From Branchiostoma floridae (Eukaryota; Chordata; Leptocardii; Amphioxiformes; Branchiostomatidae): a DNA stretch of 64,000 nucleotides. Position 1 is the stretch's first letter, and each line of letters starts with the position of its first letter. The position numbers and the translations under genes were made by a program. The stretch spans positions 3,679,753 to 3,743,752 of the forward strand of contig NC_049987.1 in assembly GCF_000003815.2 (NCBI RefSeq), given 5' to 3'. Shown here in pieces: positions 1 to 64,000 of the stretch. The notes beneath the pieces were generated by a model. The model saw only the letters and a list, made by a program, of their open reading frames with translations. It made no database searches and was not told the origin of the DNA.

Positions 1-1018
1 ACCCACTACAACCTCAAATATTTGACATTCTCACTGCTCAAAATACCCCACACCTCCCACTATACTATGTAAAAGTAATACAAAAATAACAAGTCACACT
101 ACCGCTTTTACCATAGCAACAATTTGATTAAAAAACTTTACCTACATCGTTTCAAACTAATAAAACTACTTAACACACCCACACCACCTAAAAGTGTGCA
201 CATACCTTAGCACAAGACACTGCTAACAAAACGACCAAGAATCTAGCGTCCCGTCGTCCCTCAGTCAACCTGACAGTCCAACTCACACCTAAAAAATAAA
301 CATATAAGTTACATATTGAAACATTAAACAAAACAATAAATTAAATACCCGCAAAAAATTCGTGCCAAACGATAAATTACTTTCATAAACATGCCTATAA
401 TATAGATATATATCTGCAAATTACCCATGCAAAACATGCCATAACAGTATATATAACAGCGTCACAATGCTATTAATATATTGATCTTAAATTATGCATA
501 CCACTACCACTGAACTCTTTGTTCTTTACAACTAATTAGGAGAATTTACATCTTGACCTCTGCATTCCCATTACACCTACATCCTGCACAACATTGTGCA
601 AAACCTCTGCCGTCATCACGCCCAACAAAACATCGACCAAACACGTGTTACACAAAAAAAAATTCTAAGAAAAATACACCACAACAAACCTTACCTCACA
701 AAATCACCAAACTAGAAACATTTCGCTTAACAAACTCTACTCCATAAATTGTTATTTCTTTCTATCAAATCACCAAATCGGACACAAACCTGTACACAAT
801 GGATCCGCACCCCACGCAAACCAGTCAAGGACGCAACTCCGGCCTCACCGGACCCACCATAACATGTTTATATGCTGCCGTATGCAAATTAAGATTCAGA
901 CATCCCTATTACGGACGTGGTAGAAAGCAACACGCCAATTTGATCGTTGATTGGCGGAGAATCGCAGACTGGTTTCTGATTGGTTATACAAGTTGTCTGG
1001 TAGGATCCCCCAGACACG
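1..1018. other. No gene recognised; AT-rich spacer
   Basis: I see no coding exon with convincing composition here. Short open frames, for example at 553-747 and 799-1023, have no ATG-supported, family-like or splice-supported structure. The stretch is AT-rich, with tatata runs around 400-480. Confidence 0.6.
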
Positions 1019-1026
1019 TATAAATA
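1019..1026 (+). promoter_or_regulatory. Possible TATA box
   Basis: The sequence TATAAATA lies upstream of a non-TA-rich transcribed-looking stretch. At 1264/1265 there is a good splice donor (ACG|GTACGT), and at 1876/1877 an acceptor with a long T-tract (…TTTTTTAAG|G). Together these suggest a promoter, a first exon and a ~612 bp intron ahead of the transposase remnant at 2084. I could not join the exons into one open frame, so this remains a guess from signals alone. Confidence 0.25.
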
Positions 1027-2083
1027 AGCCTATTTGCATTTACCAGTACGCATGCGCGGAATTTCCTTAGCAACGAAAAAAGTGAGATAAACAAGTCGCG
1101 TTCGACAGGGCAGCGTGTGTCCAGGTTCAACGTTCAAGTGTCGAGATTTTTAGCCTCTACACGGCGTTAACGGCAGCTACCCGCCTGGATCTGATGTTCC
1201 AACGATGTCCTAAACCTTGTGTACCTGAAACACCGTGTTCAGTTTCGCTTCAGAGGAATTTACGGTACGTTTTTTGACGGTATCCAAGCAAGTGTTACCA
1301 CAGTTAGTGATAACGCATGCATCCCTCCCCCATGCACGATGCCATCTATCTTTGCCGCTTACTTCTAGAATTTTTGTCCATTCTCACTACAGCCAGGTTT
1401 TTGTCTGTAAAGGTTACCAGTGTGACATAATTAGGAAATTTTAACCTACGTATGTTATAAACCGTAAAAATGTTAGCTAAAATGCACGACCTTGTGTCTT
1501 CACAATAATGAAAGCCGATATGGTCACTGTCTCGTGATCTCTCGTGTCCGGACATGACCCCGCTTGCACTGACTGAGGAGCTTTCGTACTGTGACCAACA
1601 CTTCGATTAGAAAGATAAAAAAATGTTAAGAACCAACAGCGAGTACACTAATAATCGCAGTAAATGGCTTGGATGTCCGTATTAGTATTAAACTGGTGCT
1701 TTAGGTTGAAAAATTGTACTAATAAATGTGCAAGCAAGGTCGCTGCAAGTTATGCAAACGTGACGGTGGGGAGGGGTGCATGTAGAATGTGCATTGAAGT
1801 GTATTGCGCTTTAAAGCTGTATTTTTTGTTTAAGTGTTGATATTTGCTTTAATGTTTCTTCCTTTTTTTTTTTAAGGTGCCGGAGTTCAACATGAGGCTG
1901 TGTGCAGTGGTCGGCTCGGTAATGGAACATATCAACCAAGGCGGTTTCAACCTTCTTGTATCAACTTTAAAAGAAGGAAGTCAGGGACATGTCCAAATAA
2001 AAACATGGAACAAAAAAGGATTTTGATGATGCAACTGTCCCCAACCTTTCCAGCTATGCATTTCCCACTGACAAGAAAGACCC

Positions 2084-2743
2084 ATGGTCGGACAAAACTG
2101 TTCTTGCTCACAGATTGCCAACACTTGGGTTCGCTTCCTGTCTGTTACACTACAACCATTGATAGTATGGCCAAGTAGAGCTGCAATTTCCAAGACCTTG
2201 CCACCACAGTTCAAGAAACAATGTAGTAGAATAAGATGCATAATTGATTGTACAGAAATATTTATTGAGAGACCTAGTTCTTTAGAATTACACATGGTGC
2301 CTCCACATGGCAATACTTTAAAGCCGTTTGTAGGGATCACACCAAATGGGCACATCTCCTTTCTTTCAAAGACCTATGGCGGAATAGCCTCTGATGTGTT
2401 CATTACCTGGGACTGTGGCTTTTTAGATTTGGTTGATCCAAATGACGTTATAAAAATAATGGCAGATAGGGGATTTCCAATCCAGGAGGACCTGATGCTG
2501 CTGAATGCAACACTAGAAATACCACCAGCAGCATAGGGGAGGCGACACATGACAAGAGACAAAGTAAAGAAAACAAAAACTGTTGCAAACTTGAGGATCC
2601 GCGTAGAGCGTGCTAACAATCGACTGAAGGACTTCAAAATCCTGGAGGGTACATTTCCCATAACACTCATGTCAGCAGTAGATGACATTATCAAGGTCTG
2701 TGCTGCATTGGTTCGGAACCTGCAGCCAGACTTGGTCAAATAA
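2084..2743 (+). pseudogene. Decayed DDE_Tnp_4-type (Harbinger/ISL2EU-like) transposase
   Basis: The frame reads like the superfamily-4 DDE nucleases of PIF/Harbinger and ISL2EU DNA transposons. IIDCTEIFIERPSS carries the first catalytic Asp, GITPNGHISFLSKTYGG and SDVFIT lie around the second, IMADRGFPIQ carries the third, and LRIRVERANNRLKDFKIL is the C-terminal E-helix. An in-frame TAG at 2534-2536 splits the protein; reading continues in the same frame from 2537 to 2743, so it is one gene broken by a single nonsense codon. The N-terminal region upstream of 2084 is not recognisable, although the normal protein is longer. Terminal inverted repeats were not located. A possible polyadenylation signal AATAAA lies near 3031. 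The family call rests on motif memory; the exact clade is unsure. Confidence 0.75.
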
Positions 2744-5042
2744 ACAGTTGGCATACAAGCCATTCAAGTTGGCAGAGATAAACTGTATTGAATTGCTGGC
2801 AGCTGAGTGCCAGTGACTTTTTTAATGATCCTTTACTGATTATGTTGTGATAGCAAGAAACTGTGACCGATGATAATAATGACAATGTAATGAAGATGTA
2901 ATAGATAAAAGTGGATCCTTTCTGTAACATGTCCTCAAATGTATTCTCAAACATTTTTCATACATTAAGTTGTGAGTTCTGTACATTTATGCTGCCATAC
3001 TGGTGGTGATGTAGGAACATATTTTTTGGAATAAAATCAACGGGATCTTACTTTTGCCTTTGTTCATGAAGTGGCTTGTGTAATGGGAAATGATTTATCG
3101 AACAGACAAACTAACAAACTAGCAGTAGGAGCTCACAATAATTGTGTTTTCCCGATATGGATAAAATTGCTCTTGCTGGTGTCTTCTTTTCATTTCTTTT
3201 TCTACTGTCAGGAACCAATCAGAGCTTATAACTGCCATCAACCAATCAATTTTAGAACTGCATTAGCAAATTAGCAGTATAACTATGAAGAACCGTCATG
3301 TGTCTTAGCTCTTCATGTGTATAAACTTCCGCCTCCTCATCCATTACGGCCGGAACGAAAATGAAAAAAAAAACCTCCACTTACTTCATATACTGTCAGT
3401 AAAACACAAACACACGTCTTACACCAGACTTCAAAAACTTAAAATTATCTTTATTCTTAACTGACAGTTCTAGAATCTTCTTTAGAACAGGTATACGTTC
3501 GTACCTGTTACCTGTCAGGTGGGAACACCTGTGGCGCCGCAAGGCGCGGCGCGGAGCGCCATCTCCTTAAACAAACGCTGACACTACACACGCGTGACGC
3601 AACACTGGGTTGGCAAGTTATCTCCCAAAATGGCGGATTTTACCCGTCATGCATTTCGCGCCGGTAATTGCGAATAGGCTTATATCTTCAGCACGATAAT
3701 TTTCATATCCAAACGATTCAGAAGCTTGAGAAGTATTGACCGTCCATAATCTGTTCATTACATATTCGTACCATGTCTGCCTGTGAAATTTCTGTCACGA
3801 AGAAAGAACGACAATGCACATCCGGGACCTCTTCCCGCCTTTGGCTGTGGTCTCGCACCGGAGTTTCTTTTACGATTTTTATATCCGGCACACAGCGCAC
3901 ACAAGGGATACAATTCCGCCCACAAAAGTACGCCGGAAAATCCAATTATACCAGTGAACAAAGGTTTCCAGCCAACTTCCCATAGATTTTAGATATAAAC
4001 TTCTAGTTTAATAATGATGCACATTTTACTGGAACACAACATGAAATTTTGAGGTAGTCCTTCCAAATGCGCCCCGGCCAGCTTTTTTTAAAAGCTTTCT
4101 TGTTTACGTTCTCGAACTCACGGCGCTCCATCACTGGTTGCCAAAGGGTGGTCAAGTTTTGATCAATGAATTTTTAACACATTTATCTAGAGACCATACT
4201 TGAATAAGGCATCCATACAGTTCATGAACCCTTCAACTGGCAACAACTGGCAAACACCGAGGACGTTATCGTGAATATAAATTCCGATTTGAGCTGCGTT
4301 AGACAGTGTGCCCTAACTTGCCACGCTTTTGGAATTTGCTCTCTTCGGAAGCTGGTGACCAATTTAGACAAACATAATAAAAACTCTAATTCTATGATAT
4401 ATTAGCTTTCTTTTGACAGTAGAATTGTGATTGTGTGTGCTTCTTGTCTCCAGAGGAGGGCTAATACTTTCACAATCCAGGTTGTGTTTTCTCAGGATAT
4501 GGGCGAAATGCACTGAATGCGGCGGCCCGACTAACTAAATCATTACGAAATACGACAACGCCAAAATCACAAAAAAATTCAATGTACGTATTGGGAACAT
4601 ATTCGACATCACTCTGTGAAGTTTCATTTTTATAGACGGTACGAATCATTTGTTAGAGTAACAAATCTTTGGGGCGTTCGCTCGTCTGCCACCTGCAGGG
4701 CCACACTCCCTGGGGAAAACAACGGCGGTGATGCTTATGTTGTTTTTTCTATGGCCGGTCTTCTACTCAACAAAAATTTGAAGACCAATATTTGTAGTGT
4801 TTTGTGAAGCTTTATTTCTTATGCGTATGACAGTTGTGTGGCTGTTTTTTACTGGTTGTTTATTTATGGACCAAGCCACCAATACCTAGTAACAGGTGAC
4901 CACAGTGTTTTGGCGCTACCAACATTATTGTGAAAATTCTGTCTTCAAAAACAAGGGAAGTGAATATGTGTAAATATTTTCTTTTTAAATACGAACCTAG
5001 TTTTGTCGGAAACTAGAATTTCATTACATAATATGTACTCAC
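2744..5042. other. No gene recognised
   Basis: I find no exon chain or retroelement motif here. A GC-rich self-complementary patch (GGCGCC…GGCGCGGCGCGG) sits at about 3530-3560. Several short overlapping open frames at 3718-3992 lie on both strands of the same sequence and look like chance. Confidence 0.5.
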
Positions 5043-5078
5043 CAAAGGACGGTCCTGCATAATGTCGAAACAAATTCT
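5043..5078 (-). CDS. Candidate fourth exon of secreted-protein gene (weak)
   Basis: On the minus strand a 36 bp stretch is bounded by an acceptor (ACTGGCAG|AG) and a strong donor (TTTG|GTGAGTA). It would be read in phase 1, as required after the exon at 9153-9248, giving about NLFRHYAGPSF plus a split codon. The intervening intron would be about 4 kb and would include the tandem repeats at 6.3-8.2 kb. Splice signals of this quality also occur by chance, so this is only a suggestion. Confidence 0.2.
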
Positions 5079-6289
5079 CTGCCAGTTGTACAATATAGCG
5101 GAGGTGGGCGACGAAGATTACAAGAAGCAACGTCACTATTCCGCCCGTTCGAGTTTACATCACATTCCCTTCGATTCTTAAGCCACTTAAAACAAAATTT
5201 GACTATCAAGGGCATATCATCGTCTTATGTTGCCAATAACGACGGCATTGGCAGCAATATGTCGTCAGAAAATGACGTGCAGTAATTTGTGGGACCCACA
5301 CACGCGTGCCCTGAGAAGTGGCTGTGTGAAGGGGCATTGTGGATTTAGGTGATAATTGCTATCAAGTTTATTAAAAGAAAATGTTATGGAACTCAGTATA
5401 AAAGTCTCTCTAGAATAAAGAAACGAAGAACTTCACTCTCTGAATCTTGTTTCTGCCACCAAAGAAATATTATCTTTATGATAAGATAAAATAAAGTTAT
5501 GTTAATATGTGTATTCAAATTACGCAAAGTGCAAAGTGATGTGAGAAATTTCAAATTTTTTGGGAAGTTTTCCCATCTGCATGAATTACAGTGAAACAAA
5601 ATGTTTAACAGTTGAACAACTTTTTTTCGTGACAACTTTCTGTTTCGTTTGCTTATCTACTAGCCGTACCGGACAAGGTGCGTTTAGTTGTAAACACACC
5701 AGTTTAATGTTTGGGATTGAGACACCCGTGGATGACAAGCTACACATGTATACTTTTCGCAACAGTATTTTAGAAATAAATTGCCATTTTCGCTGCACGC
5801 ACCCTCTTAAGCTAAGAGCACAACCCGCCGTAGGTGTTTTGGCGACGTCTAAAGGGCTAGCCTCATGGTATATTGTGCGTCCGTTTGACAAGAATTCGCA
5901 AAATTCCGCAGGCATGTCAGGAATTTCTACAGGCATGTGTAGTTGCATCATCCCTTTAGAGGGCTAGGGAAAGAACTCGGAAATGGGTTGAAGGGCCTTC
6001 ATGACACAAAGAAACTTGTATAAGCGACCACGTTCGTAAAACGACAATCGGCTTATAACTACCGCTTTTGGCTGGTCCTTTGTTAACAGCGGGATATGAA
6101 TAATTAACATGCCATGTTTTAAAAGAAAACAGAGTCCGCTAGGGGGCGCACTCCTCCAAATTTCGGAGCAGTCCCATGTTTAGAAGGAGACGTCACGGCT
6201 TTAGAATAATACGCTGCGTCTTTAGAATGGGGACTTCTGCACAAGGATGAGGTCCGCAAGGCGTCCCTGCTTGATGGTAGTCACATGAA
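5079..6289. other. No gene recognised
   Basis: Mixed-composition spacer. The open frames at 5560-5967 (plus) and 5586-5951 (minus) mirror each other and have no recognisable domain, signal peptide or splice framing, so I did not call them. Confidence 0.5.
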
Positions 6290-6880
6290 TAGACATACAT
6301 TGATGACTGTGACGACTAGTGGTCTGGCATATTTGAGGTCACATGTAAATATGTCACGTACCTTTGAATTAAATACAGGACCATGTGACGTGTGACATCT
6401 GTAAAAGACGTCACTTCTCTTATGTCACACGTTAAGGAACATTTGAAGTGTTTTTGGTATGTCTATGTCGGGCGTGACGCTTAAAAGACTTCACGTACTA
6501 TGTTTCACAAGTGACGTGATTTAAACACGTCTCTTAAAACACGCCACGTGCGTTCTACAAAGACATCAGTCATCAGTCACTAAATCGTTAACTAAGTTAT
6601 TGATAAAGATACGTCACGTATGCCGCACATAGCCTGTGACGTGTTTGTAATATGTTGGACGTCACGTATTTTACGTCCCATGTGACGTGAATTTAGGTAA
6701 AACGTCACGTATATAGCTCCCGTATTTTTTAAACAAATATATTACCATACAAGGGTATAGCGACATTGATTTTTTCTTTAAAACTGCCGGGAAATTACTG
6801 TAAAATCTGTGTGTTTGGGTTCTGTTTTCGCGCGTCTTTTACACGTCACGTCCAACATACCAAAACACGTCACAACACAT
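6290..6880. promoter_or_regulatory. Cluster of TGACGT/TCACGT (CRE- or E-box-like) motifs
   Basis: Roughly a dozen copies of GTCACGT, ACGTCAC or TGTGACGTG on both strands occur in under 600 bp, for example near 6354, 6387, 6408, 6490, 6514, 6612, 6637, 6660, 6682, 6702 and 6844. These match half-sites of CREB/ATF (TGACGT) and some bHLH-ZIP sites (CACGTG, near 6545). They may instead be a decayed short-unit tandem repeat that runs into the longer array starting at 6890. No nearby promoter element points to one function. Confidence 0.4.
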
Positions 6881-6889
6881 AACAGACAT

Positions 6890-8220
6890 CATGGAATTAT
6901 GACGTCAGGGTAAAGTCGACATGTGCGATCAGAAGGAAGTCGGGCGGGTTTGCCACTCTATTGACGTAATTAAAAGATTCATACACAATAAGCTTACCAT
7001 AAGACTTCAACCAAAATCCTTTTGTTCACATTGGAGTGTCTCCGCTACGTATTATAAATGACAAATTTAACAGACAGCAAAGCATGATAACGTCAGGGTG
7101 CCATAAAGTTGACATATGCGGTCAGAAGGAAGTCAGGGCGGGTTTTCCACTATGTTGAACTAATTAAAAGATTCATAGACAATAAACAAAAATACAACTT
7201 TGACCATACGCTTCCCATTCACATCGGAGTGTTCATGCTATATCGTCTTAGTGACAGATTTATAACAGATATCATGGCGTAATTACGTCAGGGCGCCACG
7301 TCAGGGCGGGTTTTCCACTTTATTGACCTTATTAAAAAGATTCATACAAAATAAACTAAACACACAACTTAGACAAAACTCTTTCTATTTACACCGTTGT
7401 GTCTGCGCTGCGTATTGCACGTCATAAATTTAACAGACAGTAAAGCGTAATGACGTCAGGGTGCCATGAAATTGACATATGTGCTCAGAAGGAAGTCAAG
7501 GCGGGTTTCCCACTCTATTATCCTAATCAGAAAATATAGACAATAAACTAAACATACGACTTTGACCAAACTTGTTCCAATTTCAACCTGAGAGTCTACG
7601 CTACGTCCTCCAAGGGACAAATTTAACAGAGGGCAAGGTGTGACAACGTCAAGAGGCAAATAAGTTGAAATATGCTGTCAGAAGGACGGACGGTTTTCTC
7701 ACTCTATTGTCCTAATCAAAATTAATAGACAGTTAAGTAAACATACTTCAACCAAACTCCCTCTGTTTACATTGGAGTGTCTCGCTACGTATTGCTAGTC
7801 TCTAACTTAAGGCGTGATGACTTTAGTGTGCCAAAAAGTTCACTATGCGGTCAGAAGGAAATCATGATTAGGGCGGGTTTTCCACTCCAATGACCCAATG
7901 AAACGCACCATCGATAATAACGTAAACATACAACTTCGACCAAACTCTTTTCAGTTACACCGGTGTGTCTACGCTTTGTACTTTAAGTGACAAATTTTTA
8001 CAGACAGCAAAGCATTAGGACGTCAGTGTGCCATTAAGTTGACATGTGCGTTCAGAAGAAAGTGAGACAGGATTTCCATCTCTATTGACCTACAAAAATT
8101 ATTAGACAATAAACTAAACATTAATCGTCAAGAAAACTCCTTCCGATCATAAAAGAGTGTCTACGCTACGTACATTAAGTTTCAAATAGTCTCAAACAGA
8201 CATCAAGGTGTAATCGCATA
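6890..8220. repeat. Degenerate ~185 bp tandem repeat, about 7 units
   Basis: The unit begins near an ACGTCAGGGTGCC-like motif. It continues with GTTGACATATGCGGTCAGAA and GGGCGGGTTTTCCACTCTAT, then an 'aattaaaagattcata' A/T block, a 'cacattggagtgtctacgct' block, and ends around 'aatttaacagacagcaaagc'. Unit starts are near 6901, 7088, 7283, 7451, 7643, 7814 and 8017, spaced 168-203 bp. The third unit lacks about 25 bp after its start. No open frame persists through the units, so it is non-coding satellite-like DNA. Confidence 0.85.
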
Positions 8221-8689
8221 GTCTTTTATATATAATTAGCAAATACCCACAAACGGACTGTCAAACGCCCACTCTGGAGAAGTCCTCGCACGAATTTCAT
8301 ATTTTTTTGCTTGGAGTATGTCCACGCTGTGCTCCCATGCCTTAATCCTGAGTTTCAAATCAATCCACTAATGCCAATTGACATAAATTAAAGTTGACGA
8401 CTTTCGATGGTCTTTTTAGCGAACGCCCAGAAAAAAGTATTTTTTAGCGAATGCCCACTATATCCACAAAAATATCGGTCGTCACGCAGCAGTGCCTAAA
8501 CCTACCGCCACAAACATGTTCAAGAAGGTGTCCCATTGATGTGTACAGTTTTTCGTGCTTTACAAGCTTTTAAAGTCCCTTTTTTGTCTAAATGTACGGC
8601 GCCGATACTTAGATATATTAAAGCTAAGAATTTAAAATGGCGGACTCTGGACTCTTTTGCATACTTGTAACTAGCTACATGCGGCCTTT

Positions 8690-9122
8690 ACCGTTCGCGG
8701 CCTTAACCGTTTTATAACTATCGCCGTACGATGTGACAGTTGTAACTGAGAAAGAGAAGAATATTTATCGATGTATCTGTTATGCAAAATGGAGACCTAA
8801 TTTGCATAGTTGTTAAGAAAAAATGTCAATGTCATTATGGTGATGGGACTTGACGGGAACTTCTTACTATATAGCATTTGAAAGTTATGGGCAGGTGAAC
8901 ATCATTAAACACTAAATATGCAAATGAGTCCTCATTTGCATAAATTATTAAAAATGCGATAAGAGCCTTCTTTCTTATCATAGATTGTTGTTTGTCGGAG
9001 GAGATGATAAAGTAATATAATTTATGCAAATGAGAACCTTATTTGCTTACTTAATGGTAAACACAATTAATACAGTAGTTTTAAATGTTACTTTAGGATC
9101 ATTTGGCGAAAGTATGCGGTCG
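8690..9122 (+). mobile_element. Truncated copy of 'CCTTCGCCAA'-ended MITE family (3' part)
   Basis: This stretch repeats the right half of the element at 47650-48570: 'tatgcaaatgag' and 'atttgcataaattatta' blocks, 'cataagattg(t)t', 'ggaggagat(g)ataaa(c)agtaata', 'aattaatacagtagtt', and a final CATTTGGCGAAAGTATG. The left half is missing or too decayed to see. The family is described at its best copy (47650-48570). Confidence 0.6.
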
Positions 9123-9152
9123 GAAAAATCTAGTTAAGGATTGTCTTCTTAC

Positions 9153-9248
9153 TGTCATAAGCAGGCGTCGTTTCCTCCGCAAGTATGGACCTGATGTCGT
9201 CCTCTTGGATGCTTTTCCCAGTCTTAAGTCCTCTTTGAGCCACCAATT
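9153..9248 (-). CDS. Secreted protein of unknown family, exon 3
   Basis: On the minus strand an acceptor (TTATTGCGTAG|AA) and donor (GACA|GTAAG) bound 96 bp. Read in the phase set by the upstream exon, it gives 31 complete codons with no stop, including the segment GKSIQEDDIRSILAEETTPA, an acidic helical stretch. The intron phase is 1 on both sides, matching exons 1 and 2, and three exons agreeing in phase is the main support. The product is unrecognised. It could be a propeptide, a peptide-hormone precursor or the start of a larger extracellular protein. Confidence 0.5.
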
Positions 9249-9895
9249 CTACGCAATAACCAAAACAACTAGTTAATTTAGTCTTAGGTCACAGATTACT
9301 GGGCTGCTTTAAATAGATTTGTGTTGATGAACATTTCGTTAACCGAAGGTTAATGTAATTACGAAGCACGCTCGATTATATATCTAGATTTCACTAAATA
9401 TATAACCTCCCTGCTGAGAGCATGTAATGCCCGTCAATCTATTTAATAACGAAAGACTAAATGCAACACATAATGCAGTATCCTGAATAAATAAAATTGT
9501 TTATCTGGCGAAAACAGTTTACATTTAGTTTAAGACGTAACAACCTGTTAGTGCCACTAACAACTTTCAAGCAATGGCCCTGGTGTATATATCGGCCTAA
9601 AAGTCGTCCGTCTTCCTATCGTAGTGCAGGCTAAACGGTCCCATCCTTCCCGTTGCCATTTGACCGTTGTCGGTTGACTGTGCTAAGTGACGTGCTTGGT
9701 TAACAGATATTTCCTTTTGCAGCGGGAGGAAGAATGTTTGGTTGATTGACGACTATTTGGCGATACTGCAGTTTGTAGGACGGAAGGCAGGTGACACGAA
9801 GGCCGACCATTTTGTGACATATACAACCGGCGGCCTGGCATGACCATATGTAACCTTACAGTTGAATAGGATTAGAGCAGAAAGAGACGATATAC

Positions 9896-10000
9896 CTTCA
9901 AGCTCCCTCAGGAAGATTTCTGCTTCCTGAAGCTCGGATAATGGTTCAGCTTTATGTGCCCTCAGTTTGTTGGTCTTTTGGGTGTCATGAGACAAGGACT
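9896..10000 (-). CDS. Secreted protein of unknown family, exon 2
   Basis: This 105 bp exon is bounded by an acceptor with a T-tract (CTTTTTTTGCAG|AG) and a donor (TTGAAG|GTATAT). It encodes 34 full codons plus split glutamate and glycine codons, including AEPLSELQEAEIFLRELE, a strongly helical, acidic segment. The phase is 1-1, so it is symmetric. Nothing resembles a known domain. Confidence 0.55.
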
Positions 10001-10208
10001 CTGCAAAAAAAGTCAGTCAAAAGAATGCAACTTTTAAACAATGTTTAAGTGTTTAAGTTTACTTTTTAATCATGCTAAGATGGTATGATGCATTGTACGT
10101 TTCACTGTAAGTTGCCCATTAAGATATCATTCAAATTGAATTAATGAAATACCATTATTACTCCAAGTTTACGACACTTTCCTCTCCTATGACGGGAGAA
10201 AGGTTTAC

Positions 10209-10269
10209 CTGAATGGACACTCAAAGTCAAGAGTGTTAGAACGAAGACAAACGCAAAGTGACAAGTCAT
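10209..10269 (-). CDS. Secreted protein of unknown family, exon 1 (signal peptide)
   Basis: The ATG at 10269-10267 (minus strand) starts MTCHFAFVFVLTLLTLSVHS, a classic signal peptide with a hydrophobic core and a small-residue end, followed by a split glycine/glutamate codon at a phase-1 donor (CATTCAG|GTAAAC). A signal peptide on its own exon joined in phase 1 is typical of animal secreted proteins. The next exons lie at 9896-10000 and 9153-9248. Upstream transcript structure is not resolved, and 3' exons beyond 9153 are uncertain; one weak candidate is at 5043-5078. Confidence 0.55.
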
Positions 10270-10635
10270 CTTCAGTCTCTTCCACTTGCTACTGCTATAT
10301 CTAGGAGCAGAAGGCAAATAAGAGTTACAAAATGTAATAGCTACGTCTACAGCAATTAAACTTCTGTGGTTAAAAAGAAGGCAGTTGGAGAATTCAAGTG
10401 TCTGTAACATGTGAATAGTCTTGTAAGGCCTTCTAGATCTAATCGTACGACGGAATCTAAGATTACATAGCGAAGCTGCATGCATACAGGTTATTTGGCC
10501 CAGAACCCAGAGATCCTGAAAATCCAGTCGATGTTTTACCCTTGGAATAGGCAGTTTACCACCACACCTTGGTATATAAATTCGTACCCCTGTTGTTAAA
10601 AGTTGTTGAAAGCAGAGGGTCCGACACTAGCCATG

Positions 10636-10705
10636 GCGTTTTATCTAGGGGTGGGTACCGGTCTAGTTCTAGATCTAGCGTTATATCTAGGGGTGGGTAC
10701 CGGTA
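10636..10705. repeat. Two direct copies of a ~24 bp motif
   Basis: TCTAGGGGTGGGTACCGGT occurs near 10645 and 10687, each preceded by (g)ttatat or tttat, with 'ctagatctag' between and another 'taccggtac' after. It is a short, AGATCT/ACCGGT-rich repeat with no clear function. Confidence 0.6.
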
Positions 10706-11149
10706 GGATGTACCGGTACAAAACCTGTTTTCCTTGTTGGACTGGTCCAGAAAAATCATAGCCGAAAAAAGTTAGAGGCAGGCATTAACGTGCTTGGGGG
10801 CTTACCGTCCAAGAAAATAGAGGAGAGTTGATATTATTTTTACCAAGTTTCTATAGTCAAACCTGGTCTAAAACAGAGGCAGTTAGAGTTGTTTACATGT
10901 CGATAGAATTTTAAACGCAAATGGACGTCGGATACTCTAACAAACAGAATCCTTTGTAGCGAAATGGACTATTATTTTGAGTATCGCCCATTCGCCAGTT
11001 TTCAAAGATTATAGTACTGCAGTTTGAAACCGTCGTCCCTCGACTTGATATCCCTATGTATACGTTTGAAACAACGGATATAGGTTACCCTGCGGATAAA
11101 GATAGACTAGCGTTATATCTATACAGCTACGAAAACGTTTACAAGATGT

Positions 11150-11465
11150 ATACGTGCAAAATTGGCATTCCTCTATTCGAAACACCTTTAAACTCTCCTC
11201 TATTTCTAGATTGAACAAGCATTACAAGCAAGAAAATTACATTTCAACCATAAAGAGCCTTGACATTCGTAGGGCAATCACACAACTCCTAATTGGCTGT
11301 CACAAATTGATTCCAAAGGGAGAAAAATCCCCCTCGACTAGAGGGTTTGTCCATTCTGTCCAAAGATAATTGAAGACGAATATCACTTCATGGTGGTATG
11401 TCCCAAATATTCTCATTTACGCAATTCTCTATACACAAGTCTGACATTTTATACATTTCATTAAG
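11150..11465 (+). pseudogene. LINE ORF2 C-terminal fragment
   Basis: Two frames together resemble the end of CR1/L2/RTE-type ORF2 proteins. The first gives QNWHSSIRNTFKLSSISRLN and DIRRAITQLLIG. After a frame change the second gives CPFCPKIIEDEYHFMVVCP and a YSHLRNSLYTS segment, then a stop near 11463. The 'IEDEYHF…CP.Y' and paired cysteines are the usual C-terminal signature. The RT core is absent here, so this is a truncated, frameshifted remnant. Confidence 0.65.
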
Positions 11466-11823
11466 GATTTATCTCAATGGACTTGAAGTGCAAATTCATG
11501 ACATGTGACAATCCAATTTTTTTTTGTATTTGGTATTTTTCAAAATTGCTTGATTTTGAATTACGCTTTATTGTGTGCAAACATAGAAATTAAATCTAAA
11601 AAAGTCAATTTCCTCCTATTGTATTAGAAATAAAAAAATGAAATGAAAAATCCGAATACATAGATAATATTTCTTGCCAATCTTTTCGAATGTTTGGTTA
11701 ACAAAAGCCTTCCTAGAAACAGAAAGCTAGATCGAAACAAACTAGCTTTTTAAAATCAGACGGAAATATTCAAAGTATATCTATGCTCAAATTCAATAAA
11801 GAAACATTTATTTGCAGATTTAG

Positions 11824-11826
<3 letters not shown>

Positions 11827-11893
<67 letters not shown>
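11827..11893. repeat. (TA)n microsatellite
   Basis: About 33 uninterrupted TA dinucleotides. Confidence 0.98.
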
Positions 11894-11896
<3 letters not shown>

Positions 11897-12744
11897 CTTG
11901 TTGTGACTTGTTCGTTTGGGTAAAACTGTACAATAAAGGTCTTCGTTCATTAGTTTAGTTTAAAGGCAACTTTAGCATCATTAGCCCAACCCGAGAAACT
12001 GAATAATGAAATTTAATTTGAGGGGCACTTTTCTACCTAATACGATAAAGCAACTCCATTCCATTCCATTGCAACGTTCAAGAAAGCAAAAATTAGATGC
12101 CACAGTACCAGCTATAGTGGTGAGAGAACACTATGAAATCAGGGCGTTAAACCGTTGCTTTTTTTGGGACAGCCATGTTTACATTTTCCGAACACTCACT
12201 AAATTGTCCTGACCGATCGGAACTTACAGAACATTGTCTACGCAAAACCGTTACTGGCAAGATGAAAGCATAATTTTTGTGGGTCAGAATATTTAGGGAA
12301 TCCTATCGCGACTGGTTTCTACGCCATTTTAGCGGATCAAAGAAATGAAAAATGAAAAAAAAAATGATGTTCATGTGGGAATATTGTACAATATATATCA
12401 ATTTTACACAGATTGTCTTCTTGAGATTCTTTCCACCTGCAACGCTATAAAAAGTAAATTATTGCTAAGGTTACCTTCACGTATCGAGACAGAAATTAGA
12501 TTTTCGTTTTCGATACTAAATCATTTGTGTAGGCTACAGGAAGAAAATAGTAGTAATGACATGTAGATATTAAACGCAAAATCAAAGCACCCTTCCAACC
12601 AACAAGGCAGATTTCAAAAAACATTGAAACAAAACTGTGCAGCACACGTACACGGTAAGCGTTGACGTAACTATATATACACTGCCAGTGTTCATTTAAT
12701 CTCGACAAGGCACGTGCAAGGGGTTGCTTTTCTAACTATCATAG

Positions 12745-12990
12745 ACCGCAATTAAGGCACGATCTCAAGTGTAACGTTATTGTCTACCACTAAAAATGGA
12801 ACAAAATGATGCATGAGCCCTGCTTGTAATCACCACACATCAACCATAAATCCTGTGTTTAGCTATCACGAATACGAATGTCGCTGTAGGCCAAACACCT
12901 GTAAAGTGACTCCGATTATCCCTCTGACAAGCGCATTTAGATGCCAAACAAGTCTCCGTGACCAGCTAATGATGTCGGCACTTCTAAAGA
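12745..12990. repeat. Dispersed repeat copy, partner at 24010-24260
   Basis: Shares long stretches with 24010-24260 in the same orientation, including 'tctgacaagcgcatttagatg' followed by 'ccaaacaagt', plus 'gatctcaag(t/c)gtaacgtta' and 'gaatgtc…ggccaaacacctg'. The copies differ by many substitutions and small gaps. I see no coding sense in either. Confidence 0.75.
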
Positions 12991-13480
12991 CGTGAGACTA
13001 AAAAAGTTATCCAATTCGAGTGATTCCATAAGAAAGGTTCGGTATCGCTTTTCACTACAATAGACACATTATCAGCTGCATGAGTACATTTGTATACTTT
13101 TTGTGGAAAAAAAGGACGACGTAAAACAAAAAAAAACTTCCTTTATAGATTTTCATAACTAATCATTTCCATACAACCTTTTTGTTTTCTAAGTATTTAG
13201 TATTTGAAATGTCCTCTGTTAAGCTAAGTGCCGTAGGTGCTTTTTGTCCGTACGTTTTTAGGGGGGGGGGGGGGTACATCCGCCATGTGTTTCTGAAAAC
13301 ATGTTGAAAAAAACGGCAAGAGCAGGCACGATGGTACAATTTTGCAATTTCTGTTTGGGGTCATCGTGTTTGATCTGACGTAATCGAACAGAACATGAGT
13401 TCTATCTGGGGTCACCTGTGGCCATCCGCAGATTTCCACTGTACACACACGGAAAACGCCCTTATTTTTCCGGGCAACGT

Positions 13481-13580
13481 NNNNNNNNNNNNNNNNNNNN
13501 NNNNNNNNNNNNNNNNNNNNNNNNNNNNNNNNNNNNNNNNNNNNNNNNNNNNNNNNNNNNNNNNNNNNNNNNNNNNNNNN
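13481..13580. other. Assembly gap (100 N)
   Basis: Exactly 100 undetermined bases, the usual placeholder for a scaffold gap of unknown size. The CR1-like RT reading frame begins immediately after it, so the 5' part of that LINE is probably lost in the gap. Confidence 0.99.
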
Positions 13581-14019
13581 TCCAAAAAGTCGCTAGCCTT
13601 ACTTAATAATTTACGGCCAATGTCTATAACTTCAGTCGTTATAAAAGCTTTTGAATCAATTTTAACGAAATGGGTTCTTCAGGACGTGGCAAGTGCACTG
13701 GACCCTCACCAGTTTGGCTGTAGAAGAGGAATGTCCACTGTTCACTACTTAACTGCAATGGCCAACTCGATCCCCCTTGATGCCGAAAGCCCAAAAAGTA
13801 TCCAATCGATTTTTGTAACAGATTTCAGCAAGGCCTTTGATAGAATTAATCACACCACTTTAATTAACAAAACGTTACAGTATGGCGTACGTTCCTCGAT
13901 TTTGCCATGGCTCTGAAATTTTTTTAGTAACTGATTACAGTGTGTCCGCTACCATGGTGTAACTTCAAGTTGGAGAGAAATTTCGTCTGGCGTCCCCCAA
14001 GGCACAAAATTAGGTCCTA
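13581..14019 (+). pseudogene. CR1/Jockey-like LINE reverse transcriptase, 5' part (interrupted)
   Basis: The frame gives RT blocks typical of CR1/Jockey ORF2: NNLRPMSITSVVIKAFESIL, DPHQFGCRRGMST and FVTDFSKAFDRINHTTLI. After a stop at 13914-13916 it continues as CVRYHGVTSSWREISSGVPQ and GTKLGP. At 14019 the element is cut by another LINE. The next codons, PIVFLIYIND, resume at 20079, so the two parts belong to one copy. The 5' end lies in or beyond the N gap. Confidence 0.85.
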
Positions 14020-14830
14020 ATTAGGATTCCAAGATGGCGCTTCTCCGGTCCGCCACGGCATGACATGGGCTCCTCTTTCGGCGCCTAGAAATCGATCCTT
14101 CTACTACCAACTGTCGTTGTAAAAAGTCTAAAAGGCCGGTTGACATGTTAAAGAAGATACCTGGGCCACTTTGGGATTGTGTTCACTAGGTTTAAGCCAG
14201 TAGAAGGGTTCCCGAGTTTGACGTTCGACGAGAGCAGTGCCCCCCTCCCCTCACGAAGCAGCCGAAAGCCAAGAGGGCATACCGAACGCAGGCGTTCAAC
14301 ACTCAGCGGGCCCCTGGATTGGGGCCCTTGCCGGTAGGTACCCTAGTACACACCGCTAGTTTGGGTACTGGTTCTACCGGAACAAATTACACTGTATATC
14401 TTTGTTTTTTCTTGGATTTGTGACCAGTGCTGAGGAAACCAAGTGGTACGTGCTGCCGCCTTCGCCATTTTCTTTCCCCTACAGCTTGGCGAACCAGGGG
14501 AACTGTCTTCATAGTTAGAAAGTCTCATCGAAGCGACGGCAGCACCGTGAACAGGGACGACTAGTGCAACGGCTAGGAGGGGCTGGAGACAGTGAACGGA
14601 CTTTTAGCGCGGCTTCGAGGACAAGGTTGCGGGACGCGGCTGAGGGACAACTCCGACAAGAAGCAGGGCGTACACACAGCAGAAGGAAGAACGTCAGTTT
14701 CCTGGTCGGGACTTGGTACTTCACCAGTCAACTATTACTGTGAGACTGTTCTGATTTTTATGAAACACAACGATCTGCAGAAATATTCACACATGAGTAC
14801 AAGTCAATAGCACTGAAACAAAATACAACG

Positions 14831-15433
14831 ATGAGTTTCTATCAACATGGTTTTAGTAAGGAGGTCGCCTTAGCTCTATTGTCTAGGGTAGAACTGTCAA
14901 GAAGACAATTAGACAAGGGAAAAGTAAAAGGAGAACTTATAGATACACTAAGAAGGCAAATGGAGAAGGAATATGATGAATGGGAAGTGGAGAAAGAAAA
15001 ATGGCAAAAGGAACAAGAAGAAGGGGGAAAGGAAGAAGAAATAGTACATAGACAGATGATGGATAGACTACGGAGACTAAGAGACAGTAGCAGTAGCAAT
15101 GATGAAGAACAAGCTAACTCTACCTTAGAACAGGCAAGTCACATATATAGCAATGTAGGCTGTCAGGAAGAAAGTGCAATAGACGTTGAAGGTGAAAAGA
15201 TAGAAAGAAGGGTAGCCTGCAGACTACTAGAATCCACATATGATGACGTGTTGTGCAATAGTAACCTTACTGTATGTTCAAATCAAGTAAAGGAACAGTC
15301 AGGATATATTGCAAGTAATAGGCTAACTGATGTACAGCTAAGTAAGGGTATGAGACCTGAGGAAGATATCTGTAGTTCACCCGGAGAGAAAGGTAAGGAC
15401 TACAGTAGTACAGGAAACTCCTCTGAGACCTGA
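14831..15433 (+). pseudogene. LINE ORF1, N-terminal coiled-coil part
   Basis: A 200-codon frame from ATG 14831 is rich in Glu, Lys and Arg, with a predicted helical core such as GELIDTLRRQMEKEYDEWEV and MMDRLRRLRD, consistent with the coiled-coil of LINE ORF1 proteins. The frame ends just as the esterase frame begins (15429, one frame over), so a frameshift near 15420-15430 probably separates two parts of one ORF1 protein. Confidence 0.7.
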
Positions 15434-16150
15434 CGGAAAGACCATGTTGATAGGTGACTCAAACGTGCGACGATTACAGAGTTACCTCAGCGCAGACACA
15501 GAATGATACAAGACAGATAGCCAGCTAGTGATTGATGCATTCTCAGGTGCAAAAATTGAAACTATGGTATCTAAGCTATCCATTCTGCTATCTGTAGGGA
15601 CTGAAACAAACCAAGTAATTTTACATGCTGGAACGAACAACCTCGGAACGGACTCGATAGAAGTAATTATGACTAAATATCAAGATAATTATGAGGAAGT
15701 GAAGAGATGTCAACCAGAATGCCAGGTAGTATTTGCTAGCCTGCTTCCCAGACTAGACTGCAAAGAGAAGAATGACAAAGCTATGCAAGTGAACTGGGAG
15801 CTACAGCAACTTGTCAGCCAGCTACATGGTGCCAGGTATATAGACTGCACAGACCGGTTTATGGTAAAAGGTCTGGTAGATGCTAGCCTATTTAACACTG
15901 ATGGTTTACATGTCAATAAAGAAGGCACTGAAATCTGGGCTTCACTCATGTTAGATAAGATAGGCATACAAACTCACAATAGTGTATCATATGGAGCTAC
16001 TGGTATCCATTTCAGAGAGAACAGGCATTCTGGACAGAAATGTCAGGTATGTGGGGTACAAGACACAATAACTCAGTGTGAGAGTATTTAGGCATAGACC
16101 GCAATGTTTTACATGTGCACAATATGGCCACAAGTCTAAGTACTGTAACC
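15429..16150 (+). pseudogene. LINE ORF1 SGNH/GDSL esterase domain and CCHC zinc knuckle
   Basis: Block I is MLIGDSNVRRLQ (catalytic Ser), block III is VILHAGTNNLGTD, and block V is NTDGLHVNKEGTEIW (the Asp-x-x-His pair). Together these mark an SGNH-hydrolase (lipase/esterase-like) domain of the kind known in ORF1 of CR1-type LINEs. A TGA at 15504-15506 interrupts it between blocks I and III. After a stop at 16089-16091 a shifted frame at 16093-16149 gives RPQCFTCAQYGHKSKYC, a C-x2-C-x4-H-x4-C zinc knuckle; CQVCG just before may be part of a second finger. The known role of such ORF1 domains is RNA/lipid-associated RNP function. Confidence 0.8.
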
Positions 16151-16203
16151 TTGTCTGAATCTCTGGCAATGAGGAAAATGCCACAATTCACCATGTTATA
16201 AGA

Positions 16204-17564
16204 ACGACACTAACCACCGTGTCATGGAATGTTAATGGCCTGCTATCTAAACTAGATGACTGTGACTTCAAAATTTTCTAAAACAATATGATGTATTCGG
16301 ACTACAGGAGACATGGGCTCAAGACAAGGACGGCATTACCCTAGAAGGTTTCACAGTGTATACTAGCAACAGAGTTAAAAAGAAGAAGGCAAAAAAGAAA
16401 TTCAGGAGGACTAGCTATGTTTATAAGAGATGAATTCAACAAAGGAGTGAAACAGCTGCCAAGTCTGTCTAAAAATATAATCTGGTGTTTATGCAACAAA
16501 AAGACTTCTTTAGATGGCAAGCAAGTTTGCTAATTGGTCTGGTTTATGTGTTCCCCGCTGACTTACCTGCACACAACACTGAGGATATTTTTCAAATAAT
16601 TGAATCTGAATTATCCCAGTACTCTTAAGAAATAGGTAACTGTGATTATATGCTAATTGGAGACATTAATGCTAGAACCGGCTCCCTGTCTGACTATTTG
16701 TTGGAGGAAATAGAGGATGATGAATTTGCCCCCCTCCCACAGGGATATATGGTAGACTCAGTGCCTCCCCAGAGGACTTCACAGGACAATCAAATCAATG
16801 GGTTTGGTTATAATCTAATAAACTTATGTAAGACAACAAACTTAAGAATTGTTAATGGCAGATTGTTTGAAGATAAAAATGTTGGTAGTTTTACATGTGT
16901 TCGTGAAAACATCCACAACAAAGACGGGTTACCAGGAAGAAGTGTGGTAGATTATATATTGGTAAAAGATAGCACATTAAAATCAATTAAAGACTTCGCA
17001 GTAGTATACAGAGCTGAGTCAGACCACATGCCCCTGCTATGTAAGCTTCCCATCAACAACCCTTCAGTACAGACCAAACACAATACCCAAAATAATGGAT
17101 CAGTAAGGTATAAATGGAATGGGGATAGGGTTGAAAAATTTAAAAACAGACTACAGGGACAAAAGGTACAAGGGCTATTGCAAGAAATAGTCACAGATAT
17201 TCAGGATAATGAAATAGACACAGCTGTGGAAAAAATAGGTCAAGCACTAGAAACAGCAGCAGCTCATATGGAACAAAACTCATGTAGCAGAGAAGACTTG
17301 GTAAGGAACAACCAAGATGAATGGTATGGGCAGGATTGTAAACAAGCAAAACAAACTTTGAATAAGAGAATTCATAGATTCAGGAGATCTCAATCTGAGA
17401 ATAATTTGAGAAATTTTAGACAGGCTAGAATGGAGTACAAGGCTATAGTAAGGGCAGCACACAGATCACATACTACAAGTCTCAGAACACAGCTAAAGAT
17501 TGCAAAAAGGGATCCCAATGAATTTTGGAAATTATTAGAAAGTGAACAACATTGGAAATATTAG
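16204..17564 (+). pseudogene. LINE ORF2 apurinic-type endonuclease domain
   Basis: The EEP fold is visible across several frames: TVSWNVNGLLSKLDD (start), FGLQETWAQD (QE motif, with a frameshift before it), then a long frame from 16650 with MLIGDINARTGSL, VVDYILVKDSTL and AESDHMPLLCKLP (SDH motif). It continues into a basic linker of about 180 residues leading to the RT. The catalytic landmarks are present but spread over frames, with stops near 16279, 16427 and 16625. Confidence 0.8.
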
Positions 17565-19108
17565 TGTACAGGATTTTGCTCATTATTTTGAAGAACTTTT
17601 CAATAAGTCAGAAGAGGAAAATACAGCCGAGAGCAATGCCAATAGTATGTGGGAAAATTCTGATCACTGTAATACTGAGGTTGACAGCCTAGATAAAGAA
17701 ATTTCTGAGGAGGAAATTTTAGACAGTGTCAAGAATCTCAAAGCAGGCAAGGCACCTGGCACGGACAAACTATTACCATAGTTTTGTTTTTCATGAGAGT
17801 ATTTCAATTCTGTTACCATACCTAAAAATGTTGTTCAATAAATGTTTCACGCTTGGTGTAATACCAAAACAATGGACAGTAGGTGTTATTCAACCATTAT
17901 TCAAATCTGGAAACAAAGATGATGTGGGGAATTATAGAAGTATTACCCTATTATCAGTATTTGGCAAATTGTTTCTTGCAATCCTGGGGAAAGGATTGAA
18001 TAATTGGGGTCAGGCTGAAGAAAAACTAGTGGAATCACAAATGGGGTTTAGGAAGGGTTATAGTGTTTTAGATAGTTTGTTCTGTCTAAATGCTATGGTG
18101 CATAAATATTTATCAAGACCAGGTGGACGATTCTATTGCGCATTCGTAGATTTTTCAAAGGCCTTTGATAGCGATTATAGAGGGTATTTATGGATGAAAT
18201 TAATAAATGGGGGAGTAAGTAGTAAAATGGTTAAACTAGTTCAATCACTATATTCCGAAGTAAAATCCTGTGTCAGACTGAAGAGTGAGATGAGTGAGAT
18301 ATTCACATGTAATAGAGGGGTAAGACAGGGGTGTATATTATCCCCCTTCTTATTTGCCTTCTTTTTAAGTGACTTAGATGATTATTTGACACAAAGTGGT
18401 TGTAGAGGTATACAAGTGGATGATGTTGAAATTTTAAGCTTAATGTTCGCGGATGACCTAGCCTTGTGTGCCGACTCAATAGTCGGTCTGCAAAGGGTCC
18501 TTAATGCACTAAACAAATATTGTGAAAAATGGCAGATGACAGTAAATTTAGTTAAGACGAAAGTGATAGTTTTTCGGAATGGATGTAAGTTAAGGCGGTC
18601 GGAGATGGTTTAATGGTGGAAAGAAAGTTGAAGTTGTCAGCACTTACACGTACCTAGGTATAACCATCTCTTCTAGGGGAAACTGGTATAGGCTAGGGCT
18701 CAGGACAATCTTACATCACAGGCATCCAAAGCAATTTTCATACTCAAGAAGAGGATTCACAAATTTGGTGTATTATCCCCAGAGTTAGTCTTTAAATTGT
18801 TTGATACTATGATTTTGCCTATTATGATGTACGGGTGCGAAATTTGGGGGTTCCATCCGTGTAAACAACTAGAAATAGTACACAATAAATTTGGTAAGTA
18901 TTACCTAGGAGTTAGACATAATGCATCAAATACAGCAGTTAGAGGAGAATTAGGGAGACATCCTCTTTATGTACAGAGACAAATTAGAATAATTAAATTT
19001 TGGGTAAAAGTGTTAGAGATGAATGAGAACAGCTATTCAAGGAAATGCTACAAATTACTGTGCGAACTTGACCAGGTGGACAGGAAGTCCTGGTTAAGCC
19101 AGGTTTAG
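17542..19108 (+). pseudogene. LINE ORF2 reverse transcriptase
   Basis: RT blocks in order: LKAGKAPGTDKL; a frameshift near 17775; NYRSITLLSVFGKLFL; SQMGFRKGYSVLDSLF; AFVDFSKAFDS; CNRGVRQGCILSPFLFAFFL; and LMFADDLALCADS (catalytic FADD). A TAA at 18611-18613 and a further frame change lead to ILPIMMYGCEIWGFHPCKQ and GELGRHPLYVQRQIRIIKFW, the thumb/connection part. The catalytic core is intact; the reading frame is not. Confidence 0.85.
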
Positions 19109-20078
19109 CAGCTGCTGTTTTCCCATGGTCTGCAAGAAGCATGGTATGGCCAAGGGGTAAGTAATAAAGAAGTATTTTTGATTAGTCTTTAAAAAAAAGT
19201 CTAAACTACAGGCTCAAATATGGAACCATGAAATAGAAAACACTAATAGGCTAGAAACATATTGCATAACTAAGGACAGATGTGTGACAGAAAAGTAGTG
19301 TAATCAATGTTTTAACCACAGAAAACACTAGCACTGCTGAGATGTGCATCACACGGACTAAGTATAGAAACAGGTAGACATACAAATGTGGACAGACAAG
19401 ATAGATTATGTCCTCTCTTTTAGAGGGTGTCGTTGAAAGCGAGTATCACTTTGTAATGGAATGCCCATATTAACATAGTTTAAGAACACAACACTTGTCA
19501 AAATACTACGCCACACGACCGGACCCACACAAGTTCAAGGAATTAATGTCAGGCCCTAAAACAACATTAATTAGACAGTTAGGAAAGTTTATTTACAATG
19601 CCTTCAATTTAAGAAACAAACATATCTATGTTTATCCACTCTGTCTGTCGTCCTTGTCCGCTTAACCTTTGTCCTCCATATGTTTGATTGATGATTTACT
19701 TTGTGTTGATGCGCAATTATTTTTAATTTGATATAACTAATTGTGAGGACTAACCCTCACAGGGTTTTTGTTTCTTCTGATTTATTTATTCATTTGAAAA
19801 ATTGTTCTTTGTTCCATTAATGCTCGTGTCCTTGTTAGGTTTTATGATTTCTCTTTTGTTCATGAAGTTTAATATAACTATGGTTTTGGTTCTGCCCTAA
19901 TATTGATCATATTTTCATTTCATTTTAACTGATGTACAATTGGCCTTTGTTTTATTGATTTCATTTGTAACTTGTGTCTAGTGATTTATGATTTCATTGT
20001 TTTGTTGAGTGTATATCTATGTTACATTGCTGTGGCCCATGGGTGGCAGAGAGCAAATAAAGATCTAAAAAAAAAAAA
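19109..20078 (+). pseudogene. LINE ORF2 C-terminal end and 3' UTR
   Basis: Beyond a TAG at 19106-19108, fragments such as LALLRCASHGLSIETGRH and, after a frame change, SEYHFVMECPYY-like and KFKELMSGPKTTLIRQLGKF continue to about 19620. They match the C-terminal Cys/His region seen at 11.1-11.5 kb in another copy. The rest is a T-rich 3' UTR with a small stem 'tgtgagg…ccctcaca' near 19741, then AATAAAGATCT and poly-A. Confidence 0.65.
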
Positions 20079-21090
20079 CCTATCGTCTTCTTAATTTATA
20101 TTAACGACGCCCTCAGAGAAGACGTTTTAGACCGTTATAAATTTGTCGACGACTTATCAATTTGTAAAAGAAGTATATTCTATGAACCCAGCCAAGTAAA
20201 ATCATCACTGAATCAATTAAATGGCTGGGCGTCAAAAAACGACATGATTCTAAACGGTGAAAATGTAAACTACTAATGATTTCCTTTATGAAATACTGCC
20301 CCCCTCCTCCGACATCTCACTTAACGATACGCCCCTTGAATATATGGAAGGTTCATGTATACTTAGCCTATGGTTCTCCAAAGATCAGCAAACATGTTGA
20401 CATCATTACACAAAAGGCAAGTTCACGCCTTTGTTGGCTGAAAAAATTAAAACGATTTGGACTCCCCATCCAAGATCTCATCCAATTCTATCAGGGTTAC
20501 ATACGGCCCACTTTAGAGTACGCTGATCCAGTTTGGAGCCCGAGTATCATGGCGCTGTAATCCATGAAGATCGAACGAGTACAAAAGCGTGCCCTAAGAA
20601 TCCTTCTTGGCCCCCAATACACGTGTTATAACGAAGCCCAAACATATTTATGTCTCCCCTCCTTAGAAATTAGGAAAAATAAAACTAAGGCTTAACTTTG
20701 CCAAATCTTTGCCTGGTCCCCCTATCCTTAGAAGCTTGTTACTCCCAACCAGTTCGGAAATCCATGCTAGAAACTTTAAAGTGCAAACCAACTTTGCATT
20801 CCATTGGGAGACTCTAACCGCTATAAAACAGCCCCATCCAATAATTCACTCACCTTTTAAATGCATGTACCTGAAAACATCTCCCATATCTCTTAATCCA
20901 CTGTTCAGTCTTCATTTATACTTTGTATTTGTTGTTTTGGTTTCTTTTTGCTTTATTCCTATAATAAGACCTCTTGTAACTGTATATTTTCTTTAAGCTA
21001 GATTTTAAACATGTTTGAAGTACAGTGTCTAAAATGCGCAATTCAGCATCTTCTACTGTTCACCGGTAGATCAATAAACCAATCTTAACC
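20079..21090 (+). pseudogene. CR1/Jockey-like LINE, 3' part of RT and C-terminus
   Basis: This continues the copy broken at 14019: PIVFLIYINDALREDV, YKFVDDLSICKRS (catalytic F/YVDD box), LNQLNGWASKNDMILN. After shifts come ASSRLCWLKKLKRFGLP, IRPTLEYADPVWSPS and ERVQKRALRILLGPQ, all conserved CR1 RT-thumb motifs. Stops at 20558 and later, and shifts after 20270 and 20700, show decay. The 3' end probably lies near 21085, after 'agatcaataaaccaatctt'. Confidence 0.8.
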
Positions 21091-21862
21091 CGATGGCGGA
21101 AAGAAATTCGATAACCATTGGTGTTCTACGGCGTATCTATTTGCGTGCTCCCAAATCCGTTAGATTCCGTACAATTTCTCACAGAGGCGGTACTTAACAC
21201 TTACGGATCCCAATAAAATTGCCTACGTTTTTGCACGTAGACACCACGCAGTTGCACGTACGACTTATTGTGGCCTTAGCTTAAATAAACACCACCACCA
21301 CAGAACTCCCTTTGCTGCAAAGTTCACTTGCAAGTCAGATAAACCGATGACACACTCCTTGAAAGGCTTTTAGTTACAGAGTCACAGCAATATGGAGTCA
21401 GCGACCATTTGCACTACAAACCGCCACATCTCATTAAAGACGACCTTACAACTTAAATTAATTGCGCAAACAATTTTTAAAGCTATTATCACGCCAAAAG
21501 GTTTCACCGTTGTATGTGTAGACGTCAAAGAAGTATAGCAGTGTGTCCTTTGGGCAAGTCTAAATTTCAGTTTTAGACTAAAAGAAGTTTAGCGAATAAT
21601 GGTCAAAGAGGTCAAGAGGACAAATTATGTCACATTTGGGGGATGGACTTCAACACTTTTCTTTTAAATCGTTCCTAAGACTTAAACAAGTGACCGTAGG
21701 TAACATAGTCTGTGACGTCGGTTTGGTATTTTGTTGGTTGTTATGCTCTTTTTGCTTGTTGTTTGCTTATATTCTTTATGTATTTTATCATGGTGTTGAA
21801 TAGATGGTATATGTAATTTTGCTCTTGGTGTCTGTGTATGAAGCAGGTACGTACCTTGGTCA
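21091..21862. other. No gene recognised
   Basis: Mixed spacer after the LINE 3' end; no convincing exon, RNA gene or transposon terminus was found. Confidence 0.5.
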
Positions 21863-22150
21863 ATGCTGTCCGGTGTTAATCGTTATAATCAGGATGGTGA
21901 CGGCCTAGCTGTGAGATTTGATGGTGATTTTGTGTGTTCTATTACTGTTCGCTACTCTCCCTACGGTCCTGAACATGACATAGGTTTACTGATATCCAGT
22001 TGTGATTCTTCACTAAACATCCGGTGTCAGGTGCACACAATGAGCGATGCTGACACCACATTTCCTGTCTCCTCCAATCTCATTGATGAATCTATGAAAC
22101 CGCACATCCATGTCCCCATTATAACGAAGAGAGCAAACACTAACTATTGA
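21863..22150 (+). CDS. Hypothetical 95-residue frame
   Basis: An ATG-initiated frame (SGVNRYNQDGDGLAVRFDGD…) has even, protein-like composition with Cys, Tyr and Asp spread through it, ending in TGA at 22148-22150. A pyrimidine-poor but usable acceptor (GAAGCAG|GT) lies just upstream, so it could be a terminal exon. I recognise no family. No partner exon was found, so it may be chance. Confidence 0.25.
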   Translation: MLSGVNRYNQDGDGLAVRFDGDFVCSITVRYSPYGPEHDIGLLISSCDSSLNIRCQVHTMSDADTTFPVSSNLIDESMKPHIHVPIITKRANTNY

Positions 22151-22589
22151 GCAACGCGAATTGTAAGATGTTGCGGCAACTTTCAAACGACTTTACACGT
22201 TCTAACCATAAAGGCATATGGCTACCAACCACGCAAATTATTTTTTACTATAATATGTGATCCCAACCTCAATAATAAAGGCACAATGCCGGAGCAAGGG
22301 GAAAACAGCATAGTGCAAGAAAAATCACTTACGTACCATCAACTGCAGTGCCAAGCATAAAGTAATATTGAACAACACGCGGAATTCAGCGTCACACAAA
22401 AGACCGAAAAGTCAACTCACAGCCACACTGTAAAGGAGGTCGGACAAGAGACTGATGTACAAGTATATATGAAGACAGCATTATCATAATATAGGTACCA
22501 ACCATGTTAATTTAAAGCGTAAATGACGATTTGCCCGCAGCTATTTAGAATTACCGTAAATAGGTGATACTGTCATATTCAAAGTAGAT

Positions 22590-22680
22590 CGATGTTATAA
22601 TACACATCTTGACCAGCTGGTCGCAGCTGTTGGCAACATGAACAGCTCGTCACAGCTGGTCACAGATGTTGACAAATTTT
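22590..22680. repeat. Short CAGCTGGTCACAG repeats
   Basis: GACCAGCTGGTCGCAGCTGTTG, then 'gctcgtcacagctggtcacagatgttgac' contain three or four degenerate copies of a ~13-20 bp unit rich in CAGCTG E-boxes. Either a tiny minisatellite or an E-box cluster. Confidence 0.5.
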
Positions 22681-22769
22681 GAGCAACTTGTGTGAATGGT
22701 AAAATAAATATCCAACATATTTCGAGAAAGGTGAACAACTGTCAAAGCGGCCCAGAACCGAAACACACC

Positions 22770-23690
22770 GCCAAAACAAACCCACGTGCATCATCGACAA
22801 CCTCAGTGTACATAGCGGACCTGACAAACCACATACAATTCAGACAGAGAACATACAGATACAAATACGACCGCGCGTAAACGTGATAAAACGACAACGG
22901 AAATATGCAAATACAGATGAAAACGCGCGTAAAATTGATGTACATATCACGCATCTGCTTGAACAAGCAGACTTGGACCAATACATCGTGAAACGTACAA
23001 TTTCAAGGGGTGATATCTGACATCATTACATCCATAATGAAAGCAACTAGCGCGACAAAAAACACCGTGCGTCATCGTCTAACACTGTGCAGAGAACCTG
23101 CCAAACCACAAACGTATACGACAACGGAAACTACAGATACAGGTGCGAACGCGCGTTTGACGACAAGAAAACGTGACGCATCTGCTTGCAATATTTCATT
23201 GTGGCAAGGCTCACACAAAGCGGCTCTGGACCAAAACACCACAAGACGAACAAATTGTAAGGGTGATATTTTTATACATCCATAATAAAACCATCAGCCG
23301 CGAAAAAAAAACAACTTTCATCATCGTCAACCTCAGTGCAGAGGACTTGCCAAACAACAAACGTATGCGACAACGGGAACATGCAGTTATGGGTGCGAAC
23401 GCTGACTTTGCTTAACTTTGACGATCAGATAAAACCACGTATCTGCTTGACAATATCAATTACCGCATGATCCACATACAGGGAATCTGGACCAATACAC
23501 CGGAAGATGAACAGTTTGTAGGGGTGTTATTTTTATAACATCCATAATAAAACCACCTGCCGCCAAAAAAAATCCACGTGCATCATCGTCAACCTCAGTA
23601 CAGAAGACCTACCAAACCACATAGAATTCAGACAATGGGAACATATAGATACAGCTGCGAAAACCAGACAAAACTAAAAGTCTGTCGACC
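22770..23690. repeat. Degenerate ~250-280 bp tandem repeat, about 4 units
   Basis: Unit landmarks are 'catcatcgtcaacctcagt', 'gacctgccaaaccacaaacg', 'acgacaacgg(g)aacatacag', 'gcgaacgcgcg', 'gcatctgcttg', 'ggaccaatacacc' and 'ggtgatatttttatacatcc ataataaaacc'. The first landmark recurs at about 22787, 23067, 23319 and 23581. The last unit is cut near 23690. Units are diverged and carry no shared open frame. Confidence 0.8.
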
Positions 23691-23774
23691 AGAGGTTCTC
23701 GTCACAGACTAAAAAAGAAAGTCCACAATTTACTTTTTTTCTGGCTATCGGCGGGAAAGGAGTAGGTGAGCTGT

Positions 23775-23990
23775 CACTTTCTTCTCCCGGACCGGCGCGC
23801 TCTGGCGGTCAGGGCTAGTCTAGCAAATTTATAGCATTGCATATGCAAAATTTCCGTCAATTATCTTTAGAATGCATTTTAAGGTAGATGTTTTTGACAC
23901 CTAACGGAATATGGTAAAACCAACTTCTATGATTGGTGACACGACATTAGGGGGGCTTTTGGGGGAGGAGCCGACGCCGACACGTTTACT
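23775..23990. repeat. Repeat copy, partner at 27535-27770
   Basis: Shares 'ttcttctcccg(g/a)accgg', 'gctctgg', 'gctagtcta(g/a)ca', 'atttatagca', 'aacttctatgattggt' and 'gccgacac(g/c)ttta' with 27535-27770 in the same order and orientation. Confidence 0.7.
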
Positions 23991-24009
23991 ACTGTATAAA
24001 CAAGTAATT

Positions 24010-24260
24010 AACCGGATTAAGCCAAGATCTCAAGCGTAACGTTACCGTCTACTAATAACAAAGGAACAGAATGCCCATGAACTATGCTTGTAATAACCAC
24101 ATATCCACCATGAATCCTGTTTGAACCATCACGTACGAATGTCAATCTTGGCCAAACACCTGCAAAATGTTATGTTTGACTCCAATTGTCTCTCTGACAA
24201 GCGCATTTAGATGCCAAACAAGTTCCCGTCTTGATACAAATAATGTCGGCACATGTAAAG
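24010..24260. repeat. Dispersed repeat copy, partner at 12745-12990
   Basis: Second copy of the sequence described at 12745-12990, same orientation. Confidence 0.75.
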
Positions 24261-24959
24261 ATCACATGTGCCGAAGATTCTCCTCTGTGAAACTAAGACC
24301 CTTGGAAACAACTTATTTGTCGTGCAAACACTGCCATGTTCACACAGCGAATCCCACCGTCCGTACTTCTAATGGTACAACCCGCCTTACGTGCAAATAC
24401 GTGCCCAAAACATGGGTAATTTTGGGATCCGTAAGTGGTAATATTAGCGTCGTCTCCGTACGAACACATCGTCAACAATTATGACAATAACAAAACAAAC
24501 AGCGCCAAAAGCCTGTAGCTTCAATACAAAGCACAAAACGGCGATTCACATTTCTCAACTTTGTACCGATTTTTTTGGCAAATTGTGAGTCGCATTTATT
24601 AAAGAGGATTGCCTCTGTACAGTCTCCTTCGCAGACTTCTAGGGGTTGGCTTTTATTTTATATCGAGGGGGGGGGGGGTAGTTCCGATTTCAACGTTGAC
24701 TAAGGTCTAATACAGGAAAAGGATGTTTGCCATGGACGCGAGTTTGCCGTAGAAGGCGGGGCGAAACTCTCTGTTTGTGCCCGAGCTGTCCAAATCGAAT
24801 TGAGGCGTCATTTAACGGGTGGATGTCCCTCTGGCGGAAACGTTAGCTTATACCAAGGATTGCGCATTTTTTCAAGTTTGTACTCTCATGTAAACTTAAA
24901 TTGAACCCTCGAAACCCTTTCGTGCCTTTTTGTTGTGCACTATCAAGCTAAGGAGCTTT

Positions 24960-25190
24960 AACCGTGACCCTTTTGTGACCCTTCTGGCATTGGGTTTTTG
25001 TGTAAACACTGACGTCTTAAAAGGGGGGAGGTTATAACGGTAGACAAAATGTTATGAACATCCAAAAAGGTGTGTATTTGCACGTCGGTCAATCAACATT
25101 ATAAAGCCAAGGTGTGTCAAACAACGTGTCATCAGCTGAGAATTTTAATGGTTTAATGTCACCATGATAATAGCGCCCGTAGACAGGTGA
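24960..25190. repeat. Repeat copy 1 of 3 (~230 bp)
   Basis: Landmarks: 'tggcattgggtttttgtgtaaacac', 'ggttataacggtagac', 'tgcacgtcggtcaatcaacat', 'gtcatcagctga' and 'aatgtcacc(a)tgataatagcg'. Related copies lie at 25490-25720 and 28170-28400. Non-coding. Confidence 0.7.
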
Positions 25191-25489
25191 AGTCAATATT
25201 TTTTTCGGAGGAACGCCGGGGGCAAAGCTAAACTACATACAGCAGGTGCCAATGCGACGTCCAGGAGCAACGCTGAACGAGTCGGGGGCTAAGCTAAAGC
25301 AGTTAGGTGGGATGGCAATGCAATGTGAATTATCAAACGATTTTTAGGCAAATGCCAAATCTTGCTGCTCTCAAATCAGTGGTTTTCCAACGTCGATTTT
25401 GAGTTCGTAGAGCTTGTTAACATATTCCGTAATATATAAGCTATTCTCCCGCTCTTACGACTTTTGACCGTTTCTTTCATCCAATAATG

Positions 25490-25720
25490 GCTTTGAGTTA
25501 ATGTGTAAATACACTTGAGATGGCAAGGTCATGCGTTGTTGGGGCGGGGGTTATGACGATTTTCAGATTACCATGAAAATTCTGCCAGCGTGTGTACAAA
25601 ACCGTGTAATGTCTGTATGTCAATCAATCAACACCATAAAGGTATGGAAATGAACTTGTCAGCAGCCGATATTTTTAGAGCCCAATATCACAATCATAAC
25701 AGCGTCAACAGAAAAATTCA
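25490..25720. repeat. Repeat copy 2 of 3 (~230 bp)
   Basis: Landmarks shared with 24960-25190 and 28170-28400: 'ttaatgtgtaaatacacttga', 'gggggttatgacg', 'tgtacaaaa', 'tgtcaatcaatcaacacca', 'cttgtcagcagc' and 'catcaca(a)tcataacagcg'. Confidence 0.65.
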
Positions 25721-26269
25721 GTCAATACTTGCTTTCGTTGTACTTTGAAGGAAAGAAAGGTATCATATAAGTTACTTAGACTTTTGTTTGCCCCTGGAAG
25801 CTCCAGCTTGAGTTGTTTGTTAAACCTTCCAACTTTTATTACTCTAAAATATATCTAAAGGGCATTCATATTCCTAAAAACACAACAGAGCTCCTGGTTT
25901 TGTCGGTGTCCGTTAATTAGCTGGTTTGTCCATTTAGACGGAGATAACATACTGTAATTGTACGCCTCCATGGTTTCTTCTCCTAGCTGGTTGCTAATAA
26001 TTTCATCATAACTATGTCCGGGTATTAAACCATCGGGACTAGTGTCAGATCATTAATTGCCGTTTTATAAGATACGTATCCAATCTAAAACTTTGTCCTG
26101 ATTATCAAGTCCTGGCTAGACCGCTAAATGGACGGACACAAAAACAGTAATCTAGGACGCGCAGGTAACTTTGACAGCGCTGCTCTGTATTCTATCATGC
26201 CAGGTTATCTACTAAAATGCGCAAGAAATTTAAAATAAAATACAAGATCTATTAAAAGGTCTAATATCC
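25721..26269. other. No gene recognised
   Basis: Spacer between a repeat copy and the RT fragment. It could hold the decayed 5' part of that retroelement, but I see no motif. Confidence 0.4.
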
Positions 26270-26770
26270 TAAATATGATGGATCAAGCAGGATTCAATGA
26301 AGATGAAGTGCGTCTTGTCAGAATGCTTTTAGCAGCTAGGCACAAAGCTGATTGTCCGTGTCGGATCAACCTACTTAGCTGACTTAGAACCAACAATAGG
26401 GTCTCCACATGGTGACAGTCTCTCCCCAGTACTGTTTACCTGCTGCTTTGCATCAGCATTAGCATTAATAAGAAGGCACAACACAAGACCCTACCCTCTT
26501 GTATTACCTTTTGGATATATAATGTGCCGACGACGTCGAATTCATTGACGAAGCTAAAGCCACAAGGGAAAGATTACCACCTGTAGCTGTCAAGAACTTG
26601 AAATAACCAAACATATTTATGAATCAAGCCAAGACGGAATCCACCCACTTCTACTTGGCAGACGCACTTGGAAAAATGAGGATGAAAAACATCACACACT
26701 GAAAAGCACCACAGACAGTGTTAGACAAGCCAGACGCCTGTCACTGAAAACATCTACGAACAATCACAGG
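26270..26770 (+). pseudogene. Non-LTR-like reverse transcriptase fragment
   Basis: Three frames together read as an RT core: MDQAGFNEDEVRLVRMLLAA, then RVGSTYLADLEPTIGSPHGD and SLSPVLFTCCFASALALIRR (the PQGDSLSPVLF block, with PHG here), then ADDVEFIDEAKATRERLPPV (ADD catalytic box). Later fragments (FMNQAKTEFTHFYLADA-like) follow to about 26770. It is badly frameshifted and truncated at both ends. The clade is not one of the two LINE types elsewhere in the window. Confidence 0.7.
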
Positions 26771-27534
26771 GCACCGATGACCAAACAGCTTGATTTCGAA
26801 TTAAGCATTTTATAACCCTTGTAACACAAGCTCGCTGTCAACAAAAGTCAAATATGCCAGATTGGCTAAGTTTTGACACGTACTGAGAATGCCAACCAAC
26901 ACAGCTAACCGGCAAACCTTGCATTGATTGGTTCTAATAAATCTCGAAAAGGAAGGTACTGTAAGAACATGCTGGACTTGAATACTGAGCGCAGACCTCA
27001 AAGATAGCTAGCCCAGGACTAGGACCATTGCGTACAGGTAGAAAAATAAGGGAGCTAAGGACGCTCGCGACGAACAGGACAAAGTAGAGAGAGATAAAAA
27101 AAGACTGATTGCTACTGCAGGGTGTCCAGACCACTATATATATAGTAGCAGAACACAGTGGGCTACTACTCCTACTAATATCATCTTTGACACCGAAAAA
27201 GGCGGGGGGGGGGGCATTTTGAATACTTTACAATTGGTATCGCTTCGTACGATATGCACATTCCAGTTTCTATTTTTTTTAGAAGAAAGAACGGTGCAAA
27301 ACAGAAAATTTCCTGCCTTCACGGTCAGGAAGCAATTATCTTCATACAGCATCTATGTTATTCTCAAGCTTTACATCTATTAAGGAAACTGAACAACGCC
27401 CATATTGATCAATGGGGCCGAATTTGCTGGAGAATTATTCCAGACTTTTATATTCTTAATAGTACGTAAAATAAAATAAAAACGGCCAGAACTTACTCTT
27501 TGTCTTTATGCTGCGCGCGTTGAAGAGGTGCTTG

Positions 27535-27770
27535 AAACGATTTCTTCTCCCGAACCGGACCGCTCTGGTGTCGACCAGCTAGTCTAACACATTTATAGCA
27601 GTATCTATGCAATTTTTTTGCCTTTTAAGGAGAATGGTTTCTCCACACCAAGGGGAATGGAGGGAACGCACTTCTATGATTGGTTAATAAAAGTAGGGTG
27701 GGTAAAATTTCGGGGAGAATCTATGGAAAGGTTACATCATTGTAAAGTAAATAACGCCGACACCTTTACC
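27535..27770. repeat. Repeat copy, partner at 23775-23990
   Basis: See 23775-23990. The copy is followed, as is its partner, by sequence leading towards another ~230 bp repeat copy, suggesting a decayed segmental duplication of about 3-4 kb. Confidence 0.65.
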
Positions 27771-28169
27771 AGGAATAGAAACAAACATCCGTTGGGCATA
27801 AACTACAGTCTGTATACACAAGAATGAGACAGTGTTTGAACCGTCAAACTTAATTTGGGACAAATGCTAAACTGTCTTTTCAGTCACGCAAGCAATTAAT
27901 CCAGTACCTACCATATCCTCACCTAAGAGACACCAGCACATAGTGTGGGATTCAAAGATGCTACGTCGATGCTACGATACCCCCTTCAAGAATGCTACGT
28001 CGTGGAACATGGAATGGTTCTCTGTTAAGTCAGTCTGCTCCCGATCTACTGCCAACTTCTGTTGGCTTGTAGTCGGCAGACATAGTGGGCTATGTGTAAC
28101 CGGGGAATTAACGTGCTCGAGGCACCTCCTCAAATACAAGACCCCCATATGCATTTCATTACTTTTTCG

Positions 28170-28400
28170 ATGGATAGGTGTCCCTTTTGGCATTGATTTA
28201 TGTGTAAATACACTTGGGTAGGTGTGTGTGGGGGTGTGTGTTGGGGGTGGGGGGCTATAACGGTAAACAGGATGCAATTAACATTCTTCCACCGTATGTA
28301 CAAAAAGGTGAGTGTTTGCACGTCAGTCAATCAACACGATAAAGAACTTGTCACGAGCTAAGATTTTTTACGGTCCAATGACTATTTTCATCACTCCTGG
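28170..28400. repeat. Repeat copy 3 of 3 (~230 bp)
   Basis: Landmarks: 'ttggcattgatttatgtgtaaatacacttg', 'ggctataacggtaaac', 'tgcacgtcagtcaatcaacac', 'cttgtcacgagct'. A GT-rich simple stretch (ggtgtgtgtgggggtgtgtg) interrupts it at 28220-28250. Confidence 0.7.
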
Positions 28401-29595
28401 ATACCTATAGCTTGCTTTTATATCAGGCGACTTGAACTAGTGTTGGAAAATTCCATCACGTGATGAGGGAGGCGTTGCTTGTTTGTACACCACTGGACCA
28501 ATATGGCCTGACATATTTTATACGAATGGTTCATCTCTTTACACGCTGGTCCGTTGCTAGGCTATTCTTCTCGTTGCTATGCTCAAAAACTCAAAAAGTG
28601 TCAGAGCAACACCGTCTTCACGGGACGTGAAAAAGCCAATTTAGGTCGCTCAACTCTGAATCCCACCGACTTTTTTTTCTCATTTACGTTGTAATCAAAT
28701 ATTGATACCCTTATCTAAGCTCAAACTTTCTAAGAATTAATTTCTAGTGTGTAGTTTTTATTACTGTTACATTTTAAAAAATTCTATTGATATTTTCCGA
28801 TCAGAAACGGTGCGACTGCAGGCATATTTAACAGGTGATGTTTTTATGTCAGGAGGAACAAGCAACAGTTAAGACTTTTCAAACATGTCTTACTTGTAAA
28901 AATGTATGACGCCAACACTAAGTTCAAGGTACAAAAGGGCTTTAATAACTCTGACCACCTTCGTCTGACAAACGTCGTCTTTTGACACGCGATCACGAAC
29001 ACTAGGTGCGGCGTTAGTTGTTAAGACAAACCAAGCGAGACACAACAACAGGAAATGTCATGTTTGTTCAAATTACTCATGTTGTTCGATAATCACCAAC
29101 CTGGCATTCAGTAACAAAAGAGACACACAAACCGGTGTCATTTGAAGTATGCAAACCTAACACCATTTCCAGGGGGGTCGGAATGGGTTCAGAGTTATCA
29201 ACGCCCAATTTTCGTTATCTTGACGTTTAGATTAGCGTCCTTCAACTGTACAAATAAAAACAGTTTTCAACACGTCAGCCATGGACTCTATTCATGTATT
29301 GTGCAATCTCACGCAAGACATTTTAAGTCTGTTGCAACTCCTTATTTCTCGTCTCCAACCAGAGAGACATGGGTCCTTTAAACGTTCCTCTCGTGGCATA
29401 ATTAAAGTTTGCGGCCTGGCAAGCCGGTTTTTCGACACGATAACCTGGTTGGACAACAAATGGCTCCAAGTAAATCGGCAAGATACATCGCAACCGGCCA
29501 TTACATCGTTATCGATCTTTAATAGCAACCGAATCGAGTCCTTACTTTGAAACAAAGAAAGTATTGCTTTTCTTGTGAAAAGTCATCATCCCTAA
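28401..29595. other. No gene recognised
   Basis: No exon with splice framing, no retroelement motif and no clear repeat. Mirror-image open frames at 29281-29555 appear on both strands and look like chance. Confidence 0.45.
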
Positions 29596-30162
29596 TAGGT
29601 CCTTCAGACTGAAACCGAATTAGGAATCAAGCAGAACCAGCTGAAGTATTTGCAAAATTCGTGCCACATTCGGGACCATTCCAAATGGGAATACTCGATG
29701 GACCTTATATCCCCTTCCCAAATTGCCGTCAGATTGAAATTTATTTTCTATTCCTGTGAATTCGAAGTGTATTCTAGACATACTCACTTCATTCCGAATA
29801 TCATTTTGGCCACATTCTGACAGGATTTGAAGTGGCTTGTCTTTTCGGTTCTCCATGGAATGATATAAGAATGTTTCGAATACTGTTGGAATGCCGTAGA
29901 ATGCGGTCATGTTGCAGTTGGACTAGTTACAATACACTTAGAATCCACTTTCAATGCCATTCGACATTTCTTCACTTCGAATGTACCTTGACAGTTTTTA
30001 ACATGTCAAAAACTTTCGGGCCAGCCAAAAGAACGGGCACAAATAGCTAGCTGGAATGCAGTATGAATTTCTGGAACACACTACGAATTGCCAGGAATAG
30101 AAAAGAATTTTAATTCTAACGGCATTCCGGCTCATTCTTGCCCTCGTGTGAAGGGGCTTTTA
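29596..30162. mobile_element. Possible MITE with imperfect terminal inverted repeats
   Basis: The left end (TAGGTCCTTCAGACTGAAAC…) and the reverse complement of the right end (GCCCCTTCACACGAGGGCAA…) share CCTTCA, a gapped GA/GGGC block and a following AGAATTG/GAATTAG-like stretch. The interior is rich in ATTC/GAAT words. Ends and target duplication are not clean, so this is tentative. Confidence 0.35.
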
Positions 30163-33100
30163 TCAACATTATATGGATGGCGGGGTTCTTGACAAAGGTG
30201 CCCTTTAAGCACAATGAATTTCCGTTCTGCTTCATTTCGCAAAAGCAATGACCGCTATGGTTTGGCCACGTTGTTAGTGACAACATGGACGCAGTGGGCA
30301 TGGGTTGAGGCAAGTGCAAGGGGAAGTGAAGCATAACAGCGTCCCCGCGATACGCACCATTGAGCAACAATGACACGTTTCAGAACAACCCCTACAGCAG
30401 TTTCTGTTAGGCATCGTGTACTGAGGAGCCGCACTGCCCATAAAACTAAGTCGCGCAAACACTGCAAACTTAATACAGCTGACTGGTAGCTGTGTTTCAA
30501 TTACAAAAGTCCAGGCTGCCAGCACTTTCAAAATCCTAGATTATGGTTAGGCCCAGGACAAGGGGCATAGTCAATTAGCGTTCTTTTTATATGGACAGAT
30601 TTACTATTCTACTGGTCTTTTTGTTCTGAAAGGGGTTGCAAAAGCTGATGAGGCGAAAATTAATGAGAGCAAGGATGTCATCCTTAAAATCTACTTGCTG
30701 TTGCCTTAATGCACAACCGTGCCACTTATAGCTTAGGACTGTGTACCTCCGACCAAGCGCGTGTTTGCCAAACTTTACCTGCTATTTGCTTTAGTTACAA
30801 ACAAGCATTGAGATCAGTTCGGCCGGCTGAACGGGGATCACCGCTTAAAACACGCAGCCGATTATTTTTTGGCTCGGATCTCTTTTAGACTACACACTCG
30901 GAGTAAAACATGAATTAGACCCTAACTTTCATTTATTGATAAGATAATATTTTATACAAAAGAATACTGCCATCTCCAAAATCTCTGAAAGATTTGGTGT
31001 TATAAGTGAAGGAATTTAGCCTTTGAGAGGTAATTAATCGCGAAGTCATTTTAGACCGGAAAGCGCCACCTACCCATTGGTGGACAAAGTGCAATAGCAA
31101 AAGCAAAGTTTAACTTGACTTTTTTCTGACGCTTTGACTTGTCGGAAATACTCATTAGTCTGTCTTTTAGTTTGACTGATGGGTGTTCTTTGTGTGAATG
31201 TTGTCTTTGTCTAAATCGGAATATATCTCAGAGAATAGTCGGGAAAGGTATATGAGTACGTAAAAGACGCTAGGCACGACGAGGTTCATCCGTTTATTTC
31301 TATGAATTAAAAAATCGGTTATATAGAGGATGAAGCAAAGATTTGCTTGTCTGTATATCTATTTGCACAACGTCAAAATACATAAGAAATACCAAAAATA
31401 ATGTATAAAAACAGGTGCAGCAGGAGGGGGAAACCTTTCACAGTTTGTGCTATGACCTCCTCCTAAGCAAAATTATACGGTCAGTAAAATCCATAAATAA
31501 GAAAGATTAACTTACACATGTGTTTTAATAATACAAGAAAAGATAATAAAGTAATAATAGTAATATGAATTGAAATATGATAATACTACTGTAAGCGACA
31601 AGGGTGGTTTATAAGATGGTTTTTTAAGGCACTTTTAAATGTAAGAAAGAAGAGGTTTTTTTTATATTTGTCTGATGGTTGTCCCGTATTGTGACACATC
31701 TGTATTTTACGGACTGCGCTAATGATATTCGGAAGAGAGAAGTATGTAGTTGATTTCCTTGCCTAGTATGATAGTGAACAAGTGAATTAGGGTTTAGAAA
31801 ATTTTCCAATACATCGGAGACCTTGCTGGAATGGAAGTTAAACGTGAATATACTAATTTGCAACTTATTGGCATGTGCATATTTAATTTTTTTAATTTTA
31901 GATATAGAGGGGCTGTATGTGAGAGAAAGTCAGAGACAGTGGCTATTCGAGTACATTTTTTAGGGTTTAAGAGGGTGTAGGGTTCTACTTTATCGTCATG
32001 TTGACCATCCCAGCAGAAGAAAAAAAATATTCTGAAATCAGGCGATAATTAATGCGCGCGCTGATGTCATCCAAAAAATTTACTTGCTGTGGCCTAAAAT
32101 GTTAATAAATGCAAATACACTTTCTAGTAGGTTGTTAATCTTTAACGACTGTAGTGTAATAGTGCAATGTTCTGAGTTATGCTATTGTGTTGCACTATGT
32201 GCAATGTTGCATTGCGTATACTTGTATACCCCTTGCTTGTTCGGCCACGTATGACCGACATGACCAAGAATATCTATTTCCTTATCTTTGAATAAAGAAT
32301 ACTTTACTATTTGTTGGAAGATAAGCGACAAAAGTTAAAAGAAAAAAGAAATCCCCGATCCCTTGTGGCCAGCGTTAGGTGTCTATACTGCCTTCTTAAT
32401 AAGAGCAAACATATGAATGATTGATTTTGAGCAAATAAACAATGATGCAGCTGTTATTTTTTATTCGCCTATTCAGCAGGTAAACAATATCACAAGAGGG
32501 CTCTAGTAGGCTTCTTCGGTGTCAACTCTTAACTGAAAGACATCATGGGAAAATCTTACTGTTCTGTTGTGCATTAATGTAAAGATATACTTCATTAGAT
32601 TGTGTCATAATGGAAGTAGGCATGAGCGATTTCTATATCTTTAGACAAATCCTATTCATTTGACTACTCTAGTAGCTAAATGTTAATGTGGTGACTTGCA
32701 CACATATCTCCCATTAAATGAAACAAAACGATAACATTTTGACATGCAGATGTCTTTTATTCACACAAAAATCTACACACTACAATTACTCCATTTATCG
32801 AGGAAATTGCTTGAACACAGTCTTAGGTTCGTACACTGTGACGTATTGATGACGCAAGGCCTCTTGGCATTGTTGCTTATTACAACGATAATGTTACAGG
32901 TTTCCCTAGTAAAAGCTGCACATGATTTAAAGTTCAGTATAGTATGTAGTAGTTAATTTTTTCCTATTTCTTGATTATAGCAGTTTCAGAAAAGAATCAG
33001 CTGTCTTAAAGTATAAAACAGGGCCTGTTAGGTTGTGTAGCTAGTCAACATCTTTATCAACTCATAGCTTAGATCATGTACTTCATTATGTCGCCCTTAT

Positions 33101-33531
33101 TGAAGCAATCACTTGAAATTACTAATTAAGAAACGTATTCGTAGGGTTTGCGTATTCTGTGAAGTAATACAAAAACGGCCAGAGTTGCTGACATTGTCTT
33201 TTTACCTTTTTCAAACGTGCATGTACCACAAAGACATTGTCCATTTTCAGTGTACAATGCTTCCAGCCCCTCTTATTTTTTTACAGAATATCCTATTAAT
33301 AAAATAGTTTTTCTACCATACAGACGATCCTTACATAACAATAACGACCCATTATTATATTTACCTACTGGTAGTTTGTTTTGATGAAGTAAGAACAATC
33401 ACAAATCCTACGAACACAACTTTAACAAATTTACTTGACTTCATATGATTATGGATCAGAATCTGGTCACTAAACACCTCTGGAGTAAAATATAAATTTT
33501 CTTATGTCTAGATGGTGTTCAAGCTGTGTTG

Positions 33532-33534
<3 letters not shown>
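30163..33534. other. No gene recognised; short dispersed repeat
   Basis: Only a ~60 bp direct repeat stands out: 'aattaatg…gatgtcatcc…aaaatctacttgctgt…gcctta' near 30655-30715 and 32045-32105. Several short frames (30116-30531) are antisense to each other. Nothing supports a gene. Confidence 0.45.

Positions 33535-33608
<74 letters not shown>
33535..33608. repeat. (TC)n microsatellite
   Basis: About 37 TC dinucleotides, ending in tctctctcccc. Confidence 0.97.
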
Positions 33609-33610
<2 letters not shown>

Positions 33611-35100
33611 CTTCTCTCTCACTACACTTAATTTTCTACATTTTGGATCAAATCAACACTGGATTGGATGATATATAAACAGGCCTGGTCAGTTAAAATT
33701 GTAGAGTTTTCATTAGCAGAATGTCTAGATAATGAGTACATTTTGAAGGATGACTAAGTTCTTCAGGAGTTGTAAGCCACACGTGTTTAACCATTTGCAC
33801 ATGAATTTTGTGGAACTAACATTCAAATTTATAGAACTGTGTTTTTTAAAATGAAATATAGAGTCGTATTGGTGTTTTCAGAATTAAGTAAATTTGATCC
33901 AGAATGCCATTCAAAATCTTCCTCAGAGCGCTATAAAATGTACGTTTACTTTGCACGATATCCTAAGAAAATTGGCAACTTGTGCAACATTTTTGAATGA
34001 CCTTTAAAGCATGTGGTTTGCATTGTTAAAAACAATAAATCTGGTGTGACTTAAGACAATTTCTAAAATTAATATTTTTGAGAATTTTGATTCAAATATA
34101 TATTGCCTTTTTTAAGCGAGCGGTGTCGTATAGAAAGTACTGAAGAAGTTTAATTGCATTTTGGCCTAATTTCCTATAGAGACGTCGACAATACGTCGTC
34201 GCAAAGCGTCATCCAAAAATGTTCCCAAGATGCCATTACAAACTTATTGCTTAGCAAAAACGTCTTGGTCTCTTAATTGAAACATGAGTAAAATTTCTGG
34301 ATGAAATGTAGTTTTTTTAAGTACGTAAGGGCATTATTTAAAGCTATCCGGCTTGGATCCCCAATGCTGTAGTTAGTGCCAGCATGCAAGGGTGGTGACA
34401 ATGAAACGAAAACAATCGTATTGTACTTTTTGGCATGGGTTGCCACATATATAATGTCACATTGGCGCACTAAAACCAGTATACACTGGCGCACTGAAAA
34501 AAAAAGATTTTGGGCCCGGCCACTTTAATATTTTTTGACACATCAATAAAGAGGCTTGATTGGCGTCACTTGATCGACAGTTGTGTAAAATATCAAACGT
34601 CAAAGGCAAAAAGAAGGCATGGCGAGTTTCGTACTAAGAACCTCTTGGTTCTGAGCCCAACAGCAGATAAGCCACACCGGCAACACACTGATCTTGAAAT
34701 AAACAACTTGGTACTCAGGCTGCAATATACCTGCATGTTTTGTCATTTTTTGCACTCAGAAGTAACTTGTTTTATCCATTTCTACCGAAAATATATTACT
34801 AAAAGTTAATCCATCAAAATACATCCAGAAATTTCCTCAAAGTTTCCATTAATGATAGATTAACACAGAAAATAGTCTGGAATATAATACTCTTAGCTAA
34901 AACATTACGGGCTAATGTTTTGAACTTTATCAAAATACAAATGACGAATTGTGGCAACCTGTCAAAGATGTTGCCCGACTGGTTTTCACAAGGAATCGTT
35001 CAACCGTATTCAGAACTGAAGGCTGCAAGGCACATCACGGCATACTGACGTTAAAGGGTGTTAAACATAACACCAGCCTCGCTGGCCTCGTGGTTATCCC
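33609..35100. other. No gene recognised; probable 3' flank/UTR of the ZP gene
   Basis: No exon is evident. The part next to 35100 should include the 3' UTR of the minus-strand ZP gene, but I could not pick out its polyadenylation signal with confidence. Confidence 0.45.
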
Positions 35101-35294
35101 TTACTCCCCGTCTTCCGCCATGTTAGGCAGACCCTGGTAGGCCCACTCCTCACGGCGGGACCACTTCAGCACGATGGCGGCGCCCATCACGACAAGGGCG
35201 AGCGCCATCAGCCCTCCTCCTGCAGCCAGCATGGCCCAGGGTGCGTTTTGGTGGCCAGAGGCAGTCTCCTGGTCACTCGTCAGGCGCAGGGTTT
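35101..35294 (-). CDS. EGF/ZP-domain membrane protein, last coding exon (TM and tail)
   Basis: On the minus strand this follows an acceptor (TTACCTGCAG|AA). The glutamate codon is split with the upstream exon (phase 1), and the exon then encodes a linker, a transmembrane helix (MLAAGGGLMALALVVMGAAI) and a basic stop-transfer segment (KWSRREEW). A short cytoplasmic tail ends MAEDGE with the stop at 35101-35103. A single TM right after a ZP module and furin site is the normal end of ZP-domain proteins, which are cleaved and then polymerise outside the cell. Confidence 0.88.
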
Positions 35295-35575
35295 CTGCAG
35301 GTAAAATCATCAATTAGTCAATTAAAGCAAATTGCTTTCATTTCTTTTCTCTAATTTTCTATATCTAAACCACGTCAATCATGTTCAACACTATTTTCTG
35401 ATAGCCAACGTCTAAAGATTTATGCGTCTATAGATTGGACAGAAAAGGCATGGTTGCTTCTTACAGTTACATCGTGAGTTTTTAATTGCGTTGCAACATC
35501 TTAACACTATTATATTAGAACGCTGGTGTTGTCAAGAAAAAAAGTCAGTCAGTCATGTTAGAAAAAAACACGTAC

Positions 35576-35678
35576 CTTCTTTGTCATCATCCAGAATGAT
35601 TGGTCCCTGGTAAATCATGTGACGTCCCGTCATGTCGGTCTTCTCTCCAGTAGCTCTTTTACCCCTCTTGACGCAACC
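35576..35678 (-). CDS. EGF/ZP-domain membrane protein, furin-site exon
   Basis: This exon has an acceptor (TTTTCTCCAG|GG) and donor (AGAAG|GTACGT). It encodes 34 codons beginning GCVKRGKRATGEK. KRGKR fits the R-x-K/R-R consensus furin cleavage site placed between ZP-C and the TM helix in ZP proteins, and the preceding Cys completes the ZP-C disulphide set. The upstream junction is phase 0; the downstream junction is phase 1 and joins exactly to 35294. Confidence 0.88.
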
Positions 35679-36007
35679 CTGGAGAAAACAATGATGTGTG
35701 ATTAAGAAACAATCAAGGCCTATAGTAAAAAAGTGGACACTTAACGTCTTGGAATAAATAATATTTAAACTACATTTCTTCAATTTTCTGTTGCCTCATA
35801 CGTTCAAATGCAATGTAAATTGTTTCCTTTGATGGCGTGTGTTTTTAAACATGTGACATGTGTGAGAATTAGAAGGCAAGCGCTCAGACCTGGATAGAGA
35901 GTGACATGCTTAGAACTCGAAAAAAATTAACAATCGGCCCTGAGGTAGGGCTGTCTACATTAGTCCTTACGCTTTTGATACTCGTTATGGTGAATTAGGA
36001 AACAAAC

Positions 36008-36170
36008 CTGTGCGCAGCGAGACCTAGAATCAGCGCCGTCGCAGACCATCACTTCACAGTGCACATACACTGTCTTCAGGTCCTTGATAAAGCGGAACGC
36101 CTCAAAACCAAAGCGTTCCTTGCTGTGGTCGTTAATGTTGTAGTAATGCAGAGTGGAGTCAGAAGCACAT
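36008..36170 (-). CDS. EGF/ZP-domain membrane protein, ZP-C exon
   Basis: Bounded by an acceptor (CTTTTTCCAG|AT) and donor (GCACAG|GTTTGT), 163 bp. It gives CASDSTLHYYNINDHSK, then RFGFEAFRFIKD and VYVHCEVMVCDGADSRSRC. The 'F.F.AF.F…V.l.C.v.vC' pattern and Cys spacing are the conserved core of ZP-C. It joins in phase at both ends (GG|A upstream, phase 0 downstream). Confidence 0.9.
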
Positions 36171-37014
36171 CTGGAAAAAGAAAAAAAATAACAAAATAAA
36201 GAATAAGAATTAGTGATTGTCTTTCAAAGGGCTGTTTTTGCAGACAAGTGTATGGCTAATATCATGAGAGATAATCGATGACAATCATGGAGCTTCATCA
36301 CATGATGACACATGGGGTCTGAATGAATACTATGTAAGGGCAGCATTAACATTATTCCGTTAGGTTTGATGCATTTCATCAAAGTGGTAAAGAAGTATAA
36401 CCGTCATGAAATTATCTTTTGCGTAACGATGCACACCCCAGTTCTTCCGCGATTCCGGCAAAAAAAAAAAAGTAACGAAAGGGTTTCGAGGGTCTGGGTT
36501 TGAGTTGAATTTTTTTACAGTCTGCTGCGAAGTGATGTGTTTTTTTTGGGGGTTTGAAATGTGTTTGGGCCCGTGTCCACTTTCCTAATATCCATCCCCG
36601 TTGACTTTAAACCTTTGTCCTTGATTGCTTGTGTTGTTTAAGCGCAATTGTAATGCCGCGCGCCGTAGATAAATAATTTTACAACCTTGATCGTTTTTAT
36701 CAAAAATTATTTCAATGGGCTCGTCCAACGCAAAAATGCACAATTTTGTGCATTATGTTTGACAGCAAAACATCATGTTTTTCACTCCAATTTACCGAAG
36801 TCAGGACGTTGAACAAACGAAACTCAGTTGGTCTTGTAGCTAGAAGGATATTCTCACCCAATACACAGTTACTTTGCTTCAGTATATATTTTGGAAGAGC
36901 AGGTTGTTAGACTTGAAGCTAGCTAGCTGTAAAACCCGAATGACACTGGGGGTACCCCCCTACCTCAAAGAACTCAGACTATCCAGAATAAGCTCAGCAG
37001 ACATTACTACCTAC

Positions 37015-37317
37015 CCGTCCTTGATGAGTTGATACTGCGGAGTGTCGTCGGGTCGAGGTGACATGGTAGCCTTACAGTTCAGTGCCAAGACGGAGAGTTT
37101 CTGCCCGTGCCCCTGTACCTCCAGCTGCATGTAGATGTGCTGTCGCATCCTGAGATGAATGGGATACTGACTACCCCGGTATGGATTCTGGTACTGATGT
37201 GTGGGAAACATGGAGAGACGGACCTCCAGCTGCCCGAACCCCTCCTCCGTAAAGTTCAGTCCACCCGGGATGGGCAGGAAGGTGGAGTCCACCCACTCCT
37301 GGCGCTCGTACTTGCAT
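37015..37317 (-). CDS. EGF/ZP-domain membrane protein, ZP linker/ZP-C exon
   Basis: A 303 bp exon with an acceptor (CATATACAG|AT) and donor (GACGG|GTAGG). It encodes CKYERQEWVDSTFLPIPGG, a beta-strand-rich stretch with RLSMFPTHQYQNPYRGSQYP, then YMQLEVQG and LNCKATMSPRPDDTPQYQLI. These are the usual features from the ZP-N/ZP-C linker into ZP-C ('y.q.ev', 'l.v..C.at…….y.lI.dGC'). The split codon GG|A makes the expected 'DGC' motif with the next exon. Confidence 0.9.
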
Positions 37318-37644
37318 CTGTATGTGGATAATTACGTGCAAGTTTTATCCAAAAATATTTATGTTTTTTAAACTTCCGATAAACTATAATTATTGAAAGG
37401 TACGTACTTGCTGAATGTCAAATATTCTTCCTACGTAATGACATGGCACAATAGAATCAAAAGTAGCATTTTTGTTAGCTTTTGGAAGAATATGAGTAGA
37501 TCATTTTTAAACGTTTTCGATACAAATAGGACAGGCAGTAGTGTAGAAAGCTACATCTAGCACTCTTAGCAAATTATTTATTCAATTGATATTTTATATT
37601 AGTACAGGTTTCAGGTAATGAAGTCAGATTACAAAATGTATTAA

Positions 37645-38561
37645 CCCTATCCAGACTGGGGGAGGGGGGCTAAAAGTGTCCGCGCCAACTTTGACCTCCT
37701 ATAGCTCCCAAACGGCTTGTGCTAGAACAACCAAACTTGGTGAGTTTTCCTAAAATATTGTTGGCAACAATTTAAAAAATAAACTGAGTAAGTTTGTGAT
37801 TTTTCGTGTTGCCATGGCAACGGGTTTCTGAAAGGCAAATTTTACGAAAATCACTAATTTTGGTTTAAACAATGGGATTTCAAGATTTTCTTGCTAAACT
37901 AAACTTCTTTTCATATATCTTTAATATCTAACACATCTTAGTTAGACATTTATAAATAAATATTCATAAATTATGCTAATGAGATGACGTAATCGGTCAA
38001 AATCCAAGATGGCCGACAATATCATGATTTAAAGTATAACAAGCTTATTTTCACTCAGATTTCATCACTATGTGGTATTTTCTTACAGAAAACATTCATG
38101 TGAACGTTTTTAATCCATTTCCATGGGGTTTTAGCGTTATATATTGAAAAAAATGTATCTTGAAAAATTTAAGGTTGACAATCCAAGATGGCGGATAGCT
38201 AAACTACAGATGACGTCATTCTATGACGTCCTTTTGACATCGTTGCGTCGGCTTTTGACAACAGAAGTCTTATAACACTTAAATATTAATAAGAAAACTT
38301 TATTGGTAACGTTTTGAGTGAGTTATTTGGGTTTTTTTGAAATTCCCTTGTTTTACCCAAAAATTTCAATAAAGGCCGTCATTTTCCGTCCCAATGCCAT
38401 AAAAATTTCGGGAATTTTAAAAATGGGGGGGCAAAACCCCCCCCGCAAATTTGGGGTTCGTCCAGTAACCCTTTTTAAAAATACGAACGGGGGGGTGGAA
38501 TGAGCCCCCCCCCCCCCCCCCCCAGGCCAGGGAAGGCCAAAAAAGCCCAGTCTGGATAGGG
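37645..38561. mobile_element. piggyBac-like MITE, copy 1
   Basis: It is flanked by TTAA at 37641-37644 and 38562-38565. Termini are CCCTATCCAGACTGGG at the left and CCCAGTCTGGATAGGG at the right, a perfect 16 bp inverted repeat followed by poly-G/poly-C. TTAA targets and CCC…GGG ends are the piggyBac hallmark. No transposase is inside (917 bp). Internal sequence is related, in inverse orientation, to the element at 56368-57321 (shared 'gttgccatggcaac', 'ttgttgccaacaat', 'cctaaaatattg'). It lies in a ZP-gene intron. Confidence 0.9.
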
Positions 38562-38713
38562 TTAAAAGAGCAAAATTCTTAGAAGTGTGTTTAGATTTAT
38601 TGGCGTAAGGATTGTAAATAATAATCATTAAAATATTACAAATCAAACACCGTTTAACTTGTGAATTTGCCAGAGAGCTGGCGTGATATTAAGAAATAAG
38701 ATTTTGAACTTAC

Positions 38714-38823
38714 TTTGAGGTGATCCAAATGTCGTCCTCTCGGGTGATGACCCCACTGTTTGGGTGGATACCTAGGATGTTGATTCTGTTCAGGAATGTG
38801 ACGTACGTTGAGCCGAAGGTTGC
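38714..38823 (-). CDS. EGF/ZP-domain membrane protein, ZP-N second exon
   Basis: Bounded by an acceptor (TTCGCCAG|GC) and donor (TCAAA|GTAAGT), 110 bp. It starts in phase 0 with ATFGSTYVTFLNRINI and ends EDDIWITS plus a split lysine codon (AA|A) matching 37317. Continues ZP-N after the 'CGT' motif in the preceding exon. Confidence 0.88.
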
Positions 38824-38924
38824 CTGGCGAAAAATATGAATTAATTCTCATCTGTGTAATTGAATTTTATTGCCAAAAGCCAAAGCCAAATTGTTTTGCT
38901 TTAGAAAAATAGAATGCATTAAAT

Positions 38925-39323
38925 GCCTCAACAGTACACATCTTGATACTAAATATGTAGTAAGTGCCGTTAGTTGTGGCATCACATTTCTGGTTATACT
39001 GCCTATCTGGTTATTCACACTACCTGAGTACAACAGAGGTAAAGGTCTGTACGGTAAATGTAGCGGGTGCCGTTAGTTATGGCACTACAGTTCTGGTTAC
39101 AAGCTTATTAGTATACATTACCTGAGTGCCACAGCGGTACAGGTCTGTACGGAAAATGTAGTGGGTGGGGTTAGTTAAAGCACCACAGTTCTGGTTACAC
39201 TGACCTTATTAGTACACATTACCTAGGTGCCAGAGCGGCACAGGTCTGTACGGAAAATGTAGTGAGTGCCGTTAGTTGTGGCACCACAGTTCTGGTTACA
39301 CTGCCCTTATTAGTACACAATAC
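38925..39323 (-). repeat. Tandem degenerate copies of the 3' part of a ZP exon, ~100 bp period
   Basis: Four extra, decayed copies of the end of the ZP-N exon (39324-39490), each with its splice-donor area, follow it in the intron. Donor-equivalent positions are 39324 (exon), 39223, 39122 and 39024, spaced 101, 101 and 98 bp, plus a fourth partial copy near 38940. Each unit still reads like CGATTNGTHYIFRTDL. They have stops (the 39223 copy has TAG at its end) and mutated cysteines, so they are unlikely to be used as exons. Confidence 0.88.
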
Positions 39324-39490
39324 CTGAGTTCCACAGCTGTACAGGTCTGTACGGAAAATGTAGTGGGTGCTGTTAGCTGTGGCACCACAGTTCTGGTCTG
39401 GCTTCCAGTGAAGACTGCCCTGGTCGATGTTAGTCAGTTGATCCTTGGGAATTGACAGCTCCATGTATTCATTGGTGCAGGTGGTAGAAG
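39324..39490 (-). CDS. EGF/ZP-domain membrane protein, ZP-N first exon
   Basis: Bounded by an acceptor (TTTTTCTACAG|CT) and donor (ACTCAG|GTATTG), 167 bp. It encodes CTNEYMELSIPKDQL, then WKPDQNCGATANSTHYIFRT and DLYSCGTQ. The spaced cysteines with 'm.lsIpk..l' and 'CGT' are the ZP-N signature. The split first codon (G|CT) joins in phase 1 to the EGF exon at 54487-54624 across a ~15 kb intron full of transposons. Confidence 0.9.
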
Positions 39491-39696
39491 CTGTAGAAAA
39501 ACACTGACATTGAGTCTAAATGTAAAAAAAATCATTCTAACAAGACAACTTTCTTAAAACACATTATTGACGTATGACAAAAGTTTAATAATTATATTTC
39601 CCGGCAAGGGAAACATATTGGTACGGCCTTTGCTATCCATGCACTCTGATTGCTCGTTTGTTCTGATCGGCAGCTGCAGCTTAAACTAGTTTATTA

Positions 39697-40540
39697 CCTT
39701 TGCCAAGAAGGTTATGTTTTGGGTAGTTGTGTATGTGTGTATGTATGTATGTATGTTTGTTTCTATGTCTGTAGAAGACCATCATAACTCAAGAACGCCT
39801 GGATGGATTGTATTAATATTCGGTATGTGGGTAGGTCTTGTTGAGACCTGGAAACGATTAGATTCTGGGCCCCCTAGCGGCCAGTTACGGTACTGCAGCG
39901 GAACTTCCTGGTTTGATATTTCGAGTTCTGGACATGCTGCGGCAATGATTTTTAAGTGGTGGATAGCTCTTGATGTCGAGAGTAAGTGGTATAGGTTTGG
40001 GCCCCCTAGCAGCTTGTTAACTGGGAACTGCATGGCAGGTTTAGTGTCAGATTTTGAAAGGGAATAACTCAAGAAGGAGTTGACGGATTGTCATGATTTT
40101 TGGTATGTACATAGCTTAAGTAATGCTTCATATATTTACGTATCAATTATGCAAATTGGAATCTAATTTGCATAATTAATTATGAAATGGTCTAAACACG
40201 CTCAGGTCATTGCAACATGTGACATTTGTAAATGAGAAAGAGAAGAATATTAGTAGATATCTATCATGCAAAATAAAGACCTAGTTTGCATAATTACTGA
40301 GAAAATGCCATAATCCCATTATGGTAAATGGCGGAATTAATTACTTGTGGCATTCGATCGTATACGTCTGTTATTAGGGTGAAGGAGATGATAAAGTAAT
40401 ATGATTTATGCAAATTTCTACCATAACTGCATAATTAATTACAAAAACAATTAATACACCTGTTGTAACGGATAATTAATTTAAGTTCACCCTTTTTGCT
40501 GTAAGTTCATACTCGATTCATTGACTAAGGGCAAGGGGTA
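39697..40540 (+). mobile_element. 'CCTTCGCCAA'-family MITE, copy in ZP intron (right end decayed)
   Basis: It begins CCTTTGCCAAGAAGGTTATG, like the copy at 47650, and shares the whole interior: 'taactcaagaa…ctggatggattg', two 'gggccccctagc' blocks, 'taactcaagaaggagttgacgg', 'ttgcataattaattatgaaa' and 'caattaatacacctgttgta'. The expected right end (…TTTGGCGAAGG…) is not found. Confidence 0.75.
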
Positions 40541-41282
40541 TTTAAGAAATAAGGTAATACACAAATGAACTAGTCAATGTATGAAAAAGTAACATCCCTT
40601 CACACGGGAAACAGGGCTTTGCTTATTTCTGCCACCACATCTGGATCCTGTTTATGTACCTGTCAATCACATTGGTAAGACAAAGCTTCACTTGTCCAAA
40701 GTTGTATCCTCCGACAAAATACCCGGGTATCGAACTGTGCTTGCTTGTTGCTGTCAGAATCGTGCTTGGGGAGAGAGTACTACATACAAGAGCTCTACGG
40801 GCCGGACTGTTTTGTATTGTGAAGTGCCTAGGGCCACATGCACCTTATGGGCGATAGAAAAGCAGAATGAACATTATTTACAAGGTACGTCCACTTTGAG
40901 TTTTACTTCATTCTTTTACTAACGACTGTGCATGTGAGTCTATACTTGGTTAGCAATACATCTATAGAAAATGTGTGATGTCAGCATTGAAGATAGGTGG
41001 CAGAGGATGGCAGAGATTTGAGGACAGGCAAAACAGGAATTTGTTTTATTTGTAAAAGCAACAGAATTGAAAAGTCCCTTCCCGGGATCCCCTGACCTGC
41101 CCTGACCTCGTATATGCTGCCCCTGCAGGGGTGACACATCCAGGTCATGGAAGTGATTAATGATGGTGAACAGGGGCCTTGGAAGCTTTTCAGCTGTGAA
41201 TTAGACAAGTGTCAACTTGCTTTAAAACTTGCAACAGTTATGTCTGTACTTCACTGTAGTTACTTGCATGGAATGTCATGGA
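40541..41282. other. No gene recognised (intron of ZP gene)
   Basis: A stretch between two repeats with no recognisable motif; the frame at 40654-40857 has no supporting splice or family evidence. Confidence 0.45.
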
Positions 41283-41289
41283 GGTTATA

Positions 41290-42549
41290 TTTACCTCCAT
41301 GAAATGTCATGGAGGTTATATTTTACCCTGCGTACTTGTCTGTGTGTGTAAACAAAATAACTCATGAACGGTTGGGTGGATTGGTTCCATACTTGGTGTG
41401 TTGGTAGTGTGTGATGAAAGCTGGAAATGATTAGATTTTTGGGCCCCCTAGCTGCTCCCCTTGGTACCGCAGCGCAACTTCCGGTTTTGGTATCTCGGTG
41501 TTCTGAACATGCTATGGTCACGATTTTTGAGTATTAGATAGCTCTTGTGCTCAGGAAGAAATGACATAAGTTTGGGCCCCCTAGCATCTAGTTTTGGGAT
41601 AGCAGGGGCATTTTTGTCAAAAACTTCTGAAGAGGATAATTCAAGACGGGAACAACGGATTTTCATGATTTCTGGTTTGTAGGTACTTTAGACAATGTTG
41701 TACAAAATAAAGTATTAATTATGCAAAATTGAATTGCATTTGCATAATTAATGAGCATATTCTATCATAGCAGTTTTTTTCTGTGTATCTTTCGTCCAGG
41801 ACATGATATAGTCTTGCCATTTTGGTGATAGACAGCTTTTAGCGTCATGACAAAGTGGGGCAAGTTTCAGCCCCCTAACATTTAATTTAATTTTGAATTT
41901 TTCTGCAGGGGCATTTTGTCAAGACATTCAAAAGAGAATAACTGCAGAAAAGAATGATGGATTGCCATAATTTTAGGTAAGCAGGTAGCTTAGGCAAAGA
42001 TGTTCATAATGATATACATGGTATGCAAATGAGGACTTTATTTGCATAGTTAAAGAGGAAATTGTATAATTCCATTATTTCAATAACTGGACTTCAATAA
42101 ATGTAACACATGTACATTATGATAAGTGGTACATGAGCAGCTACCAAATATGCAAATGAGGAACTGATTTGCATAATATATGCAAAAATGGGAAATTCGC
42201 CTAATGATAATGATGGGAGTTTTATACTTGTGACATGTGTATGTTAGTCAGTGATGAACATCACCATGCATACATCATGTAAATGTGTAAGTCATTTGCA
42301 TAAAATTAACAAAAGCTCTGAATATTTCATGGAGGTATGAGGTCGCCGATAATTTTGCATAATAGATATAATAATCTATCATAGCAGTTTTTCAACGTAT
42401 CTCTTGTTCCGGACATGATACAGTCTTGACATTTTAGTGGTAGATAGCTTTCAACGTCATGACATGTGTCAGTGACAAGTTATCTTGTTTACACACAGAC
42501 AGACAAACGCAGGGTAAAATATAACATCCATGACATTTCAAGGAGGTAA
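41290..42549. mobile_element. MITE with ~60 bp terminal inverted repeats
   Basis: The left end runs TTTACCTCCATGAAATGTCA…GGAGGTTATATTTTACCCTG…TGTGTGTGTAAAC. The right end (42487-42549) is its near-perfect reverse complement, GTTTACACACAGACAGACAA…CAGGGTAAAATATAAC…CATTTCAAGGAGGTAA. The inverted repeats are about 60 bp with few mismatches. There is no coding capacity in ~1.26 kb. The interior resembles the CCTTCGCCAA family ('gggccccctagc', 'tttgcataattaatgag', 'ctcttgttccggacatgat'). A partial second copy of the left tip ('catggaatgtcatggaggttatat') abuts at 41267-41290. Confidence 0.88.
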
Positions 42550-42837
42550 TAAATGGGAGCATGAGAAAACCAGAGCTAAAGTTGAAACAGTACATTTTTA
42601 TGAAATAAACACCTCTATTTTGATGTGATATTATGTAAAAGGCGTACAACATATATTTACCAATTGCTAATTTCCCAAAATCTACAACTATTGCACTACT
42701 TAAAGGAATATTATTCTATTCTTCTTTCCCATGTAAGACTTATTATGTACCATGTAACGGCTCATTTTATTTTTATTTGAAAACAGTCACTTGGGAAAAG
42801 TATCTGAGTCATTACATCAGGAACTACAGTATCATGT
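42550..42837 (+). other. Helentron 5' leader (inferred)
   Basis: No gene. The stretch between the MITE and the Helentron ATG ends with a pyrimidine-rich run and AG (TTTTATTTGAAAACAG) at 42767-42786, which could be a splice acceptor. Helentron 5' end signals were not identified. Confidence 0.35.
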
Positions 42838-44160
42838 ATGCCTCGGTCAAAGTTTAAAAGCGTAGAGCAAAAACGAAAACAGAGAGCTGCTTCCAGGAAG
42901 AGAAAAACAGCACACTTAACACCAGAAGATGCTGAGGCACAACGGGCATACAAGAAGGCAAAAATGCAGCAATACCGATCAAAAGAGACAAAAGTGACAA
43001 CTAACGAACGACTTCCAAATATGAGGGCCTACAGGCACAGAAAGAGAAGAGCAGAAACACAAGAACCTACTCAGAAAAGACGTGCAGAAATGAGGCTATG
43101 CGAGAACAAAAGACGAAGAGAAGAAACCGAAGAGGCTACTCAGAAACGACGTGCAGATGTGAGGGCGAACATGCAGAAAAAAAGGAGAGAAGAAACCGAA
43201 GAGGCTACTCAGAAACGACGTGCAGATGTGAGGGCGAACATGCAGAAAAAAAAGAGAGAAGAAACCGAAGAGGCTACTCAGAAAAGACGTGCAGGAATGA
43301 GGGCGAACGCGAACCAAAGAAGAAGAGAAGAAACCGAAGAGGCTACTCAGAAACGACGTGCAGGAATGAGGGCGACCGCGAACCAAAGAAGAAGAGAAGA
43401 AACCGAAGAGGCTACTCAGAAACGACGTGCAGAAATGAGGGCGACCGCGAACAAAAGAAGAAGAGAAGAAACCGAAGAGTCTACTCAGAAACGACGTGCA
43501 GATGTGAGGGCGAACATGGAAAAAAAAAGGAGAGAAGAAACCGAAGAGGCTACTCAGAAACGGCGTGCAGCTAATAGAATTGAAATGCAACAAAGTAGAA
43601 AAAATAAGCAAAACAAAGAAATGACGATTGAAGAATGTGCCACCGCTTTCCACACTAAAATAGCAGACGGCCCAATTTATACCTGCATTTCCTGCTGTAG
43701 ACTCCTCTACAGATGTACAGTCCTGGAGTTCAAGGCCAGTAACTATTCATCTAATCAGGTCATAGAGAAAATACTCAACTTTGGAAATGACATGAAAACT
43801 AATGGAAAATCTTGGATATGTAGGACTTGCCATTCAGCCCTTAAGCAAGGAAATGTTCCTACCCAATCGTGGATAAATGATATGGAACTTGATGTCATTC
43901 CGGACGAATTGAAAGATTTACAACCCCTAGAGCTCAGGCTAATTAGCCAAAGAATTGCATTCATGAAGATGGTGGGGCTGCCCAGAGGAGGTCAATAGGC
44001 CATCCACGGCAGTGCTGTCAACGTACCATCTAAGTTGCAGCCAGTAATATCCTTACTGCCCAGACTACCAGAATCAGCAGAAGTGGTTCCATTTAAGCTG
44101 AAAAGAAAACTTTGCTACAAAGGCCACTATATGCACCAATGCATTCGCCCCCCAGTGTGT
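42838..44160 (+). pseudogene. Helentron Rep/helicase N-terminal part: STPR-like repeats and DUF6570-like region
   Basis: From ATG 42838 the frame runs 386 codons. It holds a basic start (PRSKFKSVEQKRKQR), then about eight tandem copies of a 23-residue unit (EETEEATQKRRADVRANMQK), then a Cys-rich segment (TCISCCRLLYRC, WICRTCHSALKQGNVP) and ELRLISQRIAFMKMVGLPRG. The 23-residue Glu/Arg repeats resemble STPR DNA-binding repeats. The Cys segment and 'LPRGGQ' match the DUF6570-type N-terminus of Helitron replication proteins. A TAG at 43996-43998 follows GGQ, but the same frame continues (AIHGSAVNVPSKLQPV, FKLKRKLCYKGHYM) to a +1 shift at about 44157, where the next frame takes over. Confidence 0.8.
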
Positions 44161-44161
44161 A

Positions 44162-46341
44162 ATGAAAGCACTACGATGGCTACAAGAGAACAATCCGCTG
44201 TATAGGGATATCTCTATTTGCAAAGACTGGGAAAGTCAGTGGAAAGACAGTGAAGGTGATTTGTGGGACGCAATGACAAACAATGTTCGTGAACAGAACA
44301 TAGATGAAGGAGATCTCGAGAACACAGTTCATGACACAGGAAGCAGTTTGACTGCATGCCCTGCCTCTGTAACCACTTCATCTCTTGATGTTTACTATGC
44401 GACATTAGATTATTTGGCAAAAATGAGAAATTTGAAGATAAGGGATGTCCCACGTGATGGAAACTGTTTCTTCCATGCTATGTCATTGTGTCTCCGTACC
44501 GCTGGACTTCAAGTTGTCAGTGGACCAGAGATAAGAACACGCCTTGTAGATTACTTTAAAAGTACAGAGCACATAGATCTGTATTCCGGCTTCCACACAT
44601 TTCCGGACAATATTGACACATTACGTGGAGACAATTCCATCTCACAACAGCATCAGCAATTTCAAGTCTATGTAGATGGGTTAAGAAGAGGAGAATGGGC
44701 TAACCACTTGGCAGTGAAAGGTGTCGCTGACATGCTGAAGGTGAACATTGAAGTCATAGCAGTCTCTTCAACACATTGCACACACACTATTCAGCCACAA
44801 CAGGGAATTAGTCAGACTACCGTTACACTCGGACTCATGGGAGAGCTGCACTATGTTGCACTAGAGGAAGCTGAGGCTGAGGTAAGACTGGAGATGAGAC
44901 AGGAGTTAGAAGACGAAGAGGATAGAGTCGCTGCTGAAGAAACATGTAAATTACGAGGTATTCCATATGACTCTCTACTGCAAGAGGAAGAAGTTGTGGA
45001 TGGTGAGAGTACTTATTCTGTCGCACCGGGTGAACATCAGCGGCCATGCCCTTTCCTTACTGACGTACATTTTGAAGTCCTCGCAAATCCTGCAAAATAT
45101 CCGTATGGTCATGGGGGATTCAGTGAGAAGCATCAGAAAGACATCACCATTAGAAGGTATTTCAATCAAAGGCTTTTACATGTTGACGGAAGGTTTGCAA
45201 GAGATATTGACTATCTCTTTGCTGCACAATACGCAGTTGAAGCAAAGCAAGTCAGCGATAATATACAGATATATTTGCGTCAGACACGAGGACATACATT
45301 TCAAGGTAGGAGGATCAATGCAGGGCTGATGAAGAACCAGAACACTATTGACCAGATGCTTCGCACAGACACAGCAGTCAAGTTCATGAAAAGCATTCGC
45401 GGTTCACCATCATTCTGGAACTCGGCCCTCTTAGACCTTCTTGGAATGGTAAGACAGCTTGGATTACCTACATTTTTCCTCACCTTGTCTGCAGCTGACA
45501 TGCAATGGCCTGAAGTGATCCAAAGTATAGCGCATCAATATGGCAAACGCCTCACGGCAGACGACGTCAAGAACATGGGTTATGAGGAAAAATGTCATTG
45601 GCTACGCTGCAACCCTGTGACCGCTGCCCGTCAATTTAATCATCGTATTGATGCATTCTTCAAAGAGTTCATAGGAGGGAAGGCACACCCAATTGGATAT
45701 CTTCAGGACTACATGATTCGCATTGAATTCCAAGCCAGGGGTTCACCGCATGCTCACAGTATCCTGTGGATAAAAGATGCCCCCCAAATTAATGTTGATT
45801 CCGATGAAGATGTTGTCAAGTTCATAAATGAACACATAACCTGTTCTATTCCAGAAGAAAATGACGAGGAATTGAGAAAGTTGGTGCTCTCCGTGCAGAA
45901 ACACGGCCACTCAGCAACATGCAGACGAGAACAAAAATGCTGATTCCGATTTCCTCGTCCACCGAGCCAGGAGATGCTCATTGCTAGACAGAGTGAAGAC
46001 CCAAATGCTGCAAACATTGAACGAGATTTAAAGATAAAAACAGAGATTCTAAAAAGTGTACGAGCAGTTATAGATAATAGTAATGTTGATGACAACATAT
46101 CCTTGGATATTGTTCTTGAAAAGCAAATGTAGACCCAACCTTGTACCACAAAGTCTTACAGACAACGAGATCAGGCAAGGACATCGTCCTTAAACGTGAA
46201 GTATCTGAAACATCCATAAATCCATATAACCCTCACATTTTGCGGACATGGGCAGCTAGCATGGACGTCCAGTACATCCTTGACGTTTATGCGTGCATAA
46301 TGTATATCACGAGCTACATGCTTAAGAGTAAATGTCTGTAA
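44162..46341 (+). pseudogene. Helentron Rep: OTU protease domain and HUH endonuclease
   Basis: The frame 44162-45943 has an OTU cysteine-protease domain near residues 95-235, with DVPRDGNCFFHAMSL (Asp and Cys) and GELHYVALE (His). It then has a Helitron-like N domain with FQARGSPHAHSILWI, the HUH metal-binding motif, at about residue 529. A TGA at 45941-45943 sits where CRF is expected (a CGA-to-TGA change). The same frame goes on as RFPRPPSQEMLIARQ to a 1-base shift near 46125. Then GKDIVLKREVSE and VYACIMYITSYMLK give the Rep tyrosine motif (Y-x3-Y-x2-K). Homology stops at about 46330, where other DNA is inserted. Catalytic residues are retained although the frame is broken. Confidence 0.85.
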
Positions 46342-46844
46342 GGATCAAACAATGGTGGCAAAGGTCAAAAAATCGATTTGGCTCATATTTTGCACAGTGA
46401 TAGTACTTGGTCCACAACCCCTCAAAATAGCTTTCTTTTAGATCAAAACTCCTTGTTGCCATGGTAACGGGCCAACAAAGTTTTCTGGCCATTTTCCCCA
46501 ATTTCCGCATCTCAAAAACACGGAAATCGGCATACTTTACGGAATTGTCACGCCAACACCTTTTATTGTATCGTCAAAACAAAACAAGATCTGAATAGAC
46601 CAACATTTTGGCATTTTAGAAATTGTTGTGAAATTTCCAACGAGACAAAATTGAGTTCTTGGGCAGCATCAAAACAATACAATGTTTCAAGCTTCAAAAT
46701 AACGTAATTTTTGGCCCAACTTTGTAACGCCATAAGTGCCGAGCTGGTAATTTTTTTGACTTGAAATTTGTACCCTGTATAGATGATTGATATATCTATC
46801 ATATACATTGTTGCAAAGTTTGGGGTCTTGTTTGGTTGTCACGT
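46342..46844. mobile_element. Left outer part of fold-back insertion
   Basis: Sequence after the break in the Rep gene, with no coding sense. It includes 'gttgccatggtaacgggcc', also seen in the piggyBac-like MITEs, and leads into the tandem-repeat arm at 46845. The exact left end of the insertion is unclear. Confidence 0.4.
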
Positions 46845-47570
46845 GGTTGTCCTCGAAAGTAGGCCAGTTTTTGCGTTTGACGAAAATTGTGAATTTTAGC
46901 CATGTTCAAAGTACTACATGTGACAAAATAAAACAGAATTCTAACTCAACTTCTTGTCAAAGAGAGATCTATGTATTGTCTATTTAATAAATGCTTGAAG
47001 AATTTTAGATCGTTTTAGATGACGTTTAGTCACGTGGTAGTCCCTGGAAGTAGGCCACTTTTTTTGCGTTTGGCAAAATTTTGAATTTTAGCCATGTTCA
47101 AAGGGTTTTCTGTGACAAAATGAATTTGAATTCTGATTCAACTTCTTGTCAAAGGGAGACCTAGGTATTGCCTATCTAATAAATGATTTCAGAATTTTGA
47201 GTCATAAAATGTAGTCCCGTGGTTGTCCCTGAAAGTAGGTCACTTTTTTGCATTTGGCGAAAATTGTGAATTTTAGCCATGTTCAAAGTACTCTACGTCT
47301 AAAAAGAAGTCTAACTCAACTTCTTATCAAAGATAAATTAGACAACGCCTATATGATAAATGTTTGTAGAGTTTCAGATTGTGACATTTAATCACGTGGA
47401 TGTCCCTGAAAGTAGGTCACTTTAGATGAAAATTGCAAACTTTAGCTGCATCCGAAGTACAATACTTAGCAAAGTGGAATAGAATTATGATTAAACGTTT
47501 TGTCAAATGTAGCTGTAGGTATTGGCTGTCAAACAATTAATTGTAGAGGTTTGGATTTTGTCGTTGGTTG
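46845..47570 (+). repeat. Fold-back element, left arm: ~185 bp tandem units
   Basis: Units start with GGTTGTCCCTGAAAGTAGGT, then 'ttttgc(g/a)tttggcgaaaattgtg aattttagccatgttcaaag', 'tctaactcaacttcttgtcaaag' and 'attgcctatctaataaatg'. Starts are near 46845, 47037, 47221 and 47399, with a short fifth piece near 47560. The same unit occurs in reverse complement at 48945-49450. Confidence 0.85.
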
Positions 47571-47649
47571 TCCTCATTGGTTGGTTGGCGTTGGTTGTCC
47601 CCATTTTCAGATGTTTATGTTTTACTCCTAGAATTTAAGATAATGTTTT

Positions 47650-48570
47650 TACCTTCGCCAAAATGGTTATGTTTTGGGTAGCGTTTGTATGCATGTTTGT
47701 AGAAGACCAGAATAACTCAAGAAAGCCTAAATGGATTGTATTGATTTTCGGATGTGGGTATGAGACTTGGAAACGAATAGATTTTGGGCCGCCTAGCGGC
47801 CTGTCAAGGTACTGCAAAGGAATTTCCGGGTTTGATATGTCGAGTTCTGAACATGCTGCGGCTATGATTTTTTAGTGGTAGACACTCTTGATGCCGAGAG
47901 TGAGTGGTGTAGGTTTATGCCTCCTAGCGGCTTGTTTTGAAACTGCAGGACAGGTTTAGTGTAAGACTTTGAAAGAGAATAACTCAAGCTTTGAAAGACA
48001 ATAACTCAAGAAGGGGTTGACGGATTGTCATGATTTTTGGTATGTAGATAGCTTAAGAGATGCTTCATATAAATACATATTTACTATACAAATCGGAATC
48101 TAATTTGCATAAATAATTAGGAAAACAATTAAACACGCCCAGTTCCATTATAGGACCATTAGAAAGTGGCAAATGTAACTGATATAGGAAAGAATATTGA
48201 TCGATAGATGTCATGCAAAATAAAGACCTAATTTGCATAATTGATTAGAAAATGCTCCGATGTCATTGTGGTAAATGACGGAAAATTGTTACTGGTAGCA
48301 TTTGGAAGTTATGTACAGGTGAACATCATTGTTGAACATTAGTTATGCAAATGAGGTCCTTACTTGCATAAATTATTACAAAATGGGATAAAAATCTTTT
48401 TAACATAGATTGTTTACATCTGTTATTCGGTGGAGGAGATAAACAAGTAATAGAATCTATGCAAATGAAAATCTTATTTGCATAATTAATGACAAAAACA
48501 ATTAATACAGTAGTTGTAAAGGGTATAATTATTTGGCCGTGGGGTATGGGGTCGTGGAATTCTAGTATAT
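47650..48570 (+). mobile_element. 'CCTTCGCCAA'-family MITE, best copy
   Basis: The left end is CCTTCGCCAAAATGGTTATG and the right end reads TTATTTGGCCGTGGGGTATG. In the better-kept right end at 53805-53840 this is CATTTGGCGAAGGTATGGGG, so CCTTCGCCAAA/TTTGGCGAAGG forms the terminal inverted repeat. The interior has a duplicated module 'ataactcaagaa…gggccgcctagcgg' and three paired 'atgcaaatgag/atttgcataatt' blocks. It is non-coding, about 0.92 kb, and nested between the two fold-back arms. Confidence 0.8.
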
Positions 48571-48944
48571 ATTATTTATCTGGTTTTGAAAGATCTGAAA
48601 CGTTATAAACTGTACTTGAAGTGTTCTTATTCAGGCTTAGAGAAATGCTGTTAGAAGACTCTGATACTTTGGAGCAGATGACTTTTGAAAAGTTTGTTTT
48701 TGCTAACATTTTACAATGTGCAAATTTGAAACGTTTCCAAACGTTAAAACGATGTCAATAAGTATTGGATTGGCGCTACAATGACTGATACTGAATTGAA
48801 TACAGTGTTTGATCAAAGATTAGTGTTGCATGGCCTCTGTGTCTTTTAAAGTAGTGATATGCAATACATAATATGAAATGTTGTTTCAGCTACGTTCTGT
48901 AATGCGTAACTAAAGGGACGCTCACTAGAATTCATTTGATAGAT

Positions 48945-49460
48945 CTAGATATGGCCTACTTTCAGGGACAACTATGTGCCTAAAAATCACTACTTGAAAC
49001 TCTTCAAGCATTTATTAGTTAGGCGATACATAGATCTTTCTTTGACGAGAAGTTGAATCAGTATTCTAATTTGCTTTGTCATGTAGAGTACTTTGAAAAG
49101 TTTCGCCAAATGCAAAAATTGACCTACTTTCAGGGACAACCACGTGACTGCATTTCATGACTCAAAACTCTGCAATCATTTATTAGATAGGCAATACCTA
49201 GGTCTCTTTTTGAAAAGAAGTTGAAGCAGAATTTGAATTCAATTTGTCACAGAAAACACTTTGAACATGGCTAAAATTCACAATTTTTGCCAAATGCAAA
49301 AAAGTGACCTACTTTCAGGGACAACCACGGGACTACATTTTATGACTCAAAATTCTGAAATCATTTATTAGATAGGCAATACCTAGGTCTCCCTTTGACA
49401 AGAAGTTGAATCAGAATTCAAATTCACTTTGTCACAGAAAACCCTTTGAATATACATGGC
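48945..49460 (-). repeat. Fold-back element, right arm: inverted tandem units
   Basis: Reverse-complement copies of the left-arm unit: ACCTACTTTCAGGGACAACC near 48957, 49121 and 49306, with 'catttattagataggcaata cctaggtctc' and 'gacaagaagttgaatcagaa' between. The two arms could form stems of several hundred base pairs. Confidence 0.85.
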
Positions 49461-49604
49461 AAGAAATTGGACATTGTGAAACATGGGGCATTTCCAAACC
49501 TAACAGAAGACCTAACGTAGAATGATATTGCACCCAAGGGAATTCACCGATTTTTGCAACACAATCCACCTTACATGCCAATCAGGTACTTGAATTTCAT
49601 GTTG

Positions 49605-50059
49605 TGAAACAACAAGAGGGGCGAGTAGAACAGAAAGAAACAACATCCCGACTCCCGGGATTCGAACCCGCGCCGAACCCGGGCAGCCGGATCACCAAGC
49701 CATCACGCTACCGCTGTCGCCAAAAGCTCAGAGCTGCTTGGCAAGGACGGTAGGCGGTGCTTGAACCCCACTGTTACACTACTCCCCCTTTTGTTTTCAA
49801 GATTCGTCCTCGAATCTCCGGGTTCGATCCCTGTGGGCAGGCGCATCTCCGGCCTGTTATCCACCAGGGCCACGTCGGGCGCCAATGAAACAACAAGAGG
49901 GGCGAGTAGAACAGAAAGAAACAACATCCCGACTCCCGGGATTCGAACCCGCGCCGAACCCGGGCAGCCGGATCACCAAGCCATCACGCTACCGCTGTCG
50001 CCAAAAGCTCAGAGCTGCTTGGCAAGGACGGTAGGCGGTGCTTGAACCCCACTGTTACA
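49605..50059 (-). mobile_element. TRIM (miniature LTR retrotransposon), complete, minus strand
   Basis: Two identical 174 bp direct repeats (49605-49778 and 49886-50059) flank 107 bp. Read on the minus strand, each LTR starts TGTAACAG and ends TTGTTTCA (TG…CA). One base after the 5' LTR comes TGGCGCCCGACGTGG (49884-49870), a primer-binding site complementary to a tRNA 3' end with CCA. Just before the 3' LTR is a polypurine tract AAAACAAAAGGGGGAG (about 49797-49782). A 4 bp target-site duplication GTTG flanks the whole (49601-49604, 50060-50063). There is no coding capacity, so it depends on a partner element. No LTR differences means recent insertion. Confidence 0.93.
49658..49710 (-). promoter_or_regulatory. 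tRNA-like Pol III A and B boxes in the TRIM LTR (copy 1)
   Basis: On the minus strand, TAGCGTGATGG (49710-49700) resembles a tRNA A box (TRGYNNANNGG). About 31 bp on, GGTTCGAATCC (49668-49658) is a perfect B box inside a CGGG-TTCGAAT-CCCG T-arm-like stem. The same pair recurs in the other LTR at 49991-49981 and 49949-49939. The anticodon and acceptor arms are not convincing, so this is a tRNA-derived promoter rather than a tRNA gene. Confidence 0.75.
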
Positions 50060-50249
50060 GTTGTCTGGGCTGGGACAGTATACACATTTTCCATCAACCC
50101 TTCGTCCAAAACCTTCCACAGCCTAACAAGGGACACACGCCATCCTGACACAAGAGGGACACCGAGTCTCAAACAAACCTTACATAACGGCATTAGCACG
50201 GGTGGTCCTTCTTAACAAGACACACGCAACCAAGTTTTTCCACCTTACG

Positions 50250-50515
50250 TTACGAGCTGCGATGTTTTCGTCAACCCTTACGTTACGGAAGCCTGTCCGC
50301 TATCTCGGGCTGCGATTTTTTCGTCAACCCTTACGTTACGGAAGCCTGTCCGCTATCTCGAGCTGCGATGTTTTCGTCAACCCTTACGTTACGGAAGCCT
50401 GTTCGCTATCTCGAGCTGCGATTTTTTAGTCAACCCTTACGTTACGGAAACCAGTTCAAGCCAGTTGCGTGTCCGCTATCTCGAGCTGCGATCTTTTCGT
50501 CAAACGTTACGGAAG
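50250..50515. repeat. ~53 bp minisatellite, about 5 units
   Basis: The unit is 'gctgcgatgttttcgtcaac' + 'ccttacgttacggaagcctg' + 'tccgctatctcga'. Copies are nearly identical except the last, which has an extra 'aaccagttcaagccagttgcg' block. The unit length lets frames stay open by chance. Confidence 0.9.
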
Positions 50516-50721
50516 TGGTCAATTATGTCCATGTCCTGTGTGGCCCGTTGACGGAAGTGGTCAATTATACGCAAAATCCATACACTCAGGGCCCCAACGA
50601 ATATCGAAACAGTCTATATAAAGACACGAAAATATGAAAAAATAGAGCGTCTAATAGCAGTTCTATGATCTTTTAAACCGAACGTTTTTAGGTGGAGACA
50701 CAGCCCGGTGTGATTCTTTTA

Positions 50722-50768
50722 GTTCATGCAAGGAGGTTGAAAGAGTCTTTCAACCTCCTTGGTTCATG
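50722..50768. repeat. Perfect 15 bp hairpin flanked by direct repeats
   Basis: CAAGGAGGTTGAAAG (50729-50743), a 3-base spacer AGT, then its exact reverse complement (50747-50761). The hairpin is flanked by GTTCATG on both sides (50722-50728 and 50762-50768); including one more base the flanks are AGTTCATG and GGTTCATG. It looks like an extreme deletion derivative of a terminal-inverted-repeat transposon with a 7-8 bp target duplication. Confidence 0.8.
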
Positions 50769-50907
50769 TTTACCAGAATCGTTGGAGAATGCCCCACTGA
50801 ATGACCAGCAGCATGCACGCGAGTACAAGGCATCACATTTCATGTTTTGTTACTGGATATATGGAATATGATATGCTATGTTCTATTACAATTTTCCATA
50901 TACATAC

Positions 50908-51084
50908 AGGTATCCATGGTAGGGGCGGACCTACTCTATCACATACATCGCCGTTTCCAGGACATTTGTGGGGACGCCGACCCTGACTCAAGGTTTGGAG
51001 GAGTCAGCATTTTAGCTGTTGGAGATCTGTTCCAGCTCCAACCTGTGGGCCAGGGGCATGTCTTTGCTGACCCTTCAGATCGGT
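50908..51084 (+). pseudogene. Helentron PIF1-type helicase, middle fragment
   Basis: After an acceptor-like CATATACATACAG|GT the frame reads VSMVGADLLYHIHRRFQDIC and FGGVSILAVGDLFQLQPVGQ, PIF1 motifs II-III, ending DPSDR at a strong donor-like CGGTGAGTA. The N-terminal Walker A part is missing between 46.3 and 50.9 kb, replaced by the fold-back, TRIM and minisatellite DNA. The next ~70 residues are also missing, where the MITE at 51102-51313 sits. Confidence 0.85.
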
Positions 51085-51101
51085 GAGTAGAGCTGGCAAC
51101 A

Positions 51102-51313
51102 TACTGTAAATGTATTTAAGTTCGCGGGGATTTAATTTCGCGGCAGCGGGAAAATAGACTTTTCGCGGTGGTTTTAATTTCGCTGTGGCACCATGCACTG
51201 TAGTCTCTTACTGTTATGGATAAATGTTCGCGGTGGCTTTAAATTCGCGGTGAAGCGGCCGCCGCGAAAACCGCAAACATTAATCCACCGCGAAAGTTTC
51301 TGTATTTACAGTA
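51102..51313. mobile_element. Small MITE (212 bp) with TACTGTAAAT ends
   Basis: Termini TACTGTAAATGTATTTAAGT and (C)TGTATTTACAGTA are inverted. Within these are further inverted blocks 'ttcgcgg…ccgcgaa', including GCGGCCGCCGCGAAAACCGC. It is a palindromic, non-coding element next to the helicase fragment; a TA target duplication is possible. Confidence 0.8.
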
Positions 51314-51374
51314 CTCCAAACTTGTGGAATGACTTGCTCATTGTCCCATAACAAATTCCCTCTCAACACTTTTT

Positions 51375-52761
51375 CTTTATTTACAAACCAAGACGTTGAT
51401 GACCACAATGAAGCTCAGTTGGCTAGGTCCACAACGGACATCTTCCATATCAAGGCCATTGACAGGAGAAAGGATGTTCAAACAGGACTTTTCAACGTCG
51501 CCTTTCCAAAAAAAAAACATCCGAGACCGGTAATCTTAGAGAGTATGTGCATGTGACTGTGGGAGCCAGAGTGATGGTGACGGTTAACATCGATGTGGCA
51601 GATGGCCTTTCCAATGGAGTCCTCGGTACCGTCATTGGAATCGACAAATTGGGAGAAGACATTCAAACTATTGTTGTTAGATTTGACAGTGACAATGTAG
51701 GTAGACAAGCTATTGCAAACAGTCAATTCAAGCAGAAGTTTCCTCATGCGGTACCAATCAAAAGACATACTGCACAATTCCCTGTTGGAAAAGGTCGATC
51801 AGTATTGGGAGAGCGGACTCAGTTTCCGCTGACATTGGCATGGGGATGCACTATTCACAAAGTTCAAGGTCGAACATTAGACAAGGTTGTCATGAGCATG
51901 CAGGGTAGAGGGCGCTTTATGCCAGGGCAGGCTTATGTTGGCTTGAGTCGTGTGAAGAAGCTGAGCAATTTGTACCTTCTTGGATTTGATCAGAATGCAA
52001 TTCGCGTAAATTCAGCTGTCAAAGATGAAATGACTCGTCTTCGGCAAACAAATGTACAAAATGAGCAAATTAACTATTCACCCCCTAGTGCTGACACTGT
52101 TCTTACCATTGGTTACTTAAATATACGGTCATTTGAACAGCATCTGAAAGATTTCAAAGCTCACCATTCAGCTCTCAAACATGAGGTTTTCTGTTTTGTG
52201 GAAACATTTTTAAGACATGACCAAGAAGGTGCACATTGCTCAGATTATTCACAAGTTGACGTAAGGCTGCCTTGGACAAAATGCTTCAGAACTGACAGGC
52301 TTTCAACAATAGGAAGAGGGGGTGGGGTGATGATAATGGCTGGTGACCATGTGTCTCCAAGAGAACTAAGATGTGTAGCTGCTAGATTAGAGTATACTGC
52401 TGTTATTGTTAAGAAAGTACATACAGGGGTCAACATTGTCACGGTGTATCGCCCACCAAATTTGCCGTTACCATTTTTAATGGGTCAACTGACAAGTCTC
52501 CTAGCCCCCATTGACAAGACAAAACCTACTATCGTCGTAGGAGACTTTAATGTTGACCTTATCACGTCTCCCTGTCACAGTATTGTAACCTTCATGACAC
52601 AACATGGTTTTACGCAGCATGTTCACCACCCAACCACAGACTATGCATCCCTGCTTGACCATGTGCATGTGCAGACTGAGTACAAAGTGCAGATAAATGT
52701 AGAAGACACATATTACAGTGATCATGATATGTTGTCTATTTCACTCGCTCTTGCGGTTTGA
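51375..52761 (+). pseudogene. Helentron PIF1 helicase C-terminus fused to EEP endonuclease
   Basis: The frame resumes with NQDVDDHNEAQLARST and runs to an A10 tract (51508-51517), where it shifts to the frame used from there to the stop at 52759-52761. Helicase motifs: VHVTVGARVMVTVNIDVADG, LAWGCTIHKVQGRTLDKVV (motif V), and AYVGLSRVKKLSNLYLLGF (motif VI). The endonuclease follows directly: LTIGYLNIRSFEQH, VFCFVETFLRH (catalytic Glu), IVTVYRPPN, TIVVGDFNVDL, and YYSDHDMLSISLAL (SDH). A Rep-helicase with a C-terminal EEP endonuclease and an OTU domain is the known layout of Helentrons. The endonuclease active-site motifs are all present. Confidence 0.9.
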
Positions 52762-53625
52762 ACTATTGGAGCAGTATTTCATAGTGTTCAAGTTCAAATT
52801 TCATGTCTATGTATCAATAATTATTGTTATTGACGTTTACATGTACGAGTGTGCAATGCAATGATATGAGAAGCCCATTCATATTTCTGAACGAACAATA
52901 TTGTCCCCACTACCTGATTCTCCTCCCTTATAATAAAGACTTAACATTCTGCGACACCTTCTTCATCGTGTTCCAAAGTTGTGTAAGGTAGCAATATCGT
53001 CATTCCATTGCCTGTATAAGCACCTTAGACAATACATGTACATAGAGGAGTAAATTGCTTTGTTGTACAATTTCCTGTCAAATAGTGAAACTGTAGTATA
53101 TTCCAAATGTTGATGTATATTTGTTGGCAAATGTCAAAATGAAAAAAAAAACATTTGATAATATATATAACAAGAACTGTTTGTACATTTTGCAAGATTA
53201 TAGAATTAAAGTATTTATCTCTGACATCAGATCCATGAGTCCAGGAATTTCATTTGTGGCATTTGACATACACATTATGAATATCATGATGACATTTGCA
53301 AAATTGTGACGAAAATCATCTCGTTACATCTTCGTCAAAATATAAAACTCAACTAAAAACTGTTATCTTTGTGTAAACAATAATCAGCAGTTTTCAATGA
53401 ATGAGGACTTCTTCTGAATCAATGAAAACCAGTAGCAAAAGCTAATTCAGTATAGTGAACTTGTTCCATTGGGAGGACATCATTCAACATTATGCCTAGG
53501 TTACACATAGCCGAATTTGGCTCCCGACTTACCCCCAGCTTGTTTTTAACCTACCAACGATTCACCCCAAAACCGTAGACAATCTCTGCTAACTCAATTC
53601 CAAGCAAAATAACTATTACCAGAAT
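52762..53625. other. No gene recognised; Helentron 3' region
   Basis: No coding sense. AATAAAG near 52934 could be the Helentron polyadenylation signal. The Helentron 3' terminus (short hairpin) was not identified. Confidence 0.4.
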
Positions 53626-53842
53626 TATAGTCCTCATTTGCATGCATTTGTCACAAAATGTGACTACAGTCAATTTGAACAAAGATTGTATACGTCCGTT
53701 GTTTGGGTGGAAGAGATAATCAACCCGTATAATTCATGTAAATGACAAACTTCTATGTATGATTAATGACAACCACAATTAATACACCAGTTATAAAGTT
53801 AAGATCATTTGGCGAAGGTATGGGGTCGTGGAACTCTAGTTT
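53626..53842 (+). mobile_element. 'CCTTCGCCAA'-family MITE, right-end fragment
   Basis: Ends with CATTTGGCGAAGGTATGGGGTCGTGGAACTCTAG, the best-preserved right end of this family. Upstream it has 'cctcatttgcatgca', 'ggtggaagagataatcaacc' and 'aattaatacaccagttata'. The left two thirds are absent. Confidence 0.75.
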
Positions 53843-54486
53843 TGTCGATGCTTTCGTAACAGCCGAACAAAAAGCTGCGGTTGCCGATCTGAATCAGTCG
53901 CCAATTACACACCTCACAGCCCTAACTTCACCAAAGAAAGGTTTACCACGTACTCTTCGGGAAACTATCACGGAAAACACACTGTAAACGGGCACCTCCC
54001 CCTGTGGCGTCACCAAAACTGAATGCCTCTTTTTCGAAGCTTTTCTAAAAAGTCTTTATTGTAAGAATAAACTATTAAGTGCACAATTGAGAGTGCATGC
54101 ATGCGGATATATCTAGAAATGTATTAACTAAATGAAGCATCGTTTTGACTCACCTGACAGTTCCGTCTCTGTGTGAAAAAGAAATAAATCTAGCTAATTA
54201 GTACGCACAACACAGAAGATTATACAACCATAGTGATATAAAAAATTATCTGTATCGAAAAATTGTTTAGAAACACGTTTGCCAAGAACTAAGTGGCTGT
54301 TAATATCACTTATTGTGGACTGTGCGAAAATAAATTGACTTAATATCAAGAATTTAAGTAACATATAACGCCAGGTGAAGACAATCTCAACTCTGTGTTA
54401 AAGACTGGCGTTTAGAGACCGTTTAAAGAACAACTAAAGGAAAACACGGAGTGCAGAGGTCCAAAGATTGTAAGCAGAATCATTAC
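53843..54486. other. ZP-gene intron, no feature recognised
   Basis: No exon or transposon terminus seen. 'gcctctttttcgaagc' near 54024 has a counterpart ('gcctcttttccgatgc') near 55530, consistent with the duplicated intron structure of this gene. Confidence 0.4.
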
Positions 54487-54624
54487 CTTTACATCCAGAT
54501 CCGCCTGATTTCCCATCGCCCACAAAACCAGGCTTACAGGTACACTTCGCACCTGTCCCGGGAGCCGGGATGTCTTCACAGGTAGCCTCGGTATGACACG
54601 GGTTGGGAGAGCAGCCGTTGATAT
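54487..54624 (-). CDS. EGF/ZP-domain membrane protein, EGF exon 5 (of those seen)
   Basis: Bounded by an acceptor (CTCAACAG|AT) and donor (GTAAAG|GTAATG), 138 bp, phase 1-1. It encodes DINGCSPNPCHTEATCED, a Pro/Gly-rich turn (IPAPGTGAKC) and TCKPGFVGDGKSGGSGC: six cysteines in EGF spacing with the longer 'NxC…C…C' loop of EGF repeats. It is the last EGF before ZP-N (39490), to which it joins in phase. Confidence 0.92.
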
Positions 54625-54741
54625 CTGTTGAGCAGTATTCAGTTATACAACGTTAAATTTGGCGCAGGCACTTTAAGCCCACCCCCCCCCCCAACACACA
54701 CTCCGAATCTGGTTAACAATTCTTATTTTGATTCAACTTAC

Positions 54742-54852
54742 CTTTATCACAGTTAGTCCCTTCGTAACCTGAGTGGCAGGTACAGGTGTAACTGTTCACT
54801 CCGTCCGCACAGTCACCGTTCACACACGGGTTGGCAGCGCAGTCGTCAATAT
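54742..54852 (-). CDS. EGF/ZP-domain membrane protein, EGF exon 4
   Basis: A 111 bp phase 1-1 exon with an acceptor (…CAG|AT) and donor (ATAAAG|GTAAGT). It encodes (D/N)[17 protein letters not shown], then [16 protein letters not shown], a calcium-binding-type EGF (D-I-D opening and 'Y.C.C..GY.G..C' end). Such Ca-binding repeats give rigid rods in extracellular proteins. Confidence 0.92.
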
Positions 54853-54993
54853 CTGGAAATCATTGATAAAACAAATCCAATCAAACTGCTGTGAATATCA
54901 TTGATAACAGTGAAAAGAACATGGGCTTAGTTTCCTTAATCAGGGAATTGGAGAATTGGCCAGGATCTTATATTTGATTTTTGTCCATCTTAC

Positions 54994-55104
54994 TTTCATG
55001 ACAGTTGGTTCCTGCGTATCCTAAGTAGCAGCTACAGGTATAACCGTTTGATCCGGCCACACAGTCACCGTTCGCACATGGGTTGGCGGCACAGTGGTCA
55101 ATAT
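54994..55104 (-). CDS. EGF/ZP-domain membrane protein, EGF exon 3
   Basis: A 111 bp phase 1-1 exon with donor ATGAAA|GTAAGA. It encodes [18 protein letters not shown] and GYTCSCYLGYAGTNCHE, a Ca-binding-type EGF. It is closely similar to the exon at 57651-57761, and the flanking intron sequence is also shared, showing tandem duplication. Confidence 0.92.
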
Positions 55105-55803
55105 CTGAGAAATAATGATAAAACAAATCTAATCGCAACACCAAGAAACAGAAAATGCAATAACGTTAGTCATATATAGCCTTTTAAAGCGGTCACATGT
55201 GTTGTCCAACTTTTGACAAATACATTTGGGAATCTAATTTTAAACGTTACATAAGATGATTTCTGCAGACCTGTTTTTACAACATTTTGGTCTTAACAGA
55301 TTATCCTGAACATGAGATATCAAAATGGGAAGACCATATACATCACTTTCGAAAACCGTTTGGCTACCTAAAATATAACTTGCTTTTGTTTTTATGGCTA
55401 ATATCATAACATGAATCGATCATAAAGTAACTTTTTGGGCAATTAATTTCCTCGATTTCTTGAATATTTTAACAGTTATTGTTATACTGTAAATCGGCTT
55501 TCGCATCTGAGGCGTCACCAAAAAACTGCATGCCTCTTTTCCGATGCATTGGAAACGAATAGTTTCTCTAGTTCGTGCGCTGGTTACAGTGCTCAAAGCT
55601 TGGCAGAATCATTATCTCAGTGACACAGCAATTGTACAATAAACAGTTAATGCCAGCTATTTGCAAGCGCATTACTAATAACTAAATATTCATTAAAATA
55701 TTGGGCATTTATATTTATTTAACTGAGCTGATACAGGTGTAGGTGCTGTGTAGGAACAGCGGCATACAGAAGTCCAAATATGTCAAGAAGAAATTAAGGT
55801 TAC
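55105..55803. other. ZP-gene intron, duplicated block
   Basis: The first ~290 bp match the intron at 57762-58035: 'gggaatcta', 'aacgttacata', 'cctgaac(a/g)t(g/a)agatatcaaaatggg', 'gaagaccatat', 'cgaaaaccgtttggct'. The rest has no recognisable feature. Confidence 0.7.
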
Positions 55804-55947
55804 CTTTGGGTTTGCATCCGGATCCGCCTGATGTCCCATCACCCACAAAACCAGGCTTACAGGTACACTTCGCACCTGTCCCGGGAGCCGGGTTGTCTTC
55901 ACAGGTAGCCTCGGTATGACACGGGTTCGGAGAGCAGCCGTTGATAT
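55804..55947 (-). CDS. EGF/ZP-domain membrane protein, EGF exon 2
   Basis: A 144 bp phase 1-1 exon with donor CCAAAG|GTAACC. It encodes DINGCSPNPCHTEATCED, NPAPGTGAKC and TCKPGFVGDGTSGGSGCK. Nearly identical to the exon at 54487-54624 apart from a few substitutions and two extra codons (PK) at the end, so a recent tandem duplicate. Confidence 0.92.
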
Positions 55948-56367
55948 CTGTGGAGCAGTATTTACAAAAGATAACCAAATTTTATAAATACAGTAAAACT
56001 TTTATTAGTGGCCACCTTTGCAAAGCAACTACCTGGACATTGCGGTCACTTTTTGTCAGTCCTTTTTTGCGCCAAGGATTTCGACTTCTTGACAGGTTCA
56101 TTTTGGCTATCGTAGAAGGTACGCCTGCATTGCGTTAGAGTGCAAGTATTTTCAGCGAATTACCAACATTCCGCTTGGCAATATCAATACTTTTAGGTAC
56201 ACGTTCGAGACAATGTTACTTAGCGAGAAAGAGTGGGTACTGAAAACATGTGTAACATATTGCTCGTAGCCAAATGGTCAACATTTTATCTATAGTCACG
56301 TGGCTACATTTCTCCAGTCTCTTGAGTGGCTGATATAGACAGGTTTGACTGTATCTTAAAATCTTAA

Positions 56368-57321
56368 CCCTATTCAGACCGGGCTTTTTTGGTCATCCCT
56401 GGACCGGGGGGGGGGGGGCTTTTGAGGCCCTCCACTTCTAAGTCCTCTAACTCTCGAACGACGTGCCGTAATGATACCAAATTTTCAGGACATGATATCG
56501 ACATAATATCTGACAAGTATTTGACGTTTGACGTTACGTTGACGTAAGATGACGTAATTATGACGTCATCAATTTGATTATATTGGCCGGACCCATGAAA
56601 AAAGGGTATTCTCAGAAAACTTCAAGTTATACTACAAAAATGTAACAATAAGTGCAGATAACAGAACAATAATGTTTATTACGACTTATATTGCCAATAG
56701 CAACATCGATGACGTCATAATGACGTCATGAAATGACGTCATGCACATCTAAGATACGAGATAGGCTCCGCCATATTATCTCCACCACCTTGAATTTTTC
56801 AAAATAGTTCTTTTGCAACAAATAATCACAAAGGGCAATGGAAATAGACTAAATTCATTCATTTAGATGGTTTTTGATGAAAAAATACCAGGTAGTTACA
56901 AATTTTAAGGGAAAATAAGCTTGTTATTATTGATCTGGCCATACGGTCCGCCATCTTGGATTTTGGGCTGATGACGTCATCAAATTAGCATAATTTATGC
57001 ATATATAATTATGAAAGATATGCTAAATAATATAAGATTTTATTTATGTAACAAAATAGCAGTAATATAGCAAATAAATGTGAAAAATACATTGTTAGAA
57101 CCAAAAATAGTGATTTTTGGCAAAACTGCCTGTCAGCAAACGGTTGCCATGGCAACACGAAAAAATGGAAAATTTGTCAAACTTCGCCAAATTGTTGCCA
57201 ACAATATTTTAGGAAAACTCACCAAATTTGGTGGCTTTAGCGTAAGGCGTTCTGGCGTTATAGGACATCGAAGTTAGCGCGGGCCTCAAAAGCCCCCCCC
57301 CCCCCCCCGGTCTGAATAGGG
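56368..57321. mobile_element. piggyBac-like MITE, copy 2 (inverted relative to copy 1)
   Basis: TTAA at 56364-56367 and 57322-57325; termini CCCTATTCAGACCGGG and CCCGGTCTGAATAGGG, a perfect 16 bp inverted repeat, each next to a G- or C-run. It has no transposase, is 954 bp long and contains many TGACGTCAT-like words. Internal sequence is related to 37645-38561 in reverse orientation. It lies in an EGF intron. Confidence 0.92.
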
Positions 57322-57650
57322 TTAAGGTAAACTTAAATTTTATATATTATCTGTAATTGGAAGAAGCTTTGAAATTCGCAAACTGTCATATTCTTTTTCT
57401 CAACTCAAAAATCCCTTGAAATTATCACCGAAAAAATAGCTCTCTTTTATATAACCATTTTTTCTAACCTGCTGACAGACACTGAAACGTCAGAAGGTCA
57501 GAAAAAACTTGTTGTGTAAAAGAAAACACCCATTTCCTACGACATACCAAGCTAATGAATTAATTTCGGGGAATTGTTACGCCTGGGGCGCTCCACGAAT
57601 AGAAATAACCGCATCGGCAACTCACTTGGATTTGTTTTGACTTATTTTAC

Positions 57651-57761
57651 CTTTATCACAGTTGGTGCCTTCGTATCCTGAGTGACAGGTACAGGTGTAA
57701 CTGTTCACTCCGTCCACACAGTCACCGTTCACACACGGATTGGCAGCACAGTGGTCAATAT
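57651..57761 (-). CDS. EGF/ZP-domain membrane protein, EGF exon 1 (most N-terminal seen)
   Basis: A 111 bp phase 1-1 exon with donor ATAAAG|GTAAAA. It encodes [18 protein letters not shown] and [18 protein letters not shown], a Ca-binding-type EGF almost identical to 54742-54852. The first exons with the signal peptide must lie upstream on the minus strand, beyond the DIRS/LINE insertions or outside the window. If those insertions are intronic the gene may still be functional. Confidence 0.92.
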
Positions 57762-58040
57762 CTGGGAAGTAATGAAATATAATTCTAATCGAAACAACGA
57801 GGTATAGAAAATACATTGACGTTAGTCATTCATAGCTGTCACCCCTGTTGTCCGATTGCGAATAAATATAGTTGGGAATCTAAATTAATTTTTGTAACGT
57901 TACATATTGATTTCTACAGACCAGTTTTTGCAACCTTGCAGTCTTGACGGAATATCCTGAACGTAAGATATCAAAATGGGAAGACCATATGCATGACCAT
58001 CGAAAACCGTTTGGCTTCCTATAATAAAGCTTGCTTTTAT

Positions 58041-58281
58041 TTTTGACGACGCCTCAGGGGAGTCGTCAAGTGGTATATATTGCAGTCAGTCTGCAAAAAT
58101 TCTAGGAATTGCACAGGCATTTTTCCAAAAATGCTAGTACTCCACCGTATGGTGGGTATGCAAGTCCCTCCCCCCTAAATCTGTTCCAGATGTATCTCTG
58201 GTATGCAATGGTGGAATGTAGGTCACACTGGCTCCCTGGAGGAATTTGTCCTTTGAAACTAGTGGTAAGACAGGGAAACTC
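58041..58281 (-). pseudogene. DIRS-like element, fragment left of the LINE (possible tyrosine-recombinase start)
   Basis: On the minus strand the frame gives TSFKGQIPPGSQCDLHST, IAYQRYIWNRFRGEGLAYPP and VLAFLEKCLCNS with a stop at 58102-58104. The 'AY.r…w..F….gL.y.P….v..FL' pattern fits the N-terminal DNA-binding part of DIRS tyrosine recombinases. Orientation and position downstream of the RT at 63.6-64.0 kb agree. RNase H and most of the recombinase are missing. Confidence 0.45.
58043..58069. repeat. 8 bp perfect stem-loop at an insertion boundary
   Basis: TTGACGAC, an 11-base loop, then GTCGTCAA. It lies exactly where homology between the duplicated introns stops and the DIRS-like sequence starts, so it may be a terminal structure of the inserted element. 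Confidence 0.5.
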
Positions 58282-58438
58282 GAAGGATTCGAATGGCATC
58301 ACGGGAGTAGGTCGTGTCGTGTCTGAGCTCGCTCCCGACTGAGTACAATTTTTTGGTGGTAATTTGAGCCTGTTATTGTTACAACTTTCTCCCACATACA
58401 TTCTTAAAGTATTACTGGTGACCGTCCCAACATTCGAC

Positions 58439-59221
58439 ATGATGACTACCCGGCAGAAACGTCTAGCTTCGACGAAAGGACATGACTCTGCTGGAGACAA
58501 AGAAGACAAACATGGCGGCGACACGGAGGTGTCTTCATCGGAATTCGAGACCTTCGTGCGCGACCAACTCCAGAGGATTTTGGACGGACAGAGGGTGCTA
58601 CATGAAGAGGTGAGATCCTTGGAGGAAAACCTAGAAAAAAATGTCCAAATGCTAGAGTCACGAATGGAGAAAGTTGAAAAGAGAACGACCGAGATACAAA
58701 AAAATGTGAAAGAATCTGCGCGCGAAACCTCTGATCAGATTAAGTCGCACACCGACAAAATGAAGATTATGGAAGAGAATCTGGCAGAGCTGAAACACAA
58801 GTGCAACAAGTTAGAGAGATTCTCCCGCAGAAATAATATCAGAATAATCGGTCGCAAAGTTGGAAAAGGTGAAAACTGCATCTCTACTGTAGACAAGATT
58901 TTCCATGAGAAGTTCGGCCTTACACATGTGAAAATCGAACGAGCCCATCCCGACGGACCGACCAAGAACAGCCCAGACGGTACCCCTCAACACATTCTGG
59001 TCAAGTTAAACAGCTATCAAGATAAAGTCAGTATCATGAAAGTGGCAAGAACCAAGCTGAAAGCCGAAAACTTCTTCTTCACGGATGACCTCACAGGTGC
59101 TGATCTGCAAGAAAAACGTAAGTGGCGGGAAAATGTCAAACAGGCGTACGAACAGGGGGTGAAATACCGGTTCTACAATGGATATTGGAGAGATGGGAAA
59201 GGAAAACCAGTGACTTTCTAA
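58439..59221 (+). CDS. L1/Tx1-type LINE ORF1 protein
   Basis: Intact frame of 260 residues from ATG 58439 (MTTRQKRLASTKGHDSAG); in-frame non-ATG codons upstream are less likely starts. Residues ~45-125 form a coiled coil (EEVRSLEENLEKNVQMLESR, EENLAELKHKCNKLERFSRR). An RRM-like and C-terminal domain follow (RRNNIRIIGRK, VKIERAHPDGP, HILVKLNSYQDK, KYRFYNGYWRDG). This is the L1 ORF1 (Transposase_22) plan: trimeric RNA-binding chaperone of the LINE particle. Complete. Confidence 0.9.
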   Translation: MMTTRQKRLASTKGHDSAGDKEDKHGGDTEVSSSEFETFVRDQLQRILDGQRVLHEEVRSLEENLEKNVQMLESRMEKVEKRTTEIQKNVKESARETSDQIKSHTDKMKIMEENLAELKHKCNKLERFSRRNNIRIIGRKVGKGENCISTVDKIFHEKFGLTHVKIERAHPDGPTKNSPDGTPQHILVKLNSYQDKVSIMKVARTKLKAENFFFTDDLTGADLQEKRKWRENVKQAYEQGVKYRFYNGYWRDGKGKPVTF

Positions 59222-59598
59222 AGGTTACATGACATTGTCCTGATAAGACATTTATTCCCACTACTCGCTTCAAACTTAATTATACTTTGGCTCCTAAGCT
59301 TAACTACACGGGGAGCAAAATCCTACTGAACTGTTCATCATGTTAGACCGTGATTTGCCGATATTGTTTATGTTGTTTGTAGAATTTCTTCTTTTTGTGT
59401 CAGTAATTGTTACTATGTTTGCAAGTGTACAATTATGTCTGGAATCCCATCCACCTGCTGGTTCCAAGCCCACTATTGTTATTCATGAGGTCCACCTGGC
59501 GAACCAAATCTCCATATCAAAGACTGGCACATTCTCGTCAAAATTCCAATTGATACCATTTCTACTCCCTTTCCTTCCCGCCTCAAAGTCAGCTTTCG

Positions 59599-62500
59599 GT
59601 AGCTAGTTTCAATTGTAATGGCTTAGGAAAGAAAGAAAAAAGACGGGAAATCTTTACCTTTTTGAAGGACAAACCGTATTCAGTTTTATGCCTACAAGAA
59701 ACTCATTCCAGTGAAGAGCGGGAAAAGGAATGGATTGCAGATTGGGATGGACAGATTTTGTTTAGTCATGGAAGGGAAAATAGTTGTGGGGTTTTGGTAT
59801 TATTTAAAAATGATTTGTCTTTTCAGATAAATGAAGTCAAAAAAGATAATGAATTCATTATATCAGATTCATTATATTCATTATATTAGATTTGACTGTT
59901 GGTAAACTTCGTATCTGCTTAATTAATATATACGCACCAAACAAAGACGACAAAGTCTATTTTGAGAATGTGGAAAGAAATATCCAGACAATGGTATATT
60001 GTAACGATAATGTAGTATTGACCGGTGACTTTAATACTGTTTTTGATGTAAGTAAAGACAGAGCTGGCCAACAGCCAGTTAACTATCATCCACATGCTAC
60101 CCAGGCACTCTTGGAACTTTCTGATACACTTGATTTAGTAGATATTTGGCGATTGAAAAACCCTGAAACTATACGTTATACGTGGCGAAGAAACAAACAA
60201 GCCAGTCGCCTAGACTACTTTTTGATTTCATTCTCTTTAATAACAAAGGTTACAAATACCTCGATTGAGTACGGCTTAAGATCGGACCATTCTCTAATTG
60301 GCATTTCTGTGGTAACGTCTGAAATACCAAGAGGGCCTGGCTTTTGGAAATTCAATCAAGAACTTTTAGATGATCCAACATTTTTTAAGGAGATCTCTAG
60401 CTTTTTTTTTTTTTATTTCAGAATTCTTTTTGTTTAATAATGGCTCAGCCAATCCTCACATGGTATGGGAATCGTTCAAGTGCGCCGTGCGCGGTCAGAT
60501 AATTAGATATTCGTCTTGGAAACGGAAAAAAAGTAAAAAGTCTGAATCACTCCTTACCAGTGAGATCGACAGCCTGCAGAAAATATTAGACGCATCCCCA
60601 GATAGTGACACCTTTCATAAATTACAAAGGAAAAAATATGAACTAGAATTAATTTACCAAGCAAAAGCTAATACTTTAATCGCAAACAGAAGAGCCAAAT
60701 TTATGGAGCAGGGGGAGAAATGTACTAAATTTTTCATGAACTTAGTTAGTAGGGGTCATGCAAGGAAAAACATGACGACACTTGTGAATTCAGATGGATT
60801 GATCTTCACGGAGCCTCAAAACATTCTGCAGGAGCAAGTAAAATTCTATGCTAACCTTTATGCGTTTGAAAATTCTCCCATGTCTTTAGACAGTGATGTA
60901 TTCTTACCCTTTTTTCCAAAAGCGGCCCCCATCTTATCATCTGGCCAATGTAGCAGTTGTGAAGGTCCGATAACAGAAAAGGAATTGAAATTAGCTGTCG
61001 AATCTTTTTCCAGTGGAAAGTCTCCAGGTCTTGACGGACTCCCTACTGATTTTTATAAGACCTTTTTTAACATCTTAAAACAACCAATGCTAGACTCATT
61101 CAATTACTCATTTCAGGTGGGGCATCTGTCTGAGTCCCAAAAAATTGGTCTCATTTCTCAAATTCTTAAACAGGACCCAACTGGGCAAGATAAAAACCCC
61201 ACTAGTATGAAAAACTGGCGACCCATAACATTGTTAAATTGTGACACCAGAATTTTATCAAAGTGCATTGCCTTGCGTATGAAAAATGTAATCTCAAGCC
61301 TTGTCTCATACGATCAGACAGGATTTTTACAAGGACGTAATATAAGTGACAATATACGAAAAATATTAGAAATCATAGAATATTATGATCTTAACGAAAA
61401 GCCAGGCTTGATTTTTATTGCGGATTTCCAGAAAGCTTTTGATAAAATAAGACAAGACTTCATTCTCAAAGTGTTAAGATTTTTTGGATTTGGAGAATCC
61501 TTCCTGAATTGGATAAAGATTTTATATAAAAGTGCGGTTAGTAAAGTAATTAACTATGGGTATATCTCTGAATCATCCCCCCTCACCCGTGGAGTTCGCC
61601 AGGGCTGCCCACTTTCTCCTTATCTCTTTATTTTAGGTGCTGAAATACTAGCAATCAAAATCAGAAGTAACAACGAAATAAAGGGTTTAAATATTCATGG
61701 CATCGAAACAAAAATCTCTCAATATGCAGACGATTCCAACTTTCCACTCGCTGCAACACTTGGCTCTCTGCACGCCCTTACCGGCGATTTAGATCTCTTT
61801 GCGTTGCTATCTGGCCTAGTTCCTAACTTTGACAAGTGTGCTGTACTTCGTATTGGTTCTCTAAAATATACAGACTTCTATTTACCCTCTCCTCTGCCCA
61901 TACGATGGACAGATGGACCTACAGAAGTTTTAGGTATCCATATTCCTGTAAACTTTAAAGATATTGTGTCAATCAATTTTGACCGAAAATATATGAAAAT
62001 AGATAAAATTTTGAATCCCTGGAAAGAAAAAGTACTATCACTTATGGGGAAAGTCACTCTGGTAAATACACTTATAGTTTCACAGTTTATATTTTTATTA
62101 AGTTCGCTCCCGTCTCCATCGTCAGCTTTTTTCGACAAATATGAAAAAAAGATTTTCAAGTTTTTATGGCGTGACGGACCCGAGCGAGTTAAGCGAAAGA
62201 CAATATATAATGATTATGATCAAGGTGGATTAAAACTTCAAAATCTGCGAGCTGTCGATCTCAAACTGAAGGCCGCTCTAGTGCCAAAACTGCACAAAAA
62301 CGAAAACTGGTTTTGTTCTAAATTATTGTCCTTCTCTAGTCCTGTTCTTAGAACCAGTACGTTTCCTTTTGCACAGCTTAAAACGAATGACTTTGAAATC
62401 TTGATTAAGAAAGTAGTCAGTCTGTTTTTTCGACAAGTTATACAAAGTTGGTTGAAATACCAACTACGCCCCCCAGAAAATAGCATACAAGTCAAACAGC

Positions 62501-63394
62501 AACTCCTTTGCTTGAATTCACATATTTGTATAAATAGGCGACCCTTTTGTTCCTCAGCCTTCTTTCATAAAAAGTACTTTTTGTAAATGACATTATTGAT
62601 GCTGAGAATATTTTTTGTCTTTTGACAGCTTTGTAGTCAAATTTGGAGATGTCTGTACAGCTTATCAGTATCATCAACTTTTGTCAGCTATTCCTCCTCA
62701 ATGGAAACATATTCTAAGACAAGGCTCCTCAGAGCTACGTGTTTGCATCCCTGCCTGTAGAGATGTAACCTGGCTACATAGTAAAAATATTAATAAATGC
62801 TTATATGCTTTCTACATGAATGAAGCCAGATTATGTGAAACTTCAGACAGGATACAGTACACGTGGGAAGATTATTTCAACTGTCCAATACCATGGCAAA
62901 AGGTTTATAGCCTACCTTACAAAATTTCCATTGACTCTAGTGTTTGCATGTTTCAACATAAACTATTATTCAAATACTTGACCGTGAACAAGACCTTATA
63001 CACTTGGGGTTTGAAGGAGTCGCCCTTATGTGAATATTGTAATGAAGATGAAGAAACAGTCTTCCATCTCTTTTTTCATTGTAGAGTTGCTACACGTTTC
63101 TGGATGCAAGTAGAAGACTGGTTTTTCGTCAATACTGGGGAACATTTAAATCTAAACCTGTTTAAAGTTATCTTTGGTGATTTGAATTGTCGGTGCCCAG
63201 TTTCTGCCAATATGATTATCCTTCTTGGCAAACACTTTATTTTCAAGAACCGTCAACGCTCTCTTAATTTACAAGCCTTTATTTCATATATGTCATACTT
63301 CCATAGGCTAGAATATATTATAGCAAAAAGGATGGATAAGATAAAAGAACACTTTGGTAAATGGGGGAAAATAGCTTTATCGTTAAAACAGTGA
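59599..63394 (+). pseudogene. L1/Tx1-type LINE ORF2 (endonuclease and reverse transcriptase), frameshifted
   Basis: Endonuclease: ASFNCNGLGKKEKRREIF, VLCLQETHS, then a frame change at a short 'attcattatatt' duplication (about 59870-59890). Then CLINIYAPNKDD, VVLTGDFNTVFD, ASRLDYFLIS and LRSDHSLIGIS. A T12 run at about 60402-60413 gives the next shift. The RT frame 60370-62586 has SGKSPGLDGLPTDFYKTF, NWRPITLLNCDTRILSKC, IFIADFQKAFDKIRQDF, TRGVRQGCPLSPYLFILGAE and SQYADDSNFPLA (catalytic YADD). After a stop at 62584-62586 and another T-run, 62615-63394 supplies the C-terminal Cys/His region (LCEYCNEDEETVFHLFFHC). All catalytic motifs are intact; the T-run shifts could be assembly errors. Confidence 0.9.
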
Positions 63395-63607
63395 ATAGTG
63401 AATAACATATATACAACTTCTGTTTATCATTTCCTTGTTATATACAAATGTGTACACTGCTATAAGTTATCCTCATTGTTTTCTGGTCTTATTTATCTTT
63501 TGTGTCCTACATGTACTTTCAGTATTATCGCTCTATGTATGATATGTGTATCTTGTGTTTGAAAAATCAATAAAAAGTTATATAAAAAAAAAAAGACAGG
63601 GAAACTC

Positions 63608-64000
63608 TGGACAATGGATCACGTTGTGACCTCAATCGTCATGCGCACGTAGTCTATAATCTTCCCGAGAAAGACGAGACGCGTGGTGGGCAGGACGGCC
63701 TTGCCTGTCGCCTCGTCTAAACCCAATTCCAGTAAGAGTCGACCCAGGCACGCGAATGCGTCGGGAGCGCGCGCCGGTGTATCCGCACCGCCCAAATCGT
63801 CCAGGTAGTTGACGCAATTGTAGCCGTAGGTGCCATAGATGAAGCGTACCGCGTCCGTGACCCGCTGACAGAGATGAGAGCCCGTACGAATTCCGAAGGG
63901 TACGGTGACGTCAGCATAACGACTCCCATCTCACTGAAAACCGAGAAGATGGTAGTCAGCAGGATCCACGTAAAGTTGACGGTAGGCCCGGCTAAGGTCA
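63608..64000 (-). pseudogene. DIRS-like retrotransposon reverse transcriptase (partial)
   Basis: On the minus strand from the window edge: DLSRAYRQLYVDPADYHLLG, FQ, a TGA at 63931-63933 where Trp is usual, then VTVPFGIRTGSHLCQRVTDA, FIYGTYGYNCVNYLDDLGGA (YLDD catalytic box), FACLGRLLLELGLDEATGKA and TRLVFLGKIIDYVRMTIEVT. The spacing of 'YLDD.gGa…A…A..LG.LL.elGL' is typical of DIRS/Ngaro RTs. A second stop (TGA) follows near 63625. The 5' part is outside the window. Confidence 0.8.

Follow-up and report, generated by a model that had tools for sequence, protein, structure and literature searches.

The element and its surroundings

On the minus strand of the window (the whole 64,000-nucleotide stretch analyzed) lies a noncoding element of 455 bp, formed by two LTRs identical at 174/174 positions and an internal part of 107 bp between them (Table 1). 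In the minus-strand reading, the LTR starts with TGTAACAG and ends with GTTTCA, and the internal part runs from TTGGCGCCCGACGTGG to the polypurine tract (PPT) AAAAGGGGGAGTAG. The sequence GTTG stands on both sides as a target site duplication (TSD). The first-pass annotation had described this LTR pair, its spacing and the duplication, all confirmed by our sequence comparison, as well as a PBS and a PPT, both of which are present, the PBS being of tRNA-Lys type with 14/15 matching bases. A search of the 64-kb window for further copies of the LTR or the internal part gave none, only words of 15–18 bases with E values of 0.03 or worse. The B-box-like word reported on the plus strand of the internal part also exists, although at 49821-49831 and not at 49822-49832. 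Visual comparison showed no common register between this word and the tRNA copies of two relatives (L018 and L060, see below), and we dropped it as a candidate remnant of a primer tRNA.

Table 1. Features of the element in the order of the minus-strand reading (positions within the window)
Feature	Position	Strand	Basis
TSD, upstream copy (CAAC on minus strand)	50060..50063	-	Sequence repeat
5' LTR, 174 bp, TGTAAC...GTTTCA	49886..50059	-	Same sequence as 3' LTR and as either LTR of the contig C15 copy
T4 run of 5' LTR (LTR 54-57), just upstream of A box	50003..50006	-	Motif scan
A-box-like TAGCGTGATGG, 5' LTR	49981..49991	-	Box scoring
B box GGTTCGAATCC, 5' LTR	49939..49949	-	Box scoring
PBS TGGCGCCCGACGTGG after 1-nt spacer	49870..49884	-	1 change in 15 vs. 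published tRNA-Lys1,2 site
Perfect 7-bp hairpin AGATTCG-AGGA-CGAATCT, upstream of PPT	49800..49817	-	Sequence
PPT AAAAGGGGGAGTAG, adjoining 3' LTR	49779..49792	-	Sequence; similar PPT in relatives
3' LTR, 174 bp	49605..49778	-	Identical to 5' LTR
T4 run of 3' LTR, proposed Pol III terminator	49722..49725	-	Motif scan and family conservation
A-box-like word, 3' LTR	49700..49710	-	Box scoring
B box, 3' LTR	49658..49668	-	Box scoring
TSD, downstream copy (GTTG on plus strand)	49601..49604	-	Sequence repeat

The TRIM sits between an ORF of Helitron Rep/OTU type (44102-45943) and an ORF (51463-52761) with endonuclease domains and a weak match to Pif1 2B; the two may be parts of a single Helentron with insertions, and upstream, the ORF at 42808-43998 has a 69-bp repeat array. 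Tandem repeats of 185–192 bp (46838-47423 and 48955-49454), mutually inverted and about 79% identical, lie between the two Helitron ORFs, and a 53-bp tandem array occupies 50253-50449. The window also has a piece of a DDE_Tnp_4 transposase (2072-2536) and two LINE-like regions with RVT_1 (15507-18613 and 58343-63394), one of them with a GDSL-lipase-like domain upstream.

A dispersed family with 4-bp target site duplications

We searched the genome (513,431,437 bases in 431 contigs) for relatives, as the first-pass annotation had advised, and found at least 42 matches to the LTR (40 of 1310 candidates scored) and at least 40 to the internal part (40 of 395 candidates scored). For study we took 33 loci around LTR matches and 34 more from internal-part matches. 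The family is dispersed and includes full copies, single LTRs and tandem arrays, and exact 4-bp TSDs flank most copies that could be resolved. In the first set, a script identified them around 9/14 two-LTR structures, the window's included, and 15/20 single LTRs. The remaining two-LTR structures have a truncated 5' LTR (L021, L039 and L041), an altered 3' LTR end (L030) or a difference at one of the four bases (L031); the remaining single LTRs have altered or truncated ends (L024, L033 and L034) or are followed by a PBS (L025) or by CTGGTT (L027). In the second set, which took in only loci where the script recognized a 5' LTR, a PBS and a PPT and left out 8 structures without a findable 3' LTR end, exact TSDs flank 11/14 copies with settable LTR ends, the misses being a tandem array (L046), a copy with a PPT-like 5' flank (L054) and one unexplained case (L063).

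In a full copy on contig C15 (L009), both LTRs are identical to those of the window and the internal part differs at 1 of 107 bases; this copy has its own GCAG duplication and flanks unrelated to the window's. A local tandem duplication merely resembling an LTR element would likewise give two identical direct repeats, and arrays do exist among the relatives, but a further copy, sharing the LTR sequence yet lying on a different contig inside its own TSD and unrelated flanks, together with the single LTRs that have TSDs, makes such an origin hardly conceivable, and we rejected it in favor of transposition. The LTR–internal–LTR structure and the TSDs recur in the family copies, and the family, TSD, PBS and PPT evidence supports the initial description of a young TRIM whose LTRs carry a tRNA-like promoter of Pol III type. 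The window element and its twin do look young, though we give no date.

The two LTRs are identical within the copy in the window element, L009, L051, L060, L061, L063, L065 and L067. The most divergent pair is that of L023 (135/172), where a 5' LTR of one subfamily and a 3' LTR of another lie inside a single GTAC duplication (L023:408-860), a mixture attributable to gene conversion or recombination. L046 and L048 are tandem arrays of LTR–internal units; the former has four PPT–LTR junctions, and its LTRs lack the B box, apparently by deletion. Two exact-pattern scans of viral contigs gave 0 matches each.

Two primer types and copies of the primer tRNA

Of the first 15 bases of the window PBS, 14 agree with the published tRNA-Lys1,2 site TGGCGCCCAACGTGGGGC (PMC8775094); the gypsy element of flies uses tRNA-Lys with the PBS TGGCGCCCAAC (PMC6541305). 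The subfamilies nearest in LTR sequence carry a PBS of tRNA-Glu type, TGGTTCCCAYRCCG, in 11/12 copies, L036 being one base off. Related subfamilies use different primers, Lys and Glu. Compared pairwise without gap columns, the window LTR agrees with LTRs of the Glu group at 0.90–0.93 and with those of the Lys group at 0.78–0.84; for full-length Lys-group LTRs, the value in the multiple alignment is 0.63–0.66. For the internal part beyond the PBS (from base 17 on), the values are 0.93–0.95 for the Glu group and 0.89–0.97 for the Lys group. The window element may have arisen by PBS replacement or may be a recombinant; its LTR sides with the Glu group while its internal part is about equally near to both, a pattern that does not separate the two routes.

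Three copies inside 4-bp TSDs hold a primer tRNA in reverse complement: a complete tRNA-Glu in L018, a nearly complete tRNA-Lys in L060 and a partial tRNA-Lys in L052. In L018 (outer TSD TCAG), the order is LTR, C, complete reverse-complement tRNA-Glu(CTC) with CCA (Rfam tRNA, 56.2 bits), AG, LTR, internal part and LTR; AG also precedes the 3' LTR in 13/13 internal parts printed to their end. The insert begins with CACACCG, whereas the PBS of L018 itself reads CATGCCG, and the insert was therefore copied from the tRNA and not from the PBS. In L060 (TSD TCGC; LTRs 181/181), the LTR is followed by a reverse-complement tRNA-Lys(CTT) from CCA to about nucleotide 8 (45.5 bits), the last LTR bases, the PBS, the internal part and the LTR. 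L052 (TSD GACA; LTRs 181/184) has the same arrangement with 50 nt of tRNA-Lys, 49/50 of them as in L060, and the Rfam score of this piece, 24.4 bits, is below the gathering cutoff of 29.

Because the duplications lie outside them, the tRNA copies must have been present in the cDNA before integration. Plus-strand synthesis usually stops at the modified (methylated) A58 of the primer tRNA. The plainest reading of the three structures is that plus-strand synthesis would have passed the modified A58 and that the product would then have been joined, or have switched, to another end. Among the papers listed by a literature search, none dealt with primer-tRNA copies in TRIMs, which does not prove that such reports are absent.

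Promoter boxes and tRNA likeness of the LTRs

In the window LTR, the A-box-like word occupies LTR 69-79 and the B box LTR 111-121, 42 bp apart from start to start, and they match 7/9 and 9/9 specified positions, respectively. The joint score of 16/18 was reached by 4/3000 dinucleotide shuffles of the window LTR and by no second site anywhere in the window; the exact sequence GGTTCGANNCC appeared on either strand in 1/3000 LTR shuffles. Among the 46 LTRs of the first set, which is biased to close relatives by the choice of query, the B box is perfect in 42/46, TAGC is found at the A site in 44/46 and the GG half of that box in only 9/46. In a diverse set of 29 LTRs (24 from the second batch and 5 representatives), several of which are truncated, the B box is perfect in 19/29. 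The B box first proposed for the window LTR is thus a feature of the family, but the proposed A box holds only in part: its TAGC is kept, the GG half is weak and absence of the box from the family is excluded only partly.

The window LTR matches no tRNA family of Rfam even at E 10, and the LTRs of L009 and L017 match none at E 1. Eight loci were compared with Rfam: hits to tRNA-clan families covered an LTR in L041, L051, L052 and L061, with scores that never reached gathering, and in L009, L017, L018 and L060 no LTR was hit. ARAGORN called no tRNA in the window element at its default or at three other settings; tRNA-like calls appeared only at two permissive settings, and we treated them as noise. 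On these ARAGORN and Rfam results we rejected a functional tRNA gene in the LTR. Rfam gave no match to 5S rRNA at gathering in the window, nor at E 10 in the element. Between the first 18 bases of the PBS and the LTR, the longest exact complement is 5–6 nt (three copies: window, L017 and L061).

Placement of the T4 run

In the window LTR, the A-like box is preceded by a T4 run that begins 15–16 bp away, and the same distance is seen in Lys-group LTRs with a recognized A-like box. T4 is present in 46/46 LTRs of the first set and upstream of the B box in 26/29 LTRs of the diverse set; in 25 two-LTR copies (11 from the first set and 14 from the second), it is at this site in 25/25 5' LTRs and 24/25 3' LTRs, being absent in L058. 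Between the two T4 sites, TTTT is absent in 25/25 copies (21/21 in an earlier count). In a shuffle control with 21 of 22 copies, L058 being left out, 0.9–1.8 T4 were expected per copy with a chance of none of 0.17–0.45, and as the copies are also related, the lack of T4 in the transcript body is only suggestive. The window element contains no TATA, AATAAA or ATTAAA.

Relation to known elements

tRNA-derived SINEs share with the window element a box A/box B promoter, small size and the lack of coding sequence, and they have no LTRs, PBS or PPT. They are mobilized by non-LTR retrotransposons (PMC10886601). A tRNA-derived TRIM in an animal, which the first-pass annotation had put forward as a new parallel design, is already published: under the name Helenus, Kojima (2024; PMC10886601) describes TRIMs with tRNA-like LTRs from fungi, plants and six animal phyla, TRIMp3 being a name for the same design. 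According to that paper, Helenus elements are 311–1263 bp long and carry the boxes GGTTC (B) and TRGCY...YGG (A), and those of animals have 4-bp TSDs and Gypsy-like PBS regions, tRNA-Lys and tRNA-Glu being among the PBS types reported from bivalves. Mobilization by an autonomous Gypsy element with a similar PBS region is the expectation for this kind of element. Helenus was defined from consensus sequences, Pol III use and the primers were inferred, and Pol III transcription was not demonstrated (PMC10886601).

The amphioxus family resembles Helenus as a short TRIM with box B GGTTC in putatively tRNA-like LTRs, PBS and PPT, 4-bp TSDs and a PBS of Lys or Glu type, and the 455-bp noncoding window element, with its two LTRs, PBS and PPT, falls inside the Helenus length range (PMC10886601). 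As in Helenus, the tRNA-like LTR sequence is not complementary to the PBS in the three copies tested. The A box of the amphioxus family is weaker, however, and internal copies of primer tRNA and a T4 upstream of the A box do not appear in the Results, Discussion, figure legends or tables of PMC10886601. The chordate hosts tabulated there are coelacanth, sturgeon and paddlefish, and ostariophysan fish, and its main text mentions neither Branchiostoma nor amphioxus nor lancelet. Among the matches listed in our literature search, we recognized no other paper on tRNA-like LTRs from titles and the starts of abstracts.

Other TRIMs follow a similar plan. Cassandra of plants likewise has a Pol III-type promoter in its LTRs, an RNA ending in the 3' LTR, as is predicted here, and tandem arrays, but its promoter originates from 5S rRNA, its hosts are plants and ferns and its PBS is TGGTATCAGAGC (PMC7215508, PMC10886601); its RNA reportedly begins within the 5S stretch of the 5' LTR and terminates within the one of the 3' LTR, the overlap being 18 bp (PMC10886601). 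Ajax, a nemertean TRIM with 5S-like LTRs, follows the same logic in an animal host, but is 5S-derived and has a 5-bp TSD and a tRNA-Leu PBS (PMC10886601). The biv-TRIM of bivalves, an animal TRIM with repeats of 202–218 bp, an internal part of 77–80 bp, solo repeats and tandem arrays, differs in that no tRNA-like promoter is mentioned and no clear PBS given in the available sections of its description (PMC6934838).

The predicted transcript and alternative readings

Taken together, the evidence makes it likely that the window element is a recent nonautonomous TRIM of the Helenus kind, transcribed by Pol III and moved by proteins of Ty3/gypsy type. The LTR–PBS–PPT–LTR anatomy, the 4-bp TSDs, the dispersed family, the Lys and Glu priming and the identity of the window LTRs can be read from the sequences themselves. 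In the 5' LTR, RNA polymerase III would use the box A/box B promoter and start close to the T4 that precedes the A box by about 15 bp and lies at about the expected transcription start. It would read through the internal part and terminate at the corresponding T4 of the 3' LTR, a putative terminator giving a transcript of short overlap as reported for Cassandra. The predicted product is an RNA of about 280–290 nt whose ends share only a very short repeat. A Ty3/gypsy-type element would supply the proteins that package this RNA, reverse transcribe it from a tRNA-Lys or tRNA-Glu primer, with the PPT serving the second strand, and integrate the product. With the T4 so near the start, the repeat at the RNA ends might not suffice for strand transfer unless some transcripts read through. 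In a more specific joint reading, the LTR would be a Pol III cassette with the stop just upstream of the start and a repeat of a few nucleotides, and reverse transcription would often continue past the 18-nt primer site and A58 into the tRNA body, leaving tRNA copies in the genome and letting the PBS switch from one subfamily to another; we offer this tentatively and regard it as possible, with the balance slightly against it.

Two other readings of the transcript have to be weighed. With a true Pol III promoter, the T4 might be bypassed, the 3' end of the RNA being set by a T run farther downstream or by processing, which would make R long. T4 is a short stop signal over which Pol III can pass, one 3' LTR (L058) lacks it and the family has tandem arrays, all of which would fit such read-through, but the position of the run is kept in 46/46 LTRs of the first set, 26/29 of the diverse set and 24/25 3' LTRs, and we find a bypass somewhat unlikely. 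The precedent of Cassandra points both ways: transcripts of its tandem arrays read through intervening LTRs (PMC7215508), and yet the reported end of its RNA lies within the 3' LTR and gives the 18-bp overlap (PMC10886601).

The further alternative is an ordinary TRIM transcribed by Pol II, in which the tRNA-like stretch is a nonpromoting relic left, for instance, by a SINE insertion into an LTR. Conservation of the B box and the upstream T4 in many LTRs far from the window's (0.63–0.66 in the multiple alignment, 0.78–0.84 pairwise) argues against a relic, as do a transcript body without T4 in 25/25 copies and a window element without TATA or poly(A) signal; the weak A box in most LTRs examined, the lack of a tRNA-family match for the window LTR and a TATATA stretch downstream of the boxes in LTRs of the larger Lys group are what Pol II transcription would have in its favor, and we judge it unlikely. 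Under the preferred reading of a Pol III-transcribed TRIM, the family offers a testable prediction of where the transcript starts and stops, and it bears on how a Pol III promoter can be reconciled with LTR-type replication, a process dependent on repeats at the two ends of the RNA.

The window element is real and young, and its family apparently represents a new host lineage for the published Helenus design, whose range would extend to a cephalochordate if no database entry already covers amphioxus. What is new here are the internal copies of primer tRNA, the use of Lys and Glu primers within one family and the placement of T4. The tRNA-Glu and tRNA-Lys sequences copied into integrated elements are physical records of priming.

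MicroRNA-family matches near two copies

Two matches to microRNA families lie close to copies of the family. Less than 700 bp from a Helenus-type copy, L041:1495-1551 matches mir-2060; the match is cut by the end of the locus and is below Rfam gathering, and it contains the 20 nucleotides published for the B. belcheri microRNA bbe-miR-2060c-3p (PMC5650284). A hairpin beside the twin copy (L009:1263-1341) matches mir-196 at 39.8 bits, below the cutoff of 55.4, and is perhaps a palindromic repeat.
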